From the NCBI GenBank assembly GCA_024229395.1, contig JAAESM010000050.1:376758-440757 (forward strand): 64,000 nt of DNA, read 5' to 3'. Both the position numbers and the translations under genes were made by a program. The notes below the pieces were generated by a model. That model made no database searches and was not told where the DNA came from. It worked only from the letters and a program-made list of their open reading frames with translations. How positions within the stretch are numbered: the first letter of the stretch is position 1; every line of letters starts with the position of its first letter. This document shows, in pieces, positions 1 through 64,000 of the stretch. The stretch comes from Planctomycetota bacterium. GTDB lineage: Bacteria > Planctomycetota > UBA1135.

Positions 1-28
1 TCTGTAAGTACTACAGCGTTTCCGAGCA

Positions 29-1273
29 TTGATCGCACGCCTCCTACACAGACTCCTGTTCACCTTGGCCTTGGTGGCCGGGGCGGATTTGGTGTTGTTC
101 GCGACTTTGGATAGCGGCCTGCTCGGTGACCAAGCGATCAAGCAAGTCGGCGCCAAGGCTAGTTCCACCGATATCGGCTACGCGCGTGTTCGGCTTGGAG
201 TCTTCGAGCAGTTTGAACCTGCAGCAATCCGTTTGCAGATGTTGCACGCTGAGAGGAGTCAACGCATGTCGCTGCAGTGCGATGATGGCATCCTGTCTTT
301 GGTCGCCGCCGACGGCACTGTGCTCCGCCAAGTCCCCTTGCAGGGCACAGTCGGCGACATCTCCATGCATATGGTCACTTGGTCCGGAGAAGGATGGCAA
401 ATTCAGGCTTTCTCCACCACCGATGCTAAGGCGCTACCAGCGAGTGGTCTTGCCACAGCTTTGAATGGTTTATCCACCCGCTTACCTGCGGGTGAAGCAG
501 CCACCATGTCGTGGGCCAAAGCGACGCCAATCAGCAAACGCTTCCTAACTAGTTTCTGGTCGCTACTGCGCTTCGACTTTGGCTATGACCGCGATGGCCG
601 TTTGGTGTCTGAGCAACTCAGTCAACGCGGCGGTCGATCCTTGATGATCTCACTACCGGCCTTCGCCTTGACCATGGTGCTGGCGATCGGCCTTGCCTGC
701 ACCGCATCCGGCAAACGTCGGCGCTGGGACAAGCGCCTGCAGATCATCGCCGCCTTGGTGATGTCGGTGTCCTCGTTGGCGTGGATCCTTTTCCTGCGTC
801 AATGGTTCACCTTCGATCTAGATTGGTTCCCGCTGCGCCCCTGGAGTGATCCGATCTTGCCGTTGCTGATCCTGCCGATCCTGATCTGGGTCTATTTATC
901 AGTGTGGCCCGATTACCTGCTCTACCGCAGTATCGTGCAGCAACGCGCCAGCGAAGGTTGGCTGCGCGCGGCCCGAGCTCGTGGCATTTCTACTCCGCGC
1001 CTGTTGTGGCGCCATCTGTTGCCGAACTTGGCCGCCCCCATCGCCAGCTTGCTCGCTGTGACCTTGCCCTTCTTGGTCTTGGGTTCGTTATTGCTGGAAC
1101 ACATCTTCGACATCCCCGGCTTGGGCGGCAGCTTGCTGGAAGCCGTCGAACAACACGACGTCAACATCCTGCGCGCCTTGACCTTTCTATTCGCGATCGG
1201 CTATCTGATGGCGCAATGGCTTGGTGAGGTGATTGCCAGCAGTTGCGACCCACGCTTGCGGGGGGCTAGCTGA
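29..1273 (+). CDS. ABC transporter permease, DppB/OppB type
   Basis: Inner-membrane permease of a peptide/nickel-type ABC importer. One N-terminal membrane helix (about residues 8-26) is followed by a long extracytoplasmic stretch of roughly 170 residues, then the permease core with several helices. The cytoplasmic EAA loop for ATPase contact is at about residues 316-335 (RARGISTPRLLWRHLLPNLA), and the C-terminus has the usual DPRLR. At 414 residues it is longer than typical DppB proteins (about 310-340), and the excess lies in the extracytoplasmic part. The start is TTG at 29; an earlier start outside the window cannot be excluded. Its stop overlaps the start of the next permease by one base (TGATG), so the two are co-translated. 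No ATPase or binding protein is in the window. Confidence 0.85.
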   Translation: MIARLLHRLLFTLALVAGADLVLFATLDSGLLGDQAIKQVGAKASSTDIGYARVRLGVFEQFEPAAIRLQMLHAERSQRMSLQCDDGILSLVAADGTVLRQVPLQGTVGDISMHMVTWSGEGWQIQAFSTTDAKALPASGLATALNGLSTRLPAGEAATMSWAKATPISKRFLTSFWSLLRFDFGYDRDGRLVSEQLSQRGGRSLMISLPAFALTMVLAIGLACTASGKRRRWDKRLQIIAALVMSVSSLAWILFLRQWFTFDLDWFPLRPWSDPILPLLILPILIWVYLSVWPDYLLYRSIVQQRASEGWLRAARARGISTPRLLWRHLLPNLAAPIASLLAVTLPFLVLGSLLLEHIFDIPGLGGSLLEAVEQHDVNILRALTFLFAIGYLMAQWLGEVIASSCDPRLRGAS

Positions 1274-2055
1274 TGAAGGCTTGGTTGATCGTGTTGGCCT
1301 TGTACGTGCTTGGTGCATTGGCGGCCGCCTTTGGTTGGTTCCATCTGGAAATCAACACCGCAGGCGAGCAAACAGACTTGGCGCCGCAGGCTTCACATTG
1401 GTTCGGCACCGATCATCTTGGCCGCGACATCCTCAACTGGGTCATCCATGGTGGCCGTGTTGCTTTGGTGGTCGGCACTTTGGCTGCTGGAGTTGCCTTG
1501 TTGATCGGCACCACCGCCGGCTTGTTGGCTGGTTGGTATGGCGGCAAGGTCGACGGTTTTCTGCTGTGGTTATCCGGCAGTGTGGCGGCAATCCCCGGCA
1601 TCTTATTGGTGCTGGTCATCAGTTGGATGCTCGGCGGCGGCTACGTTGGAGTCTTCCTGGCCGTGGGCATGGTCTCGTGGGTTGGTATCTACCGCATGGT
1701 GCGCACTGAAGTGCAACGCTTAAGAGCGGCACCCTTCGTGATGGCAGCGCAACTGCAAGGTGCATCCACCAAAAACATGATGGGCCGGCATCTGCTGCCA
1801 AATATGCTGCCACTGCTGACCACGCAGTTCTTGCTCCACTTCATCTTCGCGATCAAGGCCGAGGCCGTCTTATCTTTCCTTGGAGTAGGCATGCACGATA
1901 CCCCCAGCTGGGGCCGCTTGATCGCCGACGCCTGGCAATTCGATGACCTTGGCACTGGCCGTTGGTGGCGCCTGACTGCAGCAACGCTGGCTATGGCTGG
2001 TTTGGTGCTTGCGTTACAGCAAGTGATGGCGCGTCTGCAACGCGTAAAATCCTAG
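1273..2055 (+). CDS. ABC transporter permease, DppC/OppC type
   Basis: Second permease subunit of the same importer. After one N-terminal helix (about 4-22) it carries the OppC-family signature FGTDHLGRD (residues 44-52), several membrane helices and an EAA loop (QLQGASTKNMMGRHLLPN) followed by the conserved AVLSFLGVG and PSWGRLI segments. At 260 residues it is near the short end of the family. The ATG start overlaps the stop of the upstream permease by one base. The gene ends 30 bases before the convergent metallo-hydrolase gene. The substrate cannot be told from the permeases alone. Confidence 0.88.
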   Translation: MKAWLIVLALYVLGALAAAFGWFHLEINTAGEQTDLAPQASHWFGTDHLGRDILNWVIHGGRVALVVGTLAAGVALLIGTTAGLLAGWYGGKVDGFLLWLSGSVAAIPGILLVLVISWMLGGGYVGVFLAVGMVSWVGIYRMVRTEVQRLRAAPFVMAAQLQGASTKNMMGRHLLPNMLPLLTTQFLLHFIFAIKAEAVLSFLGVGMHDTPSWGRLIADAWQFDDLGTGRWWRLTAATLAMAGLVLALQQVMARLQRVKS

Positions 2056-2085
2056 CATTCTTCGGCGCTGAGCCTTCGCCGGCGC

Positions 2086-2934
2086 CTAGCCTTCGCGTGC
2101 TTCGAAGGTGTAGCGCTTGCCGTCGAAAGCGAACTTGCCGATCGGTGCGATCGGATCGTGATACAGCAAGGCGACCCAACCTTCGTTGGTGGAGCGCGGG
2201 ATCCATTCATTACGAACTTCCCACGAATCCTCGGCGTTGATGTCATAAGCCATGATGAATGGCAGATGCACATGGTTGCGCGTGGGCACCACGTCTGCCC
2301 AGTAGACCGCAACCTGACCTTGGCTCTCGATCTTGATCAAGGACACACCTTCGGAATGGCCCTTCAGTTGGATCATCGAGATGCCCGGCACGATCTCGGT
2401 CTCGCCTTCGAAGGTCTTCAGCAGACCTGCGTCAACGATGGGCTGTAGATCTTCGATTCGGTAAGAAGCCTTACGTAAGTGCGCATCGGCCATGATGGCC
2501 TGCTTTTCGACCTCTGGAGTCCAATGCTCAGCATTGCCGAACACTGGCTTGCCATCGGCATCACAAGCAGCACCGATGTGGTCGAAGTGGCAGTGCGACA
2601 TTAAGCAATGCGTGACTTCTTCTGGTTGCACGCCGGCCGCCTTCAACGATTCGGTGAGTTCATGTCCGTCGGAGAAGTCGATGTGGAACATCTTGCGCTG
2701 ACGATCCCCCCAACGATGTCCCATACCGGGCTCCACCACGATCTTCACGCCATTGCCTTCGATCAAGAAGGGATTGGTGGCGAGTGGAATGGTGTGATCT
2801 TCATTGACCGGAGTCATGCGCTCCCACATCACACGTGGCACCACGCCGAACATGGCGCCGCCATCGAGTGCGAAGTTGGCATCGCGCAAGGCAACGACAC
2901 GAAAATCACCGATCTGGATCGAACGTGAACTCAT
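2086..2934 (-). CDS. Metallo-beta-lactamase-fold hydrolase
   Basis: A 282-residue MBL-fold protein with the zinc signature HCHFDH at residues 114-119, a later GHSEG histidine, the aspartate of YWAD and a C-terminal YHDP histidine, so the usual dinuclear zinc ligand set appears complete. It resembles the lactonase/thioesterase-like branch rather than true beta-lactamases, and no signal peptide is visible. It is the last gene of a leftward unit behind two acyl-CoA dehydrogenases, six bases after the nearer one. That context suggests hydrolysis of an acyl or lactone intermediate, but this is inference; the substrate is unknown. Confidence 0.8.
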   Translation of the reverse strand: MSSRSIQIGDFRVVALRDANFALDGGAMFGVVPRVMWERMTPVNEDHTIPLATNPFLIEGNGVKIVVEPGMGHRWGDRQRKMFHIDFSDGHELTESLKAAGVQPEEVTHCLMSHCHFDHIGAACDADGKPVFGNAEHWTPEVEKQAIMADAHLRKASYRIEDLQPIVDAGLLKTFEGETEIVPGISMIQLKGHSEGVSLIKIESQGQVAVYWADVVPTRNHVHLPFIMAYDINAEDSWEVRNEWIPRSTNEGWVALLYHDPIAPIGKFAFDGKRYTFEAREG

Positions 2935-2940
2935 CAGCGC

Positions 2941-4104
2941 CTACTTCAAACGGCGCAACAGGTCGCGCGAGATGATGATCTTCTGAACCTCGGAGGTTCC
3001 CTCACCGATCACGCACAGTTTGGCGTCGCGATACATGCGCTCGACCGGGTACTCACGCGAGTAACCGTTACCGCCGAATATCTGAATCGCCTCGTAGGTG
3101 CAACGCATGGCGACTTCCGACGCCAGGTACTTGGCTGCAGCAGCCTCAACACCGTAAGAACGACCTGCATCCTTCAAACGCGCAGCGTGGTAGACCATGT
3201 GGCGCGATGCCTGGATCTCGGTCTCCATGTCGGCCAGCTTGAAGGCCACCGCCTGGTGATGCGCAAGCGGCTTGCCGAACTGGATGCGTTCGTTGGCGTA
3301 CTTCAGGGCCTGATCCAATGCGCCTTGGGCGATGCCCAAGCTCAACGCGCCAATCGAGATGCGGCCTCCTTCAAGCGTCTTCATGAAGGTGGCAAAACCA
3401 TTGCCTTCTTCACCGAGCACGGCATCCTTAGGCAGACGGCAATCCTTAAAGATCAGGTTGACCCAATCGGAACCGCGCATGCCGAGCTTCTCTTCACCTT
3501 TCTCGATGGTGAAGCCAGGCTGGTCGCGGTCGATGACCATAGCCATGATGCCCTTGGCACCGAGCGACTTATCGGTCTGCACGGTGATCACGAAGCTCTT
3601 GGCATAAGAACCGTTAGTGATGAAACACTTAGCACCGTTGATGATGTACTCATCGCCATCCAGCACCGCGGTGGTCTGGGTACCAGCCGAATCAGAACCG
3701 GCGTTCGGCTCGGTCAAGCCATAAGCACCCATGAACTCGCCACTGCACAAACCTGGCAGATAACGATCCTTCAGCGCTTGCGAGCCGAACTCATAGATCG
3801 GCCAAGTGCCCAATGACACGTGCGCAGCCAAAGTCAGGCCAGTGCTACCGCAAACACGCGACAGCTCCTCGACCGCAATGATGTAGGACAAGTTATCGAG
3901 CCCGGTACCGCCACACTCTTCCGAGAACGGCAGGCCAGCCAAGCCCAACTCACACATGCCTTTCCATGCGTCCTCGTTGAGCTGCTTGTGCTCATCGGCA
4001 TGCTCAGCACCTGGGGCGACGACCTCGTTGGCAAAACGCCGCACGGTGTCGCGGATCATCTCCTGCTCTTCGGTCAGGTCAAAGTTCGTTTGGATTGCTT
4101 CCAT
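2941..4104 (-). CDS. Acyl-CoA dehydrogenase
   Basis: FAD-dependent flavoenzyme that oxidises acyl-CoA to 2-enoyl-CoA. It has the full 387-residue length of short/medium-chain family members, the family signature [11 protein letters not shown], the [19 protein letters not shown] segment and the catalytic-base motif GEGTSEVQ, with Glu368 as the likely base. It lies 12 bases after the other acyl-CoA dehydrogenase gene and 6 bases before the MBL hydrolase gene, indicating one leftward operon. The chain-length or branched-chain preference (isovaleryl, butyryl or other) cannot be assigned by eye. Confidence 0.93.
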
Positions 4105-4116
4105 GATCGAAGTCTC

Positions 4117-5253
4117 CTACAGGTTCCTCGAGATGACGATGCGCTGGATGTCGGTAGCGCCTTCGTAGATTTCAGTGATGCGGGCGTCGCGGTAGTAGCG
4201 TTCCACATCGAACTCCTTGGTGTAGCCGGCGCCACCGTGAATCTGCACGGCGTCGATCGCAGCTTTATTGCAGGCACGCGAAGCGAACAGCTTGGCCATC
4301 GAACATTCCTTGGTGGCCACTTTGCCTTGATCGCGCAACCATGCGGCTTTGTGCACCAGCATGCGCGCGGCTTCCAACTCGGTTGCCATATCAGCGAGCA
4401 TAAAACTCACGGCCTGGAAACGGTTGATTGGCTTGCCGAACTGCTCACGCTCACCGGCGTACTTGATCGATGCCTCCAAACAGGCGCGGTGAATACCGAT
4501 GGCCTGCGAAGCGATACCAATGCGACCACCATCGAGGCAGTCAAGCGCGATCTTGAAGCCTTTGTTGACCTCGCCGACGATGTTCTCGTCTGGAACGAAC
4601 ACGCTGTCCAAGATGATCTCGGTGGTGGAAGATGCGCGCACACCGAGCTTCTTCTCCTTCTTGCCGACGGAAACGCCATCGAAGGCTTTCTCCACCATGA
4701 AGGCGGTGATGCCGGAGCCTGGCTTGGCTTCCGAGTCGGTGACGGCATAGACCACCATCAGACCGCAAGGTTCACCCGTGGTGATCCAGCTCTTGGTGCC
4801 AGTCAGTTCCCAACCTCCATCGACTCGCTTGGCTGCAGTGCGCACTGCGGCTGCGTCGGAGCCAGCCTGTGGCTCGGTCAGGCAGTAAGCGCCAATCATC
4901 TCGCCGGTGGCTAGACGTGGCAGGTACTTGGCCTGCAGGTCGTGGGTGGCGTGCTTAGCTAACAGCGAGCAGACCAACGACATATGCACCGAGATGGTCA
5001 CCCCGACGGAGGCGTCTGCTGCGTTGAGCTCTTCGAGCATCACCGATCCGTGCAGGTTGCCGAGCCCAGCACCGCCGAATTCCTCCGGCACGGTGAGGCC
5101 CAAAAAACCGTTTTCAGCGGCCTCTTGGATGGCTTCTGCGGGGAATTTTTCTTCCGCATCCCAACGCGCAGCGTGGGGACGGAGCGAGCGATCAGCGAAC
5201 TCCCGGGCGGAGTCGCGGATCATTTCGAGGTCTTCTGAGAGGTCGAATTCCAT
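4117..5253 (-). CDS. Acyl-CoA dehydrogenase
   Basis: Second acyl-CoA dehydrogenase of the operon, 378 residues from the ATG at 5253. An in-frame start at 5316 would add 21 residues that do not fit the family, whose N-terminus normally begins near MEFDLSEDLEMIRDSAREF. Visible motifs are YCLTEPQAGSD, GGAGYTKEFDVERYYRDAR and the catalytic IYEGATDIQ (Glu364). It probably leads the transcription unit with the second dehydrogenase and the MBL hydrolase. The two dehydrogenases are clearly homologous but divergent, suggesting different acyl-CoA substrates in fatty-acid or branched-chain amino-acid breakdown. Confidence 0.92.
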   Translation of the reverse strand: MEFDLSEDLEMIRDSAREFADRSLRPHAARWDAEEKFPAEAIQEAAENGFLGLTVPEEFGGAGLGNLHGSVMLEELNAADASVGVTISVHMSLVCSLLAKHATHDLQAKYLPRLATGEMIGAYCLTEPQAGSDAAAVRTAAKRVDGGWELTGTKSWITTGEPCGLMVVYAVTDSEAKPGSGITAFMVEKAFDGVSVGKKEKKLGVRASSTTEIILDSVFVPDENIVGEVNKGFKIALDCLDGGRIGIASQAIGIHRACLEASIKYAGEREQFGKPINRFQAVSFMLADMATELEAARMLVHKAAWLRDQGKVATKECSMAKLFASRACNKAAIDAVQIHGGAGYTKEFDVERYYRDARITEIYEGATDIQRIVISRNL

Positions 5254-5339
5254 GTTTATTCCAGCTTGGGAAAGGCCGTTATTGTACGCCTGCCCCACAG
5301 CCTCGACTGCCCACATTGCGAGAATGATAAGATTCGGGG

Positions 5340-7256
5340 ATGAAGACCTTGTTGACGACCGGCTTCGCCCTGTTGGCTGGATGCTCCGTGATCGCCCTGA
5401 TCGACGGCTGCTTCCAGTTTTCCTCGCCGCAGGTTTTTTTACGCCGTGAACTTATGGGCTTCGCGCTGCTCGGCGGATGGGCTGCTTCGGTACCCGCTTA
5501 CTTGGTGCTGCTGGCTTTGGCCAAGCGCGTCAAAGACATCGGGCATGTGGCCTTTTGGGTTGGCGTAGCCATTGGATTGGCCCCAATGCTCATGGCTTGG
5601 ATCCCCAGCCCATACAACTTTGTGCTTGCGGCCGCCTTCGGATTTGTTGGCTATCTACCTGCCAGCAAACACTTTACACCGGTCGCCCTAGCGCGCACAG
5701 TGTTCGCGGTGCTGTGCCTCGGCTTCGTGGCCATCAGTACCGTCTTGCCGAGCTCGGCCACCAGCCTCACCCCCAACACCTATGTGGCGGCCGATGATGC
5801 CCGCCCTGTACCGACCGGCATCGACGTCTTCCTGGTCAGCATCGACACTCTGCGTGCCGATGTGATTATCGACGACCCCACTATCGACGGCGACTCGACT
5901 GCGCCTCTGCCATTTCTGCAAGGCAAGCTCAGCGATTCCCTTTGGGCCACCTATGCCCTGTCGTCGAGCAACCAGACCTTGCCGGGGCACGTCGGCATGC
6001 TGACTGGCGTGGATGCCATGGAGCATGGTGTGCGCTCCAATATCGATCTTCCCGATCCGGCCGTGCCACTCGTTTCCGAGACCTACCAGGAGGCAGGTTG
6101 GAATACTGCTGCGGTGATCTCGAACGCGTTGATCTCGTCGGCCACTGGCATGCACCGCGGCTTTGATGTGTTCTCCGATAAGCCGATTGGCTTGGCGGTC
6201 TACTCCGAGTTGATCAGCACCACCATCATGCCGCACACTTGGTTAGGCATGTTCGTTCCTCCCGATAGTGCTGGACGTTTGTTCGCCGCTATCTTCGCGC
6301 GCGACATGATCAAGGTGAAAGCGATCCCGTTTGCCGATCGGGTGACCAATGTGGTGATGCCGCAGCTCGATGCCTTCTACGAGAACGAGCGGCCTTTCTT
6401 CTACTTCATCCACATGCTCGATCCGCATGTGGCTTACGGCCCGCCGCCGGAGATTCGTGGAGTCCTGTCCAAGGATGCCGCCGCAGCCGTTCCCGAACGT
6501 TTCCTTCCTAACGATCAGGCCAAGATCTCCTTCGAGATGGTGCGTGACCTGGAGCATGCCTTGCAGCACAGCGAGATCAGCGAAGAAGTCGCCGCGGCAA
6601 CGTTGGAGTACTACCGCTTGGTCTATCTCGAGGAGATGATCCACGTCGACAGCAAACTGAAGGAAATCTTCGCTCGCGCCGACGCCAGTGGGCGCCCTTA
6701 TGTGGTGCTTTTCACCGGCGACCACGGCGAGCAATTCGGCGAGCATGACTTCATGGAGCACGCCAACTCAATGTTCCAGAAGAACATCGAAGTGCCGTTC
6801 ATGGTGTGGGGTCACGGCGTGACCGCTGGTGAGCTGAAGGACACCATTCCTGGATTGGACGACGTTCCAGCTACTTTGCTGCACCTCAGCGGCATCGACG
6901 CACCGAACGATCTGGCTGGTCGCTCGATGTTGATGCCACCTTTGGCGCGCCCCTTTGTAGCTACCGACAACCGTCAGATTGCGGTCTACAACGGCGCAGG
7001 GCTGAAGTGGATTGGCAACTGGACCACGGAAAGTGAAAGTGAAGATGGTTTCGTCGAAGCAATCGCTCTGTACGACCTCAATACCGACCCAGCCGAGCAG
7101 AACAACTTGTTATTGGCCGACCCCAACGCCGCCAAGGAAATGTTGACGTTAATCGGCGAGTATGTCGATCGCGACACTTGGGCGGATCGTCAATCCGGCA
7201 TCGAACGCTCGGCTTTCCAGCAAGCTGCCTTCGATCAACTCGGCTACGTCGAGTAG
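5340..7256 (+). CDS. Membrane-anchored alkaline-phosphatase/sulfatase-superfamily hydrolase
   Basis: The N-terminal ~140 residues form about four to five membrane helices; the rest is a sulfatase-fold domain. Metal ligands are visible in LVSIDTLRAD (Asp169) and TGDHGEQFGEHDFMEH. At the position of the sulfatase formylglycine Cys/Ser (CxPxR) stands Thr213 in NQTLPGHVGMLTG. That makes a threonine nucleophile likely and argues for a phosphohydrolase, phosphodiesterase or phosphoglycerol-transferase activity rather than a classical sulfatase. The protein ends in QLGYVE, the C-terminal LGY signature shared by three other proteins in this window. It stands alone on the plus strand and shares a bidirectional hairpin terminator with the convergent 3-hydroxyacyl-CoA dehydrogenase gene. 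Confidence 0.85.
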   Translation: MKTLLTTGFALLAGCSVIALIDGCFQFSSPQVFLRRELMGFALLGGWAASVPAYLVLLALAKRVKDIGHVAFWVGVAIGLAPMLMAWIPSPYNFVLAAAFGFVGYLPASKHFTPVALARTVFAVLCLGFVAISTVLPSSATSLTPNTYVAADDARPVPTGIDVFLVSIDTLRADVIIDDPTIDGDSTAPLPFLQGKLSDSLWATYALSSSNQTLPGHVGMLTGVDAMEHGVRSNIDLPDPAVPLVSETYQEAGWNTAAVISNALISSATGMHRGFDVFSDKPIGLAVYSELISTTIMPHTWLGMFVPPDSAGRLFAAIFARDMIKVKAIPFADRVTNVVMPQLDAFYENERPFFYFIHMLDPHVAYGPPPEIRGVLSKDAAAAVPERFLPNDQAKISFEMVRDLEHALQHSEISEEVAAATLEYYRLVYLEEMIHVDSKLKEIFARADASGRPYVVLFTGDHGEQFGEHDFMEHANSMFQKNIEVPFMVWGHGVTAGELKDTIPGLDDVPATLLHLSGIDAPNDLAGRSMLMPPLARPFVATDNRQIAVYNGAGLKWIGNWTTESESEDGFVEAIALYDLNTDPAEQNNLLLADPNAAKEMLTLIGEYVDRDTWADRQSGIERSAFQQAAFDQLGYVE

Positions 7257-7282
7257 TTCCTCACGATCGCAACATCAAAAAG

Positions 7283-7312
7283 AAAAGGCCGCAGCGTTTG
7301 CTGCGGCCTTTT
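7283..7312. terminator. Bidirectional rho-independent terminator
   Basis: A perfect 13-bp inverted repeat (AAAAGGCCGCAGC with GCTGCGGCCTTTT) closes on a four-base loop (GTTT). The A-run and T-run make it a terminator in both directions. It sits 26 bases after the rightward hydrolase gene and 43 bases after the leftward dehydrogenase gene ends. Confidence 0.88.
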
Positions 7313-7355
7313 GCGATCGAGGCGTTTCACTCCGCCTCGATGAGTGCTGAATCTC

Positions 7356-8210
7356 CTAGTAGGCGTAGAAGCCTTCGCCGGACTTACGCCCAAGCTTGCC
7401 GGCCTGAACCATGCGACGCATGTTTGGCGCGCAACGGAACTTTGGATCACCGAACTGCTCGTACATGTAATCCAAGATGTTCACGCAGACATCAATGCCA
7501 ATGAAATCAGCAAGGGTCAGCGGGCCCATTGGATGGTTCATGCCCAACTTCATGATGATGTCGATGTCTTCACGGGTGGCAATACCTTCATACAAGCTGA
7601 AAGCGGCCTCGTTAATCATCGGCATCAAAATGCGGTTAGCGATGAAGCCTGCGTAATCCTCAGCAACACCAACAGTCTTGCCCACACCTTCGGCGATGGC
7701 CTTGGTGCGCGCGACGACTTCATCGGTGGTCTTTTCGCCACGAATCAGCTCCACCAACTTCATTAGTGGCACTGGATTCATGAAGTGCATGCCAACCACA
7801 TCTTGCGGGCGGCTGGTAGCGCTGGCGATCGAGGTGATCGAAATCGACGAAGTATTAGTCGCCAAGATGCAACCCGCAGGTGCAGCCTTATCGAGCTTCT
7901 TGAAGATCTCTTTCTTGACCGCTTCATTTTCAAATACGGCTTCAATCACCATATCCACGTCAGCGACAGCGCCTTCCATATCCAGTGAGCCGGTAACGCG
8001 CGCGAAGATCTCGTCGGTCTGCTCCTGGGTCATCTTCTCCTTCTTGACGAAGCGATCCAGAGACTTGCGAATCGTGGCCAAACCGCGATCCAAGCCATCT
8101 TGCGCCACTTCCACCAGGTTCACGGTGTGACCTGCGGCGGCGAAGGTTTGGGCGATGCCATTACCCATGGTTCCGGCACCGATGACAGCTACTTTGAGGG
8201 ATTCAGTCAT
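7356..8210 (-). CDS. hbd: 3-hydroxybutyryl-CoA dehydrogenase
   Basis: NAD(P)-dependent 3-hydroxyacyl-CoA dehydrogenase of 284 residues, the usual length of the monofunctional enzymes. It has the Rossmann motif VIGAGTMGNGIAQTFA near the N-terminus, the catalytic-histidine segment HFMNPVPLMKLVEL and the C-terminal signature beginning GLGMNHPMGPLTLADFIG-like (here KLGMNHPMGPLTLADF). It lies six bases downstream of a thiolase gene, forming a two-gene leftward operon for C4/short-chain acyl-CoA interconversion. Together with the nearby acyl-CoA dehydrogenases this covers beta-oxidation except for an enoyl-CoA hydratase, which is not in the window. Confidence 0.94.
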   Translation of the reverse strand: MTESLKVAVIGAGTMGNGIAQTFAAAGHTVNLVEVAQDGLDRGLATIRKSLDRFVKKEKMTQEQTDEIFARVTGSLDMEGAVADVDMVIEAVFENEAVKKEIFKKLDKAAPAGCILATNTSSISITSIASATSRPQDVVGMHFMNPVPLMKLVELIRGEKTTDEVVARTKAIAEGVGKTVGVAEDYAGFIANRILMPMINEAAFSLYEGIATREDIDIIMKLGMNHPMGPLTLADFIGIDVCVNILDYMYEQFGDPKFRCAPNMRRMVQAGKLGRKSGEGFYAY

Positions 8211-8216
8211 GATTCT

Positions 8217-9401
8217 CTAGTCACACATTTCAATCGAAGTGGCCACGGCATTGCCGCCGCCGAGGCACAAGGCTGCAAGACCTTTCTTGAGGCCGCGATC
8301 CTTGAGCGCATAAATCAGAGTGGTCAAGATGCGTGCGCCACTTGCACCGATCGGGTGACCGATCGCGACAGCACCACCGTTGACGTTGACCTTGTCAGCA
8401 TCGAGCTCCAAGGTCTTAACCAGCGCGCATGCGCCGGAAGCGAAAGCCTCGTTCATTTCGATCAGGTCGAAATCATTACGGCTGATGCCAGTCTTCTTCT
8501 CGAGGTTCTCAACCGCAGCTTTGGGCGCCATCATGACCCACTCCGGAGCCATGCCGCCAGCAGCGTAGCCAGTGATCTTGGCCAGAGGCTTCAGGCCAAA
8601 CTTCTCGACTGCAGCAGCCGAAGCAATCACCAAGGCACAGGCGCCATCGGAGATTTGCGAAGCGTTACCGGCAGTCACCGAGCCATCCTTCTTGAAAGCG
8701 GCGCGCAACTTTCCAAGCGATTTGGCAGTAGTCTCGCCACGTACACCTTCATCAGTTTTCACAACGACAGGATCACCACGACGTTGTGGTACTTCGACCG
8801 GGAAGACCTCGGCGTCGAACTTGCCGGCAGCCCATGCTGCGGCAGCCTTCTGGTGCGAAGCGGCCGAGAATGCATCTTGTGCCTCGCGATCGATCTCGTA
8901 TTCATCGGCGACCAGCTCACCGGTCATACCCATGTGCTGGTTGGAGTAGACATCCCATAGGCCGTCGTGGACCATGGCGTCGACCAGCTTGGTATCACCC
9001 AAACGGGCGCCGGTACGCGCGGAAGGCACCAAGTAAGGAGCCAAGCTCATCGATTCCATACCGCCGGCGACCACGATGTCGTTATCGCCTGCCTTGATGG
9101 ATTGCGCGGCGAGCATCACGGTCTTGAGACCGGAGCCACACACTTTGTTCACCGTGAATGGAGAAACAGTGTCTGGGATTCCAGCAGCACGCATGGCTTG
9201 ACGAGCTGGGTTTTGCCCCACACCCGCCTGCAAGACATTGCCAAGGATTACCTCATCGACGTTTTCCGGAGCGACGCCGGCGCGATCGAGAGCTTCTTTG
9301 ACTGCCAGGCCACCCAGAGCGGGCGCTTTGAACTTGGAGAGGCCGCCTTGGAAGCGACCGATGGGCGTGCGGCAAGCACTAACAATGTAGACTTCAGTCA
9401 T
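8217..9401 (-). CDS. Acetyl-CoA C-acetyltransferase (thiolase)
   Basis: Thiolase of 394 residues from the ATG at 9401; an upstream in-frame start at 9437 would add 12 atypical residues before the canonical MTEVYIVSACRTPIG start. The catalytic set is intact: nucleophilic Cys88 in NKVCGSGLKT, His349 in AIGHPIGASGAR and Cys379 in LCLGGGNAVA. It condenses two acetyl-CoA or cleaves 3-ketoacyl-CoA. It is transcribed just ahead of the 3-hydroxyacyl-CoA dehydrogenase gene. Whether it works mainly in degradation or in acetoacetyl-CoA synthesis cannot be read from the sequence. Confidence 0.95.
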   Translation of the reverse strand: MTEVYIVSACRTPIGRFQGGLSKFKAPALGGLAVKEALDRAGVAPENVDEVILGNVLQAGVGQNPARQAMRAAGIPDTVSPFTVNKVCGSGLKTVMLAAQSIKAGDNDIVVAGGMESMSLAPYLVPSARTGARLGDTKLVDAMVHDGLWDVYSNQHMGMTGELVADEYEIDREAQDAFSAASHQKAAAAWAAGKFDAEVFPVEVPQRRGDPVVVKTDEGVRGETTAKSLGKLRAAFKKDGSVTAGNASQISDGACALVIASAAAVEKFGLKPLAKITGYAAGGMAPEWVMMAPKAAVENLEKKTGISRNDFDLIEMNEAFASGACALVKTLELDADKVNVNGGAVAIGHPIGASGARILTTLIYALKDRGLKKGLAALCLGGGNAVATSIEMCD

Positions 9402-9486
9402 GATTTCGCAGCTGGGATGGTGTCGAATCAACCGCATATCCTACCGTCGCGTCGCCTATTCGGAAGCGCGTCTGATACCTTTAAGG

Positions 9487-10317
9487 ATGATTATTTCCGC
9501 GCTGCTCCTGTGTCTTAGCCAAGCCCCCTCAGCGACCGCTCAACTCGATCAAGCCATATTCGCCGATGCCATCGAGGATGCCAACATCAGCCTGCACCTG
9601 AAGATCGCCGACGGCCTTGAGGCTGCTGCGGTCAACTCGGCATTAATCTCGAACGATCCGCGCGTTCAGGCCATAGCCGCCTTGTGTGCTAACGCGCATG
9701 TCGAGCCGCTGTTGACTCAGAACAAGCAGTCCTTGCAAGAACTAAGTCAGCGCGGTGTCGAACGCGGAGCAATCACCCCGGCACCCGACATGAGCCTGTG
9801 GTTCAAGCTGCGGTGCGATTCCACCGAACAACGCGATCAATTAATCAATGAGCTGCGCTTCGCTGATGGCGTGCGTCATTGCTATGCCCAACCAGCGCCG
9901 GCAATCCCGCCAACCATGCTGCAGGCCCCGACCGATTGGACCGACACTCAGGACTATTTCGACGCCCCGACCGACGGCACCAATATGTATGCCGTCGGCG
10001 GTGTGCTTGGTGCGCGCGGTCGCAACGTACGCTTCACTGATTGCGAATACGATTGGGTCATCGATCATGAAGACTGGCCCCTGTAGCTCGCCTTTAACCA
10101 CTCCATCAGCTCGACGGCTTATGGCACACGCGTAATCGGCAACCAAGGCTTCCGCCTACTTGGAAGCGGTACGCTCAATGCAACTAGCCAGGGGAGCTTC
10201 AGCAAGCTCATCCCAAACCGCGCCAGCCTGATCGGCCGCGAGTTCTTCACGCAAGCGCTGTTCAGCGGCGCTGGCAATGACCGCCTTAGTAATGGCGGCG
10301 TGACTGTGGTGCATTAA
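9487..10317 (+). pseudogene. Decayed secreted S8 (subtilisin-like) peptidase
   Basis: The open frame from ATG 9487 encodes a signal peptide (MIISALLLCLSQAPSATA) and a region ending in RFTDCEYDWVIDHEDWPL, which looks like the strand around the catalytic Asp of planctomycete-type S8 peptidases. An in-frame TAG at 10084-10086 stops it. The same frame continues open to TAA at 10315-10317 and reads AYGTRVIGN, like the HGTxVxG block with the catalytic His changed to Tyr. It then jumps to a tail (NRASLIGREFFTQALF ... RLSNG) resembling the C-terminal domain of planctomycete secreted proteins. The Ser-containing half is missing. I infer an inactivated gene with an amber stop and a large internal deletion; a functional short secreted protein of about 199 residues is the alternative. 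Confidence 0.6.
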
Positions 10318-10357
10318 GCAACTGAAGAACGCAACCACCCAGCATCCAGCTGGCACT

Positions 10358-11173
10358 TCAAGCCCGCGGCCACAAACCTGCCTTCTGCAGGTCGCGGGCC
10401 AACGGCACGGTCTTGCGCACCTTGTCAGCTTGGGCGTAATCCACTTCGCAGATCAGCAGGCTGCCATCGTCGACGCGGTCGCTGATCTCACCGAGTGGAT
10501 CCACGCACAACGCCATACCCGGGAAGTGCATCAGTTTCTCATCCAACCCGGCAATGCCGTCGCGATTGCAACTGATGGTCCACAACTGATTCTCGGCGGC
10601 GCGGCAACGCGACATCAACTCGAAGATACGCACGCGCGGATTGGGCCATTGCGCGCAACACACCAGCAAGTCAGCCTGATCGTATAGCGCAGGGCGGCAG
10701 ACCTCTGGGAAACGCAGGTCATAGCAGATCAAGGTGCAGACCTTGCCGACGGGGGTGTCGATGGTTGCCGGCATTTCCGTGCCGCGATCGACTTGCCTCC
10801 CTTCACCGGTTGGCGAGAACAACATGCGTTTGCGATAAGGACGCAAGTTACCCGCTGTGCCCAAGAAGTGCAGCTCATTGGAAGGCTTATCCCCCTCCCC
10901 ACCAGGTGCTGAACCGACCACGGTGATGTCGTTGGTCAAAGCCAGTTGATGCAACTCCATCAAGGCAGCTTCACTGTCTTCGCGGATGGCAGTCGTAAAG
11001 CTCGGCATGAAGGAAGTCGTCCACTTCTCTGGCAGCACCAACAACTTGGCACCGCCACTTGCGGCTTGCTCTACCGCAGCGGAAGCCGCACGAAGATTGG
11101 TCGCGACTTCGCCAGGGCGAACGTCGAAAGGGAAGGCCGCAATCTTGTGCTTAGGGTGTTCAGGTGCATTCAT
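10358..11173 (-). CDS. Carbon-nitrogen hydrolase (nitrilase superfamily, omega-amidase-like)
   Basis: A 271-residue CN-hydrolase with the complete Glu-Lys-Cys triad: Glu49 in VLPEKW, Lys115 in YRKRMLF and Cys150 in LICYDLRFPE. This pattern and length match the Nit2/YafV omega-amidase group (alpha-ketoglutaramate/alpha-ketosuccinamate deamidation), though other small amides are possible. No signal peptide, so cytoplasmic. It lies 14 bases after the esterase gene at the end of a leftward run that starts with LptF/LptG. Confidence 0.88.
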   Translation of the reverse strand: MNAPEHPKHKIAAFPFDVRPGEVATNLRAASAAVEQAASGGAKLLVLPEKWTTSFMPSFTTAIREDSEAALMELHQLALTNDITVVGSAPGGEGDKPSNELHFLGTAGNLRPYRKRMLFSPTGEGRQVDRGTEMPATIDTPVGKVCTLICYDLRFPEVCRPALYDQADLLVCCAQWPNPRVRIFELMSRCRAAENQLWTISCNRDGIAGLDEKLMHFPGMALCVDPLGEISDRVDDGSLLICEVDYAQADKVRKTVPLARDLQKAGLWPRA

Positions 11174-11187
11174 GCTGGAAGCCTCAG

Positions 11188-12087
11188 TTATGGGCTTGGC
11201 TCTGTTGGACTTGTCTTATCCAATAACCCCAGACCGCGCATCCATTGGGAACAGGCCGCAGGCCAACCCGCGGTGCCCACGACATCGTGCGCCAAGCCAA
11301 GACCATGGCGACCTTGCCGGTAGATATGCAGCTCCGCTGGCACCTTTGCCTTACGCAAAGCTTGGTAGAAAGCCACACTGTTCTCCGCCAAGACTCCATC
11401 GTCTTCGTCGGTATGAAACAGGAAGGTGGGCGGCGTGTCGACGGTCACTTGCTTCTCATTAGACAACTCCAACAGCAGCTCCGCAGACGGCTCTTTGCCA
11501 AGCAACCTATGTTGCGAGCCGCGATGGGTGAAGGGCTCGTCAAAAGCAATCACTGGGTAGCACAGAACCATGAAATCTGGTCGGCAGCCGAATCGCTCAA
11601 TCGGGTCCACCGCCGCCGCATTGCCATCATCAAAATGAGTTCCGGCCGTGGATGCGAGATGGCCACCTGCGGAAAAACCCAAAATCCCAATGCGTTGCGG
11701 ATCCAAACCAAGTTCTTCGGCTCTGGATCGAACTGTACGCATTGCGCGCTGCGCATCTTGAATCGGGATGGGGTGAGCATAACCCCCATTACCCCGACGG
11801 TACTCCAGCACGACCGCGGTCACGCCCAAGGAATTCAGCCACGTCGCGATCTCAAGGCCTTCATGCCCCATGGCCAGGTTCACATAGCCACCCCCAGGGC
11901 AGACGATGATCGCCGTGCCAACATGCTCCCTCTGACTTGGAGAGTAGATCGTGATCGCTGGGCAATCCTTCTCTGGATTATTGCCTTTGGCGCCGGGTGC
12001 TCCTTGCGACCAGAGCAATTCCCTGGACGGTTGCTTGGTAACCGAGGCACACGATGCGAAAAGAAGAATGCCAGATGCCAATAGCAT
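11188..12087 (-). CDS. Alpha/beta-hydrolase (esterase) lipoprotein
   Basis: Probable outer-envelope esterase. From ATG 12087 it starts with a lipoprotein signal, MLLASGILLFASC, with Cys13 as the lipidated residue. It then has the oxyanion segment PGGGYVNLAMGHEG, the nucleophile elbow GFSAGGH (Ser139), an Asp near HTDEDDGV and the His of GRHGLGL. This matches the BD-FAE / acetyl-xylan-esterase-like family that removes acyl groups from polysaccharides or other esters. A longer frame opens upstream at 12186, but it would bury the signal peptide and overlap the neighbouring gene; a TTG at 12105 is another possible start. Confidence 0.82.
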   Translation of the reverse strand: MLLASGILLFASCASVTKQPSRELLWSQGAPGAKGNNPEKDCPAITIYSPSQREHVGTAIIVCPGGGYVNLAMGHEGLEIATWLNSLGVTAVVLEYRRGNGGYAHPIPIQDAQRAMRTVRSRAEELGLDPQRIGILGFSAGGHLASTAGTHFDDGNAAAVDPIERFGCRPDFMVLCYPVIAFDEPFTHRGSQHRLLGKEPSAELLLELSNEKQVTVDTPPTFLFHTDEDDGVLAENSVAFYQALRKAKVPAELHIYRQGRHGLGLAHDVVGTAGWPAACSQWMRGLGLLDKTSPTEPSP

Positions 12088-12142
12088 CCAGGTTCGACCA
12101 ATCAAGAGGCAGCGCAAGAGTCCAGCTCCGATGCAGCTGGGG

Positions 12143-13381
12143 CTATTCCTTCTCAGCCAGATGCGCGCGGTATTGCTCCATGGCATCCGGGAAATCCACG
12201 CTCAAGCGCAGTACTTCCTGCAGCCCGCTGACATAACCATCGATGTCGCCGGCATTGCGTGCCACCTGGGCAGCCGTCATTTTCTGTTTGGCTTCTGCTA
12301 AGCGCGCGCTAATCGCGGTCAAGCGCTGCTCAACATCGCGCCAACCGAAGCCACCCTCGTCATCGAGGATCTGCTGATAACGATCACGAGCATGGACCAT
12401 CTGGTTGTCCAACTCATAAGCGCGTGCACGAGCGTAGTGATCGCTGTTCTTGCGGTCCTGATTCAGCTCCGTAACGGTACGGATGCGTTCGCCATGCTCC
12501 ACCACCCCTAGCTGACGGGTCTTCTCAAGGAACTCGTCGGCGGCCATGGTCTCGCCACCACGTCGGGCGACGTCGGCGGCAACGAGGTAAGCGTTGCTCA
12601 ACACCATGTCGGCGAGGTGATTGGCCAACTCCTGGTTACGCGGATCATCCGGTGCCAGGTAGACCGCATCTTGGGCAGCAACCCAAGCTTGGCCAGTGAG
12701 CCCGGCTTCCATGAACAAGTAGCTCTTCTCGCGGCTCTCTTCGGCAAGGCTGGTGGTCAGGTTGGTCAAACGCTCTGCGGCTTGGCTGTCGTCGTCGCCG
12801 AGCAAAGTGGCGGCGTGCATGAATGCAGTACGTGCACGCAAATCCTGATCGGCGCGCAGGTGATCCATGCCCTGGAAGTAGTAGTCTTCGGCGATTCGAT
12901 CGCGGGTGGTCAGCCACTGCTCGCAACGTGCGAGGTTGGTCTTGGCATCTTGGTTCTCTGGGTCCCAGCTCAGGCACAGCACGTACTCGCGCGCGGCGGC
13001 CTCGATTTGGGTGGCCTCGTAGTAGGCAAAACCAAGGTCGTAATGGCGACGCCCAATCTGCCTCAGCGTGCGGCCGCGCAAATCGGCGATGGTCTGCATG
13101 CGATCCTCTGGGGCAACGCCTTCCAGATAATCAATGACCTCTAGCGCATCCTCGGAGCGGCCCAAGTGCAACAGATCGCGTACGCCTTGCTCCATCAGGA
13201 AGTAGCGCGTGCGTTCCATACGTTGATCTAGCTCCCCTGAGGGGGCTTCGGTGGCCAAGTCTGAATAGATTTCCATCGCCTGCGGATAGTTTCCACGGCG
13301 GAACATCGAATCACCATCTTCGATGGTGGTCGATTGGCATGAGATGACGGCGAGCAAGCCCAACACAGAGAGACGTCGCAT
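12143..13381 (-). CDS. TPR-like lipoprotein
   Basis: A 412-residue lipoprotein: MRRLSVLGLLAVISC gives a lipobox with Cys15. The mature part is helical and rich in Ala, Glu, Arg and Leu, with repeated tetratricopeptide-like units (for example MFRRGNYPQAMEIYSDLA and AYYEATQIEAAAREYVLCL), so it probably acts as a scaffold in the envelope. The start at 13381 is preferred over 13450 because only it puts the signal peptide at the N-terminus. It sits between the LptG gene and the esterase lipoprotein on the same strand. No enzymatic motif is seen and the partner is unknown. Confidence 0.72.
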   Translation of the reverse strand: MRRLSVLGLLAVISCQSTTIEDGDSMFRRGNYPQAMEIYSDLATEAPSGELDQRMERTRYFLMEQGVRDLLHLGRSEDALEVIDYLEGVAPEDRMQTIADLRGRTLRQIGRRHYDLGFAYYEATQIEAAAREYVLCLSWDPENQDAKTNLARCEQWLTTRDRIAEDYYFQGMDHLRADQDLRARTAFMHAATLLGDDDSQAAERLTNLTTSLAEESREKSYLFMEAGLTGQAWVAAQDAVYLAPDDPRNQELANHLADMVLSNAYLVAADVARRGGETMAADEFLEKTRQLGVVEHGERIRTVTELNQDRKNSDHYARARAYELDNQMVHARDRYQQILDDEGGFGWRDVEQRLTAISARLAEAKQKMTAAQVARNAGDIDGYVSGLQEVLRLSVDFPDAMEQYRAHLAEKE

Positions 13382-13477
13382 GAAGCTATTGTGACGCCCC
13401 CGCCGCTGAATGTCCTGCGTGAATTCCGCGGCTTCTGCGCCGGGGCGCAAAAAAAATGGCCTGGAAGCAGGGCAAAA

Positions 13478-14548
13478 TCAGGTTGGCATACGCCCGTAAG
13501 CCCAAAATCCGAGGCTACCGAAGCACAGGATGGGTGCCATCCCGGCCAGCCACGGACTCAAGGCTCCGCGGCCGCCAAGGTCGCGCAGCAGCAAGTCGGC
13601 CACGAAGAACAGGGCGCACAGCAATAGACCGTTGGCGATTCCCTCTAAGGACGTGCGTCGCTCGAAGCTCAAGGCAAAGGGCAGACCAAGCGCCAGCAGG
13701 ATCAGCGGCACGAAAGGCGCGCTTCGTTGGCCCCACAGCAAGGTTTCGGCCTGACGATGGTCCGGGTCGCCCTCCAGCAGACCGCGAAAATCCTCGGAAG
13801 CAAGGTCGAGCGGGCGCCAGTGACTGAAATAGGCGCGCTCCAGATCGCGCGGTTCCAGGCCGCGCATGGCGATGCTGTAGAGCGGTTCTTCGACTCCACC
13901 GCGAATCCTCAGGCCATCCTCCAAGCCCCAAGCACTGCCTTGCCACTCGGCACTGCGCGCGACGATGCGTTCGTCATCGCCATCTTCTGAAGTAGCGAAG
14001 ACCTCGAGCCCGATGATCTGTGGTGGATCGGATTCCGGCTTGAAGATATCGGCATGTAGGCGGACGTCGCCGACGCCACGTGCCCATAGGTCATCGGGCT
14101 GCCAATGACGCTGACTGAATAGATTGCGCTGCAGCGATTCATGTTGACTGAGCAGCGGCGGCATTAAGGTTTCCTTGGCCACACTCAAGCCGAAAGAGAT
14201 TCCCGCAGCGGCGACCACGATCGGCAGGAAGGCGCGCCAAGTTGGACGGCCGGCTGCCAGCACTGGAGTCCACTCGCGATTGCGCAGCAGTTGGGTGACC
14301 GTGCCAAGCCCCGACAGCATGGTGATGTAAGGCGCGAACTGCATCAGCAAAAAAGGTGCGTTGATGCAGTAGTACAGCAGGATGTCGCCGCCGCTGATGC
14401 CCAAGCCCTCCTTACCCATGGCCTCTTGGAATTCGTCGGTGTTGACCAACACCTCCAGCACGGTGAACAGGCCGACGAATGCTGCGCACACCACCAACCA
14501 GTGGTTGATGAAACTGCGCAACACATAGCGGTCGAAGCGCTGGATCAT
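13478..14548 (-). CDS. lptG: LptF/LptG family permease (second of pair)
   Basis: A 356-residue YjgP/YjgQ-family protein. Two or three N-terminal helices start at MIQRFDRYVLRSF, followed by a periplasmic beta-jellyroll-like region (about 100-260) and C-terminal helices. Such proteins form the membrane part of the ABC machine that extracts lipopolysaccharide for transport to the outer membrane. The ATG at 14548 overlaps the stop of the upstream paralogue by four bases (ATGA), indicating co-translation. The symbol is by gene order only; the F/G assignment is not certain. Confidence 0.82.
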   Translation of the reverse strand: MIQRFDRYVLRSFINHWLVVCAAFVGLFTVLEVLVNTDEFQEAMGKEGLGISGGDILLYYCINAPFLLMQFAPYITMLSGLGTVTQLLRNREWTPVLAAGRPTWRAFLPIVVAAAGISFGLSVAKETLMPPLLSQHESLQRNLFSQRHWQPDDLWARGVGDVRLHADIFKPESDPPQIIGLEVFATSEDGDDERIVARSAEWQGSAWGLEDGLRIRGGVEEPLYSIAMRGLEPRDLERAYFSHWRPLDLASEDFRGLLEGDPDHRQAETLLWGQRSAPFVPLILLALGLPFALSFERRTSLEGIANGLLLCALFFVADLLLRDLGGRGALSPWLAGMAPILCFGSLGFWAYGRMPT

Positions 14549-15654
14549 GCGCGCTGCTCCTTGTACATCAGGAATACGCCCACTGGCACTAAGCTGAAGA
14601 ACGGAATCCAAGCTGCGGCTAATGGTGACAGTGCATCCATTTCTTCGAGGTTGTCACATAGGAAGAAGATCGGGAAATACAAGAACAGCAATAGGCCTAA
14701 AGTGGCTGCAAAGGCCGCCAGGAAGCCGCCACGCCTTAAACGCCAACCAAGCAAGGCGCCAACGAAAGCCAGCGGTATCGATGAGAAGGCCATCGACCAG
14801 CGTTGCCAGAAGATGAAGCGAAAGTGATCGCGTTTATCCGGATCCAACTCAGGGTTGTTCAGTTCCTGCAGCAACATCGAAGACGGCATATCCTTGGCGC
14901 GCACGCGGTCGCCTTGTTGTTGATGCATCTCCGACAGGTTGAAGGTCAACCAGGTTCGACCGGGGTTACTGAATAAACCACGCGTATCTCGAAAGGTGCG
15001 CAGCCCGTCGAAGGCGAACTCCAAGGTCGTCTCGGTCACCGTCATATGCGCGCTATCGGCACGCAAGCGCAACTGCTCTTCTCCGTCGCCATCGCTGTGA
15101 TCCTTGGCCGCACTGCTGACGCCACTGACGTCGTTCAAACTAAGCAGCACGTTATGGAACAAGCCCGGGCCACTACGACCTCGCCACGACAGATAGAGAC
15201 CGGCGTATTGCAGTTCACTGGAACCGGGGTTGGTGTTCTCCAAGGCGGCCACTGGCACGCGGTTCACCAAGCTGCGCATATTGCGATACAGACTTGGCAC
15301 CACTTCGGCCGCCAGCGGATAGGAAATCGCCGACATCAACAAGCCCGCCAGCATGGCTGGAACCAACAAGCGTTGCGGCCGCTTGCCTGCAGCGAAGGCT
15401 GCGATGTGCTCCAAGTCACCCGACATCCGTCCGTAAGTGAGCACCACTCCAACCAACAGCACCACCGGCAGGAAGTACGGCAAGGCTTGGCCAATGATCA
15501 ACGGCACCAAACTCAGCGGCACCCAAAGGGGTGCGCCTTGGCTGGTGGAGGAAGCGCGAATCGCGGCGCCTAATCCGACCAGGAAGATCACCCCAGCAAG
15601 CACCATGAAGAGGCGCTGCAGGATCTCCTGGAGATAGGCCTTGGTCAGAATCAT
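14545..15654 (-). CDS. lptF: LptF/LptG family permease (first of pair)
   Basis: A 369-residue YjgP/YjgQ permease paralogous to its downstream neighbour. N-terminal helices begin at MILTKAYLQEILQRLFMVL, a soluble periplasmic domain occupies the middle, and three C-terminal helices include FVGALLGWRLRRGGF. It heads the leftward operon (lptF, lptG, TPR lipoprotein, esterase, amidase). Its presence supports an outer membrane carrying a transported lipid. No lptB ATPase gene is nearby, which is normal because that subunit is often encoded elsewhere. Confidence 0.82.
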   Translation of the reverse strand: MILTKAYLQEILQRLFMVLAGVIFLVGLGAAIRASSTSQGAPLWVPLSLVPLIIGQALPYFLPVVLLVGVVLTYGRMSGDLEHIAAFAAGKRPQRLLVPAMLAGLLMSAISYPLAAEVVPSLYRNMRSLVNRVPVAALENTNPGSSELQYAGLYLSWRGRSGPGLFHNVLLSLNDVSGVSSAAKDHSDGDGEEQLRLRADSAHMTVTETTLEFAFDGLRTFRDTRGLFSNPGRTWLTFNLSEMHQQQGDRVRAKDMPSSMLLQELNNPELDPDKRDHFRFIFWQRWSMAFSSIPLAFVGALLGWRLRRGGFLAAFAATLGLLLFLYFPIFFLCDNLEEMDALSPLAAAWIPFFSLVPVGVFLMYKEQRA

Positions 15655-15693
15655 GGCAGGATTCTAGCGTCTGCGCCTATCCCACCTCTTCCG

Positions 15694-16824
15694 ATGGATT
15701 ATGCTTGCGACGTGCATCGATTGGCTCAGCAGATTGTGGAACGCGTGGCGGCGAAAGTTGACCAGCTGCAGGATCCGCTGTTGCGTCAGCTACTCGATGC
15801 CAGCGCCGCCGACCAAGGCCTGGTTTTACGTTTGTCCGCACGCCGCTTGGTGCTCAAGCATGAGATCGACGGCAAGCCTTGGATCTTCAAGCTGGATAGC
15901 CCGCAGCGCAGTTTCGAACGACTACGCGGACGCTTGCGCCAGCCTTCTTTGCTGCGCGAAGCCGATCATCTGCGCCAGCTTGGTTTGAAGTTCCCTGCCA
16001 TGCCGGTGGAGATTCATGCCGAGCAGTTGGATGCAGCCAATGGATTATTGGCGCGGCCGTGGGTCGAAGGGCGGCGCGGTGATGTTTGGCAAGTGGAAGA
16101 TGCAGAGGCGATCGGCCAAGGCTTAGCTCTGTTGCATCAGCTTGGTTGGAGCGACCCGGACTTGGCGCCTGCGGATTTGTTGCTCAATGAGCATGCGCAG
16201 TTGTTGCCGCTGGACCTAGGCCACGCACTTCTACATGAAGGCCGACCAGCACCAGACAAGGCGCGCTTTCGCGATCTGCAACGCTTGCTCGGTGGTTGGG
16301 CGGAAGCGCAACGACTGACCTTGGGTGCGGCGATTGTGGAGAGTTACCGCGAGCAGCAGGACTGCCTGCCGACCGAAGAACTGCTACACCATGCCAAAGT
16401 CTGGCGCTTGGAGATCTTGCGGCGCCAGAGTCGCCGTTGCCTACGACGCACGCGCGATTTCTCCCCCACCGAGCATGGTGTCGAACGTGTTGAGGATTTG
16501 CCCGACGGCCAACCACAGCGCTTGCCTTGCAACACCGAAGCTCATGCCAAACGCCTTTACCGCTTGCTGTACGAGTTGGAGTTATTGGAGCTTCCTGCGA
16601 TGCGCGTGTTGTCCTTTGGCAAGGACCAGCAACAGGCTTTCCTTGAGATTGCGGAACCCGATGGCCGCGCAGCCACTGCCGCCGACGCCACTGCCGTCGA
16701 CATTGCGATCGCGCGTCTCAACAACAGCGGCTTCGCGCTCGAGAACGCGAAGCCGCTGGATTTCCTGATCGATCAGGATGGTCATGCAGTGCTAGCCAAG
16801 CCTCTGGGATTGAAGCGCAGCTGA
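15694..16824 (+). CDS. Putative WaaP/Kdo-type lipopolysaccharide kinase
   Basis: A 376-residue cytoplasmic protein with a diverged protein-kinase-like pattern. A possible ATP-binding lysine lies in WIFKLD (Lys66), a helix-C glutamate near READHL (Glu89), a catalytic-loop-like GWSDPDLAPADLLL (154-156) and a metal-binding DLG at 174-176 in place of DFG. The Arg-rich RRQSRRCLRRTRDF segment resembles lipopolysaccharide core heptose/Kdo kinases seen in planctomycetes. It starts 39 bases upstream of, and divergent from, lptF, which fits a role in modifying the LptFG cargo. The assignment is by motif only; a different small-molecule kinase is possible. Confidence 0.5.
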   Translation: MDYACDVHRLAQQIVERVAAKVDQLQDPLLRQLLDASAADQGLVLRLSARRLVLKHEIDGKPWIFKLDSPQRSFERLRGRLRQPSLLREADHLRQLGLKFPAMPVEIHAEQLDAANGLLARPWVEGRRGDVWQVEDAEAIGQGLALLHQLGWSDPDLAPADLLLNEHAQLLPLDLGHALLHEGRPAPDKARFRDLQRLLGGWAEAQRLTLGAAIVESYREQQDCLPTEELLHHAKVWRLEILRRQSRRCLRRTRDFSPTEHGVERVEDLPDGQPQRLPCNTEAHAKRLYRLLYELELLELPAMRVLSFGKDQQQAFLEIAEPDGRAATAADATAVDIAIARLNNSGFALENAKPLDFLIDQDGHAVLAKPLGLKRS

Positions 16825-16838
16825 GTGAACCGAGTGAA

Positions 16839-16858
16839 TGCAGTAAGGACCTACTGCA
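16839..16858. terminator. Possible convergent hairpin
   Basis: TGCAGTA and TACTGCA form a 7-bp stem with a six-base loop between the convergent kinase and phosphodiesterase genes, overlapping the latter's stop codon. There is no clear T-run, so termination is only suggested. Confidence 0.3.
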
Positions 16859-18515
16859 AATACCCCAAACCGCGCAGTGATTCCTCAATCGCTGCACTCT
16901 CTTCGTCGGAGAAGCCGTCGCCGCCTTCGCCGCCGCCGGAGCCAGGTTCGGGAGAGTTATCCCAAGTCGGATCCTGCGGGTTGTCGTAGATGTCACCGCG
17001 AATGCGACCGTCCATCCATTTCGGCACCGCTTCGCCAGTTGCATAAAGCAAGGTAGGCGTGGTGTCTTGGATGTGCATGCCTTGCAGCTGATGGCCGGCC
17101 TTGGCGTTCGGACCGGAGTAGGCAAAGATGCCGTCGAAACGGTGCTGGCCGGAGATTGGCGCGTTCTTGCGCGTGCCGAACAACTCGGTGTCGCCCCAGC
17201 TTTCCTTGGTCACGCAGCTCAACCCAGCCATCTGGAATTGAATGTCGGGTGCCTCGGCCGTGCGCAGTCCTTCATAGATGTCTTCTTTCACAGCGGAAAG
17301 ATCGACGGCCTGAGAACCATCGGGCATCTTGATCTTCTTCAGTGCAGTCAGCACTTCATCGACCGTCTGGCGATAGGCAGCCTCGCCATCGACGATACCC
17401 ATCGGCTCGCGACCTTTGCAGTTGATGCAGATGCCATGCAAGGTTGCGAATGCGCGGGTCTCGGACCAGATGATGTCGCGCATATCCGGGTCCTTCTTGA
17501 TCTTCGGACGCATCAAGACCATCTTGCCGAGCGGTCCGAGCGCGTTGCCCACACCAGCCAAACCGATCTTGGCAAAGGCGTTCTTCAACGGCAACATGCC
17601 CATGGTCCAGCGTGGTGTTTTCTTGCGCTTCAGGAAGCCGGCCTGCTCCAACCATGCGTTGACATGGAAATCGGTGTACTGCGGACCAAAACCATGGTCA
17701 CTGACCAGCGAGATCGGCACATCACTCCCAATCTGCTCGCGCACTTCACCAACAAATTCATCCGCCAAGCGATAAGAATCCTTGATGACCTGCCCATACA
17801 GGCGGTTGCCTTCTTCAGTGTATCCAGCGTGGGTCGGGTCCTGGAACTTCCAGAAGTAGTGCTGGCAGCGGTCGGTGACCGAAATCACCGTGAAGTAGAA
17901 GTCTGTTGGCCGCGTCTTCAGCAGATGACGCTGCAAATCGAGGCGCTCGCGCTCGATCTTGAACAGATGATCGCGCAGCACCGCATATTTGGCCAAATCA
18001 TCCGATTCTGTCTCGGTGTCACCGTCATAACTGCCATATTCGACATCCGGTTCGTACGGATGACCGAGCACTTCAGTCATTTCGGTGGTCAATCCGGGCG
18101 GCCAAGCAATCGAATCGCCCACCAGCGGCATCGGAATTCCTGACACCATATACCCATCCTTGACCGCAAAAGGTGGATAAGTCATGGGCACCGATAGGCA
18201 GCCAATGCTCCAACCACGGTTGCTCAGCACCGACATCATGTCCTTGCCGACGTAGTTGCGACTATCGTTCAGGAGCACTCCATAAGTGCCCAGATTGCGG
18301 CGGATGAAGTGAAAAACCCCATGTTTGCCGGGGTTTAAGCCTGTGAACATGGATGTCCAGGCTGGTGGGGTCATCGGCGGTTTCTCCGATTCAAGCACTC
18401 CCGACACCCCCTCACGGAGGATCCGAGCGATATTTGGTAGCTCCCCGGCTTCAATCATCGGGCGGATGATGGTCCAGGTCGCTCCGTCGATTCCGACAAT
18501 GGCTAAGCGAGTCAT
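16851..18515 (-). CDS. Cytoplasmic alkaline-phosphatase-superfamily phosphodiesterase
   Basis: A 554-residue type I phosphodiesterase/nucleotide-pyrophosphatase-like enzyme. Asp10 of VGIDGATW and Thr54 of PPAWTSMFTG are the expected metal ligand and nucleophile. The conserved PGKHGVFHF, LVSDHGFGPQ and a late HRFDGIF histidine complete the metal site. No signal peptide or membrane helix is visible, so it acts in the cytosol on a nucleotide-linked or lipid-linked substrate. It ends in GLGYLQ. It is divergent from the Wza-like export gene and paralogous to the protein encoded at 20680-22350, suggesting a linked role in polysaccharide or lipid-carrier metabolism. The reaction is unknown. Confidence 0.85.
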   Translation of the reverse strand: MTRLAIVGIDGATWTIIRPMIEAGELPNIARILREGVSGVLESEKPPMTPPAWTSMFTGLNPGKHGVFHFIRRNLGTYGVLLNDSRNYVGKDMMSVLSNRGWSIGCLSVPMTYPPFAVKDGYMVSGIPMPLVGDSIAWPPGLTTEMTEVLGHPYEPDVEYGSYDGDTETESDDLAKYAVLRDHLFKIERERLDLQRHLLKTRPTDFYFTVISVTDRCQHYFWKFQDPTHAGYTEEGNRLYGQVIKDSYRLADEFVGEVREQIGSDVPISLVSDHGFGPQYTDFHVNAWLEQAGFLKRKKTPRWTMGMLPLKNAFAKIGLAGVGNALGPLGKMVLMRPKIKKDPDMRDIIWSETRAFATLHGICINCKGREPMGIVDGEAAYRQTVDEVLTALKKIKMPDGSQAVDLSAVKEDIYEGLRTAEAPDIQFQMAGLSCVTKESWGDTELFGTRKNAPISGQHRFDGIFAYSGPNAKAGHQLQGMHIQDTTPTLLYATGEAVPKWMDGRIRGDIYDNPQDPTWDNSPEPGSGGGEGGDGFSDEESAAIEESLRGLGYLQ

Positions 18516-18546
18516 GACTGTAGGTTGAATTTCCTCAGGACCCCAT

Positions 18547-18575
18547 TTGACCCTGCTCGAGGTTCTGAGACAATA
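18547..18575 (+). promoter_or_regulatory. Probable sigma70-type promoter of the Wza-like gene
   Basis: TTGACC (18547-18552) is followed after 16 bases by GACAAT (18569-18574), a good -35/-10 pair. A purine-rich AAGAAG at 18594-18599 then lies at ribosome-binding distance from the ATG at 18603. The arrangement argues for 18603 as the true start, since the longer frame from 18525 would begin upstream of the promoter. Confidence 0.5.
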
Positions 18576-18602
18576 GCGAACTGTAAGTGCCCCAAGAAGA
18601 GC

Positions 18603-19376
18603 ATGAAACTACGCCTCTCACATTTGTTGATCCTGATGCCTGTCGCCGTGGCGGCATGCAATGTTTCTCCGTACACGGAAGGCCCGAGTCTCAATGAGAA
18701 CATCGGGATTCTCCCTCTAGACTATGAATCGGAAGTGGCCAACGGGGAATTTTTCCTTGGCGCCGAAGACAAAGTGGCTCTGGATGTCTACCAGAACCCT
18801 GAGCTGTCGCGCACTTACAAGGTTCGCATCGACGGCACCGTGAACCTGCCATTGGTCGGAAAAGTCCGCGCTGAGGGCCAAACACGTGACCAATTCGAGG
18901 ACAGCTTGACCGACGCATACGCCAAGTATCTGGTCGACCCCATCGTTTTTGTCGATGTGGAGTTCTCGCCGAAGCGCAAGGTCACCGTCATGGGCGAGGT
19001 CAACCGCACCTCGGTCCTGCCACTGACCAACCCACGCACCACCATCTTAGATGTCATTGCATCGGCAGGTGGCTTGGGCCCCGACGGCGACAAGGCTGGC
19101 GTACTGATCGCGCGTAGGGTCGATGGCATCATGACCATCAAGCACTTCGATCTGGACATGCTGTTCGCTCCAGACGACGTCAACGTGCGCTCCGCCATTC
19201 CTTATGTTCAGTCTGGCGATGTGGTTTACGTGGTCAAGACCAGCGAGGCGGTCTACAACCAGCACCTGCAGACGGTGTCGGATACCTTGCGCGCCATGAC
19301 CTTTGCTGAGCGTGTGATTCTCAACGCTCCACGTACCACCGAAGCCCTGCAGGGCGACCTGGACGAAGGCATCTAA
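18603..19376 (+). CDS. Polysaccharide export lipoprotein (Wza/OPX family)
   Basis: A 257-residue outer-membrane polysaccharide export protein. The N-terminus MKLRLSHLLILMPVAVAAC is a lipoprotein signal with Cys19. A Poly_export domain follows (LGAEDKVALDVYQNPEL ... IDGTVNLPLVGKV), then one SLBB-like repeat (RKVTVMGEVNRTSVLPL ... SAGGLGPDGDKAG). It lacks the C-terminal amphipathic helix extension of full Wza and is the shorter of two such proteins in the window (the other is at 51240-52262). It is a single plus-strand gene between a phosphodiesterase and a PIG-L deacetylase. Confidence 0.9.
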   Translation: MKLRLSHLLILMPVAVAACNVSPYTEGPSLNENIGILPLDYESEVANGEFFLGAEDKVALDVYQNPELSRTYKVRIDGTVNLPLVGKVRAEGQTRDQFEDSLTDAYAKYLVDPIVFVDVEFSPKRKVTVMGEVNRTSVLPLTNPRTTILDVIASAGGLGPDGDKAGVLIARRVDGIMTIKHFDLDMLFAPDDVNVRSAIPYVQSGDVVYVVKTSEAVYNQHLQTVSDTLRAMTFAERVILNAPRTTEALQGDLDEGI

Positions 19377-19399
19377 GCTTTAACTGGCTTTCCGTCTAG

Positions 19400-20674
19400 T
19401 TACACAAACAGGCGCTTCGGGCAACCGGAGCGCCTGAATGCGTTCCAGTACTCCTGTGCCGGCTGTTCCCAGAAGGCTTCAAGCCAATCGGCGTGATGAT
19501 CGCGCGCGTACCAGCGGCCCAAACCGTGATCCACGCGTAGATAGTCCACTTCAGCGATCTGCGAGGCATAGGCCTTCAACGCTTCATCCTTACGCTGGCG
19601 CAGATCAGCATCGATCGCCACCCCCGACGTCAGCGGCAGCGGCTGCCACAAACCAGATGCGGCGATGGTGGCCTCTAGCTTGGCTGGCCACGCTGCCTGC
19701 AATACGCGGTTGGCCTCGAAATGGTCCACGTTGTTGTCCGCCCACCACACCGAAAACACGCGCTCGGGTTGATAGTCCTGCAGCAAATCATGCAGTTTGG
19801 TGGTCCACGGGCCGTTCTTCTTCAGCAGGGTTTCCGGTGCATCCAAGAAGTGCAGATCCGTCACCCCAATGATGTCCATCGCGCGCTTGGCCTCTTCATG
19901 GCGAATCCGCGCCGATTCCTCTTCGGAAACCGTGCTGATCCCTTTGCGCCCATCGGTCAGCCAAATCATGCGCACCTCGGTACCGGCATCCAGCGCCTGC
20001 AATATGGCGGCACCGCATTGCAGGATGTCGTCGTCAAAGTGCGGCATCACGACGGCAATCCGGTCGACTGGCTTGAGTTTGCCCCTATACCGTGAGTTGA
20101 TCACCTCGGCCATGCTGCGCTGATAATCCAGTGCGGTAGCCAGATGACGACGGTTGAGCAGGTCCTGGCCCGAGCGCGAACGCAGCTCAAGGCGCCAGGA
20201 TTGGTTGAGCAAATCCAAGTGGAACTGCGCCGGCATGACTAGCAACGCTTCTGCCCCACCGCGCCCGCGATGACGGAATGCAGAGCGATAGCCACGCAAG
20301 CCGTTAGCAGCATCGGTGAAATGCAGATCGCCATCTTGCCCTTCGGCCGACAGCAACAAGTTGGGCCAGACCGGGATGTCACGCTCATAGAGGGCGACGG
20401 GGTAATCCTTTGGCAGATTCTTCAGAACCGCACGCAAGGAATCGGTTTCCGGGCCTGGAGCTGGAGCCGGCGCCAGCAGCAGATCAGAATCGGCTGTCCA
20501 AGGCAGTGGCGCTTGGCCGCCTTGCGCTTCGATTAACTGGAAAGTACCGGGAATCCACGCACGCGGATCACCATGCAGGAAGCCAGGTCGTTGAGTTGGC
20601 AGGCCTTCACCGACCTCGGGCATCACCAGGATGTTCTGTGGACGACCGAGCGGACACGGGAAGAAGCGCCCCAT
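19400..20674 (-). CDS. PIG-L family deacetylase with N-terminal extension
   Basis: A 424-residue protein whose C-terminal half is a LmbE/PIG-L zinc deacetylase. The metal motif is PHFDDD (211-216; usual PHPDDE), with a second ligand near NNVDHFEANR. Such enzymes remove N-acetyl groups from GlcNAc-containing lipids or sugars. The first ~200 residues are unrecognised and carry no signal peptide, so the enzyme is probably cytoplasmic. It lies five bases after a phosphodiesterase gene in a leftward unit with a flippase, consistent with editing a lipid-linked sugar before export. Confidence 0.82.
   Translation of the reverse strand: MGRFFPCPLGRPQNILVMPEVGEGLPTQRPGFLHGDPRAWIPGTFQLIEAQGGQAPLPWTADSDLLLAPAPAPGPETDSLRAVLKNLPKDYPVALYERDIPVWPNLLLSAEGQDGDLHFTDAANGLRGYRSAFRHRGRGGAEALLVMPAQFHLDLLNQSWRLELRSRSGQDLLNRRHLATALDYQRSMAEVINSRYRGKLKPVDRIAVVMPHFDDDILQCGAAILQALDAGTEVRMIWLTDGRKGISTVSEEESARIRHEEAKRAMDIIGVTDLHFLDAPETLLKKNGPWTTKLHDLLQDYQPERVFSVWWADNNVDHFEANRVLQAAWPAKLEATIAASGLWQPLPLTSGVAIDADLRQRKDEALKAYASQIAEVDYLRVDHGLGRWYARDHHADWLEAFWEQPAQEYWNAFRRSGCPKRLFV
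19409..19436. terminator. Hairpin at the 3' end of the PIG-L gene
   Basis: A 12-bp stem with one G-U pair closes on a GCAA tetraloop (plus strand). On the minus strand it is followed by TTTGTGT, right at the deacetylase stop codon. It lies 33 bases beyond the convergent Wza-like gene and may stop both transcripts; the T-run is poor. Confidence 0.4.
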
Positions 20675-20679
20675 GAAAC

Positions 20680-22350
20680 CTACTCCATATAACCGAGAGC
20701 CTTCATGGTCTCGATCAGCTTCTCGTCGTCGTCTTCGACCGCATCGCCAGTGGCGCGCGGCTTCAGCTCGATGTACTCCTTACGCACCTGCACAGGGTTG
20801 GCGGCGCGGTATTCATCGGTGAGGCAATCCTCCATCACGCGACCATCCATGTAATCCTCGACCGGCAGGCCGAGCAGGTGCAGCATCATTGGAGTCATGT
20901 CGGCGATCTGCGAACCATCGGTGCGCACGCCCTCCTTGATGATGCCTTTGCCTTCCCAACCGAAGATTCCGTTGGGGCGGTGCATTGCGGGGCGCCCTTC
21001 CACCGCCGGCTGGGCGTGGACCGGTGCCAGCGGGTGCGGCGACATGTTGCAAGCGGTATCCACAGTCACGCACTGGATGTCCGGCGCGTTGTGCAGCTGC
21101 TCGCCATGCCAAAGTTGTTCACGCTTGTAGGCGCGGTCGATGACACGCGTGCCATCTTCGGCTTTGATGCTGGTGACCTTGCCGATGATCTCTTCACGCA
21201 GCGCTTCGTACTCTGCACCAGGCTCGACCGTGCCTTCAGGTTCGCGACCTTTGAGGTTGATCAAGACGATGTCTTCGCCGCCGGAGAAACTCGAATAGGC
21301 GCGCGTCTTTGACCAATCAATCATTTCCATGATGGTCTCCTCTTGACCCTTGCCGAGCTTGCGCCCGCGCTTGACCAGGATGCGCAAGATGCCGGTGCGG
21401 CGTAGCAGACCATTCCACTTTCGCTGCAGCCACAACTTTCGTTTCATGGCGCCTGCGGAAGACTTCAAGACCAAGTAACCCTCATCGAGCAACCACTTGT
21501 TCATGAAGTAGCGGTAGGTGATACGACCGAAACCGTGGTCGGAGCAAGTACCGAATGCGACCTCGCCGTCCATGGCCTTGGCCTTATCGCGAATACGCCC
21601 AAAGGCAGCATCCACTGCCTCGTAGACCTCGGCGAGAATGTTCTGACGCTTCTCCCACAAGCCTGGGTTGGCCTTTTGCCACTCAGGATCCTGGAAGCAC
21701 CAAGCTTGGTGCGAGGTCAAGTCGACCTGACGATAGACCAAGCAGAACAGATCCGGATCATGATTCTCAAGGATGTGTTCGCCCATGCGCGTGATCTGCT
21801 CGATCACATGCATCATGCATTTGGCTGCGGCGTCTTCGTTGGCGCTGTGGAACAGGATCTCCGGCTCGTTATCAGCCGGCACATCGCCGATCGCTTCTTC
21901 CAACTCCTGACGCAATTCCGGGGGATGAATGAAATCAGCGTTGCGGTCTGGCGTGAGCAGGCCACCGATCATGCAACCGTTAACCTTCTCGACCGGGAAG
22001 GTCAGTGGCACGGTAATCACCGCGACCTTCTTGCCATGATCCGAAGCCAAGCGCCAGGCGGTGGGCGCCATCACCGAATCCATAGACACCACTGGGCGTT
22101 GGTAACTGCCGTGGCGTTGCTCACGGAAGAAGAAGATGCCATGTTTTCCTGGCTCCACTCCGGTCATGAACGAAGTCCATGCCAACGACGAGTTCGGTGG
22201 CGTGGTGCTGGCCAATACGCCAGTAGCGCCCTCGTTCACCATGGCCGCAAGGTTTGGCAATTTGCCTGCCGCGATCATGGGATCGATGATGTCCCAGGTT
22301 GCGCCGTCGATACCGGCGATGACTACACGCTTACGTTTGCCGTTACTCAT
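20680..22350 (-). CDS. Cytoplasmic alkaline-phosphatase-superfamily phosphodiesterase
   Basis: A 556-residue paralogue of the enzyme at 16851-18515. Asp15 of AGIDGATWD and Thr59 in LAWTSFMTG are the likely metal ligand and nucleophile, followed by PGKHGIFFF and SDHGFGRITYRYFMNKWL. It has no signal peptide and ends in ALGYME. The ATG at 22350 is chosen because the six extra residues of a start at 22368 precede a normal MSNGKRKRVVIAGIDG beginning. It is five bases ahead of the PIG-L deacetylase gene and follows the flippase gene, a context pointing to glycolipid or nucleotide-sugar turnover in polysaccharide assembly. The substrate is unknown. Confidence 0.85.
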   Translation of the reverse strand: MSNGKRKRVVIAGIDGATWDIIDPMIAAGKLPNLAAMVNEGATGVLASTTPPNSSLAWTSFMTGVEPGKHGIFFFREQRHGSYQRPVVSMDSVMAPTAWRLASDHGKKVAVITVPLTFPVEKVNGCMIGGLLTPDRNADFIHPPELRQELEEAIGDVPADNEPEILFHSANEDAAAKCMMHVIEQITRMGEHILENHDPDLFCLVYRQVDLTSHQAWCFQDPEWQKANPGLWEKRQNILAEVYEAVDAAFGRIRDKAKAMDGEVAFGTCSDHGFGRITYRYFMNKWLLDEGYLVLKSSAGAMKRKLWLQRKWNGLLRRTGILRILVKRGRKLGKGQEETIMEMIDWSKTRAYSSFSGGEDIVLINLKGREPEGTVEPGAEYEALREEIIGKVTSIKAEDGTRVIDRAYKREQLWHGEQLHNAPDIQCVTVDTACNMSPHPLAPVHAQPAVEGRPAMHRPNGIFGWEGKGIIKEGVRTDGSQIADMTPMMLHLLGLPVEDYMDGRVMEDCLTDEYRAANPVQVRKEYIELKPRATGDAVEDDDEKLIETMKALGYME

Positions 22351-22418
22351 TGGGGTTCGGTGGAGCACTGCTCCTCAGTCAGGATAGCGAGTCGCTCAGC
22401 CCCCTATCTAGGGGGGCC

Positions 22419-23948
22419 TTACGCGCGCTTCAACTTGCGCTTCAGGATCATCACCACGGCCGGATCGACCTGGCGAGTCACTAGGGTGGCCACGGTGTAG
22501 AAAACCGCGCCTAAAAGACCGCCCAGGAAGGGGTTGTCGTCGAAGCCGACGACCATCACCAAGCCGATCATGGCGGCCGTGATGGCGTAGTACGGCAGGG
22601 TTCGGGCCAGCGCCGGCATGGGGTTGCCATACATGCGACTGACGATGAGCATCTTGGCGACGAATTCCACGCCTGCGGTGATGGTGGAAGCCCAAGCGGC
22701 ACCCAAGATGCCGTAGCGAGGGATCAAGAAGGTGTTCAGCACCACGCTACAGAAAGCCACGAAACCACCCAAAAGCGGCACTTTTCGTTCCATTTCCTTG
22801 TGGCTAATCATCAAGAATCCGACCGGCCCACCGATGCAATCGAAGAACACCGAGATCAATAAGACCTGCAGCACTTCGCCTGTGGTATGCAGGATGCCGC
22901 TTCCGGGCATGCCGTTGAGGTATTCCTCTCCGAACCAACCCGCCACGGTGTGGGCGTACAAGAAAACACCGGCTGCCATCGGCGCGGCCCAGAAGGCCTG
23001 CCATTTGACCGCGCGGCCATACAGCAACTTGGTGGCCTCGTGCTCATCCGAGCCGCCGGTCATTTTTGCCAAGCGCGGGAAAAGCGCCGTGTTGAAGGCC
23101 ATGGTGATGGTGTGGAAGACGATCGCCACACGCATGGCTTGGGCGTAGAGGCCACGTGCCGAGTCGATGTCGGCCTCGCCTTCGAAGCCCGGCACCAGGC
23201 TCACATACAAGATACCCATCAACAAGATGTCAAGGCGGTTTCGCAACATGCGCAACATGCGAAACACAGCAATGAAGCCGGCTTGCTGGAACAGCTTCAA
23301 CGAACGGATCACGCTGGTGCCCGGCAAGCTTTGGCCAACGAGCAACTCCTTGCGCACCATGGTGGGTACGAGCCAACCACGGAAGGTGGCCCCCACCAGG
23401 AACATCACAAACACGCCCAAGACACGGTGTTCGACCGGCAGCAGGATCATGGCGAGCATGGCGCCGCCTGCGCGAATCAACCCGGTCAGGATCTCGATCA
23501 CCGACGTCTTCGCCATGCGCTCATGGGCTTGGAACATCGAATCACCAAGACCGCCCATTGCGTCGGCGAAGGTGATGAGCAGCGCAATGCCGAACAGTAA
23601 GTAGCGGCCGACCTGTTCCTCGCGATCCATCCCGTAGGACTCGAATAGCAAGAATGCGCCGAGGGCAACACCAGCGATGACAGTACCGAGCACCATGGCC
23701 AAGCGGCCGTCGGCATACATCTGCGCGGCGTTGGATTTATCGCGGGCGACTTGGCGCGTGATCACCACCGGTACGCCGAAGGATGAGATCATCCCGGCGA
23801 AGAAAATCAGCGTGGTCATCAAGCTGTAGACGCCGTTCTCGCCGGTCTCGACGAAAGCCGGCAGCACGAAGCCGAAGACCGCGTAGATCGCGACGCTCGA
23901 GAATTTGGCGAACGTCAGGAAGATGGTGTTGCGCGCGAGGCTGTTCAC
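22419..23948 (-). CDS. Polysaccharide flippase (Wzx/MOP family)
   Basis: A 509-residue membrane protein with about 14 hydrophobic segments and the N-terminal pattern MNSLARNTIFLTFAKFSS typical of oligosaccharide flippases. These move undecaprenyl-linked repeat units across the inner membrane. It starts with GTG directly next to the stop of the exonuclease gene. A G/C-rich hairpin (22400-22416) stands between this gene and the phosphodiesterase gene. It is one of two flippases in the window (the other is at 46754-48211). Confidence 0.87.
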   Translation of the reverse strand: MNSLARNTIFLTFAKFSSVAIYAVFGFVLPAFVETGENGVYSLMTTLIFFAGMISSFGVPVVITRQVARDKSNAAQMYADGRLAMVLGTVIAGVALGAFLLFESYGMDREEQVGRYLLFGIALLITFADAMGGLGDSMFQAHERMAKTSVIEILTGLIRAGGAMLAMILLPVEHRVLGVFVMFLVGATFRGWLVPTMVRKELLVGQSLPGTSVIRSLKLFQQAGFIAVFRMLRMLRNRLDILLMGILYVSLVPGFEGEADIDSARGLYAQAMRVAIVFHTITMAFNTALFPRLAKMTGGSDEHEATKLLYGRAVKWQAFWAAPMAAGVFLYAHTVAGWFGEEYLNGMPGSGILHTTGEVLQVLLISVFFDCIGGPVGFLMISHKEMERKVPLLGGFVAFCSVVLNTFLIPRYGILGAAWASTITAGVEFVAKMLIVSRMYGNPMPALARTLPYYAITAAMIGLVMVVGFDDNPFLGGLLGAVFYTVATLVTRQVDPAVVMILKRKLKRA

Positions 23949-24683
23949 TTACTTGTACAGCGGAATCAAAGTGTTGCGCAGGCGCAGGAACAGATCCGCT
24001 GTGGCGCGCGTATCGCGTAGGCAGTACTCGGCGATCTCGTCGTAGCGGCCGGTGCGCGCCTTTTGCGCCACCATCGAACCATCCATCTTGCCTTTGGGCG
24101 ATTCCACCCCGAAACGTCGGCACCAGTAATCCAGCGAGTAGGATTCGCGCGCGGCGCCGAAGAAGTTGAGCACTTCCATCAGGTCACAATGTTCGCGCAC
24201 GCTGTAACGATAACCAGCCAGCTGACGACTTGGCTTGACATCCAACATGGCGGAGCGGGTCATCAGCACCGGGCCGTCGTAACCGCGACCGTTGTAGGTG
24301 ACCACTGTGCCCCAGTCGGAGGCAAGGCGCCAGAACTCGGTCAGGATCTCGCGTTCGTTGCCGCGGAATACACGGGTACCGGGGACTTCGGGGAAGTCAT
24401 CCCAACGACAACCGGAACCGTGAACCAACACAGCACCTTGATCCTTCTGCATATTCCACATGGCGATCGACACCACGCGGCCAAGACCACGCACGAAGGC
24501 GAGGCGGTTCTGCAAATCTTCGGTGGACTCGCCGCGTTTACGCGCCATCAAGTAGTGGCGCGTGGCCTCGTCGACTTCCTCCCACTCCAAGCCAGCGACC
24601 TCGATATCGAAGGCCACCACTGGAGCGCGCAGATTGCTATCCATCGCGTCGGCGGTTTCCGCCTTGCCGGACTTAGGGCTCAT
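23949..24683 (-). CDS. DnaQ/RNase H-like 3'-5' exonuclease
   Basis: A 244-residue protein with the three exonuclease motifs: ExoI FDIEVAG (Asp26, Glu28), ExoII TYNGRGYDGPVL and ExoIII YCLRDTRATADLF (YxxxD). This is the pattern of the predicted PolB-like or YprB-like 3'-5' exonuclease domain; the substrate (DNA or RNA) is unknown. It is tightly packed between the universal stress protein gene (2-base gap) and the flippase gene, with no obvious functional link to polysaccharide export. Confidence 0.75.
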   Translation of the reverse strand: MSPKSGKAETADAMDSNLRAPVVAFDIEVAGLEWEEVDEATRHYLMARKRGESTEDLQNRLAFVRGLGRVVSIAMWNMQKDQGAVLVHGSGCRWDDFPEVPGTRVFRGNEREILTEFWRLASDWGTVVTYNGRGYDGPVLMTRSAMLDVKPSRQLAGYRYSVREHCDLMEVLNFFGAARESYSLDYWCRRFGVESPKGKMDGSMVAQKARTGRYDEIAEYCLRDTRATADLFLRLRNTLIPLYK

Positions 24684-24685
24684 GC

Positions 24686-25171
24686 TTATTCGTCTCCGTC
24701 AGCGCGGGCCAGATCGCCTTCATGAACGGTGAGCACTGGCACTGGAGCCATGCGCACCACCTTCTCGGCGGTGGAGCCAAGCAATAGGTGGGCCAGGCCG
24801 CCGCGGCCGTGGGTGGAGATCACGATTACGCTGCAGGAAGTTTCCTTGGCGGTGGTCGCGATGGCGTGCGACGGCTTGCCGATTTCCACCAGTAGCACTT
24901 CTACTTCTGCACCCAAGGCGCGTAGTTGCTCTGCGGCGGATTCGAGCGCTTTGCGAGCACCTGCACGGAACTCCGCACGGTAGTTGCCCAAGTCCAGAGC
25001 CCCCGGCGCCATGTAGTTGGCGAATACCGGTGCTGTGGCGACCAGATCATCTTCCAGCGCGTGCATCAGGATGACCTTGCCTTTGTTGGAGACCGCCAAG
25101 CGTGCAGCCCATGGGTAAGCCTGCTCAGCTTGCTCGGAGAAATCAGTAGCCAGAAGGATGCGTGAAAACAT
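24686..25171 (-). CDS. Universal stress protein (UspA family)
   Basis: A 161-residue single-domain USP. It begins MFSRILLATDFSEQAEQAYPWA and carries the ATP-binding signature G-2x-G-9x-G-S/T in HGRGGLAHLLLGSTAEKV, so it is probably of the nucleotide-binding type. Such proteins are cytoplasmic stress or adaptation factors. It lies between a phosphodiesterase lipoprotein gene and the exonuclease gene on the same strand. Confidence 0.92.
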   Translation of the reverse strand: MFSRILLATDFSEQAEQAYPWAARLAVSNKGKVILMHALEDDLVATAPVFANYMAPGALDLGNYRAEFRAGARKALESAAEQLRALGAEVEVLLVEIGKPSHAIATTAKETSCSVIVISTHGRGGLAHLLLGSTAEKVVRMAPVPVLTVHEGDLARADGDE

Positions 25172-25208
25172 ACCGACTCCAGATTAGCGTGGCGGAAGGC
25201 CCAGTGGC

Positions 25209-26699
25209 TTACTTCGTGCCGTTGGGATCTTGATTCAGGTCGGTCTCCGAAGAATCCTCGTCGAGTTCCTCGGAACCACTCGGACCAGCCGGCGCCTGCG
25301 GGGCTAAGGGCTGATTATCGTCACCGATGTAGCCCAATTCATTGAGCGCATCGATGAATCCTTGGTTCATGTTGCCATCCGGCACCATCGGTGGCGTGGC
25401 AGCGCGGAAACCTTGGCGATAATCCTTGGCTGGCAGAGCTGGGTGCTCAAGTTGCCAGGCGTCGGTCATGTGGTCGCGCAACGGAGCGCCTTCCATATAG
25501 CTACCGGCTGGTAGATCGAGCATATGCAGCAAGGTCGGGGCGACATCGTAGATGCCACCGAGCAGGCGTTTGCCCGGAGCCAACAAGCCACGATTCTTCA
25601 CCATTGGGCCGGAAAGCACCATGGTTCCTGGAGGGGCGCCATCGTGACCGCCACTCTGCTTGTTCTGCGTATTGTCGGGGTTGGAGGCAACCATGCCGTG
25701 GTCCGACACCAACATGATGGTGGCATCCGCAGGCAACTTGGCCATGATCTCACCAAACCAGACATCGAGCTGCTCATAGGCCTTATCGATGTGTTGTCCC
25801 AAACGCTCCACATGTGTGGGCGGGATTTCGTAGTTGTACTTACTAGGTTGACGATAACGCCAGAAGTAGTGACCACTGACGTCGGCAGAGCCGTAGTAAA
25901 CCAAGTTCAAGTCTGCAGGGCCATCATCTTCGAGCAGCTTCAGGAAGACATCTTGGTGGGTCTGGTCGGCGTGATAAACGCCGCGGAAGAAGCGGTCCAG
26001 CTCGAAGGCGAACTGCCAATCGGCCGGTACGGTGCCGAAACGCTGGTTGTACTGCTGCACCAATGGGCCAGAAGGATGACCTTCGGCGAGGATCGGAGCA
26101 ATGTCTTCCTGCAACCAATCCGGGTAAGTCAGCTTGGGAATGCCTTCATCGTGTACCAGCGGTTTCCACAACATGAGCGCCTGCGCTTGCGCAGCGTAGC
26201 TGGCAACAATGCGAGATTTTGGCACTTCTTCGGCAGGCCAAGAGACCCACCAAGCGACCGAATCAACACTGCGGTCGTTTTCGCCAGCCAAGCCCCAGAT
26301 CGCTGGGACCTTGCGGCTGTTTGAGGTGTAAGGCTGACCTCCAGGTTTCGGCTGACCGTTGGCCCCCATCTCAGAAAAGTATTCGATGCCATGCTGCTTG
26401 GCACGCGTGCCGGTGGCGATCGAGGTCCACAGAATCGGCGAGAACGTGGGCAGATCAGTCCGCACCACACCACCAACACCATTGTCGACCAACTTCTGCA
26501 GGTTCGGCATCTTGCCAGCCTTCATCAGCGGCTCGGCCACACCCCAAGTCATGCCATCGACGCCAATCACAACGACCGGCGCGCGATCGGATTCGCTGCT
26601 GCCACTACAGGCGATCAGGGTTGGAAATACACCGACGGCAACTGCTGATACGAGCAGGTTACGACGCCAGCCGGACAGGCGATTGAGGCGAGTCATCAC
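25209..26699 (-). CDS. Alkaline-phosphatase-superfamily lipoprotein (phosphodiesterase-like)
   Basis: A 496-residue exported member of the same family as the two cytoplasmic enzymes nearby. A basic N-terminus and hydrophobic stretch end in FPTLIAC, giving lipidated Cys31. Asp48 in VVVIGVDGMTW and Thr92 in SPILWTSIATG are the metal ligand and nucleophile, with MLVSDHGMVAS later. ELGYIGDD, the family's C-terminal signature, is followed by an acidic, Asp/Glu/Ser/Pro-rich tail of about 40 residues. It would act at the periplasmic or outer-membrane surface. The gap to the upstream matrixin gene is four bases. The substrate is unknown; removal of phosphoryl substituents from exported glycans is a guess. 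Confidence 0.85.
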   Translation of the reverse strand: MMTRLNRLSGWRRNLLVSAVAVGVFPTLIACSGSSESDRAPVVVIGVDGMTWGVAEPLMKAGKMPNLQKLVDNGVGGVVRTDLPTFSPILWTSIATGTRAKQHGIEYFSEMGANGQPKPGGQPYTSNSRKVPAIWGLAGENDRSVDSVAWWVSWPAEEVPKSRIVASYAAQAQALMLWKPLVHDEGIPKLTYPDWLQEDIAPILAEGHPSGPLVQQYNQRFGTVPADWQFAFELDRFFRGVYHADQTHQDVFLKLLEDDGPADLNLVYYGSADVSGHYFWRYRQPSKYNYEIPPTHVERLGQHIDKAYEQLDVWFGEIMAKLPADATIMLVSDHGMVASNPDNTQNKQSGGHDGAPPGTMVLSGPMVKNRGLLAPGKRLLGGIYDVAPTLLHMLDLPAGSYMEGAPLRDHMTDAWQLEHPALPAKDYRQGFRAATPPMVPDGNMNQGFIDALNELGYIGDDNQPLAPQAPAGPSGSEELDEDSSETDLNQDPNGTK

Positions 26700-26703
26700 T
26701 TGT

Positions 26704-29004
26704 TCAGTCTACCCGAACAACGGCTATTGCGAGCTTTCTACGCTGACGACGTCGTTGTAGCCATGCTCCGCCGAACAACAGCATCCAGCCTGGAACTTCC
26801 ACGCGCCAATCGTTCATGCCGCTTTGGTCCAAGCGCGCGGAGCATCCGCCACCGCCACCGCCGCCGGCGCCCAAGGATGCCCCCGAACCGCCAGCACTGC
26901 CGTCGCTCTCGAAGGTGTATCCGGTGACCATGGCTGCTTGCCCGGTTTCGGTCGTAACCAAGATTCCGTAACTACCGGCGTTGGAGTTCAAGCGCGTGCG
27001 CGAGCGAACTTCGCCCTTGTTAATCGAGTTCAGCGCGTTGCCGAGCTTGCCGCCCTGGCCGCTGACCGGATCCACACCAAAGCGCACCGAAGCGATGTTC
27101 TTGAGGTTGCTTCCGTAGATGCGCACCAAAGTTCCGCCGCCTTTCGGGCCTTGACCAGGAGTGAAGGAAGTGATCTTCGGATCCTTGTCGGTCACATAAG
27201 TGAATACGTTATTCACCACGCGGTCCGGCGAGTTGAGGTTGCGCAGGATCATGTTGACCTGGCCCGCTGCGTGCGCTGGAGTGGTGACCTGCAAGATCGT
27301 CGAAGTCTTATAAGTCACATTGCCGACTTCGCCGTCGAACAGCACTTGGGTCTGTGGGCTGAAGTTATCACCCACAATGTAGACCTTGGTTCCACCATCG
27401 ATATTGCCGACCTTCGGCAGCATCGAAGTGTAGACCGCAGTGCCTTGGTAAGTGAACGCGCTGTCGCTGGTCACTTGTTGACCATCGCCGTTATGCACAG
27501 CCACATCCACAATGCCAGCGGCCACTGCTGGAGTGGTCACAGTCAAAGTCGTGGAGTTGACGAAGCTCACCGTTTCCGCCTCTAATCCGCCAAACAACAC
27601 ATAAGCGCCGTTTTGGAAGTTGGTGCCTGTGATGGTGACTTCTTCGCCACCTGCGATCGAACCGGTGGTCGTATCCAAACCAACAATGGTCGGTGGATCC
27701 AAAACCACTTCGATGATGCCACTGGCCACATCGAAATCGCCACCGGAATGGCGGATGTAAAGATCGTAAGAACCTAGGTCGGCAACACCATTCACCGTCA
27801 CCGTAGCGCGCACGAAACTGGAGGCGCTGGTCACGTTGCTGATGCTGATGTTCGGGCTCTTCGAAATCACGTCCATCTGGTCGGCCACAAAGTTACTGCC
27901 GAAGATGGTCACCATGACGGCATCCCCTCGGCGCGTGATCACCGCCGCGTTGGCGCTGTCCTTCATGGCAATGTCGGCATCCATGTACACCGTGCCGGCT
28001 GCGGTCTCATTGCCTTGCGTCACGTTGAAGCTGGTCGGCACGTTGAAGCTGCCATAAAAGTCCGCTGCGAAATCGGTGTCGACCGGCGAGTTGCCAGTCA
28101 AGTTGCCCGACGTCATTCCGCCTTCCAACGGCGTCACGTGCAACCAATAACTACCCGCTGGCACACCACGAATGGTGAAGGCGCCAGTCGAAGTGGTTGC
28201 CGCCATGCCAATCAAGCGGCCGTCGGCAGACGAGATGGCGCTGACGATCGCGCCGCGAATCACGCTGTTATCGCTGTCACGACGCACGCTCCCGGTTAGA
28301 CGCGATTGCGAACCACTCGGTGCCACGGCGATCGCGCCGGAGCGGTCATCGGTGGTCAGCGAACGGTGCAGCCATTGACGGCTGCTCACATAAGGCCACA
28401 GAGTACCGCTAATCTGCGGCGAGTGGTCTAGGCCAATGAAGTGGCCGATCTCGTGCGACAAGACATCTTGCACATCGAAAGTGCCTGCGCTGCCGTCGGT
28501 CGAGAAGTCGTACTGACTGCCGTTGAAAAGGATGTCCGCATCGAGGATGTTGCCACTTCCGGTATCGAAAGAGATCGGCGTGATGGCCACGATGCCACTG
28601 CCGTTCGGGAAATAACCCGAGGTGTTGTTCTCGTCGAAGGCAACGATGTGCGAGCTGGCGCCTGGTGCCACATCATTGGTGTCAGCACCGCGCGTGAAGG
28701 CGATGTTGGAACCGGAGATGTCTTCCCATGCCTGGAAACCATGCTCGATCGCTGCGATGTGGCTGTCGTCGGTGATGTTGTCCGATCCGTTGGCGTTGAG
28801 TCGCCAGTTAAGCGATGGGTTGGCCCATTGCAGGGATTTGCCATTGATCTGGATGCGGACGTATGCGTCGGCGGCCCCAAAGCCAACCGCGAATGCAAGT
28901 AAAACCGCCGCGCCACGCAACCATTTGCGTGGGCGGCGGTCAGCGTAGTCCAGTTCAGCTTTGGCGCTGGACTTCGGCGAAGATTTCGGTGATGTATCGG
29001 TCAT
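26704..29004 (-). CDS. Matrixin-type zinc metalloprotease with TIG repeats and C-terminal sorting signal
   Basis: A 766-residue surface protein from ATG 29004 (a GTG at 29028 is possible). A signal anchor at about 28-47 is followed by a matrixin domain with the zinc motif HEIGHFIGLDH (184-194), a carboxypeptidase-regulatory-like beta domain, and at least three IPT/TIG immunoglobulin-like repeats (for example GGEEVTITGTNF, GGTKVYIVGDNF, GGGTLVRIYGSNL). The end is tripartite: a Gly-rich run with Cys (GGGGGGGCSA), a short hydrophobic helix (VPGWMLLFGGAWL) and an Arg-rich tail, like MYXO-CTERM/GlyGly-CTERM sorting signals. It overlaps the upstream small secreted protein gene by 50 bases. Confidence 0.85.
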   Translation of the reverse strand: MTDTSPKSSPKSSAKAELDYADRRPRKWLRGAAVLLAFAVGFGAADAYVRIQINGKSLQWANPSLNWRLNANGSDNITDDSHIAAIEHGFQAWEDISGSNIAFTRGADTNDVAPGASSHIVAFDENNTSGYFPNGSGIVAITPISFDTGSGNILDADILFNGSQYDFSTDGSAGTFDVQDVLSHEIGHFIGLDHSPQISGTLWPYVSSRQWLHRSLTTDDRSGAIAVAPSGSQSRLTGSVRRDSDNSVIRGAIVSAISSADGRLIGMAATTSTGAFTIRGVPAGSYWLHVTPLEGGMTSGNLTGNSPVDTDFAADFYGSFNVPTSFNVTQGNETAAGTVYMDADIAMKDSANAAVITRRGDAVMVTIFGSNFVADQMDVISKSPNISISNVTSASSFVRATVTVNGVADLGSYDLYIRHSGGDFDVASGIIEVVLDPPTIVGLDTTTGSIAGGEEVTITGTNFQNGAYVLFGGLEAETVSFVNSTTLTVTTPAVAAGIVDVAVHNGDGQQVTSDSAFTYQGTAVYTSMLPKVGNIDGGTKVYIVGDNFSPQTQVLFDGEVGNVTYKTSTILQVTTPAHAAGQVNMILRNLNSPDRVVNNVFTYVTDKDPKITSFTPGQGPKGGGTLVRIYGSNLKNIASVRFGVDPVSGQGGKLGNALNSINKGEVRSRTRLNSNAGSYGILVTTETGQAAMVTGYTFESDGSAGGSGASLGAGGGGGGGCSARLDQSGMNDWRVEVPGWMLLFGGAWLQRRRQRRKLAIAVVRVD

Positions 29005-29488
29005 AGTCTTGAATCTCAACCTGTCCACCTTCGTGATCTCGGCGAATCACCTGCGACTCTCCGGCGACCGTGGAGGGCAGAACCTTTACGGCTCCGCTTT
29101 CCAGGCCGACCGGCATGCGCCATTGATTTGCGTCCGATGCTTGACTGAGGAACAGAATGCTGCGATCCCCGACACGAAGGTCGGGCATTCCCGGCAGGAC
29201 TAAACCCCTGCCAGCAACCTCACCCCCAGGCATTCGAATTTCCTGGATCGAGGTCATTGTTCCTTTTATCGGAGTGAGCGTCGAAAAACTGTACCGTGTT
29301 TCAATGCCGCCATCGGCCAACATTGCCGACTCAGCGGACAGGACTTCGACTTCGCAAATACGCTCGGCACCGGCGACGAGGTCGCTCAGTTCCGCTTTCG
29401 CTTCACAAACGGAGGATGCGCCGACCGATCCCAGAGCAATACTGGAAACAATGCCGACAATGGCTGCACAGAAGATGGGGTGTTTCAT
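28955..29488 (-). CDS. Small secreted protein paired with matrixin
   Basis: A 177-residue protein with a signal peptide (MKHPIFCAAIVGIVSSIALGSVGASS). The mature part (LSDLVAGAERICEVEV ... MPGGEVAGRG ... VGDRSILFLSQ) matches a pattern I recall from uncharacterised secreted proteins of myxobacteria and planctomycetes that are often encoded beside matrixin-like proteases. Its 3' end overlaps the protease gene by about 50 bases, so expression is coupled. The ATG at 29488 is chosen because it puts the signal peptide first; the longer frame from 29563 does not. Function unknown; an inhibitor or chaperone of the protease is one possibility. Confidence 0.6.
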   Translation of the reverse strand: MKHPIFCAAIVGIVSSIALGSVGASSVCEAKAELSDLVAGAERICEVEVLSAESAMLADGGIETRYSFSTLTPIKGTMTSIQEIRMPGGEVAGRGLVLPGMPDLRVGDRSILFLSQASDANQWRMPVGLESGAVKVLPSTVAGESQVIRRDHEGGQVEIQDYDRYITEIFAEVQRQS

Positions 29489-29584
29489 GACGCCCCATTT
29501 GCGTCGGCAAATCAGAGCTCTTAAGGAAGTTGCTGATATTTTTTGCGCAACACCCCAAAGCAATGGTGGCCCCTAGCGCAGGGC

Positions 29585-30649
29585 TCAGAAACTGAAGTCT
29601 TCCTCAGCTTCGGCTTCGCCAGACATGTTCTTCATGGATTGCAGCTGCATTTCCACGAGGTTTTCCAAAACCGGCTGAAAATCATCGAATGGCTTGTCCA
29701 GGTCCATGATCTTGTCCTGGGAAGGCATGATAATGGCGGGTGGATTCGGTTCGATCAGCATCTTGGCGATGCTCATCTCCATCTTCATCTTCATATTCCC
29801 TCCACTCCCTGGCCCGCTAGCTAGGAGTTGGTCCATAGGAATATCCACATTCATGAAGATTTCCAGGCCTTCTCCAGTGTGACGATCGGCAACGATATTG
29901 AACTGCATTTGCTTCAACATCTCCACACCGGGATCCCCCTCCAACTTGCCCAAATACGGCTCTAGGGCCTCTTCTCGCATGGCGAAGGTCATGTGTACCT
30001 GATCGCCATCCATCCTCCAGCTCACCACCTCCTGCATAGGATTGTCGACGTAGGCCTTCAGCATATTGGCGGGGTGAAAGATCTCTAGCGCACTGTCGTA
30101 GTCCATCCACTTCATCGCATCTTCAAGACCATTTAATCGCATTGATTCGTCTGTGAACCTGGACCACATGGCAGACAGCAGATCCACGCGGCTGGCAGAA
30201 AGCTGGAAGGCGGTTGGAATCCCTATCGGGAAGGTATCCAAGAGCGCTTCATTGGGCGACAACAGCAGACGGAATCCATTGGTATCCAGCGCAATCTGAA
30301 AGCCGAGCTCGATCGTGTCTGGAACCTCTTCAAGATTGATATCCATGCCGATATTCCCCCATCCCAAAAGGGAGTGATCGGCCTGGGCAATGAGATTGAT
30401 CCCGCTCTCGACCTTGGCGACCCGATCCACATTCATGGAAGGTACCTTCTCGACCATCTCAACGGTGAAATCCCAACTGATCTGAACGGGGAATTCGGCT
30501 TCGAAATCGATCTGATCGGCCCATTGTTCGAAGGCTTCCTGGGCGGCAGGGCCGACGGCTTGTGTGGGCAGCGCCGCATCTTGGCATGAACAAAGGCCAA
30601 TGGCTGCAAGAGTAGAGGCGAATAAGGAACTTGGAATATGCATGTTCAT
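29585..30649 (-). CDS. Hypothetical lipoprotein
   Basis: A 354-residue protein with a lipoprotein-like signal (SSLFASTLAAIGLCSC, lipidated Cys about 22). The mature part is acidic, with many alternating hydrophobic/polar stretches suggesting beta structure and an amphipathic Met-rich end (NMKMKMEMSIAKM). It ends in an acidic EAEAEEDFSF tail. I do not recognise a family; a LolA/LppX-like lipid-binding fold is conceivable but unsupported. It is divergent from the gene at 30736 and follows the small matrixin-linked gene's upstream region on the same strand. The start could be the first or third codon (30649 or 30643). Confidence 0.6.
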   Translation of the reverse strand: MNMHIPSSLFASTLAAIGLCSCQDAALPTQAVGPAAQEAFEQWADQIDFEAEFPVQISWDFTVEMVEKVPSMNVDRVAKVESGINLIAQADHSLLGWGNIGMDINLEEVPDTIELGFQIALDTNGFRLLLSPNEALLDTFPIGIPTAFQLSASRVDLLSAMWSRFTDESMRLNGLEDAMKWMDYDSALEIFHPANMLKAYVDNPMQEVVSWRMDGDQVHMTFAMREEALEPYLGKLEGDPGVEMLKQMQFNIVADRHTGEGLEIFMNVDIPMDQLLASGPGSGGNMKMKMEMSIAKMLIEPNPPAIIMPSQDKIMDLDKPFDDFQPVLENLVEMQLQSMKNMSGEAEAEEDFSF

Positions 30650-30735
30650 GATTCCAAATCATATCCGCACAAGTAAATATCCCCAAATCGAGGAAGCTAC
30701 AATCTTCGGCCCGAAAACGCCGATAGGGCTTAGGA
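30650..30735. promoter_or_regulatory. Divergent intergenic region with -10-like element
   Basis: An AT-richer 86-base gap separates divergent genes. TACAAT (30698-30703) is a good -10 for the rightward polysaccharide operon, but no convincing -35 box stands 16-18 bases before it. It is the most likely promoter area of the ten-gene unit that follows. Confidence 0.3.
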
Positions 30736-31557
30736 ATGCGGAAAATACCCTGGTCCCTGACCTTCGTGTCGGCGTCGTTTGTGGCGCTAGGCGCGCTGGT
30801 CCTATTACCACAACCTCAGGTCGTGGGCACGTTGCCTGCTACCCCAAGCGAACAGCTTACGGAGCCAACCACACCTGCAAAGGACTGGCAACCGGTGATC
30901 TCCAAGACCGTCGTGCAAGCGGCAAAGCCGCAGGTTCTGAGGTTGGAGTTGCAGGTCGTCGACCAAGACGGCGTGCCGATTCCAGCGGTGCAGATCAGCT
31001 GTGATCACCTGACTGCCTTCAGCATTGGCCACATCTTCGATGAGCAGACCGATGCGCAGGGTGGCTTCACCAGTGTGGAGTTAGTCCATGGCACCTATGA
31101 GTTGGAGCTCCACCACCCACAGTTCCTCGCTACGGAAACCATCGAGCTGCATCTTCCCGAAGACGCGGGCAAACTGCAGCGGCTGCAATTGATTCGCGGC
31201 TGCGTCGTCGAAGGTCAACTCTTCGGCGGCGATGGCATCCCACGCAACTACGGTTCCTTGATGCTAAAAAGGCATGGCGAGGAACAAGTTTATGAGGCAA
31301 AACCCGATGCTGAGGGTGGCTTTCGCTTTCCAGCAGTGAAGGAAGGCCAGTGGGAGGTTTCGTGGTACACCAATAAACAGTTGGTGCAGGATCCGCGTTT
31401 GTCTCACACATTGCTTTGCCGAACGGGGCAAAGTTCGAAGCTGCAAATCACAATTCCCACCCCCGATTTGCGCGCCTTGAACGGCAGCGAAACGATGGAT
31501 GTCGGTATTCAAGAACTACCCGACCTGAACACCGTCTCCCCCGCCTCAGAACTCTAG
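30736..31557 (+). CDS. Membrane-anchored protein with carboxypeptidase-regulatory-like domain
   Basis: A 273-residue protein with one N-terminal signal anchor (LTFVSASFVALGALVLLP) and an extracytoplasmic part containing prealbumin-like beta repeats: LELQVVDQDGVPIPAVQI and GCVVEGQLFGGDGIPRNYG. These resemble carboxypeptidase regulatory or CNA-B-type domains used for adhesion or scaffolding. It opens the rightward operon six bases ahead of a sulfotransferase gene. No catalytic motif is visible and its role is unknown. Confidence 0.6.
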   Translation: MRKIPWSLTFVSASFVALGALVLLPQPQVVGTLPATPSEQLTEPTTPAKDWQPVISKTVVQAAKPQVLRLELQVVDQDGVPIPAVQISCDHLTAFSIGHIFDEQTDAQGGFTSVELVHGTYELELHHPQFLATETIELHLPEDAGKLQRLQLIRGCVVEGQLFGGDGIPRNYGSLMLKRHGEEQVYEAKPDAEGGFRFPAVKEGQWEVSWYTNKQLVQDPRLSHTLLCRTGQSSKLQITIPTPDLRALNGSETMDVGIQELPDLNTVSPASEL

Positions 31558-31563
31558 AATCCG

Positions 31564-32544
31564 ATGATGGCCGAAGCTCCTCTCCATACTTCCATGGATG
31601 AATCCTCCTTCCAAGAACCCTTCTTCTTGGTCGGCGCGGAACGCTCAGGCACTACTTTGCTGCGTTTGATGATCGATCATCATCCGCTGATTCGTTTTCG
31701 CTTCGAATCGAACTTCCTGGTCGATTATTTGACCTCTGCTGGCGGCGATCCCGATCCCGCCGAACTGGAGAAGAAGTTGGCGATCGACCGCGGCGCACGC
31801 CTGCACGGCTTCAAGGTTGGCGAAGGCCTTGGTTATAAGGAAGGTGTACGTCAGTTCCTTTTCCACGACGCCCATCAACAAGGCAAGTCAGTCTTCGGCG
31901 CCGCCTTGCACCGACGTTTCGCCGACATCTTGCATATCTTCCCGAACGCCCGCTTCTTGAATCTCGTGCGTGATCCGCGCGACGTCGCGCCGTCGGTGAT
32001 TGCAATGGGTTGGTCCGGCAATACTTGGCATGCATCGAAGCTATGGATCAACGCCCAACAAGAGGCTCAAAGATTATGCGACAGCTTGCCGTCGGATCGT
32101 TGGCATACGCTGCGTTTCGAGGATCTGGTCTGTAAGCCTGAAGAGACTCTGACTGCGGTCAGTGAGTTCCTCGGCTGCAAGTTTGACCCGGCAATGTTGA
32201 GCTATCCAGAAGACACTACCTATCCTGCGCCGGATGCCTCGGCGTCGCAACGCTGGCGCAAGAAAATGCCAACCAAAGATGTGCAACTCGTGGAAGCCTG
32301 CGTTGGTGAATGGCTGCAAAAGGCCGGATACGAGCCCTCTGGGGAGTCTCCGCGCCAAGTCAGTAACCTGCAGCAATCGCTGCTCAACATCCAGAACCGC
32401 TTCGGCCGCTTCCGTTTCCGCACCCGCCGTTTCGGTTTCTTCACCGTGGTTGGCTTCGCATTGAGCTCGCGCCTAGGCATGCATAAGACTGCCAACCGTT
32501 TGCAGCTGAAGATGCAAGCCCACGAAAACTCCTTACTGCGTTGA
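31564..32544 (+). CDS. Sulfotransferase
   Basis: A 326-residue PAPS-dependent sulfotransferase-fold enzyme. The 5'-phosphosulfate-binding loop is FLVGAERSGTTLLRLMI (about 21-37) and the 3'-phosphate-binding segment is LVRDPRDVAPSVIAMGW. Such enzymes sulfate carbohydrates or other acceptors. Location at the head of a rhamnose/glycosyltransferase operon suggests the acceptor is the polysaccharide or a lipid-linked precursor. Start codons at 31564, 31567 and 31594 are all possible; the first is listed. Confidence 0.88.
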   Translation: MMAEAPLHTSMDESSFQEPFFLVGAERSGTTLLRLMIDHHPLIRFRFESNFLVDYLTSAGGDPDPAELEKKLAIDRGARLHGFKVGEGLGYKEGVRQFLFHDAHQQGKSVFGAALHRRFADILHIFPNARFLNLVRDPRDVAPSVIAMGWSGNTWHASKLWINAQQEAQRLCDSLPSDRWHTLRFEDLVCKPEETLTAVSEFLGCKFDPAMLSYPEDTTYPAPDASASQRWRKKMPTKDVQLVEACVGEWLQKAGYEPSGESPRQVSNLQQSLLNIQNRFGRFRFRTRRFGFFTVVGFALSSRLGMHKTANRLQLKMQAHENSLLR

Positions 32545-32550
32545 TTGAGC

Positions 32551-33267
32551 ATGACGAATCTATTCAACGCAATCGGCAACCGTTGGCTTCGCCACAACAA
32601 CCCGCGCACGCTTTGTCCGCCGGGCATGCCAGAAGCTGGCAAAGGCCCAAAGCGACCGTTGATCATGGTGCCGACCTTGATGCGTTCGGGAACGCACATC
32701 CTGATCGACCTGATCCTGAACAACTTCCCGGCCTACCAAGGTAAACCGCTCTACGTGGACTTGGATTTGGTCATGCGCCACCCGCAACGCGAAGAGATGC
32801 TGGCAGCAATGATGGAAGTTGGTGGTTTCGTGGTCAAGACCCACTACCCGCAACTGATCGTCAAGGAGCCGGATCTGGAGGTCGTTCAACAAGTGGCGGA
32901 CCAGTCCATCATCATCTCCACCCGTCGAGACAGTGACTTAGTCCTTAAGTCGATGATGCGCTTCCCGGAATTATCCAAGCGTTTCGGCGATGAAGCCACC
33001 ATCGTGGCTGGTATCGAGCGTTTCTATGAGTTCTGGCAAAGCCGCAACCCAACGGTCTTCCCTTTCGAGCAACTGCTGGAGAACGCTGAGGTGCCGAACA
33101 TTGTGCAGGAGATCGCCTCGGTGATCGATTGCCCGGCACGCTCTAAGGTGGTCACACCACCCGACAAGGCCTCGTATCTGCGCGTTTGCGCGGTCAAGGT
33201 CATGACTCGCGTCTTGGGCCATAAGTCTCCCGTCATCAACACCACCATCCAATTCGCGCGCAAGTAA
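32551..33267 (+). CDS. Sulfotransferase-fold protein
   Basis: A 238-residue protein from ATG 32551 (a TTG two codons earlier directly follows the previous stop). The P-loop-like segment MVPTLMRSGTHILIDLI and a later STRRDSDLVLKSMMRF correspond to the phosphosulfate- and 3'-phosphate-binding elements of sulfotransferases, but it is short and divergent. It may be a sulfotransferase with another acceptor position or a degenerate paralogue. It lies between a clear sulfotransferase gene and the rhamnose genes, transcribed together with them. Confidence 0.65.
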   Translation: MTNLFNAIGNRWLRHNNPRTLCPPGMPEAGKGPKRPLIMVPTLMRSGTHILIDLILNNFPAYQGKPLYVDLDLVMRHPQREEMLAAMMEVGGFVVKTHYPQLIVKEPDLEVVQQVADQSIIISTRRDSDLVLKSMMRFPELSKRFGDEATIVAGIERFYEFWQSRNPTVFPFEQLLENAEVPNIVQEIASVIDCPARSKVVTPPDKASYLRVCAVKVMTRVLGHKSPVINTTIQFARK

Positions 33268-33287
33268 TCGCTGCGCATCACACCACC

Positions 33288-34184
33288 ATGCCTGAACAAA
33301 AACGATTCCTCGTCACCGGCCGCAACGGCCAGTTGGGGCATGAATGTGGTTTGATTGCACCGCAAGGTTACGACTTGGTGCGTGTCGGTCGCGAAGAGAT
33401 GGACTTGTCGGATCATGCGCAGATCGCCAAGGTCATACGCGAAGTCCAACCCAGTTTCATTCTGCATGGCGCAGCGTGGACTGCCGTCGACCTTGCCGAA
33501 GAAAAGGAACAGGAAGCCTTCGCCATCAACGCAACGGCCGCCGAAGTTATGGCCAGCTGTGCGGCTGAGATCGATGCGCGTTTGGCGTTTGTGTCGACCG
33601 ATTACGTCTTCTCCGGTGAAGGCGATGCACCCTGGCGCGAAGACGACCCCGTCGCCCCTCTGAACGCCTACGGCCGCAGCAAGTTGGCCGGCGAACAGGC
33701 GGTGCTTGGAATCCTTGGTGAGCGCGGTCATGTGGTCCGCACCTCGTGGGTCTACGGCCGACGTGGCAACAACTTCGTGCGCACCATGTTGCGCTTCATG
33801 GAACAAGGTCGTGCTCTAAAGGTGGTCGATGATCAACTCGGCTCCCCGACTTGGGCCGGCGGCTTGGCTGTAGCTTTGATCGCTCTTGGCCTTGGGGAGA
33901 ACGCGCCATCGATCCTGCATTACACCGACGGCGGCATCATCAGCTGGTGCGATTTTGCACAGGAAATCCGCGCCTGCGGAATCCGCAATGGATTGGCCTT
34001 GGAGGAATCTAGCGTCAACCCTTGCCCTAGTACCGAATACCCCACTCCGGCGGCGCGCCCGTCATGGAGTCCGATGCATTTCTCCAGTGCCTGGGAAGGC
34101 CTGGGTATCACTCAATCCACTTGGCAAGACGCACTGCAACTCGCGTTGCCACTTCTACTTAGAGAAAACGATAAAGTAACGTGA
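33288..34184 (+). CDS. rfbD: dTDP-4-dehydrorhamnose reductase
   Basis: A 298-residue extended SDR enzyme that catalyses the last step to dTDP-L-rhamnose. It has the nucleotide-binding GRNGQLGHE near the N-terminus, the family segment STDYVFSGEG and the catalytic YGRSKLAGE (YxxxK). The four rhamnose genes here are in the order D-B-A-C with 1-10 base overlaps. Its TGA overlaps the ATG of rfbB by one base. Confidence 0.95.
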   Translation: MPEQKRFLVTGRNGQLGHECGLIAPQGYDLVRVGREEMDLSDHAQIAKVIREVQPSFILHGAAWTAVDLAEEKEQEAFAINATAAEVMASCAAEIDARLAFVSTDYVFSGEGDAPWREDDPVAPLNAYGRSKLAGEQAVLGILGERGHVVRTSWVYGRRGNNFVRTMLRFMEQGRALKVVDDQLGSPTWAGGLAVALIALGLGENAPSILHYTDGGIISWCDFAQEIRACGIRNGLALEESSVNPCPSTEYPTPAARPSWSPMHFSSAWEGLGITQSTWQDALQLALPLLLRENDKVT

Positions 34185-35257
34185 TGAACTCACCTCGCCG
34201 TGTTTTGGTGACCGGGGGAGCTGGTTTTATTGGATCCTCCGTGGTCCGACACCTGCTCGAAGACCCCGATGTCGAAGTGCTGAACTTCGACTCGCTCACA
34301 TATGCGGCCAACCTGCTTTCGCTGCAGTGTTGCGCCGACAATCCGCACTATCGTTTTCAGCGCGGAGACATCTGTGACCTTGAGGCTGTGCAACAAGCCT
34401 TCACGGAGTTCCACCCGACGCACATCCTGCATTTGGCCGCCGAGTCTCATGTCGACCGTTCGCTGACTGGCCCCGAGGCTTTCATCAAGACCAACGTGCT
34501 TGGCACGGGTGTGATGCTGCAAGTCGCACGCGATTACTTTGATAGGTTGTCGAGTGAAGAACGCGAGAACTTCCGCTTCTTACATGTCTCCACCGACGAG
34601 GTCTTCGGCAGCCTTGGCGATGAAGGTCAGTTCCAACCGGACACGCCTTATGATCCAAGCTCTCCTTACTCGGCATCGAAAGCAGGGTCGGATCACCTGG
34701 TGCGCGCATGGGGACGTTCCTTCGGCCTGCCGGTGTTGATCACCAACTGCTCGAACAACTACGGTCCGTGCCAGTTCCCCGAGAAGCTCATCCCATTGAT
34801 GATCCTCAACGCCAAGGAAGGCATTAAGTTGCCGGTCTATGGCAAGGGTGACAACGTCCGCGATTGGCTTTACGTCGAAGATCACGCACGCGCGATCTGG
34901 TCGGTGGCGCAGAACGGCAAGGTTGGCGGCACTTACTTGGTGGGTGGTGAAGAAGAACACACCAACTTGGATGTGGTCGAGACCATCTGCAATATCTTGG
35001 ATGAGGAAATCCCGCATGCAGAGATCAAGGATCGTAAGAGCCTGATCGAATTCGTGACGGACCGTCCAGGTCATGATTTCCGCTACGCCATCGACAGTAG
35101 TGCCACCTGCAAGGAGCTCGGATGGGCACCGCAGGAGAGTTTCGAGACTGGTTTACGTCGGACGATTCGTTGGTATCTGGAAAACGATGCATGGCTGGAG
35201 TCGATCCGCAGCGGTGCATACCGCGAATGGATGGAGGAGAACTACGCATGGCGCTAA
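34184..35257 (+). CDS. rfbB: dTDP-glucose 4,6-dehydratase
   Basis: A 357-residue SDR dehydratase converting dTDP-glucose to dTDP-4-keto-6-deoxyglucose. It shows the Rossmann motif [26 protein letters not shown], the catalytic [12 protein letters not shown] and family segments [15 protein letters not shown] and [11 protein letters not shown]. The ATG at 34184 overlaps the rfbD stop by one base; a GTG at 34181 immediately precedes it and is less likely. Confidence 0.97.
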
Positions 35258-36132
35258 ATCGCAAAGGCATCATCCTGGCCGGTGGATCCGGCACACGCTT
35301 GCACCCCATCACCCGCGCGGTCTCCAAGCAGCTGCTGCCGGTGTACGACAAGCCAATGGTCTACTACCCATTGAGCGTGTTGATGCTGGCCGGCATCAAA
35401 GATGTGTTGATCATCTCCACGCCGCATGACACGCCGCGTTTCCGGGATCTACTCGGCGACGGCAAGCGTTGGGGCTTGGACATCCAATACGCAGTGCAGG
35501 AAAGCCCCGACGGTCTGGCGCAAGCCTTCCTGATCGGCGAGGAGTTCCTCGACGGCGCACCGAGTGCCTTGGTCCTTGGCGACAACATCTTCTTCGGTCA
35601 AGGATTCTCATCGGAGTTGCGCGCTGCCTCGGAACAGGAACATGGTGCACGCGTATTCGCTTATCACGTGCAAGATCCTGAGCGTTACGGCATTGCCGAG
35701 TTCGACGACACCGGCAAAGTCTTGAGCATTGAAGAGAAGCCAGAGCATCCGCGCTCGAACTTCGCTGTGACGGGCTTGTACTTCTATGACGAACGCGCCG
35801 TCGAGTTCACCAAAGGCTTGAAGCCGAGTCCGCGTGGCGAACTGGAGATTACCGACCTCAACAAGTTGTATCTGGAAGATGAATCTCTTCAGGTCTGCAC
35901 CTTGGGGCGTGGCTTCGCGTGGCTGGACACAGGCACCTATGACTCCTTGCTGGAGGCCGGTTCCTTTGTGCAAACGGTCGAAAAACGTCAAGGCATGAAG
36001 ATCGCTTGCCCAGAAGAAATCGCCTGGCGCATGGGCTTCATCGATGACGAACAACTGAAGACGCTCGCTGCTGAATTGAAGAATAGCGGCTACGGGGACT
36101 ACCTATTGGGCATTTTGGAGGATGAGTCATGA
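35248..36132 (+). CDS. rfbA: Glucose-1-phosphate thymidylyltransferase
   Basis: A 294-residue nucleotidyltransferase that makes dTDP-glucose, the first step of the rhamnose pathway. The N-terminus [20 protein letters not shown] carries the activating signature, followed by [22 protein letters not shown] and [11 protein letters not shown]. The start at 35248 overlaps the rfbB end by ten bases; an open frame from 35122 inside rfbB is not needed. Its stop overlaps rfbC by four bases. Confidence 0.97.
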
Positions 36133-36692
36133 AGGTCGAGAAGACTGCTCTAGAGGGCGTTTTGATCCTGCAGCCGAATGTGTTCGGCGACGAACGCGGA
36201 TTCTTCCTTGAAAGTTGGAATGAGCAAACTTTCCTTGAAGCCACCGGCACCACGCCGAAGTGGGTGCAAGACAACCACTCCTCCTCCACCAAAGGTGTGT
36301 TGCGTGGTTTGCATTTGCAGAAAGCACCGAAGGCACAAGGCAAGTTGGTGCGCATCGTGCGCGGAGCCGTCTTTGATGTGGCGGTGGACGTACGCCCGCA
36401 ATCGCCCACCTACCGTCAATGGGTTGGCGTCGAACTCAGTGCCGAGAACCATAAGCAGTTGTGGATTCCCGCTGGTTATGCGCATGGTTTCCTGACTCTC
36501 AGTGATCACGCTGAGATGCTCTACAAGGCCACCGATTTCTACGCACCGGAGACTGAGTGCTGTGTGCTTTGGAACGACCAAGACCTTGCAATCGATTGGC
36601 CACTGGAAGCTGGGCAAGAGCCTACGCTGTCGGCCAAGGACATCGCTGGAATCAGCCTGAAAGAGATTGAGAGCCAAGGAGTTCTCCAGTAA
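36129..36692 (+). CDS. rfbC: dTDP-4-dehydrorhamnose 3,5-epimerase
   Basis: A 187-residue cupin epimerase, full family length. It shows the signature [19 protein letters not shown] with the catalytic His, [27 protein letters not shown] and a late [13 protein letters not shown]. With rfbD, rfbB and rfbA it completes dTDP-L-rhamnose synthesis. It is translationally coupled to rfbA by an ATGA overlap. Confidence 0.96.
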
Positions 36693-36698
36693 GAACCC

Positions 36699-37769
36699 AT
36701 GGGCAAGGCTTTGGTGAGGAGCTTCCTGGCGCAATCGATGCGCTTGACCGGCATTTTGCGGTCGTCGGAAACTGCTGCCAAGAATCAGCTCAACATCCTT
36801 TGCTACCACCGCATTCTGCCTACGGCACAGAAGGCCGCGTACTTTTGCCCCGACTTGGTGGTCACTCCGGAAGCCTTTCACAATCATTGCCAGACTCTGG
36901 CGGAGTTCTATCGTGTGCTGCCATTGGCCGAAGCGGTAGCAACCTTGCAGCAAGAGCAAGGGAATGAAACTGGATCTGGCAACAATGGCAATGCTGCTGC
37001 AGACAAGCCAATCGTGGCGCTGACCTTCGATGATGGTTACGTCGATAACCTCAAATACGCCGCGCCGATCCTCGCGGAGTTCGAGCAGCGTGCGACTTTC
37101 TTCGTGGTTTCTGGCTTGATGGGCACCAGCACTCCACCGTGGTACGACTTGGTGGCACGTTGTGTGTTGGATCTTGCCGAACGTGAAGAAGGCTGCCTTG
37201 CCGACGGCTCCCCCGCCGAACTTGCCTTGGGCTTGAGCGCGGTGGAAGTTGTGGAAGGCGCGAAGGCTTTCTCGCCTGAGCTACGCAAATCTTTGGCCGA
37301 AAGACTCTGCGATCGCTTGGATGGCGCTCCGCAGTTCGCTGACGAGGACCTGGTCATGAACGCGCAACAGCTGCGTGAACTCCAAAAGCAAGGTCACGAG
37401 ATCGGCTCGCACTCCGTCAGCCACGAGATTCTGCCGCTGTTGAGCGATCAAGATCTCGAAGAGGAAATCCAGCTATCAAAGCAGCAGCTCGAAGATGGCT
37501 TGCAACAGCCCATCTCCTCCTTCTGCTATCCGAACGGCGACTTCGATGATCGCTGCCTGGAGATGGTCGAGAAGCATGGCTATGACCAAGCCGTCACCAC
37601 CCGCAATGGTTCCAATAAAGCCGCTACGGCGCCATTCACGCTGAAGCGTCGCTTCATCCACGAAGAACGCCTCGCGGATGGCCAAGGGAGGCCGTCGGCA
37701 AGTTTGTTGCGCGCACAAACCAGTGGCTTGCTCGATCGCCTATTAAGGCGCGGAGGGCAAGACGCATGA
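36699..37769 (+). CDS. Polysaccharide deacetylase (NodB family)
   Basis: A 356-residue carbohydrate-esterase-4-type enzyme. It shows motif 1 TFDDGYVDN, motif 2 GSHSVSHEIL (metal-binding His pair) and a later FCYPNGDFDD. It should remove N-acetyl groups from sugar residues in the polymer or precursor. No convincing signal peptide is visible, so it may act in the cytoplasm. The stop overlaps the following acyltransferase gene by four bases. Confidence 0.87.
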   Translation: MGKALVRSFLAQSMRLTGILRSSETAAKNQLNILCYHRILPTAQKAAYFCPDLVVTPEAFHNHCQTLAEFYRVLPLAEAVATLQQEQGNETGSGNNGNAAADKPIVALTFDDGYVDNLKYAAPILAEFEQRATFFVVSGLMGTSTPPWYDLVARCVLDLAEREEGCLADGSPAELALGLSAVEVVEGAKAFSPELRKSLAERLCDRLDGAPQFADEDLVMNAQQLRELQKQGHEIGSHSVSHEILPLLSDQDLEEEIQLSKQQLEDGLQQPISSFCYPNGDFDDRCLEMVEKHGYDQAVTTRNGSNKAATAPFTLKRRFIHEERLADGQGRPSASLLRAQTSGLLDRLLRRGGQDA

Positions 37770-38836
37770 ACTTCCAGGAATACCGCGACCGACGTTTCTT
37801 TGGTTCGCTCGACGGCATTCGCGCCGGCAGCATCTTGGCGGTGATCTGGCATCATGCCACACCACGCGGCGGTTATGCCTTGCCAATGTTCGACCGTGGT
37901 TTCCTTGGTGTGGACATGTTCTTCGTGTTGAGCGGTTTCCTGATCGTGACCTTGCTGCTGCGTGAACATGATCGCAATGGCAGCATCTCGCTGAAGAACT
38001 TCTACGCCCGACGTACGCTGCGGATTTTCCCGGTCTATTACGCGCTGCTCGGCGCCATGACCGCGCTGTATCTGCTCAAACCAGATGCCGGGAGCGCGTC
38101 GGCCTTCTTCGGTGAACTGCCCTTCCACCTCAGCTACACCTCGAACTGGATCGATGCGTCGGTGCTGGCGTTCACCTGGTCGCTGGCCACCGAGGAACAG
38201 TTCTACTTGTTCTGGCCGCCGATCGAACGCTACCTGAAACCCTTCGCCATCCCGTTGCTGTTGGTGGTGATTGCATTGAGCCAGCTGGTTAACTTTGGGG
38301 TCTTCGATTCGCAGCTCCATCAGCTGTTCGGCGAGAGTTCCGAGATCCTGCATATCCTGCAGGTCACCTTCACGCCAATCTGCTTGGGGGTCCTGGTAGC
38401 CCATGCGCTGCACCGCCCTCAAGGTTTTGCCAAGCTGGCCAAACTTTGTGGTGGTCGCTTTCAACCGTTGCTTGGCACCGTCTTGGTGCTGATCGCCTGC
38501 AATTTGCCTGGCGACGACATCTCCGGCTGGATCCGGCTGTGTGTGCATATCACGATGACCTTCCTGCTGATCTCGCTGGTCGTGCGTGAAGACCATATGC
38601 TGCAACGTGCGCTCAACATCCCGATCATCAAGCGGATGGGCGCAATCAGTTACGGCATGTACCTATTCCACGTCTTTGCCGTGACCGCCGTGCTGAAGGT
38701 CATGGATCGATTGTCGCTTAGTAATGCGATTATCGCCTTCCTCCTGACTACAATATTAACCATCTTGGTCTCGGAGCTGAGCTTCCGCTTCTTCGAGAAC
38801 CCTATCATGCGTTGGAAGAAACGCTTCAACTCCTAA
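37766..38836 (+). CDS. Membrane O-acyltransferase (acyltransferase 3 family)
   Basis: A 356-residue integral membrane protein with about ten helices of the OafA/YrhL type. It begins RRFFGSLDGIRAGSILAVIWHH (motif R-x10-H) and has FFVLSGFLIVTLLLRE and FYARRTLRIFPVYYALL. These enzymes O-acetylate surface polysaccharides. It is translationally coupled to the deacetylase gene in the rhamnose operon, so the acceptor is probably the same polysaccharide. Confidence 0.9.
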   Translation: MNFQEYRDRRFFGSLDGIRAGSILAVIWHHATPRGGYALPMFDRGFLGVDMFFVLSGFLIVTLLLREHDRNGSISLKNFYARRTLRIFPVYYALLGAMTALYLLKPDAGSASAFFGELPFHLSYTSNWIDASVLAFTWSLATEEQFYLFWPPIERYLKPFAIPLLLVVIALSQLVNFGVFDSQLHQLFGESSEILHILQVTFTPICLGVLVAHALHRPQGFAKLAKLCGGRFQPLLGTVLVLIACNLPGDDISGWIRLCVHITMTFLLISLVVREDHMLQRALNIPIIKRMGAISYGMYLFHVFAVTAVLKVMDRLSLSNAIIAFLLTTILTILVSELSFRFFENPIMRWKKRFNS

Positions 38837-38854
38837 GCTGCACGCCCTCATTCC

Positions 38855-39829
38855 GTGAGTCAGAGTTCCATCCTGGTCGTGATTGTCAACTACCGGACGC
38901 CGGATTTATTGATCCAGTGCCTGCAGTCGATTGCAACCGAGCGCGCAGGATGGCCACAGCTGAAGGTCCACGTCATCGACAACAATTCTGGCGATGGCTC
39001 GGTGGAAAAGATGGAAGCCGGCATCTCCGAGCACGGTTGGGGTGATTGGGCACGGGTGATCGCGTCAGATCAGAACCCAGGTTTCGGCGCTGGCAATAAT
39101 GTCATCTTGCGCGAAGACCTAGCCAGCGACAGCCCAGCCGATTATTACTTCATCCTGAATCCGGACACCGCGGTTTGCCCCGGCATCTTCCAGGCCTTGA
39201 CCGAGTTCTTCGATGCCAACCCGAAGGCTTCGATCCTCGGACCCCGCACAGAGAGTGGAGCAGGCACCGCTGACCACACCGCCTTCCGCTTCCCCGGTTT
39301 CTGGAACTCCCTATGTGGTGGCATGCGCTTCGGTCCGTTGGATCGCAAGTGCCATAAGCTCATCACCGCGCCGGAGCCAAGCGAGACCGCCGTGAAGATG
39401 GACTGGGTCTCCGGCGGTGGCATGATCGTGCGCAGGCAGGTCTTCGAGAAGGTCGGCTTGTTCGACGAGAAGTTCTTCCTGTACTTTGAAGAGACCGACC
39501 TCTGTCACCGCGCCCACAAGCTGGGTCATGAAGTCTGGTATGTGCCGCAAGCACGCATGATGCATTGGTCCGGCGCATCCACCGGAGTGGCAACCGGCGA
39601 GCGCCCCGTAAACCGTATGCCTGGTTGGTGGTTCGCTTCACGCCGACGCTATTTGCGTAACTTTCACAATCCACTGTTCGTCTTGTGCTGCAACCTTGCC
39701 TTCGCCAATGGGCGCGCGTTGTGGCAGCTAAGGTCGTGGATCAAGCGGCGTACGCCGGTGGATCCACCGCACTTCCTGTGGGATTTCGTGCGCTTTAACT
39801 TTCTCGGTCAGCGCTGGGATCGAAAGTAG
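38855..39829 (+). CDS. Glycosyltransferase family 2 (rhamnosyltransferase-like)
   Basis: A 324-residue GT-A enzyme starting with GTG at 38855. It shows the nucleotide-binding VVIVNYRTPDLLIQCLQSI, FILNPDTAVC (DxD-like), and the acceptor region WVSGGGMIVRR ... FDEKFFLYFEETDLCHRAH, typical of WbbL-type rhamnosyltransferases. It is the last gene of the rightward unit and probably adds L-rhamnose made by the adjacent rfb genes. The protein encoded at 44263-45252 shares the same layout. Confidence 0.9.
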   Translation: MSQSSILVVIVNYRTPDLLIQCLQSIATERAGWPQLKVHVIDNNSGDGSVEKMEAGISEHGWGDWARVIASDQNPGFGAGNNVILREDLASDSPADYYFILNPDTAVCPGIFQALTEFFDANPKASILGPRTESGAGTADHTAFRFPGFWNSLCGGMRFGPLDRKCHKLITAPEPSETAVKMDWVSGGGMIVRRQVFEKVGLFDEKFFLYFEETDLCHRAHKLGHEVWYVPQARMMHWSGASTGVATGERPVNRMPGWWFASRRRYLRNFHNPLFVLCCNLAFANGRALWQLRSWIKRRTPVDPPHFLWDFVRFNFLGQRWDRK

Positions 39830-39832
39830 ACC

Positions 39833-39851
39833 AACGGCTGCGCTAGCCGTT
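39833..39851. terminator. Possible convergent hairpin
   Basis: AACGGCT and AGCCGTT form a perfect 7-bp stem with a five-base loop four bases after the rightward glycosyltransferase gene, between convergent genes. It lacks a T-run, so it is only a weak terminator candidate. Confidence 0.35.
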
Positions 39852-39879
39852 CGTTGCGCGCTTCGTCTACACCAATCCG

Positions 39880-41067
39880 CTAGCCATCATCGCGATCTGT
39901 TCGCTGCCAACCTTGTTGGCGCTTGAACAGAAAGGACAGATACACGCCGATCTTGCTCACGGCGTAAAACGGCGCCATCAGCAACTTCGACAAAGGCACA
40001 TCTTCACGGCCGTACCAGAGCCACCCCAAGAACACCGCGGAAGCGACGAAGTCCAACGCCAAGAATGCTGGCAATGCCAACCAGCCGGCGCCAATCAACA
40101 ATCCAAGCAGGCCAAAGCCGAAGCTCAACAACACCAACAGGGCCAAGGGCGGCACCAGGATATCTGCAAAATGGAAGATGCGGCTCAATCGCGGTGGCAA
40201 GAAGGCGGAGCGCAACAACATGGGTAACTTGCGCAAGGTCGCGCCAAGGATGCCATGCTCCCAACGACGCAACTGCGTCTGCGCGCCTTCCTTCGACGAA
40301 GGCAGATAACTGAGCACTTCTACTCCTGCGGCCAAACGCGGACCGATGCCGGCGGCAGCCAAAGCCCATCCCCAACATGCATCTTCTGCCAACTCACCAA
40401 TCGGCACTGGATGCTTCTGCAAATCCGCCCAGCTGATGGCGAAACCGGAGCCGGTCAGCTGCACCGGTGCGCCGAGACTTGCCAAGCCGCGCAAGCGCAC
40501 TTCATTGCGGAAGCGGAAAGCGAAACCACGTAGGCCGGCGTCGGCCATGCGATAGATGGCTTGCACTGGACGATGGTGGGCGATGACTTCACGTGCAAGT
40601 TCGGCAGGGCTGCCTTGTTGAAACCAACTATCGGCATCCATGAACACCACGACCTGGGGTGGTTGTTCCTCTAAGCGCTGCAATGCCCAAGCCAAGGCAT
40701 AGGGCTTACCACGATCACTATCGTGCGAACGCTCCCAAACTTCGACGCCAGCTTCGCGCGCGATCTTGGCGGTGTCGTCGGTGCAATTATCCGCGATCAC
40801 CACCGTGCGTAGGTTCTCGCGATCGACACACTTCAGACGATCCAGCATCTCGCCGAGCAACGCCTGCTCATTGTGTGCCGGGATTAGCAACACGGCGCTG
40901 GGAGCGGCATCCCCGGCAGGACTCAAGGCTGCCTCGGAAGCCGCATTCTCATTGGCTTTGTGGCTCGGGCGGATCGCCATGCCAGCCACCACTTCGAGCA
41001 GCAAGAAGGCACTCGGCAGGCACAGGATAATCCCAATCCAGTAGACGAATTCGCGCAGAATTTCCAT
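39880..41067 (-). CDS. Processive-type glycosyltransferase family 2
   Basis: A 395-residue membrane GT2. One N-terminal helix, then VLLIPAHNEQALLGEMLD, FMDADSWF (DxD), a GSGFAISW acceptor segment, the QLRRWEHG (QxxRW) motif and three C-terminal helices, as in cellulose- or hyaluronan-synthase-like enzymes. The start at 41067 is chosen because MEILREFVYWIGIILCLP gives a normal membrane start; the frame from 41106 adds 13 unlikely residues. It is divergent from the next glycosyltransferase gene. It could make or prime a polymer; the sugar is unknown. Confidence 0.88.
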   Translation of the reverse strand: MEILREFVYWIGIILCLPSAFLLLEVVAGMAIRPSHKANENAASEAALSPAGDAAPSAVLLIPAHNEQALLGEMLDRLKCVDRENLRTVVIADNCTDDTAKIAREAGVEVWERSHDSDRGKPYALAWALQRLEEQPPQVVVFMDADSWFQQGSPAELAREVIAHHRPVQAIYRMADAGLRGFAFRFRNEVRLRGLASLGAPVQLTGSGFAISWADLQKHPVPIGELAEDACWGWALAAAGIGPRLAAGVEVLSYLPSSKEGAQTQLRRWEHGILGATLRKLPMLLRSAFLPPRLSRIFHFADILVPPLALLVLLSFGFGLLGLLIGAGWLALPAFLALDFVASAVFLGWLWYGREDVPLSKLLMAPFYAVSKIGVYLSFLFKRQQGWQRTDRDDG

Positions 41068-41172
41068 CGGATGCGTCTTAGCAGGCAAGAATGCCCATCG
41101 AAGCACCGATAGTATAGATGCCAGCCATTGCCTGCACCTTGTTGCGGAGCTTGGATTCCATCACCAAGGCGC

Positions 41173-42384
41173 ATGAAAGTCCTCTACCTGGTCAATCAAT
41201 ACCCCAAGAACAGCCACACCTTCGTGCGGCGTGAGATTGTGGGTGTCGAGGAGCTCGGCATTGACGTGGTACGGGTGTCGATTCGCCCCCCTGCCAATGA
41301 TCTGGTCGAAGCCGCCGACCGTGAAGAAGCCGCCAAGACTCATTCGCTGTTGGCCAATGGTTCCAAAGGTCTGCTGGCACCCATGCTGAAGGTGGCTCTG
41401 CGTCACCCAATCGCATTCTTGCGCGGCATCAAGCGCACCTTCGCCTTGGCACGCAACGCCGAACGCGGTCTGATGGTGCACTTCGCTTACTTCGCCGAGG
41501 CCTGCGCCTTGCTGCGTATCTGCCGCGCCGAACATGTGGAGCATGTGCATGTGCATTTCGCCACCAACCCGCCACTGGTCACAATGCTGACCAAGGCACT
41601 GGGTGGCCCAGGATTCAGCATCACCGTGCATGGTTCCGAGGAGTACTACCGCGCCGTCAGCCTAAAGTTGGCGGACAAGGTGGAAGATGCACGCTTCGTG
41701 GCGGCAATCAGTCGCTTCGGACGTAGCCAACTGCAGCTGTTCGCCAAACCGGAAGTGCATGACCGCATTCACATCGTGCATTGCGGGCTGGATAGCGCAT
41801 TCCTGGAGCAGAAGAACCTGGCGCCACCAAGTGGTAATCGCTTCTTGTTCGTTGGCCGCCTTTGTCAGCAGAAGCAACCGCAAGTCATGCTGGAAGCTGC
41901 CGGCCTGCTGAAGCAACGCGGCGTGGATTTTCACATCGACATTGTTGGCGACGGCGAACTCATGGATGTGGTCAACGCAGCCATAACCAAGTACGAACTC
42001 GCCGACCACATCACGATGTACGGCACGGTCGATGGCGCCGAAGTGCGCAAGCGCATCGAGGCCAGTATGGCCATGCTGCTGCCAAGTTCCGCTGAAGGGC
42101 TGCCAGTGGTGTTAATGGAATCGATGGCGCTACATCGCCCAGTGATTACCACCTTCATTGCTGCGATCCCGGAGCTGATTCGTCAAGGCGTAGAGGGTTG
42201 GCTGGTACCGACCGGCAATGCCACCGCCTTCGCCGACGCCATGCAAGAAGCGCTCGAATGTTCGCCTGAAGAGCTACAACGCTTAGGCGATGCCGCTGCC
42301 CTGCGTGCACGTGAGCGTCACGATATTCGTGTTTCTGCCAAACGCATGGCAGATCTGTTCGAGCACTACGTGCCGAAGGCTTAA
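41173..42384 (+). CDS. Glycosyltransferase family 4
   Basis: A 403-residue GT-B enzyme starting MKVLYLVNQYPKNSHTFVRRE, typical of exopolysaccharide glycosyltransferases. The C-terminal donor domain has FLFVGRLCQQKQPQVMLEA and the E-x7-E motif region SSAEGLPVVLMESMALHRPV. An upstream in-frame ATG at 41128 is less likely. It is a lone plus-strand gene flanked by minus-strand glycosyltransferase genes and ends in a palindromic hairpin shared with the convergent gene. Confidence 0.92.
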   Translation: MKVLYLVNQYPKNSHTFVRREIVGVEELGIDVVRVSIRPPANDLVEAADREEAAKTHSLLANGSKGLLAPMLKVALRHPIAFLRGIKRTFALARNAERGLMVHFAYFAEACALLRICRAEHVEHVHVHFATNPPLVTMLTKALGGPGFSITVHGSEEYYRAVSLKLADKVEDARFVAAISRFGRSQLQLFAKPEVHDRIHIVHCGLDSAFLEQKNLAPPSGNRFLFVGRLCQQKQPQVMLEAAGLLKQRGVDFHIDIVGDGELMDVVNAAITKYELADHITMYGTVDGAEVRKRIEASMAMLLPSSAEGLPVVLMESMALHRPVITTFIAAIPELIRQGVEGWLVPTGNATAFADAMQEALECSPEELQRLGDAAALRARERHDIRVSAKRMADLFEHYVPKA

Positions 42385-42390
42385 GCCTTC
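42375..42390. terminator. Possible convergent hairpin overlapping a stop codon
   Basis: GAAGGC and GCCTTC pair around TTAA, giving a 16-base palindrome that includes the glycosyltransferase stop codon and is followed by CTTAACCC. It lies between convergent genes; the T-run is weak. Confidence 0.35.
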
Positions 42391-42398
42391 CTTAACCC

Positions 42399-43397
42399 TT
42401 ACTTGTACTCAATCAGTTCTACCTTGCCGCGCTTGAAGCTGCGGCGTTCGGCGAACACACCTAAGGCCTGTGGCAGCTTGCCTGCCACGCAACTGCAGGC
42501 ATAGGGCAGGCGCTCGCCTAAAGATCGCTGCGGATAACTCTGCTGCAGATGCCCGGCAACGCGGATGACCTGCAGTGGATAGATTCCAAAAGCCAGCAGC
42601 GCCAATGGGTGCGCCACGATCGCCAACAGCAGGATCGTCAGCGGCAAGATCCAACCCCACAGCAACGCACTGCGCACTTCGCCGATATGGAAGTTCGCCT
42701 CACGATGACGTCGGAGGTTGCCGGCATAAGCATGACCAGCACGTCGACTCCGTTGCCACCACTGACTGAGTTTGGTCATGGCTGCGTCATGCAGGGTCAT
42801 TTCGCCGTCGAGACGTTCAATGAACCAACCTGCAGCACGCAGGCGGAAACATAGATCTGGTTCCTCGCCGGCAATCACACGATTATTGAAGCCATCGACC
42901 GCCAGTAAAGCAGCAACGCGCATCATGGCATCACCGCCGCAGGCATCGGCCTTGCCGATTGGAGTTTCCCATTCGATATCGCACAACAGGTTGTAACGAC
43001 TGGCTTCGGGAAAACGCTCGCGGCGTCGGCCGCAGACGACCGCAAGACCTTCTTCGGTTTGCAGAGCGGCGAAGGCTTGCTCCATCCAGCCATGGACCAA
43101 CTCACAATCGCCATCGAGAAACTGCACGAACTGCATTCTCGGTTCGACGGTGAGCAAGTGACGCCAACCTTCATTGCGCGCGCGTGCGGCAGTAAACGGA
43201 ATCGCCAGATCTAACTCGACGATCTCGGCACCCAACTCGCGGGCGATCTCGAGGCTGTTGTCGGTGGAACCGGAATCGACATAGACCACGCGCCGGCCTT
43301 CACCGACCACTGAGGCCAGGCAACGCTGCAGTCGTTCCCCTTCATTTCGACCGATGGCAACGACGCCAATCGGGGCAGTGCTTAGCTCTGCTTCCAC
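42399..43397 (-). CDS. Glycosyltransferase family 2
   Basis: A 332-residue GT-A enzyme with GVVAIGRNEGERLQRCL, YVDSGSTDNSLEIA, QFLDGDCEL (DxD-like) and a GGDAMMRV acceptor region. A C-terminal hydrophobic pair of helices (WGWILPLTILLLAIVAHPLALLAF region) anchors it to the membrane. It overlaps the upstream sulfotransferase gene by 16 bases and ends the leftward unit that begins with the flippase gene at 48211. The sugar is unknown. Confidence 0.88.
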   Translation of the reverse strand: MEAELSTAPIGVVAIGRNEGERLQRCLASVVGEGRRVVYVDSGSTDNSLEIARELGAEIVELDLAIPFTAARARNEGWRHLLTVEPRMQFVQFLDGDCELVHGWMEQAFAALQTEEGLAVVCGRRRERFPEASRYNLLCDIEWETPIGKADACGGDAMMRVAALLAVDGFNNRVIAGEEPDLCFRLRAAGWFIERLDGEMTLHDAAMTKLSQWWQRSRRAGHAYAGNLRRHREANFHIGEVRSALLWGWILPLTILLLAIVAHPLALLAFGIYPLQVIRVAGHLQQSYPQRSLGERLPYACSCVAGKLPQALGVFAERRSFKRGKVELIEYK

Positions 43398-44266
43398 CGA
43401 GGCTCGGTCTCCGCAGTAACTTGTTTCCAGTTCGCACAGGTCAGCTCAAGCCCGAACCACTCCCCTAGCTGGGCCAGATCGCGATCGAATTCACCTTCGA
43501 CCATGGCGCGTGATTCGGCGCTCAGCTCTGGGCGCTCGGTCATCATCCATGGACTCTTCATGCGATTGCGCACCGATTCCGGCAGGAAGGTACGGCGCAA
43601 CCATTGCAGCCAGCGAATCGAGAACAGGCGTTCGCGTTGCGCCGATTTGCGCATGCGCAGACTACTGACGTTCTGCTCAGCCTTTTCGGCAATCCATTGC
43701 GGCTTACCTTCATAACCGAGGAATTCGCAGACGCGTTCCAAAGTGCGTTGCGGATGCTTGCGCACTGAGTCGGTGAAGATCGGCAGCACCGATTCCTTAC
43801 CAAAGGCGCTAATCCATGGCTGCAACTGCTTGGCATAGCAACCATAATCGATCATCTCATGATGCTTGAGTACGGCGCTATCGATATCAGCCGAATAGAC
43901 ACCCTGCGTCCACTCATGGATGTAATGCGAGACCAAGCGTTCGACCGGTTGGCGCATCACATAGATCACCTTCAATGGCGCACTACCGATCTCTTCCTGC
44001 AGGCGCGCGATGGTCTGCGGGTAAGTAGGCGACTTGGTGTAGTGCGTACTCGATTCACCACGTAAATCGCCTGGCTGCGCCTCTGCGAACAAGCCGCGAT
44101 ACCAATCCCTGCCGCGGGCATACTCCTCGTCATCACTGAAGAAGTTCGGCTCCTTAGGGTCGCTCATGTGAAAGCCTGGCTGGCTTTCCAATTGCACGTG
44201 CAAGGTGCTGGTCGCACATTTCATTGCACCGATGATGATGAAGTCCGGGCGTGGTGTGGAAGTCAT
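43382..44266 (-). CDS. Sulfotransferase (heparan-sulfate-type domain)
   Basis: A 294-residue sulfotransferase. The phosphosulfate loop is IIIGAMKCATSTLHVQL, followed by KEPNFFSDDEEY, typical of the carbohydrate (heparan N-/O-sulfotransferase-like) branch, and YVMRQPVERLVSHYIHEW for the 3'-phosphate. The ATG at 44266 overlaps the preceding glycosyltransferase stop by four bases. Its place inside a glycosyltransferase operon strongly suggests sulfation of the polysaccharide. It is the third sulfotransferase-fold gene in the window and differs from the other two. Confidence 0.9.
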   Translation of the reverse strand: MTSTPRPDFIIIGAMKCATSTLHVQLESQPGFHMSDPKEPNFFSDDEEYARGRDWYRGLFAEAQPGDLRGESSTHYTKSPTYPQTIARLQEEIGSAPLKVIYVMRQPVERLVSHYIHEWTQGVYSADIDSAVLKHHEMIDYGCYAKQLQPWISAFGKESVLPIFTDSVRKHPQRTLERVCEFLGYEGKPQWIAEKAEQNVSSLRMRKSAQRERLFSIRWLQWLRRTFLPESVRNRMKSPWMMTERPELSAESRAMVEGEFDRDLAQLGEWFGLELTCANWKQVTAETEPRWKQS

Positions 44267-45252
44267 ACGCGCGGAGGAAAATCGCCGCGCCAACCCTCTT
44301 TGGGGTCGACCGGCTTCTTGAAGTTATGCCAGATGTCGCGACCTTCGTGTTCACAAAGGTGCGGGCGTTTGTGGCGCACGAGTTCACGGCACCAGGAAAT
44401 GGAGCGGCCAAGCATCCACATCAGGTTAGCCGACAGCAAACCGCCATGTCCATAGGACTTGGCAAGGATGCGACTACGCGATGCCCAGTAGTACTTTGGC
44501 AAGCGTTTGCGGGCGGCTTGGCTTTCCTTGACCGGACCACTTCCACCACGCAGGTGAACCACATGGGCATCCGGCCAATACAACGAGTCGAACCCTGCCA
44601 GACGCGCGCGTCGGCAGAAGTCGATGTCTTCGAAGTACAGGAAGTAACCTTCGTCCATTAAGCCAATCTTTTCGAAAACCTCGCGGCGAATCACGATCGC
44701 AGCGAAAGAAGCCCAGGCAAACGGGACTGGGTAGTCCACCAACGGTGGTGAGACAGCCCAACGGCGCAGTATCTTCGAGAGCGGGCCAGTCGCCGCGGCG
44801 TGATCCAATTCACTCCACGGGCTATGGTCGCGAAAGACACTGTGCTGTGGTTTTCCATCGGGCCATTCAAGGCGCGGACTGAATAGGCAAACCTCAGGAT
44901 GTTTGGCGACCGCCTCACGCAAGCCTTCCATGGCCCCTGGGCGCACCAAAGTATCGCTATTCAACAGGAAATAAGTCTCCGCGTCGATCGCTAGAATCCC
45001 GACGTTATTACCGGCCGAAAAACCGTGATTGCCGCCGGCCTCAACCAGCCTGGCCCAGCTCCCCCAGCCATTGCCGCTGAGAGCCTCTGCGATGCGCTCT
45101 ACGGAGTCATCGCCGGATTGATTGTCCACGATGACTACACGCTCTTGAGGCGCCACCTGGTCCGCCAGCGTGTGCAGACAATCGATCACCATGCCCGGCG
45201 TGCGGTAGTTCAGAATCACAATCGCCAAAGGGCAACGCTCGTCTTGGCTCAT
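44263..45252 (-). CDS. Glycosyltransferase family 2 (rhamnosyltransferase-like)
   Basis: A 329-residue GT-A enzyme beginning MSQDERCPLAIVILNYRTPG; an upstream ATG at 45264 is four codons earlier. It has FLLNSDTLVRPG (DxD-like) and the FEKIGLMDEGYFLYFEDIDFCRRA acceptor region (split across positions about 220-243), the same layout as the protein at 38855. It probably transfers rhamnose or a related deoxysugar. Four-base overlap couples it to the sulfotransferase gene downstream. Confidence 0.9.
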   Translation of the reverse strand: MSQDERCPLAIVILNYRTPGMVIDCLHTLADQVAPQERVVIVDNQSGDDSVERIAEALSGNGWGSWARLVEAGGNHGFSAGNNVGILAIDAETYFLLNSDTLVRPGAMEGLREAVAKHPEVCLFSPRLEWPDGKPQHSVFRDHSPWSELDHAAATGPLSKILRRWAVSPPLVDYPVPFAWASFAAIVIRREVFEKIGLMDEGYFLYFEDIDFCRRARLAGFDSLYWPDAHVVHLRGGSGPVKESQAARKRLPKYYWASRSRILAKSYGHGGLLSANLMWMLGRSISWCRELVRHKRPHLCEHEGRDIWHNFKKPVDPKEGWRGDFPPRV

Positions 45253-45327
45253 GGGGTTCTGCAAACTCTGGGGTGAAATGAATTCAGCGGTCGCATTTTA
45301 GGGCAAGTCAACATCGGCTTCTAGGAC

Positions 45328-46752
45328 CTAGATTGGCGGCGCTGTGCCGAAGACTCGCCCGTAACGGCGCACTGCAGGCAGTTGCGGACCGATGAAGCCA
45401 GCACTGGGACCTCCTGGACTCTTTTGGATCGGTGCCAATAACGCCGACGACACCGCGCCGAGGATCATCATGAACATGGGGTTCATCTGTGCATTGGTGA
45501 CCATGTCGACGCCGACCGCAGCAATCACCATCGCAAAGCAACCGGTAATCATGGTCTCTGGTTCCTTAATCCAACGCTTGGGTGGAGCATGACGCATGAC
45601 AATCAGGAATGGAGTCAGGTACATCAGGATCATCGACCCGAGACCGACCAAACCGTAGGCACTGAAGGAGATAATCCACAGACCATCGGCGACCACTGAT
45701 ACTTCGCGGCCACGTTCGTTCTCAACCACGTTAAAGGCACGGTTACTCCAGCCGAAGATCGGCTTCTCCTTGGCATACCCGATCAGCCGATCTTCTGCAT
45801 TTAAGCGGAAGGCCAAGGAACGGCCGCGCTCCGCATCGATCATCGAGGTGGCTTCGGACAGCGTATTGGTCTCGAGCATGCCAGTGGTTCGCGTGGTGGC
45901 CCAAGTGACTGGGATCAAGGCGAACAACAACAGCAAGGTCTTGCCTTGGGTGCGGCGTGAGAACATGGTCAGCATCCAGATCGCCAAGGCAAGGAAGGTG
46001 GCGCCCATCGATTGGCAAGCAAGGAATACGATCGCCACGCACAACACCCAGAACTTGGTGGGCAAGCCGAATAGTTTGGTGCTTAGTTTGGTGCTAGCCA
46101 GGGCCCAGCCGACGAAGGTCGTCATGCCCATCCACATACCAACAGTCAACCCGTGAGACAGGAATACCGTCGGGCGGAATAGGCTGCCACGAACGGTCTG
46201 GGCGAAGGAATGCTGATGGAAGCCATACAGCGTGCTGTGCAGCATGGGGCTGAGGCGGATCTCCAACGCACAAAGCGGCATATAGATCAGTCCGCCCAGG
46301 AACAGGATCTTGGCCAGGTCGACCAGTTGTTCCTTGCTGCGGAAGTGCAAGCGGCCAATGAAATACGGGCCACCCCAACCGATGGACTGATAGAAACCAA
46401 GCGACGAGCCTTCGTAAAGACCAAGGTCATTAAGCACCGCGGCGAAGAACGGTGCCAAACACCATCCCAGGACCGGTAGATCAAACCAGCGCAGGCGGAA
46501 TCTGCGTAACAAGGCGCCATCGCGCATCAGCATGCCGGCAAAGACCACGAACACCGGCGCGGTGTTGCGGTTCCAATAGAGGGCACCGCCGATGTCGATC
46601 TGCGCCGTTGGCAGGAACAGGAAGCCCATCATTAGGCTTGCGGCCACGGCCTTGTGACGCGGCAACTTGGCGTCGAAAATCAGCGCGATGATCGGAAACA
46701 ACGCCATGACCAAATAGGCCATGAGGTTTGGATCCTGATAGTAGGTGCCCAT
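45328..46752 (-). CDS. O-antigen ligase/polymerase (Wzy-like) membrane protein
   Basis: A 474-residue protein with about 12 hydrophobic helices. Near the second half it has RLIGYAKEKPIFGWSNRAF, the signature loop of O-antigen ligase/polymerase family proteins. It would polymerise flipped repeat units in the periplasm (Wzy role) or ligate them. The start at 46752 (MGTYYQDPNLMAYLVMALF) is used; a frame from 46803 overlaps the upstream flippase gene. It directly follows the flippase gene (1-base gap), the standard Wzx-Wzy pairing. Confidence 0.82.
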   Translation of the reverse strand: MGTYYQDPNLMAYLVMALFPIIALIFDAKLPRHKAVAASLMMGFLFLPTAQIDIGGALYWNRNTAPVFVVFAGMLMRDGALLRRFRLRWFDLPVLGWCLAPFFAAVLNDLGLYEGSSLGFYQSIGWGGPYFIGRLHFRSKEQLVDLAKILFLGGLIYMPLCALEIRLSPMLHSTLYGFHQHSFAQTVRGSLFRPTVFLSHGLTVGMWMGMTTFVGWALASTKLSTKLFGLPTKFWVLCVAIVFLACQSMGATFLALAIWMLTMFSRRTQGKTLLLLFALIPVTWATTRTTGMLETNTLSEATSMIDAERGRSLAFRLNAEDRLIGYAKEKPIFGWSNRAFNVVENERGREVSVVADGLWIISFSAYGLVGLGSMILMYLTPFLIVMRHAPPKRWIKEPETMITGCFAMVIAAVGVDMVTNAQMNPMFMMILGAVSSALLAPIQKSPGGPSAGFIGPQLPAVRRYGRVFGTAPPI

Positions 46753-46753
46753 C

Positions 46754-48211
46754 CTATTTCTTGAAGATGAGTGCGCGCGCCGGTTGTAGCGCCACCGCAG
46801 CAAGAGCGAGCCCGGCGACCGCCACCAGGATCGTGCCTGGAATCTGCGCCAGCGTGAAGGAATATTCCGAGATGAAATAACCTGCTCCGCCGAAGACTAA
46901 CAGGGCCAAACTTGCGACCACATCTTGCTTCAACAGCGGCGTGCCGTGAGAGATCAAGCGCAGGTGCAGGCTCAACAAGCCGGCCATATTGCCGAGTGCC
47001 ATGCCGAGGATGAAGCCAGGCAGCCCCAACCACTTGAAGCCAAACCAACAGGCCGGCATCTTGACCAACAGAATCACCAAGTTGGCGGTGGAGACGGAAC
47101 GTGAATCGCCATGGACCAACAAGGCCTTGGAGCACGATGCAATCAGGCTGGAGAACCAGAACGGGATACACAACAGCTGCGCGATCAATGCTGCACCAAT
47201 GTATTCATCTCGATAGAGAATCGTGAAGTAGGTCGGCGCGACGGTAACCACACCAATCAGGCCAGCGATACATAGAGACAACAAGCCGAGGCGCGACCGT
47301 TGCACGCGGTCCGTGTGGCCTTTATCGCCACGTCGGAAGGATTCCATCCAAACTGGGAACACCACCGAACCGGAGATGGCCAGCAGGATCGCGGGCACCA
47401 GACCGGCAATGCGATAGGCAATGCCGAAATCGCCGGTGTCTCCCGTTTCCATCAACTTGGTGATGAGGATGCGCTCGACCTGCATGGCGAAGAACAGATA
47501 AGCCGTGCTGAGGAAAATCCAGCGCCCAAAGCTGAACAACTCCTTGACCGATTTCTTCTCCCATTGGAAGCGCATCGATACGCCGGGCAGCATGATGTGG
47601 CTGAACAAGGTCTGCGCGATCGAGTGCGAGACACCACCAGCGACCAAGGCCATTGGGGTTGGCGAGATCAGCGCCCAGATGATCATGGTGGCGACGGAAA
47701 TGACCAGGCTCAAGGCCTGGATCAAGGTCTTGCGGCCTTGGGCAATCTGGCGATCGAGCGTGAACCAACTCGGTGAGCGGAAGCCGAGGATCAATGCCGA
47801 GGAACCAGCCACCACCAGCAGGTATTCGATCATCTCCTGCTCGGCCATACCGCCTTCGGTCAGGACTTCGCCGACCATCAGCGCATAAGGTTTGGCCAAA
47901 GCCCAACACACCCCATACAGCAAGATGCCACGGATGACCTGGATGGTCCAGACGGTGCGCAGGAATGGAGTTTCCTCGCCGCGCTTGGAGTGCACGATCG
48001 ATGGACCGATGCCGATATCCGAGAACAATTGGATTCCAGTCAGGAAGACATGGACCGGCACCAACACGCCAAAGGCTTCGCGGAACAGCAGCCATGTCAT
48101 GATGATGCTGCTGACCAAGCGAAGGCCGGTCTCGAAGCCCTTTCCTAGGAGCACCCACATGCCACCGCGCTTACCGCGGCCAGCGAGACTTTCTTTTGCG
48201 GGTTCCGTCAT
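46754..48211 (-). CDS. Polysaccharide flippase (Wzx/MOP family)
   Basis: A 485-residue protein with about 14 membrane helices. The N-terminal part, GKRGGMWVLLGKGFETGLRL, and the internal SFGRWIFLSTAYLFFAMQVERILI resemble lipopolysaccharide/exopolysaccharide O-unit flippases (RfbX/WzxC-like). It heads a leftward operon flippase, polymerase, glycosyltransferase, sulfotransferase, glycosyltransferase, and so is the likely flippase of the sulfated repeat unit. The other flippase, at 22419-23948, is only distantly similar. Confidence 0.88.
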   Translation of the reverse strand: MTEPAKESLAGRGKRGGMWVLLGKGFETGLRLVSSIIMTWLLFREAFGVLVPVHVFLTGIQLFSDIGIGPSIVHSKRGEETPFLRTVWTIQVIRGILLYGVCWALAKPYALMVGEVLTEGGMAEQEMIEYLLVVAGSSALILGFRSPSWFTLDRQIAQGRKTLIQALSLVISVATMIIWALISPTPMALVAGGVSHSIAQTLFSHIMLPGVSMRFQWEKKSVKELFSFGRWIFLSTAYLFFAMQVERILITKLMETGDTGDFGIAYRIAGLVPAILLAISGSVVFPVWMESFRRGDKGHTDRVQRSRLGLLSLCIAGLIGVVTVAPTYFTILYRDEYIGAALIAQLLCIPFWFSSLIASCSKALLVHGDSRSVSTANLVILLVKMPACWFGFKWLGLPGFILGMALGNMAGLLSLHLRLISHGTPLLKQDVVASLALLVFGGAGYFISEYSFTLAQIPGTILVAVAGLALAAVALQPARALIFKK

Positions 48212-48278
48212 TGAAGAAGGTAGGAATTCCTGCCCGCAAATGTAGCAGCCGGAACAGTCGAGGCGAAACTCAAAGTGA

Positions 48279-48305
48279 TTGTACCCCCAGAATTGGTGAT
48301 ATACT
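48279..48305 (+). promoter_or_regulatory. Weak promoter candidate before the WecG-like gene
   Basis: TATACT (48300-48305) is a good -10; TTGTAC (48279-48284) is a fair -35 but the spacing is only 15 bases. If real, it sits about 100 bases ahead of the ATG at 48407 and would exclude the GTG at 48275 as a start. Confidence 0.3.
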
Positions 48306-48406
48306 TCGGCGGAAATTTGGTTTCCAAGCGCTTCGAAAGACTCGGATACGCCTCAACCTTGACTGCCCCCACCTCTTCGCCCAATACGCCCCCCCAACTC
48401 ACCCTC

Positions 48407-49156
48407 ATGGGGTTGGATGTCCATGCAGTCACCAATGTCGAGTGTGTCGACTTCGTGGCCTCGGAATGGGCGGCAGGACGTGGTGGTTGGTTACACACGG
48501 TGAACTTGGATCATCTGCGGATGATCACGGCGGGAAAGTTTTTTGATGGACCTTTGCCTTATGCGGAAATGCGCGTTTGTGACGGTGCGCCGTTGATCTG
48601 GGCAAGCCGCCTGCAAAAAACGCCCTTGCCAGAACGTGTCGCCGGCTCCGACTTGATCCGTAGCCTGACCAAAGCCGCGGCCGAAAACGAGCGCAGTGTC
48701 TATTTCCTCGGCGGAAACCCCGGTTCTGCTGAAGGTGCGGCGGCTCAACTGCAGCAAGAGTTTCCAGGTTTCAAGGTGGCGGGCATTCTGTGCCCCGATT
48801 TCGGATTCGAGAAGGATCCCGAACAGCTCCAGAAGATCACTGATTCCCTAGTCGAATCGCAACCTGACTTGGTATTTGTGGCGGTCGGTGCGCCCAAAAG
48901 TGAGCGCTTGATTCAAGATTGGAAAAAGCTGGTCCCAAAGGCATGGTGGGCCGGTGTGGGCATCAGCTTCAGTTTCGTGACCGGCGAGGTCAAACGTGCA
49001 CCACGTTGGATGCAAGTGACCGGCACCGAATGGATTCACCGCATGCTGCAGGAGCCTGGGCGCCTATTGAAGCGCTATCTGGTGCATGGCATCCCATTCG
49101 CCATCAAAATGTTCTGGCACAGCTTCAAGCAGCGCTCCAAGAAAAAAGGCGAGTAG
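48407..49156 (+). CDS. WecG/TagA/CpsF family glycosyltransferase
   Basis: A GT26-type enzyme of 249 residues from ATG 48407. It begins MGLDVHAVTNVECVDF and has WLHTVNLDHLRMI, LIWASRLQKTPLPERVAGSD (about 70-89), VYFLGGNPGSAEGAA, FVAVGAPKSERLIQDW and GVGISFSFVTGEVKRAPRWM, the conserved order of UDP-ManNAc(A) transferases. It adds the second sugar to a lipid-linked primer. Family length supports this start; the frame extends to a GTG at 48275. It is convergent with the Wzc-like gene and shares its terminator. Confidence 0.87.
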   Translation: MGLDVHAVTNVECVDFVASEWAAGRGGWLHTVNLDHLRMITAGKFFDGPLPYAEMRVCDGAPLIWASRLQKTPLPERVAGSDLIRSLTKAAAENERSVYFLGGNPGSAEGAAAQLQQEFPGFKVAGILCPDFGFEKDPEQLQKITDSLVESQPDLVFVAVGAPKSERLIQDWKKLVPKAWWAGVGISFSFVTGEVKRAPRWMQVTGTEWIHRMLQEPGRLLKRYLVHGIPFAIKMFWHSFKQRSKKKGE

Positions 49157-49159
49157 TCT

Positions 49160-49194
49160 GCGCCAGCCGCCTAGGTTGGCGGCAGCGCTTTTTT
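49160..49194 (+). terminator. Rho-independent terminator
   Basis: GCGC-CA-GCCGCC, a six-base loop, then GGCGGC-A-GCGC form a strong interrupted stem followed directly by six T. It ends the WecG-like gene four bases after its stop and overlaps the 3' end of the convergent Wzc-like gene. Confidence 0.78.
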
Positions 49195-51243
49195 GCGACT
49201 CTTCAGCAGCTCGCGGTAGTAACCACGGCCGTGGAAGATCTTGGCGTTGTGCAATAAGGTTCCAACTGCCGATGGATGCAGCGAGGCAAGCACGTCGCCG
49301 GCGCGTTGAACCTCACCGCGCGTTTGCGCTTGCGCTTCGACCATCAGCACCACCAAGTCCACCGAAGAAGCCATGTGCTCGGCGTCGGCAGAACCCAACA
49401 GTGGGTCGGCACGAATCAAAACCAAGTCATAAGCAGCAGCGGCTTCACGCAGGATTTGGTCCCAACCGGCGAAGACATGCGCCTGGTCGTTGAGTGGATT
49501 ACCGTACTCGCAGAAATCCCAGCCATCACGAGCCACGACTTCTAGGCCACGACCAGCCATCAAGGCAAGGAAACCACCAGTGGTCTGTGCCCCCATCGCT
49601 TTGGCATTGCGCGGCGCGGCGGCATCAACCACCAACACCTTGCGGCCAAAGGCTGCGAGTGCACTTGCGATATCGTTGACCACGTTCTGCGATCCTTTGC
49701 CTGCCTTCACTTCAGTGAATTGAATCAGGCGCGAGGAAGCATAGGACTGGTCTCGATCCAAGGCTAATGCGAAGCGACGAATCTGATCCTTAGCCAGATG
49801 CATCTGCGCACCACGCTTCGGTTCCGGAATCCAGATCGCTGGCGGGAAGCCAAACACCGCTTCCACATCTTGGGTGGTGTGCACGCGGTTATCGCGCATG
49901 TCGATCAGCAAGGGCAGACCGATCGCAAGGATTAAAGTCAAGATGGCGACCAGCGCCAAGTTGCGGATCAGCTTACTCTCACCCTGTTCGGGAGATGTTG
50001 GCGCTTGCGCGATGCTCACGAAACTTGGAGATTGATTCTCCAACTCGAAGTAGTTGAGGCGCTCGGTGATCTGACCATGGCGCTCCAGGTCTTCGGTCAA
50101 GGTGGCTTCCAGCACCATGCCCTCCTGGAAGGAACTGACGAAATCCTTGGCGGTCTTGCCAAGCGTTTCCACTTCAGTGGTCAGTTGTTCGATGCGCTTT
50201 TCAGTACGGCGCAACTCCATCTCATCGGCCACGCGACTCGCTTCAGCGTGACGCACCAACAGATCCCTGATCTGCTGCTCGAGCGACTTCACTTCCTGCT
50301 CCAAACCAGCACGCGCCACGTGACCAGGGTTCATGGCCAACATGCGGTTCATGATATCGGAACGGCGTTCGACTAGCGGGCCGACGACCTGGGCAAGCCC
50401 TTCATTAATCGATTCCGCACCGCCGAGCAAGACCATTTCAAGCATGGCATCGTTGGCATCGAGCGGATCCTCAAGCTCCAACTCCATCTTCATGGTGGTA
50501 GCGGAACGTTCGGCCTCGACTAGGGCAAGGCGAGCGTTCTCCAACGGCGTGACCCATGGGTTGGAACGCGTTTCAGAGAAATCCAAGACGTTGAGATTTT
50601 CGGCGGCGGCCTTCAACAATCCACGCTTCTTCGCGATGGTCTCATCCAACTCCGCGATCAAGCCACGCAACACATCCGGGCGCTCATCCTTTTCGAAGGA
50701 GAACTCCAAGCGGTGGGCGTCAAGGAATGCCGCTAATAGCCCATCCAGGGCATCTTGCAGCACATAAGGGTTGTAACCCGTGACGTCGACTGCGATCCGA
50801 TAGGTGTTGCGCAGTAGGTATACATCTAGAGCGCGCGAGAATCCCGCGACCGCTGCTGCGGACCCCAAGACTTCCGGTGCCCAAACGCCGTTGTCGAGCT
50901 GACCGGCGCGGCGCAAACCATCTTCCAGAACATCGGGGCGCATCATCAGGCCCACTTGCTCATTGCGGAAGATGTCGTACTCGGTGGTGTTGCGCAACTC
51001 GACCTCGCGGTCAGTTTCCAACATGCGTTGGAAGTTGCGCTCAACACGGACTTCGGAGAAGGAAGAGTAGGTCACTTCCTCGCGGTCCACCATGTAGTAG
51101 CCACCAGCTCCCCCCGTAACGATGATCAGGAAAATCGAAAGTATGATGTGCTTTCGAAAACTCTGGAAAAAGTTCAGAGGTTTCGGCTCTGGCTTAGCCC
51201 CCGGGGTGATGGCGGCTAAGCTGTGCGTTTCAGAGATGTTCAA
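49171..51243 (-). CDS. Wzc-like polysaccharide co-polymerase with degenerate kinase domain
   Basis: A 690-residue inner-membrane chain-length regulator. The first helix is at about 32-52, followed by a large periplasmic domain with coiled-coil stretches (about 190-400), a second helix near 430-450 and a cytoplasmic BY-kinase/ParA-like domain. The ATP site is degenerate: Walker A reads KAGKGSQN (513-520), with Ser518 where the catalytic Lys should be; Walker A' is VVDAAAPRN; Walker B is VLIRADPLL with Arg for Asp. There is no Tyr cluster, only one YY near the end. It probably regulates chain length without autokinase activity. It is co-translated with the upstream Wza-like gene (4-base overlap). 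Confidence 0.85.
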   Translation of the reverse strand: MNISETHSLAAITPGAKPEPKPLNFFQSFRKHIILSIFLIIVTGGAGGYYMVDREEVTYSSFSEVRVERNFQRMLETDREVELRNTTEYDIFRNEQVGLMMRPDVLEDGLRRAGQLDNGVWAPEVLGSAAAVAGFSRALDVYLLRNTYRIAVDVTGYNPYVLQDALDGLLAAFLDAHRLEFSFEKDERPDVLRGLIAELDETIAKKRGLLKAAAENLNVLDFSETRSNPWVTPLENARLALVEAERSATTMKMELELEDPLDANDAMLEMVLLGGAESINEGLAQVVGPLVERRSDIMNRMLAMNPGHVARAGLEQEVKSLEQQIRDLLVRHAEASRVADEMELRRTEKRIEQLTTEVETLGKTAKDFVSSFQEGMVLEATLTEDLERHGQITERLNYFELENQSPSFVSIAQAPTSPEQGESKLIRNLALVAILTLILAIGLPLLIDMRDNRVHTTQDVEAVFGFPPAIWIPEPKRGAQMHLAKDQIRRFALALDRDQSYASSRLIQFTEVKAGKGSQNVVNDIASALAAFGRKVLVVDAAAPRNAKAMGAQTTGGFLALMAGRGLEVVARDGWDFCEYGNPLNDQAHVFAGWDQILREAAAAYDLVLIRADPLLGSADAEHMASSVDLVVLMVEAQAQTRGEVQRAGDVLASLHPSAVGTLLHNAKIFHGRGYYRELLKSRKKALPPT

Positions 51244-52262
51244 TTGCTAGTCGTGACGTCGTAGACGATTCCGAGCTGAGCGATAGGCTGCAGTTGACGG
51301 AAGACCCAACCAATCTCGGCGAGGGTGTGACGTGGAGCAAAGACGATGTCGCCCTTGGCCAAGCCGCGGTTCTGAAGGAAATCACCTTCCGAGAACTCCT
51401 CATAATCGAAGGTGTCTTGCGTGCCTTCGGTCGGACGCAGCAAACGAATGCCGTCGTCGTCACAGTCTTCGGTGATGCCGCCAGCCAGGGCGAGTGCATC
51501 GACCGCAGTCATGCCATGACGCAGTGGGTACATGCCAGGACGCTCCACTTCACCCAATACGTAGATTAGGCGTTGGGTATCGGCAGTGACGTGGATGACG
51601 TCGCCAGGGACGAGTTCCACGTTGAGACTCATGTCGCCATCGTGCAGCAGTTGATCGAGATCGATCCACAGCAGCGATTCCTTGCCACGCATGATCGCGC
51701 AACGTTCCGGGGTGAGACCGTTGGCATCCTTGCGCAAACCATCCGCGGTACCGATTGCGCGCAACAAGGTTGGCACGCCATCGAACTTGTACTCGCCAGG
51801 CGAACCGACACTTCCCAGCACCACGATCGAATAAGCGTTGTAGCTATCGATGCCAAGGGTGACAGAAAGATCCGAGTAGGCATTGGCGAATGCTGCATCG
51901 ACTGCAGCATGGGCATCGGTGCGTAACTTGCCGCCTAGGTGCACATCACCGACGACTGGAAGCGAGATGTAACCATCTGGACCGACACGGTGCGAACCGG
52001 ACAAGTCATCACGACCGAAGACGGTGACTGTGACGTCGTCGCCAGGAGAGATGCGATATCCACTTGCGTTCGCTTTCTCACCAGCGGCACGGAACTCGGC
52101 CAGGATCTCGGTGGCTTCGGAACTGTAATCAGCCGAAGGCCCGCCAACATCAGAGATCGGTGGCAGCGACGAGAAATCAGGCTCAGGAGCGGCGCAAGAT
52201 GTCGCAAAAACCGGCATAGCCAGCGCAGCAACAAGGCAAAACTTTTGCAATTGGGTATTCAT
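51240..52262 (-). CDS. Polysaccharide export lipoprotein (Wza/OPX family)
   Basis: A 340-residue outer-membrane export protein. The lipoprotein signal is MNTQLQKFCLVAALAMPVFATSC (residues 1-23, Cys23). A Poly_export domain (YRISPGDDVTVTVFGRDDL) and two SLBB repeats (YSIVVLGSVGSPGEYKF and RLIYVLGEVERPGMYPL) follow. With the Wzc-like protein encoded next it forms the envelope-spanning exporter. The ATG overlap with wzc is ATGA. It is longer than the OPX protein at 18603-19376 and is likely the main channel subunit. Confidence 0.92.
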   Translation of the reverse strand: MNTQLQKFCLVAALAMPVFATSCAAPEPDFSSLPPISDVGGPSADYSSEATEILAEFRAAGEKANASGYRISPGDDVTVTVFGRDDLSGSHRVGPDGYISLPVVGDVHLGGKLRTDAHAAVDAAFANAYSDLSVTLGIDSYNAYSIVVLGSVGSPGEYKFDGVPTLLRAIGTADGLRKDANGLTPERCAIMRGKESLLWIDLDQLLHDGDMSLNVELVPGDVIHVTADTQRLIYVLGEVERPGMYPLRHGMTAVDALALAGGITEDCDDDGIRLLRPTEGTQDTFDYEEFSEGDFLQNRGLAKGDIVFAPRHTLAEIGWVFRQLQPIAQLGIVYDVTTSN

Positions 52263-52421
52263 GATGGAAGCTGAAAGCGATTAAGGCGGAAGCTTAGCAC
52301 TTCTTATCGGCAACTGACGAGCGATTCTATACCCCTAACGGAGAGCTTCAGTAAAGCGTGCGGCGAGCCGCAAACGCCTTAGGATTCAACTCTTGCGAGT
52401 GATACTATTCAGCTAACCATC
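52263..52421. promoter_or_regulatory. Divergent intergenic region between Wza-like and glycosyltransferase genes
   Basis: A 159-base gap holds -10-like elements in both directions: GATACT (52401-52406) for the rightward gene and TATAGA (minus strand, 52326-52331) for the leftward one, each with only poor -35 boxes. Both promoters must lie here, but their exact positions are uncertain. Confidence 0.3.
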
Positions 52422-53690
52422 ATGCCCTCTCCACGCGTCCTGATCGTGGCTGAAAACGTGTCCGCACGTTTCGGCGGCGAAGCCTTCTTGCCGTTGCACT
52501 ACTTCCGAGTGCTGCGTGCGCGTGGCGTTCCCGTATGGTTACTGACGCATCAACGAGTCCGCAAAGAGCTCGAGGAGCTGTTTCCCGATGCCGGCGACGC
52601 CATGCTGTTCGTGCCCGATACCAAAATGCAAGTTTTCTTGCATAAGGCCGGCATGAAACTGCCATCACGGATCAAGAGCTTCACCACCAACTTCCTAGTT
52701 CAGATTATATCGGAGCGGATGCAGCGCAAGATCGCACGCGGAATCGTGGCCAAGGAAAAAATAACCGTGGTGCATCAGCCCACCCCAGTGTCGCCGCGCT
52801 TGCCTTCGGGCATGTACAAGGTCAATGCTCCAGTGCTGATCGGTCCTATGAACGGCGGCATGACTTATCCGCCCGCCTTCAGCCATATGGCCAGCAAGCT
52901 CGAAAATGCGATCTTGTGGGTTTTGAGTGGCACGGTGTCGATCGCGCAACGCATCTTCCCTGGCAAACGACGCGCAGCCTTGCTGCTGGTGTCGAATCAA
53001 CGCACCCGCGACGCCCTGCCGCCGATCTTGCGCGATGTTCCGGTCAAGGAACTGGTCGAGAATGGCGTCGACCAGAGCCGCTTCAAGGTCCAGCCGCGCG
53101 AAGCCGCCGACCCGAGCAGGATGACTTTCGCTTTTGTAGGTCGTTTAATCAACTTGAAGGCGGTTGACATCATCTTCGAGGCTCTGGCTGGCTTGGAGAG
53201 CCCGGTAGAGGTGCGCTTGGAGTTGTTCGGCGATGGCGAAGACCGCCAGACTCTTGAGGCGCTGGCCTTGGAGTTAGGCCTGCAAGACCGCGTGGTCTTC
53301 CACGGATTCATGGCTCAAAAGGAAGTCGCAATAAGGCTAGGACAGCTGGATGGCCTAGTCCTTGCCAGTTTGCACGAATGTGGCGGCGCCGTGGTGCTGG
53401 AAGCTATGGCGATGGGTCTGCCAGTGATTGCCACGAATTGGGGCGGTCCGGCTGACTATTTGGACCCAAGCTGCGGAATTTTGCTGGACCCCACCAGCCG
53501 AGAATCACTGGTACAGGAGTTCCGGGCATCGATGAAATTATTGGCCGAAAACCCCGATAAACGCGCAGAAATGGGCAAGGCCGGGCGCGCAAAGGTGGAT
53601 GCGGAGTTTGATTGGGAAGCCAAAGTGGATGCCATGGTGGAGATATATCGCTCCCTGGAGTCTGGCCAGCCGGCCTCCTCGCAGGAATAA
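52422..53690 (+). CDS. Glycosyltransferase family 4
   Basis: A 422-residue GT-B enzyme. It starts PSPRVLIVAENVSARFGGEA and has the donor-domain signatures FAFVGRLINLKAVDIIFEAL, VVFHGFMAQKE and the E-x7-E region LHECGGAVVLEAMAMGLPV. It shows no membrane helix and is probably a peripheral cytoplasmic enzyme adding a sugar to the lipid-linked repeat unit. It is divergent from the Wza/Wzc genes and followed by the glycosidase-like lipoprotein gene 105 bases later. Confidence 0.92.
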   Translation: MPSPRVLIVAENVSARFGGEAFLPLHYFRVLRARGVPVWLLTHQRVRKELEELFPDAGDAMLFVPDTKMQVFLHKAGMKLPSRIKSFTTNFLVQIISERMQRKIARGIVAKEKITVVHQPTPVSPRLPSGMYKVNAPVLIGPMNGGMTYPPAFSHMASKLENAILWVLSGTVSIAQRIFPGKRRAALLLVSNQRTRDALPPILRDVPVKELVENGVDQSRFKVQPREAADPSRMTFAFVGRLINLKAVDIIFEALAGLESPVEVRLELFGDGEDRQTLEALALELGLQDRVVFHGFMAQKEVAIRLGQLDGLVLASLHECGGAVVLEAMAMGLPVIATNWGGPADYLDPSCGILLDPTSRESLVQEFRASMKLLAENPDKRAEMGKAGRAKVDAEFDWEAKVDAMVEIYRSLESGQPASSQE

Positions 53691-53795
53691 TTGCAGGCTT
53701 CGTTTCGCCTGGAAATCTCTGAAAATCAAGCTTAAGTCGAAGTCGCTTTTATCCGTTGTTGGACTATGAGCGCCCTCGTGTATCTACCTAATTCC

Positions 53796-55955
53796 ATGTC
53801 GCAGTCCAGTTTAGGCCTTGTCAAAGGCTTCCTCACAACACTTGCTCTTGCCACACTCGCCAGTTGCGGCGGCGGTGGCGGTGATGTGGTCAGCTCAGGT
53901 GGCGGCGGCGGTAGTACCTCGCTGAACTTTTCGTCGCCGTGGGCAGGCATCAATCTGGCAGCACCAAACCAACTGCCAGCACCATCGGCGGGCCAAGGCT
54001 CCGGAGGCATTGCTGCGGGCGCAAACTATGCTTCGGAAGTTGGCGCGGAAAACCTGGCTGCTGTCCCTCAGGGTGGACGCTTCAACCCCAACTACGCCAG
54101 CGACACACCGAAGAAGTCGGCGCGCTTGGCATGGGGTACTTATTGGTTGGATATGTCGGACAAGCGCGAGGCCACGGCGATCGTCTTGAATTGGCTGGAC
54201 CAACCGCTACCGAGTAATGTATGGATTGGATTAGCGAACTGGGATAAGAACCGTTGGGCTTGGCGCAAGATTTCGTCCTTGAACAAGGTCACACCTCCGA
54301 ACTCGTTGGATCCTTACATTCGCGATTCCGACAACATGCTTGCTTGCACAATCCTCGTCATTGGTGCGGACCCAGCGGTGCTCGACACCGTGGCCACCAA
54401 CCAGAGCGGCGACACCCCGCCCCCAGAGGCCGACGGACTGCTGAACGAAAATGCGCACTTGGGCATCAACCTCGGCACCGTGGATGACTGGAACCCCACC
54501 ACCGTGTTTACCGACGTCTTCAAGACCTCGAAGACCTGGATTCCACAGGATGTCGTCGGCGGTCCATGGGATAACGGCCACGCCATCAACGTAGACAGCA
54601 ATGGCTGGGTCACTTCTTTGGATCCTGGCCAAGCGGTGATTGCAGTGATGATGACCAACATGGTCGGCGTTTATCCAGAAGGCAACTACACATGCCTTTA
54701 CGACGGCGACGGCACCATCGAGTTCACCCTCAATGCCAGTGTGGTATCGGCGGAACCTGGTCGCTTGATCGTCCATGTGGAGAGTGACGGCACCATTGGT
54801 CTGCGCATCACATCCACCAACCCTGCGGATTATGTGCGCAACATCAGGCTGATTATTCCTGGTTATGAAAACACTTATGAGACCCAGGTTTTCCATCCTG
54901 ATTTCCTCGCCAGCATCGATGAATTCAACGTGCTGCGCTTTATGGATTGGGGTTGGACCAACACCGCTCAAGTCGAGGACTGGAGCGATCGCACCAAGCT
55001 GACCAGTTCCACCCAGACACGCAGCGAAAGCGCAGGTGTCTGCCTCGAACACATGATCGACTTGTGCAACACGCAACTGGCTGACGCATGGATCTGCATC
55101 CCCTACAAAGCGACGGATGATTATGTGCAGAAGGCCGCGGCACTGATTCAGGCCCGCCTTGACCCACACCTGCGCGTTCATATCGAATACAGCAATGAGG
55201 TGTGGAACGGCGTGTTCCAAGTCGCCAACTACGCCCGCGATAAGGGCCTTTCCGCTGGGCTATCCACCAACGCTTTCCAAGCACAGATGCGCTGGTACTC
55301 GCAACGTAGTCAAGAGATTCACACCATCTTCGCTGATGCCTTCGTGGATGAGCCGGAACGCCTGCTGCGCATTGTTGCCGGCCAGAGCACCAACCCTTGG
55401 GTAGGCACCACCGTGATGGATTGGGATGGCACTGCAGGCGAAGTTGATGACACCAATGTTGCCGACCGCTTCGATCACTACGCAGCCGCGCCTTACTTCG
55501 GTAACTCCTTGGGTCTGGAGCCACAAGCAAGCATTACCGCAACTTGGACAATGGAACAGCTGCTCACTGCTTGTGAGGCGGAGAGTCTGGCCGCGACCGG
55601 CCCAGGCAGTTCCACCGAGTCGAATGCCAACAACGCCACAACACGTGGGATCACACTGATTTCCTACGAAGGTGGTCAACACCTTGCGGGTGTCGGCCCG
55701 GCCGTCAACAACGACGACCTGACCACACTGTTCACCGCTGCAAACCGCAACGAAGGCATGCGCCAGCTTTACTTGGACCACATGCGCCGCTGGTCGGCAG
55801 CCGGTGGTGGCCTGTTCGTGGCTTACAACCACGTCGGTATCTACTCCAAGTTCGGTAGTTGGGGCTTGCTCGAGAACCAGAACCAAGATCCAGAAACAGC
55901 ACCAAAGCTGCAAGGCTTGCTGGACTGGGTCGGCGAGTTGACAGCTGCGGAATAG
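53796..55955 (+). CDS. Large lipoprotein with glycoside-hydrolase-like (GH-A clan) features
   Basis: A 719-residue lipoprotein from ATG 53796: MSQSSLGLVKGFLTTLALAT then LASC, lipidated Cys24, followed by two Gly-rich linkers. The middle part is beta-rich (about 70-380). The C-terminal half carries IEYSNEVWNG (Asn467-Glu468, a GH-A-like acid/base pair) and ISYEGGQHLAG (Glu625, a possible nucleophile). I recall the YSNEVWN motif from planctomycete proteins labelled cellulose-binding or hydrolase-like. It may trim or release the exopolysaccharide at the cell surface. No exact GH family can be named. A longer frame from 53766 is possible but less like a signal peptide. Confidence 0.72.
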   Translation: MSQSSLGLVKGFLTTLALATLASCGGGGGDVVSSGGGGGSTSLNFSSPWAGINLAAPNQLPAPSAGQGSGGIAAGANYASEVGAENLAAVPQGGRFNPNYASDTPKKSARLAWGTYWLDMSDKREATAIVLNWLDQPLPSNVWIGLANWDKNRWAWRKISSLNKVTPPNSLDPYIRDSDNMLACTILVIGADPAVLDTVATNQSGDTPPPEADGLLNENAHLGINLGTVDDWNPTTVFTDVFKTSKTWIPQDVVGGPWDNGHAINVDSNGWVTSLDPGQAVIAVMMTNMVGVYPEGNYTCLYDGDGTIEFTLNASVVSAEPGRLIVHVESDGTIGLRITSTNPADYVRNIRLIIPGYENTYETQVFHPDFLASIDEFNVLRFMDWGWTNTAQVEDWSDRTKLTSSTQTRSESAGVCLEHMIDLCNTQLADAWICIPYKATDDYVQKAAALIQARLDPHLRVHIEYSNEVWNGVFQVANYARDKGLSAGLSTNAFQAQMRWYSQRSQEIHTIFADAFVDEPERLLRIVAGQSTNPWVGTTVMDWDGTAGEVDDTNVADRFDHYAAAPYFGNSLGLEPQASITATWTMEQLLTACEAESLAATGPGSSTESNANNATTRGITLISYEGGQHLAGVGPAVNNDDLTTLFTAANRNEGMRQLYLDHMRRWSAAGGGLFVAYNHVGIYSKFGSWGLLENQNQDPETAPKLQGLLDWVGELTAAE

Positions 55956-55978
55956 CCCCGCGAATGCAACGGCCATAG

Positions 55979-56016
55979 ATAAGGGCCAGCAAGATGAAAG
56001 TCTTGCTGGCCCTTAT
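55979..56016. terminator. Strong hairpin terminator
   Basis: A perfect 16-bp inverted repeat (core AAGGGCCAGCAAGA / TCTTGCTGGCCCTT) closes on a six-base loop 24 bases after the glycosidase-like gene. It could act on both strands, since the NRPS gene runs toward it from the right. It has no long T-run. Confidence 0.65.
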
Positions 56017-56150
56017 GAATTCCCGGGCTGTGATCCGTGTGTTGGTCTATCGCTCGTGTCGGTTTAGCGGTTGCTGTAGTCCTTTGTCAGACTGCAGCCC
56101 TACCGAATCCGACCGCGGTGCCACTGACCGCCGCCCCAGCAACCGCCGCC

Positions 56151-59100
56151 CTACTGACCGCGGCGCGCCCGACGTAGTGCCGCACGTTTCGCCGCCGCAC
56201 TTTGTGGCGCCCCGCCTGAAGGTCCACCGTTGGTCGCAGCAGCAGGCTTCTTGCCTTCTTGCTCGGCCGCCAAGAAGGTCGCCAAGCTACGCACCGTCGA
56301 GTGACTGAATAGCGCGATCAAAGCAACCTCTATGCCATGTTCTGCCATCAAGATGCGCTTCAAGCTGATGGTCAGCAAGGAGTGGCCGCCTAGGTCAAAG
56401 AAGTTGGCGTTGCGATCGAGACTGTTAAGACCAAGGATGTCGATCCAGATCTTCTCCAGCGCGTCTTCCAACTCTGCTGCCGACATCTCCACAGCCTCAA
56501 CAGCCGCGGCTTGGGGCTGAGCCTTCGGTGCTGGCGGAATCGGCGCTGCGGCCACTCCACCACCTCCTTGAGCCAAGGCCTTGCGATCGGTCTTGCCGTT
56601 ATTCGTCTTCGGGAAGCGCTCGTGCACATGGAATTCACGTGGAATCATGTACTCCGGCAGGCAAGTACGCAGGAAGGAACGAAGTTCCTCAATCTCCAAC
56701 TTACTGTTGGCCTCCAACACGAAGTGTGCCGCTAAGACGCGCGCCCCCAGTGGATTCGTGACCACTAGAACTGCGGCTTGCGAGACCTCTTCATGGCTGA
56801 GCATGGCGGCTTCGATCTCACCGAGTTCGATGCGATAACCATTGACCTTCACTTGTGAGTCGCCGCGGCCCATGAAACGCATGGTGCCATCGGGCAACTG
56901 ACGCACTTGGTCGCCAGACTTGTACAGCAGGCCTTCGCCACTGGCGTCGAAAGGATCCTGCAAGAATGCCGACGACGTCAGATCGGGCTTACCGAGGTAA
57001 CCGCGTGCGACACACAATCCCGCAATGAAAAGCTCACCAGGAAGTCCCGGTGGCACCAACTGCAGGTTGGCATCCAAGGCATAGAAGCGATTGTTGGCCA
57101 ACGGTTCACCAAGACTGACCACAGTGGTGTCGTGTTCGATGTCGGCGGTCGAGGACCAGATCGCGGTTTCGGTCAGGCCATACATATTCATGACGCGACC
57201 GGGCACGATGGCGCGCAGTTTCGAAGCGAGATCTTCGGTGAGGGCTTCCCCACCGACCATCATCACGTCGAGCGTGCCGAGGGCCTCGGTGATAGCGGAT
57301 TCCGCCAGCAACATGGTGGCCATCGACGGCGTGCATTGCAGATGCGTCGCCTTGTGGGTGAGGATCAGGTCCTCTAGGTTTTCGCGCGCTTCTAGGCCCT
57401 GTTGACCACCTTGCACACGTTCCTTGAACTGCTGAAGATACGGCAGTTGTTTCAGGATCAACTCGGGCTCAGCGCCAAAGTCCACCAGACAGGCGATTTC
57501 ATCGACTTCCAGGTCGCGCATCTTGTCGACCATGCCCAAGCAGGATTCGGGGGTGCCGAATAGCGCGTCACTCTCGAAGTAACGCTTGTAGGCGAAGTCG
57601 AGCAGGTCTTGCACGTCTTCCCCAGCGAGATCCGACAAGTTGAAATCGGTGTCGTACTTACCCTTGTTCATCGGCGTACGCACTGCCGCCCACGCCGACA
57701 TGTGGTCCTTCAGCAAGTCAGCGGCCGTTGCCAGATAGGAACAGAATGGACCGCGCGCGAGTTCGCGCAGCTCTTCACGATCTTCACCAAGCATGGTGTG
57801 CAACATCATCGTCACATGGCCGGAACCGGGGTGACCGGCTTCGCGCCAAGCGTCGCGGTAGACCTGAATCTTCGAAGCGATCTCGTCGGTGGTCTGCCCT
57901 AACAAGTGGGTGAGGATATGCACGCCCATCTCGCCAGCAAGGCGGAAGGTCTCGGGGTTGCCTGCGGCCGTCAGCCAAACCGGTAGTTCCGGTTGCACCG
58001 GGCGTGGGCGGGTGATGATCTCGGGTGTTTCGCCGACACCATTCCTCAGTTCCAAGGCTTCGCCGCGCCATGCACTTCGTAAAGTGCCGATGCGGGTCTT
58101 CATGATCTGCTTGCGGTCTTCATAAGAATCCGGCTCAAGCACGAAATCGTTGGGGTGCCACCCAGAGGCAATGCCCAGACCCACGCGCCCACCGGATAGG
58201 TTGTCGACCATTGCCCAGTCTTCGGCCATCAGGACCGGGTCGTGGAATGGCAACACCACACTGCCCGTGCGCAGGTGAATATCGTTGGTCACGGCGGCGA
58301 TTGCGGCGGCAGAAACGGCCGGGTTGGGGTAGATTCCGCCGAAATCATGGAAGTGTCGTTCCGGCAGCCAAATAGCCCGGAAACCATGCGAATCGCCAAA
58401 ACGAGCCGTTTCCAGCATCAAGTCATAGGGATTCGGAGCACCAGCTCCACCACCAGAAGCGCCCCACAGCATCAAGCTGAACTCAACCTGGCCTGCATCG
58501 TGAGGTGCAGGGGCATGCGCGGCTCGTAGGCCACGGTCGAAGCCTTCGAAGATCACCAACTTGTAACCGCGACTCAAGGTCCAAAGCAGTTCCAACACAG
58601 AGATGTCAAAGGACAGACTGGTCACGGCCACCCATACACCAGGCTCCACACCAAGGCGTTCGTCCATGCCCAAGAAGAAGTTGGTCACTTGCTCGTGCTC
58701 CAACATCACGCCCTTGGGATTGCCGGTCGATCCAGAGGTGTAGATCACATAAGCCAGGTTCGAAGGGGTTGGCACCTTCGGTGGTGCCGGTTCGAATGCC
58801 GGCAAAGGTTGATCCATCAGGATTAAGGTCTCGACCGAGTCATCCACCAAAGAGGACGACCACGCATCGCTCAAGACGATGCTCACGCCAGAGTCCTCCA
58901 CCATGTAACGCAAACGCGATGGTGGAAAGTCAGGATCCAACGGCAAGTAAGCCGCACCAGACTTCAGGATGCCAAGCAAAGCCACCATCATGTCGGTGGT
59001 GCGTTGCATGCAGATACCAACCATAGAGTCGGGGCCGGCACCGAGGCTGGCCAAGTACGAGGCTAGATGATCGGCACGTTGTTCTAATTCTTCATAGGTG

Positions 59101-60887
59101 AGTTCTTCACCTGCGGCTACGACGGCGACTGCATTGCCCATGCTGACGGCCTTTTCGCGGATCAGCTCATGGACCAACTGCCCTTGTGGCAAGTCGCGCG
59201 TGCTGTCATTCCAACCTTCCAGAATCTGCCGACGCTGATCCTCCGGCAGCAGCTGCAGATGCATCACAGGCGTGTTTGGAGCTGCGCAAATGGCTTCCAG
59301 CAGGGTTTCAAGCTGCTGCGCCATGGCTTCGGCATCGGCGCTGGAATAGCGATTCTCCGCATATTCCAGCCACAATTGACCCTCTGCGGTTGCACGGTAG
59401 ACCAACACGGAATCCTCAGCTTGAGGATCGGAGGCGCCAATCACGATGGCGATCTCAGGCAGACACACGCGCCCTTGGGTTTCGGCGTTCCTCGAACGCC
59501 CCTGCAAGTCATGCAGGAATGGCGGCAGCGATCTGCAAGTCGCGACTTGCTGCTCCACCATTTTCATGCTGGCGGCAAAGTCATGTTGATCTTGGAACTC
59601 CACGCCAAGGGGCACCGATGCAGAGAGCAGCTGATCCATACCAGCAACACGCTCGGTCAAATGGTCATCCACATAACGCACGCGAAGACCCTGTTGACGC
59701 GCAAGGCGTGATAAGTGAATCAAACTTACCGTACCTAAGGAAGCTGCAAAATCAGGAGCCTGACTCTGCGCCAAGAATTCCGACGGCACCGCAATCTCGC
59801 GCTTCAACAGCGCGCCATCCGCAACACTGTTCGGGCTTTGGTCGTAGGCCAAGGCCGGCGGATCAAAAGCGGCAAAGGCTTCCAGCCAGGTAGCTTCGTG
59901 CTCGCTGATCGCGGGCAAGGATTTGGTCAGCGAAGTCAACAATTTAGGGGATGGTGAGGGCAAGACCTGCCCGATCCGAATCCCCTCAAACGCCAGCCAA
60001 TCAAGGATTTCGACGGAATTACCAGTCAAATCCTGTAGGCCGGTGATGCGTAAATTGCCATCGGCGGTGGCCACTACGAGGCCTCGCTCGGAAGCAGCCA
60101 AGATCGTGCCAGCAGTAACACTCTCCTTGCTTGGTTCGGCAATCGCACCGGAGATGCCAACAGCCTGATCGCTGACCAACATCTTGGCCATGCAGAATGG
60201 GTTGTTGTAGGAACCGTAATCCAAACCATGGACCATGGCCTCCAACTCTGCGGCACTGCGCGACCACTGCATCAACCCCCAATGATCCGGGCGTTGATCG
60301 CGGCCAAACGGCAAGCGCGCCGACTCCACCTGTGGAACACGCTCAAAGCTTTCGTCCAGCAACTGCGGCAACAATTCCTCGAAGCCACTCAAGGCTGCCT
60401 CGAAACACTTCATGTTCAAGGAGACGGTGGTGTCATTGGCCTCGATCGGCACCGTCACATGCTTGAGGATGTCGCCTAGGCCAACTTCGGCCTCCGCGAT
60501 ATGCCAACAGACTCCAAAATCGAGCTCCTGGTTCATCAGGGCCCACGCCGGTCCGTTCGGGCCGGAATACCGTGGCAAGGGACTGTCTTGGATATTGATT
60601 GCCGCGATTTTGGGCAAAGTGCGTAAAAAATCCGGGACAATATTTAGCCAAGTGATGCTAAATACATAATCACAATTCCAAGATTCAATATCGCTCTTTT
60701 CGAGGTTTTTTGCGCTGCGAACTTCGATTTTGTGGGCCTCTGCCCAATCACGAATTCGAGGGCTATCAGAAAGCACCCCCGAAATCCCGAGATTCAGGCT
60801 GAGAAGGCGCTCTGCGCACTCCAGAAGAAGTGAATCGTTGCCGATGAGTACACAGTTACGCTTGTTCAGAGTTGTATTTGAATCCAT
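56151..60887 (-). CDS. NRPS: formyltransferase-like, partial C, adenylation split by luciferase-like monooxygenase, carrier
   Basis: A 1578-residue megasynthase subunit. Domains in order: formyltransferase-like (about 1-305; INIQDSPLPRYSG at 97-109, so the catalytic His is Gln100, while Asn98 and Asp139 remain); a C-domain-like remnant (about 330-570) without HHxxxDG; an adenylation domain with A3 TSGSTG (717-722), A4 FDISVLELLW (Asp761), A5 MYGLTETAIW (about 1235), A8 GRGDSQVKVNGYRIELGEIE and A10 NNGKTDRKAL (Lys1432). An FMN-dependent luciferase-like monooxygenase is inserted at about 800-1150, between A4 and A5. A carrier domain follows with FFDLGGHSLL (Ser1503), then an Ala/Arg/Lys-rich tail. 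This is the MupA/Atu3671-type architecture. It probably starts an assembly line; the product is unknown. It is divergent from the PKS gene. Confidence 0.9.
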   Translation of the reverse strand: MDSNTTLNKRNCVLIGNDSLLLECAERLLSLNLGISGVLSDSPRIRDWAEAHKIEVRSAKNLEKSDIESWNCDYVFSITWLNIVPDFLRTLPKIAAINIQDSPLPRYSGPNGPAWALMNQELDFGVCWHIAEAEVGLGDILKHVTVPIEANDTTVSLNMKCFEAALSGFEELLPQLLDESFERVPQVESARLPFGRDQRPDHWGLMQWSRSAAELEAMVHGLDYGSYNNPFCMAKMLVSDQAVGISGAIAEPSKESVTAGTILAASERGLVVATADGNLRITGLQDLTGNSVEILDWLAFEGIRIGQVLPSPSPKLLTSLTKSLPAISEHEATWLEAFAAFDPPALAYDQSPNSVADGALLKREIAVPSEFLAQSQAPDFAASLGTVSLIHLSRLARQQGLRVRYVDDHLTERVAGMDQLLSASVPLGVEFQDQHDFAASMKMVEQQVATCRSLPPFLHDLQGRSRNAETQGRVCLPEIAIVIGASDPQAEDSVLVYRATAEGQLWLEYAENRYSSADAEAMAQQLETLLEAICAAPNTPVMHLQLLPEDQRRQILEGWNDSTRDLPQGQLVHELIREKAVSMGNAVAVVAAGEELTYEELEQRADHLASYLASLGAGPDSMVGICMQRTTDMMVALLGILKSGAAYLPLDPDFPPSRLRYMVEDSGVSIVLSDAWSSSLVDDSVETLILMDQPLPAFEPAPPKVPTPSNLAYVIYTSGSTGNPKGVMLEHEQVTNFFLGMDERLGVEPGVWVAVTSLSFDISVLELLWTLSRGYKLVIFEGFDRGLRAAHAPAPHDAGQVEFSLMLWGASGGGAGAPNPYDLMLETARFGDSHGFRAIWLPERHFHDFGGIYPNPAVSAAAIAAVTNDIHLRTGSVVLPFHDPVLMAEDWAMVDNLSGGRVGLGIASGWHPNDFVLEPDSYEDRKQIMKTRIGTLRSAWRGEALELRNGVGETPEIITRPRPVQPELPVWLTAAGNPETFRLAGEMGVHILTHLLGQTTDEIASKIQVYRDAWREAGHPGSGHVTMMLHTMLGEDREELRELARGPFCSYLATAADLLKDHMSAWAAVRTPMNKGKYDTDFNLSDLAGEDVQDLLDFAYKRYFESDALFGTPESCLGMVDKMRDLEVDEIACLVDFGAEPELILKQLPYLQQFKERVQGGQQGLEARENLEDLILTHKATHLQCTPSMATMLLAESAITEALGTLDVMMVGGEALTEDLASKLRAIVPGRVMNMYGLTETAIWSSTADIEHDTTVVSLGEPLANNRFYALDANLQLVPPGLPGELFIAGLCVARGYLGKPDLTSSAFLQDPFDASGEGLLYKSGDQVRQLPDGTMRFMGRGDSQVKVNGYRIELGEIEAAMLSHEEVSQAAVLVVTNPLGARVLAAHFVLEANSKLEIEELRSFLRTCLPEYMIPREFHVHERFPKTNNGKTDRKALAQGGGGVAAAPIPPAPKAQPQAAAVEAVEMSAAELEDALEKIWIDILGLNSLDRNANFFDLGGHSLLTISLKRILMAEHGIEVALIALFSHSTVRSLATFLAAEQEGKKPAAATNGGPSGGAPQSAAAKRAALRRARRGQ

Positions 60888-60988
60888 AATGGAGCTCTTG
60901 AGTGGCCAAGTTTTTGGGTTTCTCTTTCCATAGGGAAAAGTAACACAGAAAAGAACCCCATTCTGGGTGGTTTCTGAACTTACTTAAA
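60888..60988. promoter_or_regulatory. Divergent intergenic region of the NRPS and PKS genes
   Basis: A 101-base, AT-richer gap must hold the promoters of both megasynthase genes. I see no clear -35/-10 pair. Two imperfect inverted repeats (CTTTCC-ATA-GGGAAAAG near 60925, and AGAACCCCA-TTC-TGGGTGGTTTCT near 60953-60976) could be operator sites. Confidence 0.3.
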
Positions 60989-63900
60989 TTGTCTACATCC
61001 GCGAACCCACAACAGACGGTTGCCTTTCCTGAAGGTGCCATTGCCGTCGTCGGCACGGCTTGCCATCTGCCGGGCGCGCGAAATGCTGCCGAATTCTGGA
61101 ACAACTTGCGCAATGGTGTGGAATCGGTGCACTTCTTTACGGATGAGGAATTGCTCGCAGCAGGTGTGCCCGCTGCAAGGCTGACTGATCCGAACTATGT
61201 CAAGGCCAGTCCAACGCTGGATCAAGTCGCTGGCTTCGATCCCGGCTTCTGGGGCATTTCGCCGAAAGACGCCGCGATCATGGACCCGCAGCATCGGCAT
61301 TTCTTGGAGTGTGCCTATGAAGCACTCGAAGATGCCGGTCATGACTCGCAACGTTTTGATGGCACCATTGGTGTGTTCGGCGGCTGCGGCGCGAACTCTT
61401 ACTTGATGTTCAACTTGCTGACCAATCCGCAACTGGTGGATTCCGTCGGCATGTTCCTGTTGCGTCACACCAACAACGACAAGGATTTCCTGACCACCTT
61501 CACTTCCTACAAGATGGAACTGGAAGGGCCAAGCGTTGGTATTCAGACCGCATGCTCGACCTCCTTGGTGGCGATTCATGTTGCGGCACAACATCTACTC
61601 AACGGCGAGTGCGATATGGCTTTGGCGGGTGGTTCCACTATCGAGATTCCCCATCAAGCCGGTTATCGCTCCGAGCAAGGCGATATCCTTTCGCCCGATG
61701 GCCACTGTCGCCCCTTCGATGCCTCTTCCGCCGGCACCGTCTTCGGTAGTGGCGCCGGCATGGTGGTCTTGCGTTGCCTTGAAGACGCGATTGCCGACGG
61801 CGATACGATTCGCGCAGTGTTGCGTGGTTCCGCAGTCAATAATGATGGTGCGCGCAAAGCCGGTTATCTGGCACCCAGTGTCGATGGTCAAGCACACGCC
61901 GTCGCCGAGGCCTTAGCCGTTGCCGACGTACCTGCCGACAGCATCTCTTATCTGGAGACGCACGGCACCGGCACTCCGGTTGGGGATCCGATTGAGGTCG
62001 CGGGCCTCACGCAGGCCTTCCGCGAAACCACCGACGGTACCGGATTCTGCGCCATTGGTTCCTGCAAATCGAATATCGGCCATGCCGATACCGCTGCAGG
62101 TGTGGCGAGTTTCCTGAAGGTGGTCGAAGCGCTGCAACACGAGCAGCTGCCGCCTAGCCTGTTCTTCGATCAACCGAACCCGCTGATTGAATTCGACGCG
62201 AGTCCTTTCTACGTCAATGCCAAACTGCAAGCTTGGCCACGTAGCGAGCAACCCCGACGTGCTGGCGTGAACTCCTTGGGTGTCGGTGGCACCAATGCAC
62301 ACGCGATCCTTGAAGAGGCGCCGCTGCAACAAAGCGATGAGGCCACGCGCAGCATGCAGATCTTGCCGTTGTCGGCCAAGACACGCACCGCCTTGGATGC
62401 GATGTGCGAACGCCTTGCTGACGCACTGGAACAACAAGCCGAAGTCAAGTTGGCTGATGTCGCGTTCACCCTTCAACAAGGCCGCCGCGAGATGGAGCAT
62501 CGCCGCACCATCACTTGCAGCAGTGTTGCCGAAGCGATTGCCTTACTGCGCGAGCACAAGCCACCGCATGTACGTCAAGGACAGCTCAATGATCGCCTAG
62601 GGCAACGTTCCTTAGCATTCTTGTTGCCTGGCGGCGGCGCTCAATATGCGCAGATGGCGCGCGATCTGTACGACAAGGAAGCGAGTTTCCGCGCCACCTT
62701 GGATCGCGGTTTCGACATCCTTGCTCAGCAACACGACGTGGATCTCCGTCCCATTCTGCTGGCGGAAGCCACAGACGAGATTCGCACGCAACTGGAACGC
62801 CCTTCGATTCAATTGCCGGCGATTTTCCTTGTGGAAGTCGCGCTCGGCGAGTTGTTGATGCGTTGGGGTTTACAACCCGATGCCCTTCTCGGACATAGCC
62901 TCGGCGAGAACAGTGCTGCCTATCTTGCAGGTGTGTTCCCCTTCGAAGGTGGGCTTGGCCTCGTTGCCTTACGCGGAAAGTTGTTCGAATCGCTTCCGCC
63001 TGGCGGCATGGTCAGCGTGGCAATGCCGGCTTCGGAAGTGGAGCCGCTGCTATCTGAGCAACTCGTAATCGGAGTACACAACACGCCACAACAATGCGTG
63101 GTTTCCGGTCCGCCGCAGGCCTTGCAGGAGTTGCACAGCGTGTTGGAGGAACATGGCATGGATTGGTGCCCGGTCAAGATCGACTGCGCCGCACACTCCC
63201 CCATGCTCGAGCCGATCCTGCAGCAGTTTGGCGATTACATTCGCGGCCTGGAGTTGCAGGCGCCGCACATCCCGATGGTCTCGAACTACACGGGCCAATG
63301 GCTAACCGACCAAGAAGCCACCGATCCTGAATATTGGGTCAAACATCTGCGTCATCCAGTGCTGTTTTCCGACGGCACCGCCTTGCTGCTGCAGGACAAG
63401 GCACGCGTCATGCTCGAGGTCGGTCCTGGCAAGGGCTTGGCATCGCTGGCACGTCAGCATCCAAATGCTTCGAGTAATCATGTGTTCCTGTCTGCGATGC
63501 GTCATCGTGATGAGAAGTCCGATGACTTGGATTTCTTATTAGGTGTCGTCGGCCAGTTGTGGAATATTGGCATCGCGCCGGACTGGCAAGGCTTGCATGG
63601 CAGCGACAAGCGCCTGCGCATCCCACTGCCTACCTATCCCTTCGAGCGCCAGGATTATTGGATCGAAGCCGGAGCACCGCAAGCCGAGCAAAGTGCCGCA
63701 CAGAATGCCTTCGAGCAACTCGAATCGCTTGATGATTGGTTCAGCCAGGAGAGTTGGAGTGGCGTCATCTGCCCCACTTTGGATCTTGCTGCACTGAAGC
63801 AACCGCAGCGCTGGCTGTTGTTCCTGGATCGCCTTGGTTTGGGCGGTGCTTTGGCTGCGCGTTTACGGGCTGCCGGTCAAGAAGTGATCACGGTACGCGA

Positions 63901-64000
63901 AGGCGACACCTACTACCGCTTCGATGAGCAAGAGTTTGCCTTGTCTCCAGAAGCCGGTCGCGAGGATTACGATTCTCTATTCAGCGCGTTGGAAAGTGCT
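60989..64000 (+). CDS. Type I polyketide synthase, KS-AT-(KR), partial at window end
   Basis: An open frame of 1004 codons that runs off the window. The only good start is TTG at 60989, since a TAA stands at 60941 and no ATG lies between. The ketosynthase begins at about residue 17 (AIAVVGTACHLPGA) with an intact triad: Cys189 in TACSTSLVAI, His325 in ETHGTGTPVGD and His365 in KSNIGHADT. The acyltransferase (from about 540) has LLPGGGAQYAQM, GHSLGE (Ser637) and CAAHSPML in place of HAFH/YASH. A post-AT linker ends at LPTYPFERQDYW (about 880-891). After it WFSQESW and WLLFLDRLGLGGALAARL look like the N-terminal half of a ketoreductase. It has no N-terminal docking extension. It probably extends the chain begun by the divergent NRPS. 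Confidence 0.93.
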   Translation, partial: MSTSANPQQTVAFPEGAIAVVGTACHLPGARNAAEFWNNLRNGVESVHFFTDEELLAAGVPAARLTDPNYVKASPTLDQVAGFDPGFWGISPKDAAIMDPQHRHFLECAYEALEDAGHDSQRFDGTIGVFGGCGANSYLMFNLLTNPQLVDSVGMFLLRHTNNDKDFLTTFTSYKMELEGPSVGIQTACSTSLVAIHVAAQHLLNGECDMALAGGSTIEIPHQAGYRSEQGDILSPDGHCRPFDASSAGTVFGSGAGMVVLRCLEDAIADGDTIRAVLRGSAVNNDGARKAGYLAPSVDGQAHAVAEALAVADVPADSISYLETHGTGTPVGDPIEVAGLTQAFRETTDGTGFCAIGSCKSNIGHADTAAGVASFLKVVEALQHEQLPPSLFFDQPNPLIEFDASPFYVNAKLQAWPRSEQPRRAGVNSLGVGGTNAHAILEEAPLQQSDEATRSMQILPLSAKTRTALDAMCERLADALEQQAEVKLADVAFTLQQGRREMEHRRTITCSSVAEAIALLREHKPPHVRQGQLNDRLGQRSLAFLLPGGGAQYAQMARDLYDKEASFRATLDRGFDILAQQHDVDLRPILLAEATDEIRTQLERPSIQLPAIFLVEVALGELLMRWGLQPDALLGHSLGENSAAYLAGVFPFEGGLGLVALRGKLFESLPPGGMVSVAMPASEVEPLLSEQLVIGVHNTPQQCVVSGPPQALQELHSVLEEHGMDWCPVKIDCAAHSPMLEPILQQFGDYIRGLELQAPHIPMVSNYTGQWLTDQEATDPEYWVKHLRHPVLFSDGTALLLQDKARVMLEVGPGKGLASLARQHPNASSNHVFLSAMRHRDEKSDDLDFLLGVVGQLWNIGIAPDWQGLHGSDKRLRIPLPTYPFERQDYWIEAGAPQAEQSAAQNAFEQLESLDDWFSQESWSGVICPTLDLAALKQPQRWLLFLDRLGLGGALAARLRAAGQEVITVREGDTYYRFDEQEFALSPEAGREDYDSLFSALESA

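Follow-up and report, generated by a model that had tools for sequence, protein, structure and literature searches.

The Wzc-like co-polymerase (PCP-2) of a marine planctomycete probably belongs to a Wzx/Wzy pathway and carries a kinase domain that has become a pseudokinase, persisting as a phosphorylation-independent structural scaffold; we put the probability of this reading at about three in four. Its gene lies in the 64,000-nucleotide stretch of DNA analysed here (the window), and the genome assembly of the host measures 3.1 Mb and is 87% complete. Wzc is the standard textbook example of the control of polymer export by bacterial tyrosine phosphorylation, and its cycling is needed for capsule in E. 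coli; hence a permanently unphosphorylated PCP-2 would need some other control. No report on PCP kinases of Planctomycetota was found in the open literature searched. BY pseudokinases of the pathway are already published, and fused forms are mentioned for other phyla (PMC12004946). What is new is an exosortase-linked clade of fused pseudokinases in Planctomycetota, in which the decay of the motifs is graded. The gene, its upstream neighbor and the motifs concerned are the following:

49171..51243, minus strand: PCP-2 (Wzc-like) co-polymerase with a fused putative pseudokinase domain, 690 aa, TTG start
51240..52262, minus strand: OPX outer-membrane export protein (Wza-like), Pfam Poly_export and SLBB, directly upstream of PCP-2 and overlapping it
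49684..49707, minus strand: degenerate Walker A, residues 513-520 (KAGKGSQN), with Ser518 at the Lys position and Gln519 at the Ser/Thr position by alignment
49606..49638, minus strand: degenerate Walker A', residues 536-546 (VLVVDAAAPRN; VVDAAAPRN from 538), Asp540 kept and the second Asp replaced by Ala542
49402..49428, minus strand: degenerate Walker B, residues 606-614 (DLVLIRADP, within VLIRADPLL), Arg611 at the Asp position
49174..49236, minus strand: C-terminal tail, residues 670-690 (FHGRGYYRELLKSRKKALPPT), which lacks a tyrosine cluster and has in its place a GY[YFL]-type motif and a short helix of low confidence

The PCP and pseudokinase parts form one ORF without stops, whose TTG start overlaps the OPX stop by 4 nt; the same start and overlap are found in the orthologue L002. 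The protein has the Wzc-like arrangement of two membrane helices around a large periplasmic domain, followed by a cytoplasmic BY-kinase fold. The spans are predicted at about residues 33-53 and 425-450 from the helices of an AlphaFold2 model, which has a mean pLDDT of 83, a pTM of only 0.49 and a tail of low confidence. Full-length Wzc gave the best PDB matches of this model in Foldseek (E 1e-24); for the kinase part the target TM was about 0.72 against 3la6 and 0.78 against 4jlv. The initial annotation had judged fold and membrane topology to be normal, with which these results agree. The window protein thus shares the PCP-2 architecture of E. coli Wzc and S. aureus CapAB, its predicted fold matching 7nhr, 9r64, 3la6 and 4jlv, but of their catalytic residues it retains only the first A' Asp, and it lacks the tyrosine cluster used in phosphorylation cycling. 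Pfam AAA_31 matches only part of the domain, below the cut-off. Proteins of the clade described below match tyrosine-kinase family models, and automatic annotation may therefore call them kinases.

KAGKGSQN aligns without gaps on KPGAGKST of CapA1B1 (4jlv) in phmmer, which pairs Ser518 with the Lys and Gln519 with the Ser. A shifted alignment that would rescue the P-loop was rejected, since the phmmer alignment is ungapped and Lys516, which is not conserved, would put the glycines out of register. The substitutions initially proposed, namely Ser518 for Lys in Walker A, VVDAAAPRN in place of DxDxR in Walker A' and Arg for Asp in VLIRADPLL, were all recovered, the last as Arg611. The tyrosine cluster, also said to be missing, is indeed absent: Tyr675 and Tyr676 are the only tyrosines of the tail, and in the window family no 15 tail residues hold more than two. 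The features of an active BY-kinase missing from the protein are therefore the Walker A Lys and Ser/Thr, the A' DxD, the Walker B Asp and the C-terminal cluster.

Four orthologues were found in related planctomycete MAGs, two in congeners (58% and 51% identity to the window protein) and two in other genera of the family (36% and 38%, the latter split over two contigs). All four are degenerate at the same three sites, with differing letters: T, V, T and D stand at the Lys position and Lys or Val at the Walker B Asp position, while the first A' Asp540 is kept throughout the window family. The initial proposal of a pseudokinase is supported by this comparison of close homologues, in that the P-loop Lys is missing from all five family members, as are the second A' Asp and the Walker B Asp. 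The deviations exceed chance or sequencing error, because independent orthologues are degenerate at the same sites; for this reason, and because the ORF is intact, sequencing error or a pseudogene was rejected as the cause of motif loss.

Conservation along the protein is uneven. Identity between congeners is 73-78% over residues 619-667, which lie in the C-terminal half of the domain, and 67-75% over the membrane-proximal segment, compared with 50-64% for the P-loop region and 54-56% for the periplasmic part. A structural role fits this pattern, since the membrane-proximal segment and the C-terminal half are better conserved than the P-loop region. The pattern also bears on the idea that the kinase domain is a non-functional relic under relaxed constraint, with the function residing in the transmembrane and periplasmic part alone, as in kinase-less co-polymerases. 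The loss of all catalytic sites and a freely drifting P-loop would agree with it, but the domain is full length and in open frame in all orthologues, residues 619-667 are more conserved than the periplasmic part, and its having been retained for so long throughout the clade speaks for a function; we regard a relic as very improbable.

The window family is nested in a larger group. A tree was calculated from 102 rows of homologues from GTDB contigs, the phylum and the family, with the motif and tail columns left out, and it separated 55 PCP-2 rows, including that of the window, from 47 canonical rows with an SH-aLRT of 100; the same split had a value of 99.9 in a 48-row check. Lys and DxD are present in 47/47 canonical rows. 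In the non-canonical group, 54 of 55 rows lack the second A' Asp (Asn in 49) and 48 lack the P-loop Lys, whereas 50 keep both the P-loop Ser/Thr and the Walker B Asp, the five rows that lost them being exactly the window family. The A' counts are motif-based, since alignment gaps invalidate column parsimony counts. Seven rows (e.g. L075, L155 and L163) have Asn at A' with Lys still present. L189, L190, L191 and L075, with an intact P-loop Lys and Asn for the second Walker A' Asp, can be viewed as natural intermediates. The nesting suggests that the second A' Asp was lost first, then the P-loop Lys and, in the window family only, Walker B. For the loss of Lys the tree needs three changes, and a single clade is compatible with an AU test (p 0.078, 48-row check). 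A G-Y-[LFYM] tail motif occurs in 50/55 non-canonical as against 4/47 canonical rows, dense tyrosine clusters are reduced in the former, and a short helix (pLDDT about 60) likewise closes the model of L089, another protein of the clade. The records of the non-canonical rows from GTDB contigs are nearly all named as Planctomycetota or its subgroups, with three given as 'uncultured bacterium', in a sampling biased toward this phylum, from which the later rows were drawn.

These counts also bear on whether the domain binds nucleotide in an unorthodox manner and acts as a nucleotide-sensing switch without phosphotransfer. In the 50 clade rows that keep the P-loop Ser/Thr and Walker B Asp, binding without catalysis is plausible, and even the window family retains Asp540. 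In that family, however, Lys and Ser/Thr are gone together with the second A' Asp and the Walker B Asp, and the variation of P-loop letters among orthologues speaks against a maintained pocket, which makes a switch of this kind unlikely for the window protein.

All five family members share Tyr675 and Tyr676, which could be modified by another kinase. That a separate active BY-kinase phosphorylates PCP-2 in trans is favored by this invariance, by the canonical Wzc-like kinase that G007 carries in addition to the degenerate protein, and by the incompleteness of the host assembly, from which an unlinked active kinase could be absent, the genome being 87% complete. Against it stands that the tail tyrosines number only two, and that a TIGR01007 search found no other BY-kinase in the assemblies of the host (G000), G002, G004 and G006. 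The stronger of the other matches in these four were Mrp or TadZ-like proteins on reading, and the weaker ones have ParA-like lengths, the criterion by which they were judged. Nor was a second kinase-like gene found beside 24 clade loci, so phosphorylation in trans is improbable. A separate kinase within the window cluster was likewise rejected, none being found there. The congener G001 has a canonical kinase. Two low-molecular-weight phosphatase genes lie elsewhere in the host genome; they were set aside as uninformative, as such genes also occur in relatives with canonical kinases.

Unphosphorylated E. coli Wzc is an octamer and the multiply phosphorylated form a monomer, and cycling between them has been proposed to drive export; a stable octamer is likewise formed by the K540M variant, in which the P-loop Lys is replaced (PMC8285477). 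If the window protein is a phosphorylation-independent scaffold, its pseudokinase domain could neither bind Mg-ATP productively nor autophosphorylate, and would form and stabilize a ring in the cytoplasm, beneath the periplasmic co-polymerase and its Wza partner. Such a ring would remain permanently unphosphorylated, and assembly and disassembly, if they still occur, would be set by partner binding or polymer load and not by phosphotyrosine cycles. The ring may be regarded as a built-in version of the support by direct contact that EcpK of Myxococcus xanthus and HfsB of Caulobacter crescentus give to their PCPs; both are essential stand-alone BY pseudokinases that contact the PCP directly (PMC12004946). 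They have the BY-kinase fold without Walker motifs or a tyrosine tail and are conserved among orthologues, as is also seen for the window protein. They differ in being separate proteins that act with a PCP lacking the domain, while the window pseudokinase is fused to its PCP, and several structural elements of the BY-kinase fold are described there as missing from EcpK (PMC12004946). Cuthbertson et al., cited in PMC12004946, list fused PCP-2/pseudokinases, for example S. meliloti SMc01795 and V. vulnificus VV1_2305. By that description, with which the window protein is compared, they likewise combine both parts in a single polypeptide, but they come from other phyla and exosortase linkage is not mentioned for them in the passage that cites them.

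Linkage to an exosortase sets the clade apart. Among the 24 non-canonical loci that have wide flanks, 22 encode an exosortase within 9 kb, the other two ending at contig ends, as against none of 22 canonical loci (Fisher p 3.5e-11, shared ancestry ignored). The usual order in the clade is OPX, exosortase, DUF3485/EpsI, a TPR protein of about 1500 aa and then PCP; this operon recurs, for example, at L089:340-11311 and L103:290-10588 and in about 20 other loci. The first gene was identified as OPX by NCBIfam in the two wider-clade loci tested, phmmer with the window Wza having failed to detect the more distant OPX proteins in the wider clade. In the Planctomycetota set, an exosortase was found in 0/11 canonical loci, in 3/3 Asn loci that keep Lys and in 2/3 further pseudokinase loci, the remaining one being truncated. 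Among the intermediate loci L195-L197, one of three has it by scan, and a second (G150) has it about 14 kb away by Pfam search. In the host genome, the corresponding genes lie about 17 kb from PCP, just past the right end of the window:

L177:5315-8167 (G000:C50:445314-448166): exosortase, DUF3485-like gene and initiating sugar transferase (sugar-phosphate transferase)

The DUF3485-like gene of the host scores below its cut-off. The same three kinds of gene lie directly beside PCP in G006. Exosortase, exopolysaccharide export genes and a chain-length protein are also found together in the XrtA/PEP-CTERM loci (Haft 2006, PMC1569441), for which NCBIfam has a tyrosine autokinase (TIGR03018) and a chain-length protein (TIGR03007). 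The clade differs from these loci in that the XrtA kinase is an autokinase by its NCBIfam name, whereas the clade has a fused pseudokinase, and in that the exosortases tested, two from the clade and that of the host, score under the cut-offs of all named exosortase types.

The exosortase/EpsI/TPR module is, by genomic association only, a candidate for a replacement switch. It may be suggested, tentatively and with considerable doubt, that exosortase loci of Planctomycetota use a distinct phosphorylation-independent class of PCP-2, that the locus itself supplies the control through the exosortase, EpsI or the TPR protein, and that the order of decay can be read from A' Asp-to-Asn with Lys present to the motif-less window family. 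The natural intermediates (A' Asn with Lys; Lys lost and Walker B kept; all lost) allow one to ask at which step ATP binding was lost. The clade also allows one to ask what replaced phosphorylation cycling, and the exosortase link points to candidate controls.

PCP-2 is encoded together with OPX (Wza), Wzx and Wzy, the last a weak match, as seen from Pfam in the window and from synteny kept in relatives. The other features of the cluster are:

46754..48211, minus strand: Wzx-type flippase, Pfam Polysacc_synt_3, conserved synteny
45328..46803, minus strand: candidate Wzy-type polymerase, weak Wzy_C match (E 1.5e-4, below cut-off), conserved synteny
48275..49156, plus strand: WecG/TagA-family glycosyltransferase, Pfam PF03808 (E 4.6e-56)
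42399..45264, minus strand: GT2, sulfotransferase and GT2, conserved synteny in L130-L132 and L134
33288..36692, plus strand: dTDP-rhamnose genes rmlD, rmlB, rmlA and rmlC, by Pfam

The gene order is kept in the congeners G002 and G004 and largely in G007; OPX adjoins PCP in L130, L131, L133 and L135, and this adjacency also holds in G006. Deacetylase and acyltransferase genes lie left of the cluster, near rmlDBAC. The locus is of the Wzx/Wzy type, for a polysaccharide that is probably sulfated. Two sulfotransferase genes are located inside the cluster (window 31564-32544 and 43382-44293), and the pair suggests a sulfated extracellular polysaccharide. Two further genes were observed in the window. 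A 729-aa protein (53766-55955) has no Pfam or NCBIfam match and is 42-58% identical in three relatives, where it is encoded near the same genes. A 1578-aa protein (56151-60887) combines formyltransferase, adenylation, MupA/Atu3671-type luciferase-like monooxygenase and carrier domains; it adjoins the polysaccharide cluster in G002 and G004, and a relative of it lies on the OPX/PCP contig in G007.
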